Origin: Campylobacteraceae bacterium
GTDB lineage: Bacteria > Campylobacterota > Campylobacteria > Campylobacterales > Sulfurovaceae
Length of the DNA stretch: 33,703 bases
Reading direction: 5' to 3'
Assembly: GCA_027080995.1 (NCBI GenBank)
Contig: JALWNT010000109.1
Location: 1 to 33,703 of the forward strand
A program made the position numbers and the translations under genes. This document shows, piece after piece, positions 1 through 33,703 of this stretch (the stretch's first letter is position 1; every line of letters starts with the position of its first letter). The notes under the pieces were generated by a model. It did not search any database and had not been told where the DNA came from. It saw nothing but the letters and a program-made list of their open reading frames with translations.

Positions 1-1253
1 GGCTTCCAGAGCTCCTCCAGGTAGCGGTGCAGCTGCATCTCAAAAAGCAGGGGTTCGAGTTTCTCCAGAGAGTCGTGGACTTCGGAGAGCTCTTCGCCGT
101 AGAGTTCGGCCACTTTGGCGCTGCTGACGGCCCCGCCCGAGTATTTGCCGCTCATGCCGATGAGGCGGTTGAGCAGGTTGCCCAGGTCGTTGCCCAGGTC
201 GGAGTTGATCCGGTCGATGAGGGCTTTTTGGCTGAAATCTCCGTCGCCGCCGAAGGGGACTTCGCGCAGCATGAAGTAGCGGAAATTCTCCAGCCCGTAG
301 GCGTCGGCCACCTCTTTGGGGTTGATGACGTTGCCCTTGGATTTGGACATCTTCTCCCCGTTGCGGGTCCACCAGCCGTGTGCCGCGATATGCTTGGGCA
401 GGGGCAGATCGAGGCTCATCAAAAACGCGGGCCAGTAGACGGCGTGGAAGCGCAGAATATCCTTGCCGATCAGGTGCACCCGTGCCGGCCAGAAGTCGAG
501 GAGCTTCTCATCGGTGCCGTAGCCCAGAGCGGTGAGGTAGTTCATCAGGGCATCGAGCCAGACATACATCACATGTTTGGGATCGTTCATCTCCTCGGGG
601 AGTTTGACCCCCCAGTCGAAGCTGGTGCGGGTGATGGAGAGATCTTCGAGCCCCCCTTCGACAAAGCGCATCACTTCGTTGCGGCGGGTCTTGGGGAGGA
701 TGCACTTTTCGTTCTCCCTGTACCACTCCAGGAGTCTGTCCTGATACTTGCTGAGGCGGAAGAAGTAGCTCTCCTCCTCGACGATCTGGGTCGGCTTGCC
801 GCACTCGGGGCAGAATTCGCCATCAACCAGCTGGGTCTCGGTAAAGAAGGCTTCGCAGCTGATGCAGTAATGCCCCCGGTAGACGTCTTTGTAGATATCC
901 CCCTTATCGAACATCTTTTTAAACGCTTTCTGCACGCCGATCTTGTGGTCTTCGTCGGTGGTGCGGATGAACTTGTCGTAGGTGATGTCGAACTCGTCCC
1001 AAAGGGCTTTGAATCGTCCGCTGATCTCGTCGGCGTACTCTTTGGGGGATTTACCCCGCTTTTTGGCCGCCTCTTCGATCTTTTGGCCGTGTTCGTCGGT
1101 CCCGGTGAGAAAGAAAGTCTCCAGCCCCGCCATCCGGGAGTAGATCGCCAGAGAGTCGGCGATGATGGTGGTGTAGGCGTGGCCGATATGGGGGATGTCG
1201 TTGACGTAGTAGATGGGAGTAGTGATGTAGGCTTTTTTGCAATGTTCGGACAT
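1..1253 (-). CDS. metG: Methionyl-tRNA synthetase, 3' part outside window
   Basis: Charges tRNA-Met with methionine in the cytoplasm. About 417 N-terminal codons lie here; the C-terminal part runs off the left edge. Translated from the minus strand, the protein begins MSEHCKKAYITTPIYYVND. The class I signature PHIGH is at residues 21-25. The zinc knuckle of the connective peptide has Cys130, Cys133, Cys148 and Cys151 (CxxC...CxxC), and the KMSKS loop is at residues 301-305. These are the family's three diagnostic motifs in the right order and spacing. The start is supported by an AAGGAAAG ribosome site just upstream and by a GCTAAAAT -10 element about 45 bases upstream. The frame is intact throughout the visible part. 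Identity is certain; only the C-terminal anticodon-binding and possible tRNA-binding domains cannot be judged. Confidence 0.97.
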   Translation of the reverse strand, partial: MSEHCKKAYITTPIYYVNDIPHIGHAYTTIIADSLAIYSRMAGLETFFLTGTDEHGQKIEEAAKKRGKSPKEYADEISGRFKALWDEFDITYDKFIRTTDEDHKIGVQKAFKKMFDKGDIYKDVYRGHYCISCEAFFTETQLVDGEFCPECGKPTQIVEEESYFFRLSKYQDRLLEWYRENEKCILPKTRRNEVMRFVEGGLEDLSITRTSFDWGVKLPEEMNDPKHVMYVWLDALMNYLTALGYGTDEKLLDFWPARVHLIGKDILRFHAVYWPAFLMSLDLPLPKHIAAHGWWTRNGEKMSKSKGNVINPKEVADAYGLENFRYFMLREVPFGGDGDFSQKALIDRINSDLGNDLGNLLNRLIGMSGKYSGGAVSSAKVAELYGEELSEVHDSLEKLEPLLFEMQLHRYLEELWK

Positions 1254-1295
1254 GGATCGCTTTCCTTGGAGGGTTCTCTTGATTGAATTGAAGGT

Positions 1296-1303
1296 ATTTT
1301 AGC
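1296..1303 (-). promoter_or_regulatory. metG promoter -10 element
   Basis: On the minus strand this reads GCTAAAAT, the extended -10 form seen repeatedly in this window upstream of genes. The predicted start of transcription is near 1289, giving a leader of about 35 bases that contains the metG ribosome site. No convincing -35 box is visible, which is usual for sigma-70 promoters in Campylobacterota. Confidence 0.55.
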
Positions 1304-1412
1304 GAAAGCTTGCTTTGGGGTGCGGCGACAGGCTTGGACTGCCGAGGTTTCGGCCTTGGCCGCTGTCAAGGGACGGCGGGAGCGAGAGGAAAAACAGATG
1401 GATAAAAGTTGG

Positions 1413-1418
1413 TAAAAT
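1413..1418 (+). promoter_or_regulatory. -10 element for possible leaderless methyltransferase mRNA
   Basis: TAAAAT ends exactly six bases before the ATG at 1425, so transcription would be expected to begin at or next to the start codon. No Shine-Dalgarno sequence is visible between it and the ATG. The upstream stretch 1327-1370 is GC-rich and contains hairpins (GCCGA/TCGGC at 1341-1354 within GACAG/CTGTC arms), but I cannot assign it a role. Confidence 0.4.
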
Positions 1419-1424
1419 CCCGTT

Positions 1425-2000
1425 ATGCCCCGAATCGATCAGAAAATCTTCTACCGAAAGAACATCGAAAACTATGGATTGACGCCGCAGGGGGTCGCCT
1501 GGGATTCTGCCCGGACTCAGCGGCGACGCTTCGCGGTCCTCGCCGCCAGATTGGGGGATCTGCGCCGTAGCAGTCTCGTCGATGCCGGCTGCGGCTTTGG
1601 AGACTTCTATCTCTACCTCAAAGAAAAAGGCAATCTCCCGCAAAGCTATCTCGGTCTCGATCTCTGTACAGAGATGGTCGAAGAGGCCCGCAGACGTACC
1701 GGCTGCAAAATCCTGTGTCGAGATCTCCTGCGCCAGAGCCTGCCCTCCGCCGACTGGTACGTCGCCAGCGGGTCAATGAACCTTTTGACGCGGACCGAAA
1801 CCGGCATTTTCATTCGTCGCTGTTTCGAACGTTCGCGCAGAGGGTTTGTCTTCAACCTCCTCGAGGGCCGGGAGCGCGAAGGAGCCTTCAGCTATTGGAA
1901 ACCCCGGGAGGTGCGGGAGATGCTGCGTCCTCTGGGGGCGAAAGTCGAGATCGTCGAAGGGTATTTGGACGGGGATATGACAGTGGTCCTGGGCGGCTAG
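1425..2000 (+). CDS. Class I SAM-dependent methyltransferase, substrate unknown
   Basis: A 191-residue protein with a Rossmann-type methyltransferase fold. Motif I, which binds S-adenosylmethionine, is the glycine-rich VDAGCGFGDFYLYL near residues 52-65. The following acidic loop, LGLDLCTEMVEEA near residues 76-90, is where an Asp would bind the ribose hydroxyls. There is no recognisable substrate domain, so it could act on a small molecule, a quinone-like compound or a macromolecule. It stands alone between divergent metG and the convergent racemase gene. The start is odd: there is no ribosome-binding site, and a TAAAAT box sits six bases upstream, suggesting a leaderless message. A weak hairpin (AGAGA/TCTCT, 1999-2012) followed by TTT overlaps the stop and may help end transcription. 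The fold assignment is secure; the function is not. Confidence 0.85.
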   Translation: MPRIDQKIFYRKNIENYGLTPQGVAWDSARTQRRRFAVLAARLGDLRRSSLVDAGCGFGDFYLYLKEKGNLPQSYLGLDLCTEMVEEARRRTGCKILCRDLLRQSLPSADWYVASGSMNLLTRTETGIFIRRCFERSRRGFVFNLLEGREREGAFSYWKPREVREMLRPLGAKVEIVEGYLDGDMTVVLGG

Positions 2001-2102
2001 AGAAGGGTCTCTTTCGAAGACAATGCTCTCGTTTGTCCGGAATTGCGTATGTACTCTCCCTATGACGGTAGAGACGTGACGGGAAAAAGAGGAGATAGCT
2101 TT

Positions 2103-2798
2103 TTATCGGGGCAAAGACTTCTCCACCGCGGCAAGCGCGTGGATCCGGGTGGTGTCGAAAAGCGGCACGTCGGTATGCTCGGGGCTGATGAGCATCCCGA
2201 TCTCGGTGCACCCTTCGATGATCCCTTCGGCACCGCGACGGCGCAGGTCGTCGATGATGCGCAGGTACTGCCGGCGGGATTCGTCGCGGACGATACCCCG
2301 GACCAGCTCTTCATAGATGATCTTATGGATGATCTCACGGTCGGCGGGTTCGGGGATGAGCACCTCCAGGCCCCAGCGCTGGCGCAGACGATCGGCGTAA
2401 AAGGCTTCTTCCATCGTAAAGCGGGTGCCCAGGAGCCCTATGGTTTTTAGCCCCGCTTTTCGGATTGCTGCACCGGTGGCATCGGCGATGTGGAGGAAGG
2501 GGATCGCAATCGCCGCTTCGATCTGGGGGGCGAGTTTGTGCATCGTGTTGGTGCACAGCAGCAGCATCTCGGCTCCGGCCGCTTCGATCCGGCGGGCTTC
2601 CTCGGCCAGCAAGGCTCCGGCTTGCTCCCACTCTGCGGCCATCTGGAGCCGCTCGATCTCGGCGAAATCGACGCTGAGCATCACGCAGCGGGCGGAGTGC
2701 AGGCCGCCGAGGCGCTCTTTGACCTCTTCGTTGAGAATCTTATAGTAAAGCGCACTGCTCTCCCAGCTCATGCCGCCCAGGAGTCCGATGGTTTTCAT
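2103..2798 (-). CDS. Aspartate/glutamate racemase family protein
   Basis: Cofactor-independent amino-acid racemase of the Asp/Glu/hydantoin racemase superfamily, 231 residues, cytoplasmic. It opens with MKTIGLLGGMSWESS, the typical nucleotide-free glycine motif of the YgeA/aspartate racemase branch. The two catalytic cysteines that take and give the alpha proton are present: Cys82 in LLCTNTMHKL and Cys197 in IEGCTEIGML. This start is chosen because AAGGA lies seven bases upstream and because homologues begin with MKTIGLLGGMS; the frame stays open 20 codons further upstream without family resemblance. It lacks the features of MurI glutamate racemase, so aspartate or a broader substrate range is more likely. 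It is transcribed divergently from the acetyltransferase gene and converges on the methyltransferase gene, so it appears monocistronic. Confidence 0.9.
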   Translation of the reverse strand: MKTIGLLGGMSWESSALYYKILNEEVKERLGGLHSARCVMLSVDFAEIERLQMAAEWEQAGALLAEEARRIEAAGAEMLLLCTNTMHKLAPQIEAAIAIPFLHIADATGAAIRKAGLKTIGLLGTRFTMEEAFYADRLRQRWGLEVLIPEPADREIIHKIIYEELVRGIVRDESRRQYLRIIDDLRRRGAEGIIEGCTEIGMLISPEHTDVPLFDTTRIHALAAVEKSLPR

Positions 2799-2869
2799 GG
2801 TTTTTTCCTTGGGTGATTTTGGGATATGATTGCGTAAGTATGCCGTAGAACGGATCAAGAGGAGGAGTG

Positions 2870-3331
2870 ATGGAGCCTTTTGTTTACGAGGAGGTCAAAA
2901 GTGAGGCGCAGGTGCGAGAGCTCTATGCCCTCAATCGGGAATTGGCCGAAAAGGAGGGGCAAGGGGGGCTTTTTCAAGCGGAGTTTGCCGCCTACCTGGA
3001 GGCCTTTTTTGGGAGCTGCCCCGCGGCCCGGGGATGGCTGATTTCGGCGGGGAAAGAGAGGGCGGGATTTGCCATCGTCTTGCCCAAATTCGCCAGCTAT
3101 CTAGCGAAGGTCACCGCCTATATCGAGGATCTCTATCTCCGGGACTCCTGGGCGCAGAAGGGAAACTATCTGCAGGTCTTGCGGGATCTGGGAGAGCGTT
3201 TGCGTAACGAAGGAGCCTACAGGGTGGAGATTCGGATGTTGCATAAGGGGGTGCTCGATGCCGCAACTTTGCGCGAAGCCGGTTTCGCTCCCGTGGAGAA
3301 GTGGCAGGTGTGGCGCAGGGAGCAGGGGTGA
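2870..3331 (+). CDS. GNAT family N-acetyltransferase
   Basis: A 153-residue protein resembling small GCN5-related N-acetyltransferases, which move an acetyl group from acetyl-CoA to an amine. The segment TAYIEDLYLRDSWAQKG near residues 84-100 matches the beta4–alpha3 region of this fold, where the pyrophosphate-binding loop normally reads Q/RxxGxG/A. Here the loop is AQKGNY, so the second glycine is replaced, a modest departure. The C-terminal AATLREAGFAPVEKWQVW fits the beta6–beta7 end of the fold. The start could be GTG at 2867 or ATG at 2870. I chose ATG because GAGGAGGAG ends three bases before it. Acceptor unknown. It is followed directly by the inverted-repeat element. Confidence 0.75.
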   Translation: MEPFVYEEVKSEAQVRELYALNRELAEKEGQGGLFQAEFAAYLEAFFGSCPAARGWLISAGKERAGFAIVLPKFASYLAKVTAYIEDLYLRDSWAQKGNYLQVLRDLGERLRNEGAYRVEIRMLHKGVLDAATLREAGFAPVEKWQVWRREQG

Positions 3332-3341
3332 GTGCCGCAAA

Positions 3342-3516
3342 ATTATCCCAAACTATGCATTAGTCAGCACGTCATCTGCATCGATCATCGACGGCATGGG
3401 CGATCGAAACGAATGTTCAACGCACCTTACAGGTGCGCCTACGCTTCTCTCCGACACCCCTGCACACCGAGTATCAACACATCTGACGTACTTTCTACTG
3501 CATAGTTTGGGATTAT
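3342..3516. mobile_element. MITE-like element with long imperfect terminal inverted repeats
   Basis: The outermost 15 bases, ATCCCAAACTATGCA at 3345-3359, recur perfectly as the reverse complement at 3499-3513. The similarity continues inward without gaps for roughly 45 more bases at about 60% identity, for example ACGTCA and GATxxTCG blocks. The middle carries a hairpin, CGCACC-TTACA-GGTGCG at 3421-3437. No open reading frame of credible composition lies inside, and no clear target-site duplication is visible. The layout (about 175 bases, decayed internal arms, coding-free) is that of a non-autonomous miniature element. A large structured RNA is an alternative reading. It fills the gap between the acetyltransferase gene and tgt. 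Confidence 0.55.
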
Positions 3517-3577
3517 GAGAGAGTGTCGAAAACTAAACAAAACGTAGCCCGATCGGCTTATTAAAGCATCCAAATCA

Positions 3578-4866
<1,289 letters not shown>

Positions 4867-4917
4867 TCTCTTGCACGCTTCAATTTCAAAGAGTGGCCGG
4901 GCAAGAGGGTCCAGCGG

Positions 4918-4925
4918 ATTTTAGC
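4918..4925 (-). promoter_or_regulatory. tgt promoter -10 element
   Basis: On the minus strand this reads GCTAAAAT, identical to the metG element. It points towards tgt, with a predicted transcript start near 4910. The leader would overlap the opposite leader started from 4733-4738 by about 165 bases. Confidence 0.45.
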
Positions 4926-4949
4926 GAAAAGTCCATCGAAAAGAGGGGT

Positions 4950-6368
4950 ATGAAAAAGATACTGATACTGGCCGAGGGGTTGATCGCCGAACACTTCATC
5001 CACCGGCTCAACGAAAAGCGCATCGCCGACAATCACTACACCCTGGTCGCGCCCCATACGCTCAAACTCCCCGAAAAGCTTCAAGCTCCCATCGAGCATC
5101 TGGAGTTGGATCCGACCAGTTATCTGCGGATCCGCAAACTCTTTTTGCAGGAAGACTTCACGATGGTCTTCATCATCCTCGACACCCTGGAGGATGCCGG
5201 CGAATCGCTCAAAAACATCCGGCGTATCGACGAAAAGATCCGTGTCGTGCTGCTGGACCGCTGGAACGGCTTCGGCAAGCTGCGCCAAAGCGGCACCTTC
5301 GTCGTCAACAGCAACGAACTGATGGCCAACCATCTCTACAATTTCCTCCCCAGTGTCCCCGTCGTCGCACAAAACGTGGGGCTGGGAGAGGGGGAGGTGA
5401 TGGAGGTGCTGGTGCCGTTTGGCAGTACCTTCGCCTATCGGCACGTCGGATCGATCCCCCAGGTCAAATGGCGCATCGCGGCGATCTACCGGGAGAAGAA
5501 GCTGATTTTGCCCAACAACGCCACGATGCTTCGCCCCCAGGATACGCTGCTGCTCGTCGGGCGCCCCCAGGTCCTCGTCAACGTCTACCGCCGCATCCAG
5601 AACCGTGCGGGGATCTTCCCCGAGCCTTTCGGGCGCAACCTCTATCTCCTGCTGGATATGGACGTCGACGAAGCCCGGGCCGAGGCGCGGCTGCAGGAGG
5701 CTTTGCATCTGCTGGAGAAGCTGGAAGATCGGACGCTGATGGTACGGGTGGTCAATCCCGGCGATCTCGATCGCCTCGAAGCGCTGCGGCGTTATGAATC
5801 GGAGCGGGTGGACCTGCAGATCGCTTACGCCGAGGAGATCGAGAGCGTCCTCACCGGCGACAGCCAGCTCTACGACATCGGCCTGGTCTTCGTCTCCCCC
5901 GAATGCTTCGGGCGCGAGAGTGTCTTTCGCGAACTCCACGCCCTGAAAAAACTGGTTTATCTCTTCGGAGAGACGCCGCTGCAGGAGCTCGAGCGTTCGG
6001 TGATCCTGATGGGGGACGAGGAGCATATGGAGGCGATCTCGTCGACGAGTTTCTACATCTCGGAGACGCTGGGGTTGGAGCTCTGTCTGTGCTATTTCGA
6101 TCCCGAGGGGGATTTCAGCCGGGGGCGACGGACCCTGGAGCACTACGAGACGCTGGCGCACATCTTCCACCATCCCGTCAAAATCGAAGAGCGCCAAGCC
6201 AATCCCGTCCGGGCTCTGCGGGAGATGGAACGCGTCTTGCAGATCACTCCGTTCAGCCAGGATCTCAGGCGCCGCTGGCGAATCCCTTTTTTGAGCAGGC
6301 GGGTGCAGGATTATCTGTTGGATGAAATCCCCCATCCCAAGCTGCTGATCCCCGTGGAGATGGGGTAG
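4950..6368 (+). CDS. COG3400-family protein with RCK (TrkA-N/TrkA-C)-like domains
   Basis: A 472-residue soluble protein. The N-terminal 115 residues resemble an RCK_N (TrkA-N) nucleotide-binding domain (MKKILILAEGLIAEHFIHRL, then a Rossmann-like alternation). Residues about 140-215 resemble TrkA-C, ending PNNATMLRPQDTLLLVGRP, which is the usual ligand-binding RCK_C tail. The last 250 residues look like a USP- or receiver-like alpha/beta fold that I cannot name. Such domains gate K+ channels or transporters, but no membrane subunit lies beside it, so its partner is unknown. I recall the same tgt-adjacent position in other Campylobacterota. The start ATG is preceded by AAGAGGGG; an upstream in-frame ATG at 4893 lacks family similarity. 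It begins the plus-strand run that continues with aroB. Confidence 0.75.
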   Translation: MKKILILAEGLIAEHFIHRLNEKRIADNHYTLVAPHTLKLPEKLQAPIEHLELDPTSYLRIRKLFLQEDFTMVFIILDTLEDAGESLKNIRRIDEKIRVVLLDRWNGFGKLRQSGTFVVNSNELMANHLYNFLPSVPVVAQNVGLGEGEVMEVLVPFGSTFAYRHVGSIPQVKWRIAAIYREKKLILPNNATMLRPQDTLLLVGRPQVLVNVYRRIQNRAGIFPEPFGRNLYLLLDMDVDEARAEARLQEALHLLEKLEDRTLMVRVVNPGDLDRLEALRRYESERVDLQIAYAEEIESVLTGDSQLYDIGLVFVSPECFGRESVFRELHALKKLVYLFGETPLQELERSVILMGDEEHMEAISSTSFYISETLGLELCLCYFDPEGDFSRGRRTLEHYETLAHIFHHPVKIEERQANPVRALREMERVLQITPFSQDLRRRWRIPFLSRRVQDYLLDEIPHPKLLIPVEMG

Positions 6369-6384
6369 GCCAGCTATCTTTGGA

Positions 6385-6390
6385 TAAAAT
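6385..6390 (+). promoter_or_regulatory. aroB promoter -10 element
   Basis: TTGGATAAAAT contains TAAAAT at this position, 17 bases after the COG3400 stop codon. Transcript start would be near 6397, leaving a 30-base leader with the AAGAGGAA ribosome site. It suggests aroB and the following genes can be transcribed apart from the COG3400 gene. Confidence 0.5.
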
Positions 6391-6426
6391 ACAGACCATT
6401 CAGAGCCCAAAAGAGGAACGCGAACA

Positions 6427-7482
6427 ATGATCGTCCCCATCGAATTGAAACAACCGCCCCTGCGTCGCTACGACATCACCATCGACTCCCTGCCCGAACT
6501 GCGCTTTGAGCGCAAAGTCGCCGTGGTGAGCAACCCCACGGTCGCCGGGCTGCACCGTGCCCGTCTCGAAGAGCGGCTGCACGCTCCCGAGATCGAGTGG
6601 ATCGAAGTCCCCGACGGGGAGGAGTACAAGACGATGGAGACGGTGCTGGGGATTTTGGATCGGCTCTTTGCCGCCCAGTTCGACCGTCAATCCCTGCTGA
6701 TCGCTTTCGGCGGCGGGGTGATCGGGGATATGACCGGTTTTGCCGCCAGCATTTACCAGCGGGGGATCGGTTTCGTCCAGGTGCCGACCACGCTGTTGAG
6801 TCAAGTGGACGCCAGCGTCGGGGGCAAGACCGGCGTCAACAACCGCTGGGGCAAGAATCTCATCGGCTCCTTCTACCAACCCGAAGCGGTCTTCATCGAC
6901 CCCGCCTTTTTGCGGACGCTGCCGCCCAGAGAGTACGCCGCCGGTCTGGCGGAAGTGATCAAAATGGCGGTGATGTTCGATCGGGAGTTTTTCGATTTTC
7001 TGGAGAGTCACGATCTGCGCGACGAAGAGGCGGTGCGGCGGATGATCGCCCGGAGCGTCTCCCTCAAAGCCGACGTGGTCAATCAGGACGAGAAGGAAAA
7101 GGGAATCCGCGCCGTCCTCAACTACGGCCACACCTTCGGCCACGTGGTCGAGAACGAGACCGGATACAGCCGCTATCTGCACGGAGAAGCGGTCGCCATC
7201 GGGATGGTGATGGCCAATGAACTGGCGGTGGATCTGGGCTTGCTGAGCCGCGAAGAGGCTGAGCGTATCGAAGCGCTGCTCAAGCGCTACGATCTGCCGG
7301 TGCGCTACCCCATCGCCGACGTCGACGCCTTTTACGAGCACTTTTTCCTCGACAAAAAAAGCGCCCACGGAAAGATCAAATTCATTCTTCCCGGCGGAAG
7401 CATCGGCACCCACGTCATCCGTGACGACATCGACGAAGCCACGGTCAAGCGCGTTTTGGCACGCTTCGGAGCCGCCGGATGA
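6427..7482 (+). CDS. aroB: 3-dehydroquinate synthase
   Basis: Second step of the shikimate pathway: converts DAHP to 3-dehydroquinate using NAD+ and a divalent metal, normally zinc, in the cytoplasm. At 351 residues the length is typical. The NAD-binding glycine cluster AFGGGVIGDMTGF is at residues 93-105, and the phosphate and substrate loop PTTLLSQVDASVGGKTGVN is at 120-138. The metal ligands expected in the family are Glu176 (AGLAEVIK), His235 (NYGHTFGH) and His252 (LHGEA). A good ribosome site (AAGAGGAA) precedes the ATG. The stop overlaps the start of the mechanosensitive channel gene in an ATGA, so the two are likely translationally coupled. Confidence 0.97.
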   Translation: MIVPIELKQPPLRRYDITIDSLPELRFERKVAVVSNPTVAGLHRARLEERLHAPEIEWIEVPDGEEYKTMETVLGILDRLFAAQFDRQSLLIAFGGGVIGDMTGFAASIYQRGIGFVQVPTTLLSQVDASVGGKTGVNNRWGKNLIGSFYQPEAVFIDPAFLRTLPPREYAAGLAEVIKMAVMFDREFFDFLESHDLRDEEAVRRMIARSVSLKADVVNQDEKEKGIRAVLNYGHTFGHVVENETGYSRYLHGEAVAIGMVMANELAVDLGLLSREEAERIEALLKRYDLPVRYPIADVDAFYEHFFLDKKSAHGKIKFILPGGSIGTHVIRDDIDEATVKRVLARFGAAG

Positions 7483-9137
7483 GATACGGCCTCTTCGCGC
7501 TTTTGCTGCCGCTGCTTCTGCTCGGAGCCCCTTCGGTTCCTGCGGCCGTCTCCGGTACGACGGGCAACGTCACGGCCCCGATAAAGAGCACTCCCGCACA
7601 AGAGCGGCGTCTGGACTCCCTAATGCAACGCCTCAGCACCCTTGAAAATGAGAGCGGAGAGGGGAACATCTGGACCAAAGTCTACAGCAGCTATCGCACC
7701 TACCGGGAGCTTCAAAAACGCCAGGATTGGCTGCTGAAAGAGATCTTTCGTCTCCAGCACAAAAAGAGCTTGACTCCCGAAGAGAAGAAACGCCTCGAAA
7801 GTTACCGCATCGAGCGTCAGACCAACGCCGGGAAGTTGCAACTGCTCCAGGAGTTTCAGACCAACCCGTTCAAAAAGCTTCTCGAACCGCCGAAGATCCC
7901 CAAAGAGCCCGAGATCGGCAACCCCATCAGCATCATTTCGGCTTTCTCCTATCTCAAGCGTCTCTCCGGAGACGAGCAGGCTTACGCCAAAAATTTCGAG
8001 ACGCTGGAGAAGACGCTGCAATCCCTGGAGCAGGAGCGCAGACTGATCCGGGAGATGCTCCGCTATCAACCTAAAAGCCCGGCGCTCCGCCGGCGTCTGA
8101 GCGCGGTGGAGCGGGAGATCGAGACGCTGCAGCCGACCTATGAGATCTTCAAGACCACGCAGGAGGTCTACCGCAAAAAGATCGACGAAATCCGCCTCAA
8201 GATCAACGAAGCGATCAAACGCGAAGCCGAAAAGGCGGCCTCGATCGGGGGGATCATCCTTTTCCTCTTTGTGCTCTTTTTGATTTTCAAGCATCTGGTG
8301 CGCAAATATATGGCGGACAAGGAGAGCTTCTACACGATCAACAAAGTCGCCAACGTTCTCTTTATCAGCGTGGCGGCGATGATCCTGCTTTTCGCCTACA
8401 TCGAAAACGTCAACTATATGGTGACGATCCTCGGCTTCGCCTCCGCGGGAATCGCCATCGCGATGAAGGATTGGTTTATGTCGCTGATGGGGTGGTTCGT
8501 CATCGTCATCGGCGGGGGGATCCACGTGGGCGACCGGGTCAAAGTGATCCGCAACGGTGCCGAATACGTCGGGGACGTGGTGGATATCTCGTTGCTGAAA
8601 ATGACGATCCAAGAGGACATCACCCTGACGACCTATATGCACAACCGCCGGGCCGGGCGGATCATCTTCATCCCCAACAACTACGTCTTCACCGATCTGA
8701 TCGCCAACTACTCCCACGCCGGGCTCAAGACGGTCTGGGACGGGATCGACTTTACCGTGACCTTCGACTCCGACAGTTCCCTGGCCGCAGCCATCGCCAA
8801 AGAGGTGACCAAGAAATACTCCAAAGGCTACACCGACATCACCCGCAAGCAGCTCAACAAACTGCGCAGCAGCTACCACCTCAAAAACACCAACGTGGAG
8901 CCTCGGGTCTTCACCTTCATCGAGCCTTACGGCGTGCGCATCAGCGCCTGGTATCTCACCAACGCCTTCGCCACGTTGACGCTGCGCAGCACCATCAGTC
9001 AGGAGATCTTGGAGCGGATCCGAACAGAGGAGGGGATCGCCTTGGCCTATCCGACCCAGAGCCTGCATCTCGACGGGCCGCCGCCGCACCCCTCCGCGCC
9101 CAAAGAGAGCCCATCGACGCAGGAGGAGAGGGTATGA
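7479..9137 (+). CDS. MscS-family mechanosensitive ion channel with periplasmic coiled-coil domain
   Basis: A 552-residue inner-membrane channel likely to open under membrane tension. Residues 1-23 form a signal peptide (MRYGLFALLLPLLLLGAPS). Residues about 36-250 are a charged, heptad-rich periplasmic region. Membrane segments follow at roughly 254-273 and 287-308, then the pore region at 312-346 with the small-residue stretch LGFASAGIAIAMKDWFMSLMG, the hallmark TM3 of MscS. The beta domain includes VGDRVKVIRNGAEYVGDVVDI (349-370) and PNNYVFTDLIANYS. The overall plan is that of the larger MscS relatives rather than the 286-residue MscS. The conserved position between aroB and mtaB in Campylobacterota supports orthology with the C. 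jejuni family. It overlaps both neighbours by four bases. Confidence 0.92.
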   Translation: MRYGLFALLLPLLLLGAPSVPAAVSGTTGNVTAPIKSTPAQERRLDSLMQRLSTLENESGEGNIWTKVYSSYRTYRELQKRQDWLLKEIFRLQHKKSLTPEEKKRLESYRIERQTNAGKLQLLQEFQTNPFKKLLEPPKIPKEPEIGNPISIISAFSYLKRLSGDEQAYAKNFETLEKTLQSLEQERRLIREMLRYQPKSPALRRRLSAVEREIETLQPTYEIFKTTQEVYRKKIDEIRLKINEAIKREAEKAASIGGIILFLFVLFLIFKHLVRKYMADKESFYTINKVANVLFISVAAMILLFAYIENVNYMVTILGFASAGIAIAMKDWFMSLMGWFVIVIGGGIHVGDRVKVIRNGAEYVGDVVDISLLKMTIQEDITLTTYMHNRRAGRIIFIPNNYVFTDLIANYSHAGLKTVWDGIDFTVTFDSDSSLAAAIAKEVTKKYSKGYTDITRKQLNKLRSSYHLKNTNVEPRVFTFIEPYGVRISAWYLTNAFATLTLRSTISQEILERIRTEEGIALAYPTQSLHLDGPPPHPSAPKESPSTQEERV

Positions 9138-10393
9138 GAAGCGAACGGGTCTATTTCAAAACCTTCGGCTGCCGCACCAATCAGTTCGATACGCAGGTGA
9201 TGATGAGTCGGCTGCGGGAGTTCGAGTTGAGCGCCGATGAGCTGGAGGCCGACGTCGTCGTCGTCAACTCCTGCACCGTCACCAACGGCGCCGATGCCAG
9301 CGTACGCCAATACATCAACGCCGTACAGCGCAAAAACCCCAAAGCCCGGGTGATCCTCGCGGGCTGCGGGGCCCACTCCAAGGGCGAAGAGCTCTTTCGT
9401 GACGGCAAAGTCTTCGGGGTGATGGGACACTCGGAAAAAGAGAAGATCGATACGCTGTTGCGGCGTGACAAGCGCTTCTACGAGATCGGCGACCTGGAGC
9501 ACATCGACGAGACGGTCGTGGAGGAGTTCGTCGGCAAAAGCCGCGCGTTCATCAAGATCCAGGAGGGGTGCGATTTTCGCTGCAGCTACTGCATCATTCC
9601 CCACGTCAGGGGCAACGCCCGCAGCCACGCTCCCGAGAAGGTCGCGGAGCAGGTCGAACGGCTGGCGGCCAACGGCTTCGGCGAATTCATCCTCACCGGG
9701 ACCAATGTCGGCAGCTACGGCCGGGACCGCGGCGGCAATCTCGCCGGATTGCTCAAGCGCCTGAGCGGGATCCGGGGGGTGCGGCGCCTGCGCATCGGCA
9801 GTCTGGAGCCGATCCAGATCGACGCGGAGTTTCGCGAACTCCTCGACGAGCCCTGGATGGCGCGGCATCTGCACATCGCTTTGCAGCACACGTCCGACCG
9901 GATGCTGGAGCGGATGAACCGCCGCAACCGGTACGCCGAAGACCGGGAACTCTTCGAAGAGTTGTCGCAGAGGGGGTATGCGCTGGGGACCGACTTTATC
10001 GTCGGGCACCCCGGAGAGGGGGAGGCGGAATGGCGCGAAGCGATGGAGCGGATCGAAGCGCTGCCTTTGACGCATATCCACGCCTTCACCTATTCGCCCA
10101 GGCAGGGGACCCCCTCGGCGCAGATGGGCGCGGCGGTACGCGGCGACATCGCCAAGGCGCGGCATCGGGAGTTGACCGAGCGGATCAAAGAGAAAAACCT
10201 GCGCTTCCGCCAAGCGCACAAGCACAATCTCCAGGTCCTCGTCGAAAACGGCAAAGAGGGGATCTATCAGGGCTTCGACCAGTACTACAACCGCGTATTG
10301 ATCGAAAGCGGCGAGGATCTGCGCCACACCTGGGTCCTGCTGGAGGAGGCCGAAGCATCCAAGGAGGGGAACCGTGCCCGCTATCCGCAGTAG
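9134..10393 (+). CDS. mtaB: tRNA (t6A37) methylthiotransferase
   Basis: Radical SAM enzyme that adds a methylthio group to t6A37 of ANN-decoding tRNAs. It is 419 residues long. The N-terminal UPF0004 domain supplies three cluster cysteines: Cys13 (KTFGCRTNQFD), Cys47 (VVNSCTVTN) and Cys78 (LAGCGAH). The radical SAM cluster is CxxxCxxC at Cys146, Cys150 and Cys153 (GCDFRCSYC). A C-terminal TRAM-like region ends the protein. The first motif, with GCRTNQ rather than GCQMN, favours MtaB over MiaB. The frame is open far upstream inside the channel gene, but the start here is set by the ATGA overlap with the channel stop, by the preceding GGAGGAGAGGG site and by family N-termini. It overlaps the next gene by 20 bases. 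Confidence 0.93.
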   Translation: MRSERVYFKTFGCRTNQFDTQVMMSRLREFELSADELEADVVVVNSCTVTNGADASVRQYINAVQRKNPKARVILAGCGAHSKGEELFRDGKVFGVMGHSEKEKIDTLLRRDKRFYEIGDLEHIDETVVEEFVGKSRAFIKIQEGCDFRCSYCIIPHVRGNARSHAPEKVAEQVERLAANGFGEFILTGTNVGSYGRDRGGNLAGLLKRLSGIRGVRRLRIGSLEPIQIDAEFRELLDEPWMARHLHIALQHTSDRMLERMNRRNRYAEDRELFEELSQRGYALGTDFIVGHPGEGEAEWREAMERIEALPLTHIHAFTYSPRQGTPSAQMGAAVRGDIAKARHRELTERIKEKNLRFRQAHKHNLQVLVENGKEGIYQGFDQYYNRVLIESGEDLRHTWVLLEEAEASKEGNRARYPQ

Positions 10394-12029
10394 AAACCTC
10401 AAAATCGCCGCGGCGGGGATCGGGCTGCTGCTGCTGATTGGCGCTTTTGTCCTTTTGCGGGACAACGCCCGCACCATCAGCGGCCGCCAGCTCGACGTCT
10501 TGATGCAAAAGCAGCTGATCCGCAACGTCGTGCGCCGCGATCCCTACCTCTATGTCCGTACCGATCGGATGCTCTACCGGATCCCTGTGGAGGGGGCCGA
10601 TCTCAAGCGGCTCGCCCGCCGCTATCCTGTGACGGTCGAGAGCTCCTCGTCGCCGTGGATCGCGGTCACTGTTTTGCTTTTGCTTCTGCTTGCGGGAGGA
10701 GGGGTGCTCGTTGTGCGGCGTCGCCGCTTCGCTCCGGCGCAGCGTGAGGATGCCGGCTCTTTGCAAAGCTCCCGGGCGCCGATCGAAAGCGCCGAGGCGG
10801 TACGGCCGATCCGCTCCGACGTTCGTTTTCGCGATGTAGCGGGGATCGAAGAGGTCAAGGAGGATTTGAGCGAAATCATCGATTTTCTCCGACATCCCGG
10901 TCGCTACCGCAGCCTCGACATCCGCCTTCCCAAAGGGGTGCTCCTCGTCGGGCCTCCGGGGGTGGGCAAGACCTACGTCGCCAAAGCGGTGGCGGGTGAG
11001 GCGCGGGTACCTTTCTTTTACCAAAGCGGCGCCAACATCGTCGAAATCTACGTCGGAATGGGGGCCCGGCGGGTGCACGAACTCTTCCAGGCCGCCAAAC
11101 GGACGGCTCCGAGCATTATCTTCATCGACGAGATCGATGCCGTGGGGCGCCACCGGGGGGCTGCGGGCAACGAAGAGCGTGAAGCGACGCTCAACCAGCT
11201 TCTGACGGAGATGGACGGCTTCGAGAGCAGCTCCGGTGTCATCGTGATGGCGGCCACCAATCGCATCGAAATGCTCGATGAAGCGCTGCTGCGCCCCGGA
11301 CGCTTCGACCGGAGGATCCACATCTCCTTGCCGGATCGCCGGGAGCGGGAGGAGATCCTCTCGCTCTATCTGCGCCAAAAACCCCACGAGGCGGATCTGG
11401 AGGCGCTGGCGCGCGCGACGGTGGGGTTCAGCGCCGCGGCGCTGTCCACCCTCGTCAACGAGGCGGCACTGCACGCCTTTCGGGCGGGGCGCAAGGCGCT
11501 CACCGACGAGGATTTCGACGCGGTGCGTGAGCGGGTGATCTCGGGCAAACGCAAAATCCTCAGCTACAGCGACGAAGAGCGCGCAATCCAGGCGGTCTAT
11601 CAGTCGGGCAAAGCTCTGGCCGCCACCTGGCTCGGGGTCCCCTACGAGAAGATCGGCCTCGTCACCACCCGGCTCAAAGAGGTGGACCGGGAGATCAGCT
11701 CCCGCTCCCAACTGCTCAACCGCCTCAAAGTCCTGCTCGCCGGCCAGGCGGCGACGCGTCTGGTTTACGCCGAGCGCTACAGCAACGCCGCGGAGGATCT
11801 GGCCCGTGCCCGTGCCGAAGCGCGGGCGCTGATCGAAGAGCTCGGGATGAGCGAGTCGATCGTCCCCCGCGCCGACGAAGCCGAAGCGCTGCTGCGCGAG
11901 CTCGACGAAGAGATGACACTGATGATGAAAAAGCTCGAGGGGGCGCGGCGGGCCATCGAAGCGCAGCTCCTGGCCCGTGAAAACATCCGGGAAGAGGAAG
12001 CGAGGGCGATCCTGCGTGATCTATTTTAG
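10374..12029 (+). CDS. FtsH-like membrane AAA+ ATPase with inactivated protease site
   Basis: A 551-residue FtsH relative that keeps the architecture and loses the zinc site. Membrane helices lie at residues 9-28 and 95-114 around a small periplasmic domain. The AAA+ module has Walker A GPPGVGKT (193-200), Walker B IIFIDEID (248-255), MDGF and the arginine finger region RPGRFDR (307-313), all intact. In the M41 domain, the FtsH motif HEAGH is replaced by YQSGK (409-413), so both metal His and the catalytic Glu are gone. The region of the third ligand still reads NAAEDLARA. It should use ATP to unfold or remodel membrane proteins without cutting them. It starts at GTG, with AAGGAGG six bases upstream and inside the end of mtaB. 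Its 14-base overlap with bioV suggests one transcript. Confidence 0.9.
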
Positions 12030-12564
12030 CGGCTTCTCCCTCCGGGGCGAATCGGAACTCTTCGCCGACTGGCTCGTCGAGAGCGACTACGCCGTCGCCG
12101 GATTCAGCTACGGCGCGATCCGGGCCCTGGAGTACGCGCTGGAGCATTGGGGGAGGCTGGATCGGGTGCTGCTTTTTTCCCCGGCTTTTTTCCAGACGCG
12201 CAGCGAGCGTTTTCGTCGGCTCCAGCTCGACGCCTACCGACGCGATCGCGAGAGCTATCTGCACCGCTTCCTCGCCAACGTCGCCGCTCCGGCGGAGTGC
12301 GACCTGCGCCCCTATCTCCATCCGGGCGGCACAGAGGAGCTGGAGAGGCTTTTGAGCTATCGATGGAGAGAGAGGGATCTGAAGGCCTTGCGCGCACGCG
12401 GGGTCGTTATCGAAGTTTTCCTGGGAGAGAAAGATCGCATCATCGACGCGCAGGGAGCCGCGGAGTTTTTCACCCCCCTGGCTACCGCCACCTACCGCTT
12501 CCGCCACGGAGGCCATCTGCTGAGGCCTCTGCTTGCCGAGGAGAGCGGCTTCGCTAGAGATTGA
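12016..12564 (+). CDS. bioV: Pimeloyl-ACP methyl ester esterase, BioV type
   Basis: Small alpha/beta hydrolase, 182 residues, resembling the BioV esterase known from Helicobacter. BioV frees pimeloyl-ACP from its methyl ester at the end of biotin-precursor synthesis, the task of BioH in E. coli. The catalytic triad can be read as Ser31 in GFSYG, Asp140 in GEKDRI and His167 in HGGHL. The short N-terminus, [15 protein letters not shown], is typical for the family. The GTG start gives VIYFSGF and overlaps the ATPase gene by 14 bases; an alternative GTG at 11977 would add 13 residues without similarity. No other biotin gene is nearby; assignment rests on the motifs, size and phylum context. Confidence 0.8.
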   Translation: MIYFSGFSLRGESELFADWLVESDYAVAGFSYGAIRALEYALEHWGRLDRVLLFSPAFFQTRSERFRRLQLDAYRRDRESYLHRFLANVAAPAECDLRPYLHPGGTEELERLLSYRWRERDLKALRARGVVIEVFLGEKDRIIDAQGAAEFFTPLATATYRFRHGGHLLRPLLAEESGFARD

Positions 12565-12571
12565 GCCGGAC

Positions 12572-12595
12572 ATCCTTCTGCCGGATAGGATTTTT
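12572..12595 (+). terminator. Weak terminator candidate after bioV
   Basis: ATCCT (12572-12576) and AGGAT (12587-12591) can pair around a ten-base loop and are followed by TTTTT. The stem is short and alternative pairings exist, but its position just past the bioV stop and between convergent operons fits. Confidence 0.3.
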
Positions 12596-12639
12596 CCGTC
12601 TTTCGAGGTGTCGGATCGCCATCATGAGTGATCGGATTT

Positions 12640-13350
12640 TTACCGTTTCAAACCGTATTCTCTCTCTTGACGGTCGATCTCTTCTTGCATTCTTTCCCGT
12701 ATTTTTTCGTACCAGTCACTCTCCGCCGTCTCCAGATCTACGGCGGGTAGGTAGATCACTTTGACGGTGCCGGAGTGGGCGGTACGGTCGTGTTCGTTGA
12801 GGACCCATTTGCTGCCGACGATGACGACGGGTTGGACGACAAGATCGAGCTTTTTGGCGATGAACTTCGGTCCCGGTTTGAAAGGGAGGAGTTTTTGATC
12901 CGAGGCGCGGGTTCCTTCGGGAAAAATTGCCACGGCACGTCCCTTCTCTTCGATGCTTCGTTGGGCATCTTTGAAGAGTTTGACGAGACCGGCTTTGTTC
13001 TCCCGATCGACGCTGATCATATCGCCTCCTTTGAGCAGGAGACCGAACCAGGGGACTTCGAAAAGCTCCTTTTTGGCGACCCAGCTCCAGTGGACATTTT
13101 CGATCGCTTCCATCGTGATAATGTCGATAATCCCCTGATGGTTCATCAGAAAAAGATTGGCTCTCGGGTCCCGCTCGCCGATCTTTTCGATCCGGGCGCC
13201 GATGAGAAAGAGGATGACCCGGTTGAGCTTGTGCATGATCGTCCCCTTGTGTTTGGGAAAGAGGTGAATGAGAGGGATCATCCCCAAGCCGACGACCGTG
13301 GAGATGACGAACGCTCCCCAGTAAAATCTAATCTTTGCAAAGGTCTTCAT
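12640..13350 (-). CDS. plsC: 1-acyl-sn-glycerol-3-phosphate acyltransferase
   Basis: Inner-membrane acyltransferase that adds the second acyl chain to lysophosphatidic acid, giving phosphatidic acid for phospholipid synthesis. It has 236 residues, the usual size. The first hydrophobic segment spans about residues 8-30. The catalytic motif NHxxxxD is Asn70-His71...Asp76 (MNHQGIIDI), followed by the block SVDRENKAG and the glycerol-phosphate motif FPEGTR (143-148). The start at MKTFAKIRF is chosen by family alignment; an upstream in-frame extension of 47 codons is low-complexity shadow sequence of the preceding gene. It is the last gene of the ctpA-pur operon and overlaps the SH3-protein gene by 23 bases. 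Another member of the acyltransferase superfamily cannot be excluded. Confidence 0.9.
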   Translation of the reverse strand: MKTFAKIRFYWGAFVISTVVGLGMIPLIHLFPKHKGTIMHKLNRVILFLIGARIEKIGERDPRANLFLMNHQGIIDIITMEAIENVHWSWVAKKELFEVPWFGLLLKGGDMISVDRENKAGLVKLFKDAQRSIEEKGRAVAIFPEGTRASDQKLLPFKPGPKFIAKKLDLVVQPVVIVGSKWVLNEHDRTAHSGTVKVIYLPAVDLETAESDWYEKIRERMQEEIDRQEREYGLKR

Positions 13351-14377
13351 CTTTGATCCATCCTGTGATACCGTGTTTGTATTCGATTTTGTCGTAGTTT
13401 TTGTAGCGGTGCAGCAGCGGGACCTTCGTCCGCTCTTCGATGTGCATTCCCACCGTACTGCCCGGAATCGGGAGGATGTACAGAGGCGCACCTTCCTCGA
13501 CGCAGACTTTTTTGAGCGGGAGGTAGAAGGTGACGAGTACGGCGAGGGTGATGAAGAGTAGTATCAGATAGAAAAAATCCCTCGAGCTGAAGAACATCAG
13601 AAGAAAAAAGAGACTTAGCGCGATAAAAGTGTACTTCTTGAGTCGGGCAAATCCGCTCTCTTTGGGGTTGAGATCGACCTGGGCGGCGACGGTTTTCTGC
13701 TCGTAGGCCGTTGAGACCCGCAGGAGGACGAACTGCTGTTTGATGCTGTTGTAGTAGCTGAAAAGGATCTCCTCGACATTGGCGGGAATGACGAAGTAGT
13801 ATTCCGCCGTCGCCAAGGCTCCGTGACGGCGGAGTTTTTCGACACCTCCTTCGACCACCCCGGGGATCTGCATATCTTCGAGATTGGCTTCGTGGGCTTC
13901 GACATTGAGGTAGACCAGATTGTTTTTGGCGTCGAAGGTGGAGACCTGGGAATTGCGGATCTTGAAATCCGAGGCGATTACGCCGCAGAATCGGTCCTCG
14001 GGCGGGGCATGGAGCACGGCGACGGGGATCAGTGTACCGGGTAGATGGGCCGTATGGCTTTCGTCCCGGATCCAGAGATCGGGCAGGGCGAAGCCTCCCG
14101 GCTTGCGGGCTTTGAAATAGAACGTGTAAAAGATGTCGTTGCCGTTGATCACTTTGACCGGCTGCGGGAGGAGAGGTTTGACGGGACTGCGGGGATCGAA
14201 GCGGAAAGTGGGCGGTCGGTCTTTGCGCGCATTGACGGCGAGGACCGTCACGGGAAAGACTTGATGCAGATAAACCTTTTTGGGAAGGTAACTGTAGCGG
14301 TATTCGACCTGCGCGAAGAGGGCCACGGCTCCCAACGACAGTATGAGGATTGCCGCAAAGAGCCGTCGGGGGATCAT
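13328..14377 (-). CDS. Membrane-anchored periplasmic protein with C-terminal SH3-like domain
   Basis: A 349-residue protein of unknown function. Residues 1-22 form a signal peptide (MIPRRLFAAILILSLGAVAL). A long extracytoplasmic beta-rich region (about 24-245) recalls the BatD/oxygen-tolerance type of domain: YLHQVFPVTVLAVNA, followed by FYFKARKPGGFALPDL. Two adjacent membrane helices are at about 250-264 and 268-286. The C-terminal 60 residues look like a bacterial SH3 fold (PLYILPIPGSTVGMHIEERTK split by a turn, and GITGWIKDEDL). Two helices in a row would place both large domains outside the membrane. The gene overlaps purQ by ATGA upstream and plsC by 23 bases downstream. The domain reading is by eye; function is not recognised. 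Confidence 0.75.
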   Translation of the reverse strand: MIPRRLFAAILILSLGAVALFAQVEYRYSYLPKKVYLHQVFPVTVLAVNARKDRPPTFRFDPRSPVKPLLPQPVKVINGNDIFYTFYFKARKPGGFALPDLWIRDESHTAHLPGTLIPVAVLHAPPEDRFCGVIASDFKIRNSQVSTFDAKNNLVYLNVEAHEANLEDMQIPGVVEGGVEKLRRHGALATAEYYFVIPANVEEILFSYYNSIKQQFVLLRVSTAYEQKTVAAQVDLNPKESGFARLKKYTFIALSLFFLLMFFSSRDFFYLILLFITLAVLVTFYLPLKKVCVEEGAPLYILPIPGSTVGMHIEERTKVPLLHRYKNYDKIEYKHGITGWIKDEDLCKD

Positions 14378-15057
14378 ACGTTCGCGAACCCTTCAAGCAT
14401 CCGTGCGCCGTCTTCGGAGCCGAGGATGCTCTCCATCGCCCGTTCGGGGTGGGGCATCAGGCCGAAGACGTTCTTGTCACGGTTGCAGATGCCGGCGATC
14501 TGGCGTACGGAGCCGTTGACGACCATGGGCTCACCGTTCTCGTCGCAGTAACGCAGCAGAATCTGGCCGTTGCGCTCCATGTCGTCGAGGGTCTCGTCAT
14601 CGACGAAATAGTTGCCGTCGGCATGGGCGATGGGGATGTTCAGGACTTCGTCTTTTTTACAGAGGTTCAAGAAAGCGTTGTCGGTGTCGACGACTTTGAG
14701 ATGTTGAATCCGGGAAATGAAATGGAGATTTTGGTTACGTTTGAGGGCGCCTGGGAGCAGATGCGCTTCGGTGAGGATCTGGAAACCGTTGCAGATTCCC
14801 AGCACTTTGCCTCCCTCGGCCGCGTAAGCCTGCACCGCTTTCATCACAGGCGAAAAACGGGCGATGGAGCCGGCGCGAAGGTAATCGCCGTAGCTGAAAC
14901 CGCCGGGAACGACGACGAGATCGCTCTGCTTGGGTAGAGTCTCCTCTTTGTGCCAGACGAGCGTCGTCTCGTGCCCCAGACGGCGAAAAGCGTAGACCGT
15001 GTCGTATTCGCAGTTGGTGCCGGGAAACTGCAGGATGGAGACGTTGAGCTTTTTCAT
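14374..15057 (-). CDS. purQ: Phosphoribosylformylglycinamidine synthase, glutaminase subunit
   Basis: Class I glutamine amidotransferase subunit that feeds ammonia to PurL in the fourth step of purine synthesis. It has 227 residues. The catalytic triad is visible: Cys89 in VLGICNGFQIL, His203 and Glu205 in GLMPHPERAME. PGGFSYGDYLRAG (51-63) supplies the oxyanion loop. The separate small PurQ together with PurS shows that this organism uses the three-part enzyme with a short PurL encoded elsewhere. Its ATG lies in an ATGA overlap with the end of purS and its stop overlaps the SH3-protein start, so translation is probably coupled across all three genes. Confidence 0.97.
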   Translation of the reverse strand: MKKLNVSILQFPGTNCEYDTVYAFRRLGHETTLVWHKEETLPKQSDLVVVPGGFSYGDYLRAGSIARFSPVMKAVQAYAAEGGKVLGICNGFQILTEAHLLPGALKRNQNLHFISRIQHLKVVDTDNAFLNLCKKDEVLNIPIAHADGNYFVDDETLDDMERNGQILLRYCDENGEPMVVNGSVRQIAGICNRDKNVFGLMPHPERAMESILGSEDGARMLEGFANV

Positions 15058-15296
15058 TCGACGATCTCGACGCTGTACTCTTCGATGACGGTGTTGGCCA
15101 GCAGGGTTTCGGCCATCTCTTCGACCTCTTTCTTCGCTGCTTCGGGGTCGGTCGCGTCGAGCTGCAGGACGATCTGCTTGCCGATGCGTACATCCCGGAC
15201 ATTATCAAATCCCAAAGATCCCAGCGCGTGGTGGACGGCTTTGCCCTGAGGATCCAGGACTCCTTCTTTCAAATAGACGTTGACGATTGCTTTCAT
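15054..15296 (-). CDS. purS: Phosphoribosylformylglycinamidine synthase, PurS subunit
   Basis: An 80-residue bridging subunit that docks PurQ onto PurL and helps channel ammonia. The sequence begins MKAIVNVYLKEGVLDPQGKA, the family signature, and contains VHHALGSLGFDNVRDVRIGK with the usual beta-alpha-beta pattern. The start is fixed by AGGAGG seven bases upstream; the frame stays open further upstream into purC territory but shows no similarity there. It lies 19 bases after purC and overlaps purQ by four bases. Confidence 0.95.
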   Translation of the reverse strand: MKAIVNVYLKEGVLDPQGKAVHHALGSLGFDNVRDVRIGKQIVLQLDATDPEAAKKEVEEMAETLLANTVIEEYSVEIVE

Positions 15297-15315
15297 TGCT
15301 TCCTCCTTGTGAAAT

Positions 15316-16032
15316 TTACCGTTTCCGGATCCGCTCGAGAACTTCGGCGTAGGCTTCGGCCAGACCGCCGAGCCCTTGACGGAAACGGTCTTTGTCCATC
15401 TTCTCGTCGGTCTCGGCATCCCAAAGACGGAAATTGTCCGGGCTGAGTTCGTCGATGAGGATGATGTTGTCGTTTTTGTCCCGGCCGAACTCCAGTTTGA
15501 AGTCGACCAGTTTGAGCTTCAGTTCGCCGTAAAACTCCTGCAAAAAGCGGTTGATTTTGCGGGCCATATAGCGCAGATACTCCAGCTCCGCCTCCTCCTT
15601 GACCAGCCCCAGGATCAGACAGTGCTGATCGTTGAGCCTGGGGTCGCCCAGTTCATCGTTTTTGTAGTCGAACTCCACGAGAGGAAAGGGCAAGACGGTG
15701 CCCTCCTCGATCCCGAGATTGCGGCAGAGGCTGCCCGCGGCGATGTTGCGCACGATCACTTCGATGCGGATCACTTCGGCCCGTTTGTGGAGCATATGGG
15801 TGTCGTCGAGCATTTTGACGAAATGGGTGGGGATCCCTTTTTCGTTGAGGTAGGTGAAAAGCTCGGCGGAAATTTTGTTGTTCAGCGCTCCTTTGCCCGC
15901 CTCTTCCGATTTCTTCGCGCCGTTGAACGCGGTGAGAGAATCCTTGAATTCGGAGATCAGCAGATCGGGATCGTCGGTCTCCCAGATCTTCTTGGCTTTT
16001 CCTTCGTAGAGGAGTCTGGTTTTTTGCGGCAT
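15316..16032 (-). CDS. purC: SAICAR synthase
   Basis: Joins aspartate to CAIR with ATP, the eighth reaction when counted from PRPP. At 238 residues it is the compact bacterial form. [19 protein letters not shown] near residues 7-25 is the ATP-binding glycine loop, [18 protein letters not shown] (113-131) is the signature substrate loop and [14 protein letters not shown] near residue 200 contains the metal-binding acidic residues. Its start codon is immediately next to the ctpA stop (TTTACTTCC region), consistent with one transcript ctpA-purC-purS-purQ. Confidence 0.97.
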
Positions 16033-17403
16033 TTACTTCCTTTCGCTTGTGAGGATCAATGCTTTGAGCACATCGATGGTGGTTTTGAGCTGGAGGTCGT
16101 TGTCGATCTGCTTCTGCGGAATGACGTTTTTGGAGGCTGCCTGCCCCGCTTTGGCGGCGTTGTTTTTTTTGTTTTTCATCTCGGAGTGTTTCTTGGTTTT
16201 GGTCTTGTCGATCTTCTCCAGCTCCGCTTCGAGGTGTTTTTTGAGGTCTTTTTCCTTGATGCTCAGAGTGTCGTTGTCTTCGCGGGTGACCTTGCCGGGG
16301 AAGACGAGGATGTCGGGGGTGACCCCTTTGTTCTGGATCGTACGTCCGCTGGGGAGGTAGTAGCGGGCGACGGTCAGTTTGACTCCCTGGCCCTTCCCGA
16401 CGGGGACGACCACTTGCACGCTTCCCTTGCCGAAGGTCTTTTCTCCGATGACGACGGCGCGGCGATCGTCCTGCAGGGCACCGCTGACGATTTCACTGGC
16501 GCTGGCGCTTCCGCCGTTGACGAGGACGACGATGGGGGTGTGGGTGTCGGTCCCTTTGGCATGCGCTTTGTAGACCTGATTCTCTTCGGGATTGCGCCCT
16601 TTCTGGCTGACAAGGGTTCCTTTTTTGATGAAGAGATCGAGCAGGCCGACCGCCTGGTCGAGCAGGCCGCCGGGGTTGTTGCGCAGGTCGATGATGTACC
16701 CTTTGGCTTTGGGATGTTCGCGGATCGCCTTTTTGACTTCATCGACCACTTTGGCGTCGAAAGAGGTGATTTTGAGATAGAGGATTTCCCCCTCTTTGCC
16801 CAGTTTGATCACCTTGGGTTTGACCGATTTGATCTTGATGATGTCGCGGACGATTTTGACCTTGATCGGCTTGGGAGAGCCTTTGCGCACCAGCGTCAGA
16901 GTGATGGGGGTGCCGGGTTTGCCCCGCATCAGGTTGACCGCTTCGTCGATGCTCATCCCCAGGGTCGCTTTGTCGTCGATCTTGAGGATGATGTCTCCGG
17001 CTTTGACGCCGGCTTTGGCGGCGGGGGTACCGTCGATGGGGGCGATGACCGTCAACGCTCCGTTGCGCATTCCCACGACGATGCCGAGTCCGCCGAACTC
17101 TCCTTTGGTCTGGATGTTGAGATCTTTGAAGTCTTTGGCGGTCATAAAGGCCGAGTGGGCGTCGAGGTTTTGCATCAGCCCTTTGAGCGCTTTGTCGATC
17201 AAGTCGGTGGTGTTGACTTCGTCGACGTATTGATTTTGGATAAGGTTGAGGATTTTGGTGAATTTGATGTAGGCTTCGAGTTTACTCTCGGGAACGCTTT
17301 TGGAGCTTCCCTCGGCCGAGAGCGAGGGAGCGCCCAGTAGGAGACTACCCGCGACGGTGAGGCCGAATCCGGCCATAATGATTTTTCTATTTTTTTCGAA
17401 CAT
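16033..17403 (-). CDS. ctpA: Carboxyl-terminal processing protease (S41)
   Basis: Exported tail-specific serine protease, 456 residues, acting in the periplasm. Residues 1-30 are a signal peptide (KIIMAGFGLTVAGSLLLGAPS, broken here for length, ending LSA). A PDZ domain lies at about 100-185 (GGLGIVVGMRNGALTVIAPI). The protease core carries Ser301 in GGSASASEIV and Lys326 in TFGKGSVQ, 25 residues apart as in E. coli Prc. DLRNNPGGLL (239-248) is the conserved strand before the active site. A lysine-rich low-complexity tail around 375-425 is unusual in amount. The TAAGAT box six bases before the ATG hints at a leaderless message, although AAGG lies 12 bases upstream. It leads the operon with purC. 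Confidence 0.93.
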   Translation of the reverse strand: MFEKNRKIIMAGFGLTVAGSLLLGAPSLSAEGSSKSVPESKLEAYIKFTKILNLIQNQYVDEVNTTDLIDKALKGLMQNLDAHSAFMTAKDFKDLNIQTKGEFGGLGIVVGMRNGALTVIAPIDGTPAAKAGVKAGDIILKIDDKATLGMSIDEAVNLMRGKPGTPITLTLVRKGSPKPIKVKIVRDIIKIKSVKPKVIKLGKEGEILYLKITSFDAKVVDEVKKAIREHPKAKGYIIDLRNNPGGLLDQAVGLLDLFIKKGTLVSQKGRNPEENQVYKAHAKGTDTHTPIVVLVNGGSASASEIVSGALQDDRRAVVIGEKTFGKGSVQVVVPVGKGQGVKLTVARYYLPSGRTIQNKGVTPDILVFPGKVTREDNDTLSIKEKDLKKHLEAELEKIDKTKTKKHSEMKNKKNNAAKAGQAASKNVIPQKQIDNDLQLKTTIDVLKALILTSERK

Positions 17404-17409
17404 TTTCGT

Positions 17410-17415
17410 ATCTTA
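17410..17415 (-). promoter_or_regulatory. -10 element abutting ctpA
   Basis: The minus strand reads TAAGAT, then ACGAAA, then the ctpA ATG, so the transcript would start at the initiation codon. Further upstream on the same strand, TATGAT (around 17445-17455) and TAAAAT (around 17490-17500) could give leadered transcripts instead. Confidence 0.4.
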
Positions 17416-17565
17416 CCTTTTTGTAAAGAAAATCTGACGATGCGCCGCATCATACCCCGGTAAGGTAAATCCTCTTTAAAAGTTCATTATTTTATAGAAA
17501 AGTGACTTAGGCATAGATGCTGTGAAAATGGAGGAGGGGAGAGAATGTCGTCAGAAGGTGAATTT

Positions 17566-17663
17566 TTGAAACTTTTTCAAGAAAATCGATGCTTTGCTAT
17601 CTAGGTAGCAAACGTGTTGAGCCGCTTACGCTATAGTTACGGCAAGAAACGGGCACAGTGCCC
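17566..17663 (+). promoter_or_regulatory. clpB control region with three palindromes
   Basis: Three inverted repeats lie in the 115 bases before clpB: TTGAAA-CTT-TTTCAA (17566-17580), TTTGCTA-N6-TAGCAAA (17593-17612) and GGGCAC-A-GTGCCC (17651-17663). Candidate -10 boxes are TATCTA at 17598-17603, lying inside the second repeat, and TATAGT at 17632-17637. None matches the CIRCE (TTAGCACTC-N9-GAGTGCTAA) or HAIR (CTTGAGT-N7-ACTCAAG) operators known for heat-shock genes. The second repeat is the best operator candidate because it overlaps a promoter. Confidence 0.45.
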
Positions 17664-17680
17664 ACAACAGGAGGAAAAGA

Positions 17681-20257
<2,577 letters not shown>

Positions 20258-20274
20258 TAGGAGAGAATCGGGTG

Positions 20275-20296
20275 GGGGGAAGAATCCCCCTTTTTT
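20275..20296 (+). terminator. Intrinsic terminator of clpB
   Basis: GGGGGA (20275-20280) pairs with TCCCCC (20285-20290) and is followed directly by TTTTTT. It lies 18 bases after the clpB stop codon and has the textbook GC stem plus U-run. Confidence 0.85.
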
Positions 20297-20364
20297 ACCC
20301 TTCTTTTTTCATCTTCTTTACTTTTTATCCTCCTTATTTTCTCCGGTAAAAAACCATAGTTTCG

Positions 20365-20394
20365 TGTCAAATTTCGGATTGATCTCGGTATAAT
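20365..20394 (+). promoter_or_regulatory. Promoter of the beta-helix protein gene
   Basis: A perfect TATAAT at 20389-20394 is preceded, 18 bases upstream, by TGTCAA as a possible -35 box. The predicted start lies near 20401, and the 20-base leader contains AAAGGAGAAAGG, a strong ribosome site. Confidence 0.7.
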
Positions 20395-20420
20395 TTTTTA
20401 GAACGAGAAAAGGAGAAAGG

Positions 20421-21731
20421 ATGCATCGGAAAAACGTGAAGCGCTTACCGGCACTCGTTGTGGGAGCGCTGCTGTCGATAACGGCGCCGGGTACGGTGGT
20501 GGCGGCCCGGGATTGGGGAGCCCGGCCGGTAGCGGAAAAGTATCGTCCGAATCGTGCCTGGATCAAACACTTTCACGACAAAGCGGATGTCGTGGCTCAT
20601 GGGTCGATCGCCGGGTCGATCGAATCTTGTGATGAGGTTGTCGGTCCGCATGGCTATTGCACGATACAAGTCGAAGGTGATGCCGAGCTTCCGGTGGAGA
20701 TCTTCCGCTCCAATACCAAATTGATCGGTGTGAAGGGGATGAAGGCGCTGCAGAGTCCGAAAAACGGCGCCTTTATCTACATCGGAGACGGTACACGACA
20801 CGTGGTGATCGAAAATCTTCGCCTTCAGGGGCATCGTGCCGGCAAAAAAGATATCTACGGCATCATCGTGGAGGGAAAAAAGATCCGGGACATTCTGATC
20901 CGCGGCAACGAAATTTTCGGTTTTGAGAGTGACTCCAACGCGCACGCCATCGCCGTCTACGGGACCGGGGCCAACAGCAAAGAGTCGATCGCCCGGGTTA
21001 TCATCGAAAAGAATACCGTCCACGATATGAAAACGGGATCGAGCGAGAGCATCGCGATCAACGGCAACGTACAGCGCTGGGAAATTCTGCGCAACGACAT
21101 CTACGACATCAACAACATCGCCATCGACGCCATCGGCGGAGAGGGGACCGCCCCCACCCGCACGAAAAAGGGACGCACCCTGCCCGGCAGATTCGACGTC
21201 GCACGCTACGGCTTCATCGAAGACAATTACGTCGAAAATATGCACACAAAAGGCAATCCGGCCTACGGCAGGCGAGAGAGTTGGGCGGCGGCGATCTACA
21301 TCGACGGGGGGCGCGACATTCTCGTCAAGGACAACGTCGTCGACAACAGTGCCTGGGCCTATGAAGTGGGGGCGGAAAATTGCGTCATTACCCGAAATGT
21401 GACGATGGTCGGCAACAGCGCTCAGGAGAGCTATTACGGGGATCTTGTGTTGGGCGGGTACGCGCATAAGGGCTTTTGGGCTGACAAATCGATCAACTGC
21501 GATCCGCGCAGCAGCGAAGACCGTAGTGAGGGGCACGGCTACGTTCGGTATCTGACGGTCCATCAGAACAGTTTTGATTCAGAGGGGACAAAAGAGAAGA
21601 AGATCCTTCCCCAGTTTCGTGTCACTCACGCCATCGTCGCCGAACCTGGAGTCAAACCGGTCAATGCGCAAGGAGACGGCCGGGCGAGGGGAGATCAAAA
21701 CGCCATTCGGACCGACGATCCTGATGAATAG
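20421..21731 (+). CDS. Secreted right-handed parallel beta-helix protein
   Basis: A 436-residue exported protein. Residues 1-29 form a signal peptide ending VVAA, with a positively charged start (MHRKNVKRLP) and hydrophobic core. From about residue 120 to 340 there are seven repeating turns of the kind found in pectate-lyase folds, each with a beta strand followed by a conserved Asn: VIENLRLQG, ILIRGNEIFG, VIIEKNTVHD, WEILRNDIYD, GFIEDNYVEN, ILVKDNVVDN and CVITRNVTMVG. Four Cys residues could form disulphides. The last 50 residues are polar and probably disordered. No catalytic residues of a known lyase or hydrolase are recognised, so carbohydrate binding or degradation is only a possibility. 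It is monocistronic, with its own promoter, between clpB and prfB. Confidence 0.8.
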   Translation: MHRKNVKRLPALVVGALLSITAPGTVVAARDWGARPVAEKYRPNRAWIKHFHDKADVVAHGSIAGSIESCDEVVGPHGYCTIQVEGDAELPVEIFRSNTKLIGVKGMKALQSPKNGAFIYIGDGTRHVVIENLRLQGHRAGKKDIYGIIVEGKKIRDILIRGNEIFGFESDSNAHAIAVYGTGANSKESIARVIIEKNTVHDMKTGSSESIAINGNVQRWEILRNDIYDINNIAIDAIGGEGTAPTRTKKGRTLPGRFDVARYGFIEDNYVENMHTKGNPAYGRRESWAAAIYIDGGRDILVKDNVVDNSAWAYEVGAENCVITRNVTMVGNSAQESYYGDLVLGGYAHKGFWADKSINCDPRSSEDRSEGHGYVRYLTVHQNSFDSEGTKEKKILPQFRVTHAIVAEPGVKPVNAQGDGRARGDQNAIRTDDPDE

Positions 21732-21751
21732 AGCGCTTGCGTAGAAAAGAG

Positions 21752-21782
21752 AAAAAAGGGAAATAGCAGGAACGGTTATTTC
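21752..21782 (-). terminator. Possible prfB terminator
   Basis: On the minus strand GAAATA and TATTTC (21760-21782) can pair around an 11-base loop, followed two to three bases later by TTTTTT (21757 down to 21752). The stem is AT-rich and overlaps the prfB stop codon, so its strength is uncertain. Confidence 0.35.
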
Positions 21783-22876
21783 TGCTCGGCCTGGGCGATG
21801 AGGACCCCTTCGAGAAGTTTGTCGATGTCGCCGTCGAGGATGGCGTCGACGTTGCTGAAGGCTTGGCCGCTTCGGCTGTCCTTGACCTGCTGGTAGGGTT
21901 GCAGGACGTAGCTGCGGATCTGATGCCCCCAGCCGATATCGCTCTTTTCGATCCCGTCGATCTCCGCCTGTTTCTTGGCCATTTCGTATTCGTAGAGGCG
22001 CGATTTGAGCATCTTCATGGCCGCGGCTTTGTTTTTGTGCTGAGAGCGGTCGTTTTGGCACTGGACGACGATGCCCGTGGGCTCATGGGTGATGCGGATG
22101 GCCGATTCGGTCTTGTTGACGTGCTGGCCGCCGGCTCCGCTGGCGCGGTAGGTGTCGATACGGATGTCCTTGTCTTCGATCTCGATCTCGATGTCGTCGT
22201 CGATCTCGGGAGAGACCATGACCGAGGTGAAAGAGGTGTGGCGTTTGGCGTTGGAGTCGAAGGGGCTGATGCGCACCAGGCGGTGGATGCCGTTTTCGAC
22301 CTTGAGGTAGCCGTAGGCGTTTTCGCCTTTGATGATGAAGCTGACGTCTTTGATGCCGGCCTCTTCCCCGGGTTGGTAGTCCAGCACTTCGACTTTGAAG
22401 CCGTGGCGCTCGGCCCAGCGCAGATACATCCGGTAGAGCATGCTGGCCCAATCCTGGCTCTCGGTCCCTCCCGCGCCCGGGTGGATCGTGACGATGGCGT
22501 TGGCGCTGTCGTGTTCGCCACTGAGCATGATGGCGATCTCCAGCTGCTGGATGTGCTCCTTGAGATTCTCAGCATCCTCGTAGAGCATCTCCAGCGTCTC
22601 TTCATCCCCTTCGCTTTTGGCCAACTCGAAGTACTCTTTGGCATCTTCCAGGGCCGCTTTAGCTTCGTCGTATTTGCTCAAAGTCCGCTCCAGCCGCGTC
22701 TTCTCCTGGGAGATCTTGGCGGCTTTGTCGGCATCGCTCCAAAAGTCGGGGTTTTGCTGCATCTCCTCGATCTCTTTCAGGCGAGCGCGGATCTCGTCGG
22801 GTTTGACGATGTTGGTGATGTTTTCCATCTTGGTGCTCAGGCTCTTGAGCAGTTCGCCGTATTCGTAGGCATCCAT
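21776..22876 (-). CDS. prfB: Peptide chain release factor 2
   Basis: Reads UGA and UAA stop codons and releases the finished protein at the ribosome. It has 366 residues. The specificity tripeptide SPF is at 204-206 and the catalytic GGQ at 249-251 ([14 protein letters not shown]), one residue off the E. coli numbering. The gene is a single continuous frame: the in-frame UGA and +1 frameshift that autoregulates prfB in many bacteria is absent. The ATG ([10 protein letters not shown]) is chosen over an upstream TTG because AAGGAA lies about eight bases before it and homologues start there. It diverges from panC and converges on the beta-helix gene. Confidence 0.97.
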
Positions 22877-22932
22877 TGAAAAGTTCCTTTTCAAATTAAT
22901 AATTGATAATGAACAACTAAAAAATATTGTCG

Positions 22933-22954
22933 GTGATGTTTGGCATCACTTTTT
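22933..22954 (+). terminator. Orphan terminator-type hairpin between prfB and panC
   Basis: GTGATG-TTTGG-CATCAC followed by TTTTT has the form of an intrinsic terminator on the plus strand. No plus-strand gene ends here: prfB upstream is on the other strand. It may end a small RNA or block readthrough towards panC. On the minus strand the same hairpin would lie in the prfB leader. Confidence 0.55.
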
Positions 22955-22989
22955 CGTCGAGATACAAAGAGTCAGCATGAATCTTTTGA

Positions 22990-23020
22990 ACTCTTCACTC
23001 TTCGCTCTTAACTCTTCACT
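22990..23020. repeat. Seven-base tandem repeat, about 4.4 copies
   Basis: Units ACTCTTC, ACTCTTC, GCTCTTA, ACTCTTC and a partial ACT run head to tail. It lies between the orphan hairpin and the panC promoter. Slippage could change its length, but its distance from the promoter makes an effect on panC uncertain. Confidence 0.7.
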
Positions 23021-23034
23021 GACATAAGTTGGGG

Positions 23035-23044
23035 TAAGATTTTA
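23035..23044. promoter_or_regulatory. Overlapping back-to-back -10 elements for panC and prfB
   Basis: TAAGAT on the plus strand (23035-23040) faces panC with a leader of about 25 bases. TAAAAT on the minus strand (23044 to 23039, in the GCTAAAAT form) faces prfB with a leader of about 155 bases. The two boxes share bases, so polymerase could not occupy both at once. Confidence 0.5.
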
Positions 23045-23070
23045 GCAAAATTTCTCCAAAGGCACGCAGG

Positions 23071-23901
23071 ATGGTAGTCGCACGGGATTATGCAAGCTTT
23101 TCAGAGCTTCGTGACGAAATGAAAGGATCGATCGGTTTCGTACCGACGATGGGGGCGCTGCATGAGGGACATCTCTCTCTGATCCGCCGAGCGAGAGAAG
23201 AGAATGATCACGTCATCGTCTCGATCTTCGTCAATCCTACCCAGTTCCTGGAAGGGGAGGATCTGGACAAATATCCCCGACGGGAAGAGGCGGACCGGAA
23301 GATTTGCGAATTGGCGGGGGTGGATCTGCTCTATCTGCCGACGACGGATCAGATTTACGAGGAGGACGAGCTTTGCATGGGCGCGCCGAAGATCCGCGGC
23401 TATATCCTGGAGGGAGCCAAACGGCCGGGACATTTCGACGGGATGCTCCAGGTGGTGATGAAGCTTCTCAATCTCAGCCGCGCCGAGCGGGCCTATTTCG
23501 GCAAAAAGGATGCCCAACAGTTGATCTTGATCCAACAGATGGTGCGCAACTATTTCATGCCGGTAGAGATCGTCCCCTGTGAGATCGTCAGAGACGCCGA
23601 CGGGCTGGCGCTCAGCAGCCGGAATCTCTATCTCGATGATGACGAGCGTCGCCGGGCGCTGAGCCTCTCGCGTTCTCTCAAAAAGGCCGCCAAACTGATC
23701 CAAAGCGGTGAACGCAAAAGCGAAATAATCCGGGCTGCGATGAGAGGAATCTTGGAACCGGAGGTGACGGAGCTGGAGTATGTGGCGATCGTGGATCGGG
23801 AGTTTCGCCCTCTTGAAGAGGTGGAACCGGGCAATACGATCATCTTGGTCGCCGCCAAAGTCGGTCAGACAAGGCTGATCGACAATCTGTGGGTGCGGTA
23901 A
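23071..23901 (+). CDS. panC: Pantothenate synthetase
   Basis: Joins pantoate and beta-alanine with ATP to make pantothenate, the precursor of coenzyme A. It has 276 residues, typical for the family. The nucleotidyltransferase HIGH-type motif is [14 protein letters not shown] (25-38). NPTQF near residues 52-56 and [14 protein letters not shown] near 147-160 line the active site, and ALSSRNLYL near 184-192 is the KMSKS-like loop. The ATG follows a poor ribosome site (GCAGG), but homologues begin in the same place. It appears monocistronic, with a terminator hairpin at 23988-24010. Confidence 0.97.
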
Positions 23902-23904
23902 TAA

Positions 23905-23940
23905 TTTTGGATTTTGAATGATGGATTTTGGATTTGAATA
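23905..23940. repeat. Short AT-rich direct repeats after panC
   Basis: GGATTTTG occurs at 23909-23916 and 23923-23930, followed by GGATTTG at 23931-23937, within a stretch made of GGATTTTGAAT-like words. It is a simple local repeat with no coding content. Confidence 0.5.
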
Positions 23941-23987
23941 GATCAGTGTGGGATTGCCGTTGCACGCGAAGTGCATGAAAGGTTGTC

Positions 23988-24010
23988 GTATCGTCGGAGG
24001 CGATACTTTT
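23988..24010 (+). terminator. Terminator of panC
   Basis: GTATCG (23988-23993) pairs with CGATAC (24001-24006), loop TCGGAGG, followed by TTTT. It lies 87 bases after panC and runs into the ftsI stop codon. A second hairpin, TGCAC-GCGAA-GTGCA, lies just before it at 23961-23975. Confidence 0.5.
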
Positions 24011-26063
24011 AGAACATATCCGGCAGTGCTTCGTGCGGGGTGGGATGTTTTTTCTTCGGAGGAGCTGAGCGGCGGGGTATGGAGTGAGCACGGGTCGGGT
24101 GGGCGACGGAGCGGCTGCGCTTCTCTTGGCGGGCTTTTCGGCGCATCTGTTCCCGCTGTTTGCGTAGGAGCTCTTTGATTTGACGGGTGCGCTCTTGCTG
24201 TTTGCGGCGGGCGGCGGCGCGGCGTTTGCGCTCCTGGGCCAGCATCTGTTCCCGTTGTTCGGGGCTGAGATTGGGATGGAGGTATCCCAACTCCACCAAG
24301 CTGTCGACGATCCTGCGGAAGGTGGGGACGGCGGATTGCGAGGCGAAATATTTATGGTATTTGCTTGCTTCGATGACAAGCACTCCGATTTCGTAACGAT
24401 GGCCCCGGTCATCGTCGGCGAAGCCGAAGAAAGAGCTGTTGTAGCGTTTGACATAATGCCCGTGGGCGGCGATGTGGGCGGTGCCGGTTTTTCCTCCGAT
24501 CTCCAGTCCGGGATACTGCGCAGCCACACCGGTTCCTTCACGGACGACCTTTTTGAGAATCGTTTTGATTTGGCGGGCGGTTTCTTTTTTGATCGCCCGC
24601 CGGCTGGGGAAAGTGGTCGGATCGATGCGGAAACGGCGCCCGTCGGCGGATTCGAGGTGATCGATCATGTGCGGAGTGACGACGATTCCTTCGTTGTTGA
24701 ATGCATTGTGCGCTTTGAAGAGTTGCATGAAAGTTGCCAGCAATCCGTAGCCGTAAGCTTGGTTGGCTTCGTGAGCTTTTTTGGAGAGGAGGCGTGCCGA
24801 CTTGATCCGGCCGGGTAGATCCCGGGAGAGATCGATTCCGCTTTTTTCCCCGAGGCCGAAACGGCGCAGGCCGTCGTGAAACTCCCGACCGCTCAGACGC
24901 CAAGCGATCTGAGAGATGCCGATGTTGGAGGAGTGGACGATAATGTCCGTAGCGGTGAGCGAATCAAAGGCTTCGTCGTCGGTGATTTTTTGGCGCTTGC
25001 TGATGTAGAAGGGGCCTCCGTTGTAGGTTTTGAACCAAGTCTCCGGCGTGACTCGACCGTGATCGAGGGCGATGGCCAGGGTGAGTGGTTTGATGACCGA
25101 GCCCGGTTCGTAGAGGTACTCGGTGAATTTGGCGTTGAGTTTGGAGATGTCGGCGCTGGTGATGTGGGCGGGATCGTACCGTTCGCTGCTGGCCAAAGCC
25201 AAGAGGCGTCCGGTGCCGCTCTCCATCACGGCGGCGATGATCTCCTTGGCGCCGGTCTCTTTTTTCATGCGGTCCAGTGTTACTTCGACACGCTTTTGCA
25301 GGGCAAGTGAAATCGTCAGATGAAGATTGTAGCCGTCTTTGCGGGTGATGCGTACGCTGTTTTTGTCCCGAATCACCGCACCTCCGACGTCCCGCTTGCC
25401 GCGAATGAGACCGTCGCGGCTCATGGAGAGATACTTTCCGTAACGCTTTTCAAGCCCTTTGACGCCGAAGATTTCACTGTATCGGCCGACATTTTTCGCC
25501 CGGACATACCCCAAAGCCGGAGTCAAAGTGTCGTGCAGAGGAAATTCGCGGATTTCACCGTTTTCGACAATGTCGAGTCCGTAAAGATGCGCCACTCCCC
25601 GTCGATCGACGACGCTATGGAAGACTCGCAGACGCCGAAGCTTACGTGCCAGGCTTTTGAGATAGACGGCGGTGGAGGCATCGACGGTTTTGCTGAGAGT
25701 GACGTATCCGCGGCGGGGATGCCCCTTTTTGTCGTAAAAAGTTTTTTTGATTTGCGCTTCGTCGAGACCGCTGTAGATCGAAAAGAGGCGAAAAAAGAGT
25801 TCACGTTTTCCCTGCGTGATGCTGGGGGCGTAGACGGTGGCAAGGTAGCTTTTGTTGGACCGGCTGAGGGTAAAGTTGTCGTCGGAGACGATGGCCCCTC
25901 GTAGAGCCCGGTTGTGGATGACGGCGGTTGCCGGGGGAAGATGCCGCTGTGAGGTGATGATTCGGTAGACGGTTCCCAGAAAAATCAGAACCAATAGGAC
26001 CATGCCTGCAAAAAGCACGAGCAGTTTGATGCTCCGATTGCTGAGGATTTGATTGTTCTTCAT
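24009..26063 (-). CDS. ftsI: Septal penicillin-binding protein (class B transpeptidase)
   Basis: Inner-membrane transpeptidase that cross-links septal peptidoglycan together with FtsW. It has 684 residues. A single membrane anchor lies at about 13-34. The class B pedestal domain follows, including GVKGLEKRYGKYL near 200-212. The transpeptidase motifs are S322-V-I-K325 (PGSVIKP), SxN at 378-380 (SSN) and K525-T-G527. Divergent ftsW and murG support FtsI over PBP2. The oddity is a C-terminal tail of about 90 residues (595-684) with strongly basic heptad-like segments (ERKRRAAARRKQQERTRQ) and a proline-lysine end, which makes it longer than common FtsI proteins. The ribosome site is weak. Confidence 0.93.
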   Translation of the reverse strand: MKNNQILSNRSIKLLVLFAGMVLLVLIFLGTVYRIITSQRHLPPATAVIHNRALRGAIVSDDNFTLSRSNKSYLATVYAPSITQGKRELFFRLFSIYSGLDEAQIKKTFYDKKGHPRRGYVTLSKTVDASTAVYLKSLARKLRRLRVFHSVVDRRGVAHLYGLDIVENGEIREFPLHDTLTPALGYVRAKNVGRYSEIFGVKGLEKRYGKYLSMSRDGLIRGKRDVGGAVIRDKNSVRITRKDGYNLHLTISLALQKRVEVTLDRMKKETGAKEIIAAVMESGTGRLLALASSERYDPAHITSADISKLNAKFTEYLYEPGSVIKPLTLAIALDHGRVTPETWFKTYNGGPFYISKRQKITDDEAFDSLTATDIIVHSSNIGISQIAWRLSGREFHDGLRRFGLGEKSGIDLSRDLPGRIKSARLLSKKAHEANQAYGYGLLATFMQLFKAHNAFNNEGIVVTPHMIDHLESADGRRFRIDPTTFPSRRAIKKETARQIKTILKKVVREGTGVAAQYPGLEIGGKTGTAHIAAHGHYVKRYNSSFFGFADDDRGHRYEIGVLVIEASKYHKYFASQSAVPTFRRIVDSLVELGYLHPNLSPEQREQMLAQERKRRAAARRKQQERTRQIKELLRKQREQMRRKARQEKRSRSVAHPTRAHSIPRRSAPPKKKHPTPHEALPDMF

Positions 26064-26215
26064 TCCGGCCTGTTCTGTGCAGGGGTCGTCGGACAGTTAC
26101 GGTAAGCAGGATGCGTAGCAAGTGTCGATCTCGACGATTGCATGGTGAAGATAGGATTCGACTTCATGGGACTCCCGTCAGCTAATTGTTGTATTCCGGA
26201 GGAAAACGGGATGAT

Positions 26216-26250
26216 ATTTTAGTCAAATCTCTCTTCGGTTTGACTATAAT
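26216..26250. promoter_or_regulatory. Divergent ftsI / ftsW-murG promoters across a perfect inverted repeat
   Basis: TAGTCAAA (26220-26227) and TTTGACTA (26239-26246) are exact inverted copies with an 11-base spacer. The left arm read on the minus strand continues as TTTGACTAAAAT, placing a -10 box (26221 to 26216) towards ftsI. The right arm continues as TTTGACTATAAT, placing a -10 box (26245-26250) towards ftsW. A second option on the plus strand is TTGACT (26240-26245), 17 bases, then TACTAT (26263-26268), a near-consensus sigma-70 pair. Leaders would be about 145 bases for ftsI and 27-45 bases for ftsW. Confidence 0.6.
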
Positions 26251-26301
26251 TCCCCAGATTGATACTATTTAATAAAAATTCTGGGAATTTCGGGAAAGCC
26301 A

Positions 26302-27483
26302 ATGTCGGACCGTCCTCTTTTTTATGCCGTCGTCGCCCTTTTTACTCTTTCGCTGGTGATGATCTATTCTCTCTCCACCTTCGCGACCCTCTATTTCGGA
26401 TACGACAGTTTGCATTTTTTCCTCCGACAGGCGATTGCGGTGCTCTTGGGGATCGCAATTCTTTACGGATTGAGTTGGCTCGATCCCGATCGATGGTTCG
26501 TTCCGCTGGGCTTTGCCATCTTCATCCTCTCCTTGCTGGCGATGCTGGCGATGCCTTTTTTGCCCGAAACTTTGGTCAAAACTGTTCTTGGAGCCAAACG
26601 TTGGATCCGTCTGGGACCGCTTTCTGTGGCACCGGTAGAGTTTTTTAAGGTCGGATTCGTCTTCTTCATCGCCTGGAGTTTTGCCAGAAAACTCGCGCAC
26701 AAAGGAAAGCTCTCGCTTTTTCAGGAGATTCGAATTCTCCTTCCTTACCTCCTTGTTTTCGCTCTTGCGGTTGTTCTGATCGCCATTTTTCAGAAGGATT
26801 TGGGGCAGGTGGTGGTGTTGGCGGCGACCTTCATGGTACTTTTCGTGATGGCGGGGCGGAGCCTGAAACTTTTTGTACTTTTTGTACTTTTGGGGTTTTT
26901 CGGCATCGTGGGGTTGATTCTCATCGCGCCGCACCGGATGCATCGGATTCTGAGTTGGTGGTCGACGGTGCAGGATAATTTCTTGAGTTTTTTCCCTCGG
27001 AGCATGGTGGAGAGGCTGCGCGTCCCCGAAGTGAGCGAACCCTATCAAATCTCCAACTCCCTCAATGCCATCTATAACGGCCACTGGTTTGGGCAGGGGC
27101 TTGGAAACGGACAGTTCAAACTGGGCTATCTGAGCGAGGTGCATACCGATTTTATCCTTTCGGGATTGAGTGAAGAGTTGGGTTATGTCGCTTTGGTGGG
27201 GGTCTCTCTCCTGATGCTTTTTATCGTCTTTCGCCTGCTGCAGATCGCTTCGCGCCTCCGGGAACCGGCTTACTATCTCTATACGGTGGGTGTGGCGTTG
27301 CTGATTCTTTTTGCTTTTATCGTCAACAGCTACGGTATCTCGGGCATCACCCCGGTCAAGGGGATTGCCGTTCCCTTTCTCAGTTACGGCGGTTCGCAGA
27401 TCCTCGCCTCTTCGATCGCGGTGGGGATGGTCCTGATGGTTTCAAAAAAGATCGAAGCGAAAAAGAGAGGAGAAAAGCGATGA
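26302..27483 (+). CDS. ftsW: Septal peptidoglycan polymerase of the SEDS family
   Basis: Polytopic inner-membrane glycosyltransferase that polymerises lipid II at the division septum, paired with FtsI. It has 393 residues and about ten hydrophobic helices. The SEDS motifs are present: GAKRWIRLGPLSVAPVEFFK near residues 97-116, FQKDLGQ near 159-165, an extracellular loop with YQISNSLNAIYNGHWFGQG near 249-267 and the C-terminal GITPVKGIAVPFLSYGGSQ near 349-367. FtsW is preferred over RodA because murG follows directly and ftsI diverges. The stop overlaps the murG start as ATGA. Confidence 0.92.
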   Translation: MSDRPLFYAVVALFTLSLVMIYSLSTFATLYFGYDSLHFFLRQAIAVLLGIAILYGLSWLDPDRWFVPLGFAIFILSLLAMLAMPFLPETLVKTVLGAKRWIRLGPLSVAPVEFFKVGFVFFIAWSFARKLAHKGKLSLFQEIRILLPYLLVFALAVVLIAIFQKDLGQVVVLAATFMVLFVMAGRSLKLFVLFVLLGFFGIVGLILIAPHRMHRILSWWSTVQDNFLSFFPRSMVERLRVPEVSEPYQISNSLNAIYNGHWFGQGLGNGQFKLGYLSEVHTDFILSGLSEELGYVALVGVSLLMLFIVFRLLQIASRLREPAYYLYTVGVALLILFAFIVNSYGISGITPVKGIAVPFLSYGGSQILASSIAVGMVLMVSKKIEAKKRGEKR

Positions 27484-28496
27484 AAAGCATTGTCATGACA
27501 GGCGGGGGGACCGGCGGCCATCTAGCGATCGTCCGGGCGGTCAAGAGGGAGCTTGAAGGACGGCGTCTGGTTTATGTGGGATCCACATCCGGGCAGGATC
27601 GTCGCTGGTTCGGTGAAGATGAAGCGTTCGGTACAAAATATTTTCTTGAGACACGCGGTGTGGTCAATCAGGGCCTCGGCGGGAAGATCCGATCTCTGGG
27701 AATGCTTGCCGGTGCGGTGAAAAAGAGTATGGGAATTTTGCGCAAGCAGGAGGCCGCCGTGGTCTTTTCGGTCGGAGGATATTCGGCGGCTCCGACGGCA
27801 TTGGCGGCCAAAATGTTGGGAATTCCGCTGGTTATCCACGAACAAAATGCCGTCCCCGGAGCGCTCAACCGCCTACTCAAACCCTTTGCCGCGGTCTACC
27901 TCAGTGCTTTCGAGGAGGAGAGTCCCGTCCGGGCGTATCCCATCGATGAAGTTTTTTTCGAAAAGGCCCGGTTGCGTCAGGAATTGCGGAGCATACTTTT
28001 TCTCGGTGGATCCCAGGGAGCGGCGGCGATCAACCGCCTCGCACTGGAACTCGCCCCGGCTCTGAAGGCTCGGGGCATCGAAATTGTTCACCAGGCGGGA
28101 GAACGACATCTCGACAAGGTCCGAAACGCCTACCGGGAGATGGGGATCGATGCGGAGGTTTTCGGTTTCAGCGATCGGATTCCCGAGTACATGCAGCAAG
28201 CCGATTTCGCTGTGGCCCGGGCGGGAGCATCGACGCTCTGGGAGTTGGCGGCCAACGGCCTGCCGACGCTCTTCATTCCTTATCCCTACGCCGCCGGTGA
28301 CCATCAGTATCGCAACGCCGAGTATCTGGTGCAGCGTCGTCTCGCCTGGGTCATGCGGGAGTCCGAGCTGGAAGCGGGAAAGGTCTTGGATCTAATGAAA
28401 CAGGACCTCTCGCTTTTGAGCAAAGGATTGATGGAGTTTACGCCCAGGGACGGGAGTCGAAAGATCGCCGAAATCCTCGAAGAGCATCTCCGCTAA
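27480..28496 (+). CDS. murG: UDP-GlcNAc transferase making lipid II
   Basis: Peripheral membrane GT-B enzyme that adds N-acetylglucosamine to lipid I. It has 338 residues, near the short end of the family. The N-terminal phosphate loop GGGTGGHLAIVRA is at about 7-19. A second glycine loop, FLGGSQGAAAINRL, lies near 172-185, and the donor-binding block GASTLWELAANGLPTLFIPYP begins near residue 249. Its start is coupled to ftsW by a four-base overlap and its end overlaps the convergent HIT gene by four bases. Confidence 0.96.
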   Translation: MKSIVMTGGGTGGHLAIVRAVKRELEGRRLVYVGSTSGQDRRWFGEDEAFGTKYFLETRGVVNQGLGGKIRSLGMLAGAVKKSMGILRKQEAAVVFSVGGYSAAPTALAAKMLGIPLVIHEQNAVPGALNRLLKPFAAVYLSAFEEESPVRAYPIDEVFFEKARLRQELRSILFLGGSQGAAAINRLALELAPALKARGIEIVHQAGERHLDKVRNAYREMGIDAEVFGFSDRIPEYMQQADFAVARAGASTLWELAANGLPTLFIPYPYAAGDHQYRNAEYLVQRRLAWVMRESELEAGKVLDLMKQDLSLLSKGLMEFTPRDGSRKIAEILEEHLR

Positions 28497-28861
28497 CGCA
28501 GCGCGGAGAGTCTGGAGTGTAGGATTCTTTCGAAGGTTGCGAAATCCGGGAGTTCAAGATTTCCCTCTCTGCGCCGCTCTCCCCACATCGGTTCGGGGAA
28601 GTGGCTGTCGTTTTCATAGCGGGCCATGATGTGCCAATGAAGGTGAGGACAGTAATTTCCGAAGCTTGCAAGATTGATTTTGTGCGGATGAAAATAGTCG
28701 CGCATCTCCTGCTCTATCACTGTGAGCAGTTCGAAGATCCTACGGCGCAGGGGATCGGGCAGATCACTCATTTCACGGTAGGGTTCTACGGTGAAGAGTT
28801 TGAGCCAAGGAATGGTGCTACGCTCCCACTCTAGGGTGATTTCGTCGTCGGCGTAAATCAT
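28493..28861 (-). CDS. HIT family protein
   Basis: A 122-residue protein of the histidine-triad nucleotide hydrolase superfamily. The triad is HLHWHIMAR near residue 72, matching HxHxH with the central His as nucleophile. Substrates of this family are nucleoside phosphoramidates or dinucleoside polyphosphates; the specific one cannot be read from the sequence. The N-terminus (MIYADDEITLEWERSTIPW) is of the short type common in Campylobacterota. The start is set by the TCAT overlap with the lipoprotein gene; upstream in-frame sequence is the lipoprotein gene in another phase. Confidence 0.88.
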   Translation of the reverse strand: MIYADDEITLEWERSTIPWLKLFTVEPYREMSDLPDPLRRRIFELLTVIEQEMRDYFHPHKINLASFGNYCPHLHWHIMARYENDSHFPEPMWGERRREGNLELPDFATFERILHSRLSALR

Positions 28862-29037
28862 GGTCGAAGAGCCTCTTCGGTCGGATGGAAGCTTGTCGAG
28901 GCCGCTTTGTCTCCGGGGGGAGGGGCGATGGTGCTTTTGCAGCGGAGGCAGTCGCGTTGGGGAGTGGGACCGCATCCGTTCAGCATGCCGATCAAAATGA
29001 GAAGCCCTACGGCTTGAAGCGGATCACTTCGTCGCAT
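28858..29037 (-). CDS. Tiny lipoprotein, function unknown
   Basis: A 59-residue predicted lipoprotein. MRRSDPLQAVGLLILIGML is a signal peptide with basic start and hydrophobic core, and LNGC (residues 19-22) is the lipobox with Cys22 as the lipid-bearing residue. The mature part is only 38 residues, with a possible CxxC (DCLRC) and proline-rich stretch. It overlaps the HIT start by four bases and the upstream acidic-protein gene by 14, which argues it is really translated. A longer start 15 codons upstream is less likely, since it would bury the signal peptide. Confidence 0.65.
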   Translation of the reverse strand: MRRSDPLQAVGLLILIGMLNGCGPTPQRDCLRCKSTIAPPPGDKAASTSFHPTEEALRP

Positions 29038-29419
29038 TGTCGTTTGAGTCGGGGTTTTCCGTTTCGTGCTCTTCCTCCTCAAGAGCCTCCATCAGTCCAC
29101 CGTCGTCTTCAGGCGCTTCTGCCTGGCGCAACTCTTCTTGCATCCAGCGATCCATCATTCCCAATTGCATTCCGATGAGGTCGATATCGCGCTTGCGGGC
29201 CCGTGGAGAGGGGAGCCAGGTGGCGACAAAATTGTCGCGGGCGGATCGGTTGACGCTTTCGATCAGAAATTCCGCATACTCCCGAACGCTCTGCGCTTCG
29301 ATAGTTTCTCCGGTTTCATCGTTTTTGACCCGGATGATGAAACCCTCGGGCTCTTGGGAGATGATTTCGGCGCTGACGGTCAGCAGGCTTCCGTTCGGAT
29401 CGACGTTTTTGTCGGACAT
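29024..29419 (-). CDS. Conserved-type acidic hypothetical protein
   Basis: A 131-residue cytoplasmic protein I do not recognise. The first 60 residues form a compact-looking beta-rich region (SLLTVSAEIISQEPEGFIIRV, shortened here), followed by a helix-rich part (IDLIGMQLGMMDRWMQEELRQ region) and a very acidic tail (EALEEEEHETENPDSND). The ATG is chosen because AGGAG lies seven bases upstream; the frame opens 19 codons earlier without a ribosome site. It leads the three-gene set with the lipoprotein and HIT genes. Confidence 0.75.
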   Translation of the reverse strand: MSDKNVDPNGSLLTVSAEIISQEPEGFIIRVKNDETGETIEAQSVREYAEFLIESVNRSARDNFVATWLPSPRARKRDIDLIGMQLGMMDRWMQEELRQAEAPEDDGGLMEALEEEEHETENPDSNDNATK

Positions 29420-29451
29420 TTTTTCTCCTGGATCGGTATTGCCGCCCCAGT

Positions 29452-29457
29452 TATATA
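29452..29457 (-). promoter_or_regulatory. -10 element of the acidic protein–lipoprotein–HIT set
   Basis: On the minus strand GGTATATAAC contains TATATA at this position. The transcript would start near 29445, giving a 25-base leader with the AGGAG site. The -35 region is not recognisable. Confidence 0.4.
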
Positions 29458-29548
29458 CCTCGTCTCCTTCTCTCACTGTTTGAGATATATGGTCGGTGCG
29501 GTAACAGATAGATTTGACGTGAGTGTAGCATAAGAGAAGTAATAAGCG

Positions 29549-31336
29549 TCAATGATCGTAGGGAAGAAAGAGGGTGAAAACAGCTCCCTCTTTCTTGTTT
29601 TCGACCGTGACACTTCCTCCGAATTTCTCTTCGATGATCGTTTTGACCATATAAAGTCCGATTCCCGTTCCTTGTTCGGCTTTGGTACTGAAATAGGGTT
29701 CGAAAATTTTCTCCAAATGTTCCGGCGGGATCCCCCCGGCATTGTCGCAGACGCGGATGCGGATCATCTCTTCTTCCCGACGGACATCGATGCGGATACG
29801 GGGATCGGATACGTGGCGTTCCGTAAGAGCGTCGCGGGCGTTGAGAATGAGATTGAGGAAAATTTGGGCGAACTGATTTTGCATTCCGTGAAGTTCGACG
29901 GGGGCCTCTTCACGGTAGTCGACGACGATGTTTTTGTGGCGCAGATCGTATCCGACGATCTCCAGTACCTTTTCGTAAGCTTTTCGGACGGTGAAATCCT
30001 CCGTGTCGGTCGCCGGTTTGTAGAAGTTGCGGAAAGTGTCGATCGTCTCGGACATGAAAAAGATCTGCTCCTTGGCACCGGAGAGCATCGACTCGAGCCG
30101 CTTGTCGTCAAGACGGCCGGTACGCCCCAACGCTTTGATGTTTTGGAGGATCAGACTCAAGCGGGTGAGCGGATGGCGCCACTGATGGGCGATGTTGCCG
30201 ATCATCTCTCCCAGTTCGGCCAAGCGGGCTTGGTGGATCAAAAGACGGTCTTTTCGGGCGTTTTCGAGTGTCTTCTCTCGGACCCGCGTCTCGAGAGTGT
30301 GGGCGAACTCTTCGAGTTCCTGACGCTGGCGTGCGACGAGCTCGAACATCCGCTCCGTCGGTCGGGTCAGCAGCCAGGAGAGGGGCAGAGCCAGCAGGAT
30401 CATCAAAAGCAGCATAAATCCCGCAGCTTGATAATCCGCCCGCTCAAGCGTCAGTGCGGTCCCGGGTCGCAGGGTATAAGCGACGTAAAGCAGACGGGTC
30501 CCCATCGGCATCGCTTTGACGTAGAGGCGTCGGTCGGCCCGAAGGTATTCATCTCCCGCTTTCCTCGGCAGACGGTCGGCGGGAAGGGGGAGGAGTTCCG
30601 TGACTTTGAGGGGGCGGAAATCGCGGTCGTAGAACTTCCCTCCGGCGTAGACGATGTAGCCGTCGCGGTCGAAGATCGTCGTTTGAAAAACGGGTGAACT
30701 CCCGAAGAGCTGGATGATCTTTTTGGCGAAAGTGTTGATGGTCAGAACGCCTTGGAATTTTCCGTGGAAATAGATCGGTGTGGAGAGGCGGAAGACGGGG
30801 ACGATGGGACGGACCACTCGGCCGTGTTCGATGTTGTAATCGATCTTGGAGGTATGAATCGCCCCTTCGGGGAGCTTGGCGCTTTCTCGGAAGTAGTACC
30901 GGCCGGATTTGTCCTGGAGTTTCGCTGCTTTGTAGGGGTAGCCTTCGGGGCGATCCCGGTCGAAGCGGAGACGCTCTTGGCCGTCGGGTCCGAGATAGCG
31001 CAACTGCATATAATCGTTGTGCTCGAGCATGATCGTCAAAAAGAGAAATTCCGCCGCATTGTGTGTCCGCGGGTTCGCCACGTAGCCGACGAAGTAGGGA
31101 TTGTGGGCGATGGCAAGAAGGCTGCGGGAGAGATCGTCAAGGTAGAGATTGAGAAAGCGTTCTTTGTTGGCGGCTTCGAGGGTCACTTCGGAGCGGAACT
31201 TCTCCCGCTCCTTTTTGTCGATGAGCCAATGGGTGAAAAAGTAGAAACTCAGCATCAAAACGATCCCGTAGACGAAGAAACTCAACGCAAGGATGGTCGA
31301 AAAGCGGCGTCGGCTCAGCGGGCGAGGTTCAGGCAT
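29549..31336 (-). CDS. Sensor histidine kinase with Cache-like periplasmic domain
   Basis: A 595-residue membrane kinase. Helices at about 14-34 and 306-324 enclose a 270-residue periplasmic sensor with a dCache-type look (FFLNLYLDDLSRSLLAIA region, then RYYFRESAKLPEG and YFHGKFQGVLTI). A short coiled coil leads to the dimerisation domain with the phospho-acceptor His384 in NIAHQWRHPL. The catalytic domain has N box LNLILNARDAL (495-505), G1 DNAGGIP (531-537), F box FEPYFSTK (545-552) and G2 GTGIGLYMVK (556-565). All catalytic motifs are intact. The ligand is unknown. The gene overlaps the response regulator gene by eight bases and ends the redox operon. Confidence 0.93.
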   Translation of the reverse strand: MPEPRPLSRRRFSTILALSFFVYGIVLMLSFYFFTHWLIDKKEREKFRSEVTLEAANKERFLNLYLDDLSRSLLAIAHNPYFVGYVANPRTHNAAEFLFLTIMLEHNDYMQLRYLGPDGQERLRFDRDRPEGYPYKAAKLQDKSGRYYFRESAKLPEGAIHTSKIDYNIEHGRVVRPIVPVFRLSTPIYFHGKFQGVLTINTFAKKIIQLFGSSPVFQTTIFDRDGYIVYAGGKFYDRDFRPLKVTELLPLPADRLPRKAGDEYLRADRRLYVKAMPMGTRLLYVAYTLRPGTALTLERADYQAAGFMLLLMILLALPLSWLLTRPTERMFELVARQRQELEEFAHTLETRVREKTLENARKDRLLIHQARLAELGEMIGNIAHQWRHPLTRLSLILQNIKALGRTGRLDDKRLESMLSGAKEQIFFMSETIDTFRNFYKPATDTEDFTVRKAYEKVLEIVGYDLRHKNIVVDYREEAPVELHGMQNQFAQIFLNLILNARDALTERHVSDPRIRIDVRREEEMIRIRVCDNAGGIPPEHLEKIFEPYFSTKAEQGTGIGLYMVKTIIEEKFGGSVTVENKKEGAVFTLFLPYDH

Positions 31337-31979
31337 GCGGGATCCGGTAGCCTTCGCCCCGTAGATTTTCGATGACGTTTTCTTGCAGTTTGTCCCGGAG
31401 CTTTTTCATCGTGGTGCGCAGGGTGTTGTCGCAGACGTCCCGGTCATCCCAAAGATAAGTTTTGAGGCTCTCTTTGCTGACGATATGACCGCGGTGTTTG
31501 AGAAGCAGATAGAGCAGACGCCGTTCTTTGCGCCCGAGAGGGACTTCGTCCTCGCCTTCGTAGAGGCGTTCGTTTTTCATATCGAAGCGGTAGCGTTCAC
31601 CGAGGGGGAGGGTGCGTTCACCGTGGCCTTTGACCAAATGTTCGATACGCACCTCCAGCTCCTCCAGATCGAAGGGTTTGCGGACATAATCGTTGCAGCC
31701 GCTGCGGTAGGCTTCTTTGAGGGTTTGCAGATCGCTCATCGCGGTGATGAAGATCGCGGGTGTCTCGAGCGAAAGTTCTCGAAACGTACGCAAAACCTCC
31801 AGGCCGCTGAGTCCGGGAGTGTTGATGTCAAGAAGCAGCAGATCGTAGCAGGCGGGATCGGCGGTTTGGATCAAGCTCTCACCGTTGTCGTAGAGATCGA
31901 CCCGGTGGTCGAAGAGTTCGAAATAGTCCCGGATCTGTTCAGCGATGACGGGGTCATCTTCCAGCAGCAGCAGTTTCAT
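31329..31979 (-). CDS. OmpR-family response regulator
   Basis: A 216-residue two-domain regulator. The receiver has the acidic pair Glu7-Asp8-Asp9, the phosphorylated Asp51 (LLLLDINTPG), Thr79 and Lys101 (VRKPFDL). The C-terminal winged helix (about 125-216) ends with the typical TTMKKLRDKLQ and GEGYRIPHA. It should bind DNA when phosphorylated by the adjacent kinase. ATG at 31979 is chosen because GGAGGAG lies a few bases upstream; a GTG four codons earlier would place that site inside the gene. It overlaps the exported-protein gene by 26 bases. Confidence 0.93.
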   Translation of the reverse strand: MKLLLLEDDPVIAEQIRDYFELFDHRVDLYDNGESLIQTADPACYDLLLLDINTPGLSGLEVLRTFRELSLETPAIFITAMSDLQTLKEAYRSGCNDYVRKPFDLEELEVRIEHLVKGHGERTLPLGERYRFDMKNERLYEGEDEVPLGRKERRLLYLLLKHRGHIVSKESLKTYLWDDRDVCDNTLRTTMKKLRDKLQENVIENLRGEGYRIPHA

Positions 31980-32586
31980 TGTCTCCTCCACAGTCGAGAT
32001 AGCGGTGTACCCAGGGGCTGTAGTCGGTGAGGATTACGTCACCGACGCTGGTCTTCAGCCCCGTGGCATCGTCCCGTACGCCGTAGATGCGCACAGAGAT
32101 CCCCAGGTAATGCCCTCGCCATCGGCGTCGGACCTCCTCGGGCAAAAGAATCATCCCGTAGGCGGGATCGTCGTAGTCGGCGAAGAGCTCTCCGAGTAGA
32201 TCGTTGTAGGTGTTGAAGGCTTCATTTTCGCTCAAGGGAGCGGGTTCGCGGAGGAGTATATGCAAAACACTCAACCCCTCTCCCGGATAAGCGACACGCC
32301 AGAGGCCGGGGCGTACGGGGTAGCTCCGCTTTCCGACACGATGCAGCGCATCAGGCAGTTCCCACCCGTCCGAGACGGGTCGCAGACCGTGTCGACGGAG
32401 CTGATCCGGCGTCGGAGGGAGAGAGAGTCCCGCTTCGGAGAAATACTCGTCGAGAAAGGAAGCAAGCTCATCCTCCGCCTCGGGAAAAGAGCGGGGAGGG
32501 TAGTCGTCCGGACAGACCGGCGCTGTATATCCTCGCACCCCGACATACGCAAGACAGAGCAGAAAGAGACGCCTTGAAAGTTTCAT
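31954..32586 (-). CDS. Exported protein of unknown function
   Basis: A 210-residue protein without a family I recognise. Residues 1-19 resemble a signal peptide (MKLSRRLFLLCLAYVGVRG). The mature part is acidic, with a possible helix (EDELASFLDEYFSEAG), aromatic-rich strands and two Cys residues (one near 25, one near 201) that could form a disulphide. No metal or haem motif is visible. The ATG is preferred over a TTG three codons upstream. It sits between the cytochrome and the response regulator with a five-base gap and a 26-base overlap, so it very likely works with them. It may be a periplasmic sensor partner for the kinase, but this is inference. Confidence 0.7.
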   Translation of the reverse strand: MKLSRRLFLLCLAYVGVRGYTAPVCPDDYPPRSFPEAEDELASFLDEYFSEAGLSLPPTPDQLRRHGLRPVSDGWELPDALHRVGKRSYPVRPGLWRVAYPGEGLSVLHILLREPAPLSENEAFNTYNDLLGELFADYDDPAYGMILLPEEVRRRWRGHYLGISVRIYGVRDDATGLKTSVGDVILTDYSPWVHRYLDCGGDNETAAAGR

Positions 32587-32591
32587 CCCGC

Positions 32592-32972
32592 TCAAAAACA
32601 GGTCGGAATGCTCTCGGAGTCGTTGGCGAACTCCTGGAGAAATTTGAGTAGACGGTCGTGTTCTCGAGCGAAGCGGGGACTTTTGAGGTAAGCGATAACC
32701 TGTGTTGTATTCGCTTCACCTTCGTGGAGTTCGATCAGCGCTTTGCCGTGGCGGTCGAGCATATATTTCCATTCCGACTGAGTGGCCATATTTCCGCCGA
32801 GTTTGCCCGCACCGTGGCAGGAGGAACACGCACGCAAATAGTACTGCTGTCCGAGCTTCTCTTGGACGACGTGTTGTCCCCGGGGGCGGGCCTGGGCGCT
32901 GACGATACTCAGAATCAGGAAGATTCCCGCGGCGAAAAAGAGCGTAAGCGGGGGACGGGATTTAGTGGGCAT
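32592..32972 (-). CDS. Small exported monohaem cytochrome c
   Basis: A 126-residue protein with a signal-type N-terminus (hydrophobic 9-25, cleavage probably after AQA) and one haem site, Cys49-S-S-Cys52-His53 (RACSSCHGAG). GGNM at 59-62 is too close to be a sure second axial ligand, and other Met residues are scarce, so the haem coordination is open. The mature domain is about 100 residues, small for class I cytochromes. The start MPTKSRPPL overlaps the thioredoxin-fold gene by 11 bases. It would move electrons in the periplasm; partner unknown. Confidence 0.82.
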   Translation of the reverse strand: MPTKSRPPLTLFFAAGIFLILSIVSAQARPRGQHVVQEKLGQQYYLRACSSCHGAGKLGGNMATQSEWKYMLDRHGKALIELHEGEANTTQVIAYLKSPRFAREHDRLLKFLQEFANDSESIPTCF

Positions 32973-33462
32973 TGTCGTGTCTCCTTCCGTATTTATTCCC
33001 GTAGAGTCGGTCGAAACGTTTGAGAGCTTCACGGCCCCAGCGGATCAATTCGTCGGCTTTCCAGTATCCGTAAATGATCATATGCTTTTTGCCTTTGCGA
33101 TAAAGTTTCTCTTCCCGAGGCCCCATAAAAACGAAAGCCGGTGTCATATTGACGATAAAACGCTCGGGTGCCTGGTCGGCGGTCTCCTCCTCGATGCTGT
33201 CGCTTCCGGTAGAAGTATCCAGGGTCAGCAGCACAAAATTCTTTTTGAAAAAGCGCTGAAGTTTGGGATCGGGGAAGACCTCTTCGATCATTTTGGGGCA
33301 GTAGAAACAGCGACGGGAGTGGAGAAAAAGAACGATCGGTTTTTTCTCTTTTTGGGCCAATTCTTCGGCATCTTCGAGATTCTGCATCCAGGGCAAACCG
33401 GCGGCGTGCAGTCCGATCGCCCACAGACAAATCAGCGGGAGTAATCTTTTCCATTTTTTCAT
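32962..33462 (-). CDS. Exported thioredoxin-fold protein with CFYC active site
   Basis: A 166-residue protein of the thioredoxin-like superfamily (thioredoxin_7/DUF255-like). Residues 1-20 are a signal peptide (KRLLPLICLWAIGLHA). The active site is Cys52-F-Y-Cys55 (SRRCFYCPKM), preceded by KPIVLFLHS and followed by the cis-Pro segment MTPAFVFMG near 118-126. It probably handles disulphides or delivers a reduced apocytochrome, which would suit the next gene's haem site. The start is supported by AAGGAG eight bases upstream. It is the first gene of the operon. Confidence 0.85.
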   Translation of the reverse strand: MKKWKRLLPLICLWAIGLHAAGLPWMQNLEDAEELAQKEKKPIVLFLHSRRCFYCPKMIEEVFPDPKLQRFFKKNFVLLTLDTSTGSDSIEEETADQAPERFIVNMTPAFVFMGPREEKLYRKGKKHMIIYGYWKADELIRWGREALKRFDRLYGNKYGRRHDNAH

Positions 33463-33524
33463 TCGCTCACTCCTTCGTCGGTACGGTAACAACTCATCGG
33501 ACACCTCTCAAGCTTCGTCTTTGC

Positions 33525-33530
33525 ATTGTA
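33525..33530 (-). promoter_or_regulatory. -10 element of the redox/two-component operon
   Basis: TACAAT on the minus strand, about 63 bases before the thioredoxin-fold gene. A weak TTTAAA-type sequence lies upstream. The gap shared with the divergent gene also has GGCACTTT twice (33566-33573, 33577-33584), eleven bases apart, which could be a regulator site. Confidence 0.4.
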
Positions 33531-33591
33531 AAGAAAAGTCATTTAAATTCGGGTACGGCGCAAACGGCACTTTGGGGGCACTTTTTGCCTC

Positions 33592-33597
33592 TATCAT
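33592..33597 (+). promoter_or_regulatory. -10 element for the gene at the right edge
   Basis: TATCAT on the plus strand gives a predicted transcript start near 33604, just before the GAGGAG hairpin, and a leader of about 38 bases. Confidence 0.4.
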
Positions 33598-33605
33598 TGC
33601 AGGTA

Positions 33606-33639
33606 GAGGAGTTTCTCCTCGGAGCCTAGAAGGAGGAAA
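33606..33639 (+). promoter_or_regulatory. Leader with two competing hairpins around the ribosome site
   Basis: GAGGAG-TTT-CTCCTC (33606-33620) forms one hairpin. The same CTCCT can pair instead with the ribosome site AGGAGGAA (33631-33638), an eight-base helix with one G-U pair. The two are mutually exclusive, so the first hairpin would expose the site and the second would hide it. Confidence 0.35.
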
Positions 33640-33641
33640 AG

Positions 33642-33703
33642 ATGGTTGGAAAGTTGAAAATCGCCGCGATCACCGCGATCGCCGGAACCACGATGATGCT
33701 CTC
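33642..33703 (+). CDS. Start of a secreted or membrane protein, truncated by window end
   Basis: Only 20 codons are visible, reading MVGKLKIAAITAIAGTTMML. The two lysines followed by a run of Ala, Ile and Thr look like a signal peptide or membrane anchor. AAGGAGG lies five bases before the ATG, and a TATCAT box lies about 45 bases further up. It diverges from the redox operon. The family cannot be told. Confidence 0.6.
   Translation, partial: MVGKLKIAAITAIAGTTMML

Follow-up and report, generated by a model that had tools for sequence, protein, structure and literature searches.

Nss and RacRS are regulators described for Campylobacterota respiration with nitrate, NO, or N2O, or at low oxygen with nitrate or TMAO, and a review of regulation in Campylobacterota assigns nitrate responses to Nss and names RacRS as the sole related two-component system (PMC6682613). 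The genes for reverse-HURM nitrate ammonification in N. profundicola include napABGH (NAMH_0556-53), cycB (NAMH_0559), and haoA (NAMH_1280), and transcripts of haoA, cycB/napC, and napA rise 8.5-, 7.1-, and 4.6-fold, respectively, in nitrate-grown cells (PMC3701875). Further afield, the MccA/SirA modules of Wolinella and Shewanella combine a periplasmic multihaem cytochrome with dedicated haem attachment and thioredoxin-like genes (PMC6976685), and the cytochrome ExtM belongs to selenite/tellurite reduction operons.

The locus analysed here shares features with each of these systems. The window, i.e., the whole stretch of 33,703 nucleotides that was analysed, contains an operon ending in an OmpR/PhoB-type response regulator (RR) and histidine kinase (HK). 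As in N. profundicola, where napA and the cM552 gene flank a same-clade RR/HK pair, the cytochrome gene is preceded by this direct-repeat operator (as are haoA and cM552 in that organism), and genes for CcsBA and a thioredoxin-fold protein are near. In contrast, the predicted target here is a 12-haem cytochrome (MHC12) rather than HaoA or cM552, the kinase carries a PF21623 sensor, three further genes (UNK, TRX, and CYTC) are added, and the window's genome has no HAO match. Nss and RacRS are set apart by their descriptions: the Nss proteins are presented as transcription regulators, not as a regulator and kinase pair of the type found here, and RacRS represses fumarate use (PMC6682613).

A five-gene operon and its divergent neighbour

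The five minus-strand genes, with the order, overlaps, and motifs claimed in the original prediction, were all found by ORF and Pfam analysis (Table 1). The CFYC and CSSCH motifs, the REC and Trans_reg_C domains, and the HATPase with a Cache-type sensor were each recovered, although PF21623 scores better than Cache as a name for the sensor.

Table 1. Features of the locus in the window
Feature	Positions	Strand	Basis
HK, membrane histidine kinase, HATPase and periplasmic PF21623/dCache-type sensor	29549..31336	-	Pfam
RR, OmpR/PhoB-type response regulator, REC and Trans_reg_C	31329..31979	-	Pfam
UNK, exported, 210 residues, new family, invariant cysteines C25 and C199	31954..32586	-	Profile searches, alignment
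CYTC, exported monohaem cytochrome c, CSSCH	32592..32972	-	Scores slightly under Pfam cut-offs
TRX, exported thioredoxin-fold protein, CFYC, Thioredoxin_7	32962..33462	-	Pfam
Operator GGCACTTTGGGGGCACTTT, 11-bp direct repeat, predicted RR site at the MHC12 promoter	33566..33584	+	Genome comparison
Predicted -10 box TATCAT of the MHC12 promoter, 7 nt past the second repeat	33592..33597	+	TANNAT geometry
MHC12, first 20 codons, ATG at 33642, cut by the contig end	33642..33703	+	Synteny, homologues

TRX overlaps CYTC by 11 nt, CYTC and UNK are separated by 5 nt, UNK overlaps RR by 26 nt, and RR overlaps HK by 8 nt. The three exported products (TRX, CYTC, and UNK) have signal-peptide-like N termini. 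The identical order, overlapping genes included, recurs at two further loci, L013 (JALWPZ010000180, a Campylobacteraceae MAG) and L014 (in genome G025, taken as Nitratifractor salsuginis E9I37-1). G025 and the window belong to the same genus, and the window's source is taken to be Nitratifractor or a close relative. Its genome is that of a deep-sea-type Campylobacterota. Because dN is far below dS for all five genes in pairwise comparison, UNK included (approximately 0.1 to 0.3 of dS wherever dS is unsaturated), they are real genes and not chance ORFs. UNK evolves fastest, with 49 to 58% identity versus 75 to 83% for RR and HK.

RR scores 84 bits for PF00072 and 63 bits for PF00486, and the adjacent gene scores 81 bits for HATPase_c, as is typical of an OmpR/PhoB-type two-component system. 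TRX passes the Pfam Thioredoxin_7 cut-off; as a DsbH disulfide reductase it reaches 37.5 bits against an NCBIfam equivalog cut-off of 190.

The five-gene operon is half of a larger divergent two-component/12-haem cytochrome module, and its composition is lineage specific. The window is the whole of contig C109, which ends 62 bases into the divergent gene. In L013 and L014 this gene encodes MHC12, an exported cytochrome of 799 residues with 12 CXXCH motifs, and is followed by genes for a lipoprotein-type thioredoxin-fold protein (TRXB), a CPYC thioredoxin-fold protein (TRXC), and CcsBA. In the window's own genome, MHC12 residues 66 to 799 are encoded at the end of contig C16, along with TRXB, TRXC, and CcsBA; from this synteny we infer that C109 and C16 would join, with the break inside MHC12.

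The 12-haem cytochrome

An alignment of 21 full-length MHC12 sequences from about eight families has all 12 CXXCH motifs invariant, together with 11 other histidines and another cysteine (C608). If the 11 histidines are distal ligands, at least one haem would not be bis-histidine coordinated, as is the case for catalytic haems. MHC12 of any type is found in 54 of 200 genomes of the order. Literature searches found no paper on it, there is no noteworthy sequence relative among PDB structures, and its structure prediction has a pLDDT of 39.

An initial assignment to the MccA/SirA octahaem sulfite reductases was rejected: unlike those enzymes, MHC12 has 12 ordinary CXXCH motifs and no CX15CH-type site, and its long C..CH spans are all explained by ordinary neighbouring CXXCH motifs. 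Its best NCBIfam match is ExtM (residues 232 to 670), but 239.7 bits is far below the cut-off of 800 and the wider genes of ExtM operons were not found beside MHC12. Folding of a possible 5'-leader hairpin before MHC12 was no better than that of shuffled sequences (z = -0.58).

A direct-repeat operator at the MHC12 promoter

PhoB/OmpR-type operators are 11-bp direct repeats that overlap the -35 region at a fixed distance from the -10 box. The MHC12 promoter has, by sequence, a direct repeat of this type, with the same 11-bp period and fixed spacing, while its half-site, GGCACTTT, is unlike the Pho box. The pattern GCACTTT-N4-GCACTTT occurs in the divergent regions of GC-rich and AT-rich genomes alike, and TANNAT follows exactly 7 nt after the second repeat in 12 of 12 MHC12 promoters from three families (the G187 site having one mismatch).

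The site is the sole perfect one in the window's genome and likewise in N. salsuginis. An exact scan of 200 genomes (the reversed pattern, used as a control, had matches in 7 genomes overall) returned one site, at MHC12, in each of nine genomes (G000, G025, G044, G058, G071, G084, G109, G121, and G143); G028 has two, which lie on duplicated contigs. When ten genomes with the MHC12 module were scanned under relaxed settings, nine of them, including G373, had a perfect site at MHC12 and nowhere else, and G187 had a one-mismatch site at MHC12; G071 and G109 have additional one-mismatch sites elsewhere. Exact sites are enriched in genomes with the RR clade (17 of 26, versus 14 of 174; Fisher 2e-10, within-family shuffle 2e-4). 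This clade has moderate support (90/93) and long branches, and the recognition helix DNTLRTxxKKLR is common to the RRs of five families (f1, f8, f9, f12, and f15). Activation of MHC12 by RR through the direct repeat is, on this comparative evidence, very probable.

The module and UNK in other genomes

TRX and CYTC are also divergent from MHC12 in families f9 and f8 where contigs are long enough. In f9, and in G187 of f8, RR and HK come after TRXC, and in G143 and G373 (both f8) RR comes after TRX and CYTC. Strong TRX matches were found in 8 of 200 genomes of the order, all 8 with close-type MHC12, and a ninth genome (G041) has a partial match. CYTC-like genes stand alone in many genomes; CYTC homologues in other families were discarded as a functional clue, their neighbours being housekeeping genes. 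In other families, MHC12 homologues of ∼50% identity have unrelated neighbours and do not have this operator. In two of these genomes, from f18, multicopper oxidase/CopB genes come after MHC12, and G373 has a flavoprotein-like gene 3' of TRXC.

The 210-residue exported protein UNK, which had been noted as belonging to no recognizable family, has no match in Pfam, NCBIfam, or PHROGs and no convincing PDB relative; its profile matches to de novo TIM barrels seem to reflect composition. Nine UNK sequences share two invariant cysteines, close to the ends of the mature chain, which suggests a C25-C199 disulfide. An AlphaFold2 model is fair (pLDDT 82), but a fold search with it gave nothing above Z 3.6 (YbjN-, LpqN-, and PsbP-like entries included), too weak for a fold name. 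Elsewhere UNK lies between purL and purH (f9) or beside gatC (G373). UNK and close-type MHC12 occur together in 8 genomes, where 0.5 would be expected (within-family shuffle P = 0.009), and G373 also carries both. MHC12 is present without detected UNK in G143, G187, and G121, and UNK without detected MHC12 in G097, a genome that is 80% complete. UNK is a new family, coinherited with MHC12 yet unlinked outside this lineage.

The proposal that the genes form one unit is supported, and the divergent layout with MHC12 is kept in three families. Among relatives, only UNK has become separated; in f8 and f9, MHC12 still has TRX and CYTC as neighbours, and the RR/HK pair is retained at the locus, on either one side or the other.

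Link to nitrate respiration

Genomes of family f15 carry operator sites, and the layout of one of them, G062, matches the published N. profundicola loci. In this family RR and HK adjoin napA, usually directly before the cM552 gene, with modABC-like genes in some genomes. The operator with the 7-nt spacing stands before haoA in five genomes (L219, L115, L116, L118, and L157, the last from f12), before the cM552 gene in six (L113, L116, L117, L159, L160, and L123; its identity as cM552 was tested with Pfam Cytochrom_NNT for L159), and before napA in one (L166), several of these sites having one mismatch. Other napA-side sites, that of N. profundicola included, do not have this spacing. The sensor domain of the kinase is not common to these systems: PF21623 is found in the window's genome and in f9, and no sensor was recognized in f15 or f12. 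The cue may therefore differ from that in f15.

N. salsuginis respires nitrate to N2 (PMC3156401). MHC12 and the cytochrome cd1 family PF02239 occur together in 46 of 54 genomes, where 20 would be expected (Fisher 9e-18, within-family shuffle 0.002), a count that pools strong (∼400 bits) and weaker (∼180 to 210 bits) matches, Nitratifractor having the weaker kind. Eight MHC12 genomes have no cd1 match. HAO is present in 2 of the 54, and with a threshold of E 1e-40 neither G000 nor G025 gave an HAO match, which places neither among HAO/reverse-HURM genomes. In genus g14, G009 has HAO but none of cd1, close-type MHC12, TRX, and UNK, and six relatives of G009 have cd1, MHC12, and UNK without HAO. 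These co-occurrence counts for cd1, HAO, and MHC12 are weakened by incomplete genomes and kinship.

Predicted function and alternative explanations

The explanation that we favor (probability roughly 0.6) is that RR and HK activate MHC12 for respiration of nitrogen oxides and that the operon adds accessories for maturation and electron transfer. Taken by itself, a role of the module in N-oxide respiration is also probable. In this view the five genes supply regulation and accessory functions to a divergent cytochrome module. The dCache-type domain of HK may sense a periplasmic cue, most likely an N-oxide or the resulting redox state, and phosphorylated RR would bind the repeat overlapping the -35 region and turn on the MHC12 promoter. 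Exported MHC12 would be matured by CcsBA and the thioredoxin-fold proteins encoded 3' of its gene. The most likely role of TRX is to maintain apo-cytochrome or other periplasmic thiols in the reduced state, that of CYTC is to transfer electrons to MHC12 or from it, and that of UNK is to aid MHC12 assembly or to act as its partner. One option in the original prediction, that redox proteins are the regulated output, is probably correct, but the main output would lie outside the operon, in the divergent 12-haem cytochrome with its nameable operator.

A more specific proposal is tentative: MHC12 may be a 12-haem N-oxide reductase of a new class, or a dedicated electron relay for the cd1-type nitrite respiration of Campylobacterota, under a nitrate-responsive OmpR-type system without a name in the cited literature, with UNK as a dedicated assembly or partner factor. 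The locus offers a testable circuit of one regulator clade and one operator with cytochrome targets that vary by lineage, i.e., HaoA, cM552, and NapA in Nautiliaceae-type genomes and the 12-haem cytochrome in the window's genome. It also draws attention to a cytochrome that recurs in the sampled order but has neither a solved structure nor an assigned family.

The same wiring could instead serve an MHC12 whose acceptor or donor is not a nitrogen compound (sulfur species, metals, or extracellular electron transfer), in which case the RR clade would have been rewired and its nap and hao targets would be uninformative. ExtM as the best named relative, the differing sensor domains of the kinases, and the flavoprotein-like and copper-oxidase/CopB genes near some MHC12 copies are consistent with such a function. 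Nevertheless, the co-occurrence with cd1, the near-exclusion of HAO, and an operator retained from nitrate-induced promoters all argue for nitrogen oxides, and we consider a non-nitrogen role rather unlikely.

It is improbable that RR and HK are a redox or envelope stress pair controlling cytochrome maturation through TRX and CcsBA, with MHC12 as one client. Thioredoxin-fold and CcsBA genes do recur, in changing company, at the RR/HK loci of f1, f9, f15, and f12, but the single operator is on the MHC12 side, 7 nt from the -10 box, and elsewhere it is found at haoA, cM552, and napA, which are structural respiratory genes. The five genes might also be cotranscribed merely through small-genome compaction, with TRX, CYTC, and UNK functionally untied to the two-component pair, as the unlinked UNK of f8 and f9 and the solitary CYTC-like genes would allow. 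This is very improbable, given the restriction of strong TRX matches to genomes with close-type MHC12, the co-occurrence of UNK with the same cytochrome, and a divergent layout conserved across families.

Direct repeats and gene neighborhoods in related genomes

In the family f15 (Nautiliaceae type), the direct repeat of the predicted response regulator operator also occurs on the napA side, and at the four positions listed it has no -10 box at the 7-nt spacing. Because this box is absent, the repeat may act differently there than elsewhere.

The stem-loop in the predicted leader of MHC12, the 12-heme cytochrome gene, has GAGGAT/ATCCTC-like counterparts at L013 and L014, two loci with the same five-gene order. 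In the window's genome its folding was not better than that of shuffled sequences.

Additional features and their coordinates
Feature	Locus	Position	Setting
f15 direct repeat	L113	6319	Interval between napA and modA-like or regulator gene
	L115	7295	Same
	L119	6596	Same
	L123	6200	Same
Stem-loop GAGGAG-TTT-CTCCTC	Window	33606-33620	Predicted MHC12 leader
f9 UNK homologue	L015	267-872	Flanked by purL and purH
	L018	3916-4521	Same
	L020	6492-7115	Same
f18 MHC12 relative (two genomes)	L072	11079-13478	Then multicopper oxidase and CopB-like genes
	L073	5073-7469	Same
Flavocytochrome/sulfide-dehydrogenase-like flavoprotein gene	L178 (G373, f8)	5827-7122	MHC12 module, after TRXC (CPYC thioredoxin-fold gene)
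G009 cluster	L179	255-9348	Two multiheme cytochromes, membrane protein, Fe-S protein, large molybdopterin-type oxidoreductase

The f9 homologues of UNK, the operon's 210-residue exported protein, share about 25 to 28% identity with it; the purL-purH interval is a puzzling setting for an exported protein. In G028, two near-identical contigs (C5 and C42) each carry the MHC12 region (L020, L021, and L069), and this doubling is probably an assembly duplicate.

The f18 neighbors were checked against Pfam at L072; f18, including G064, was taken as a Nitratiruptor-type family. The flavoprotein in G373 and the genes of the G009 cluster were assigned from the starts of their sequences alone. Both multiheme cytochromes of that cluster are distant relatives of MHC12.
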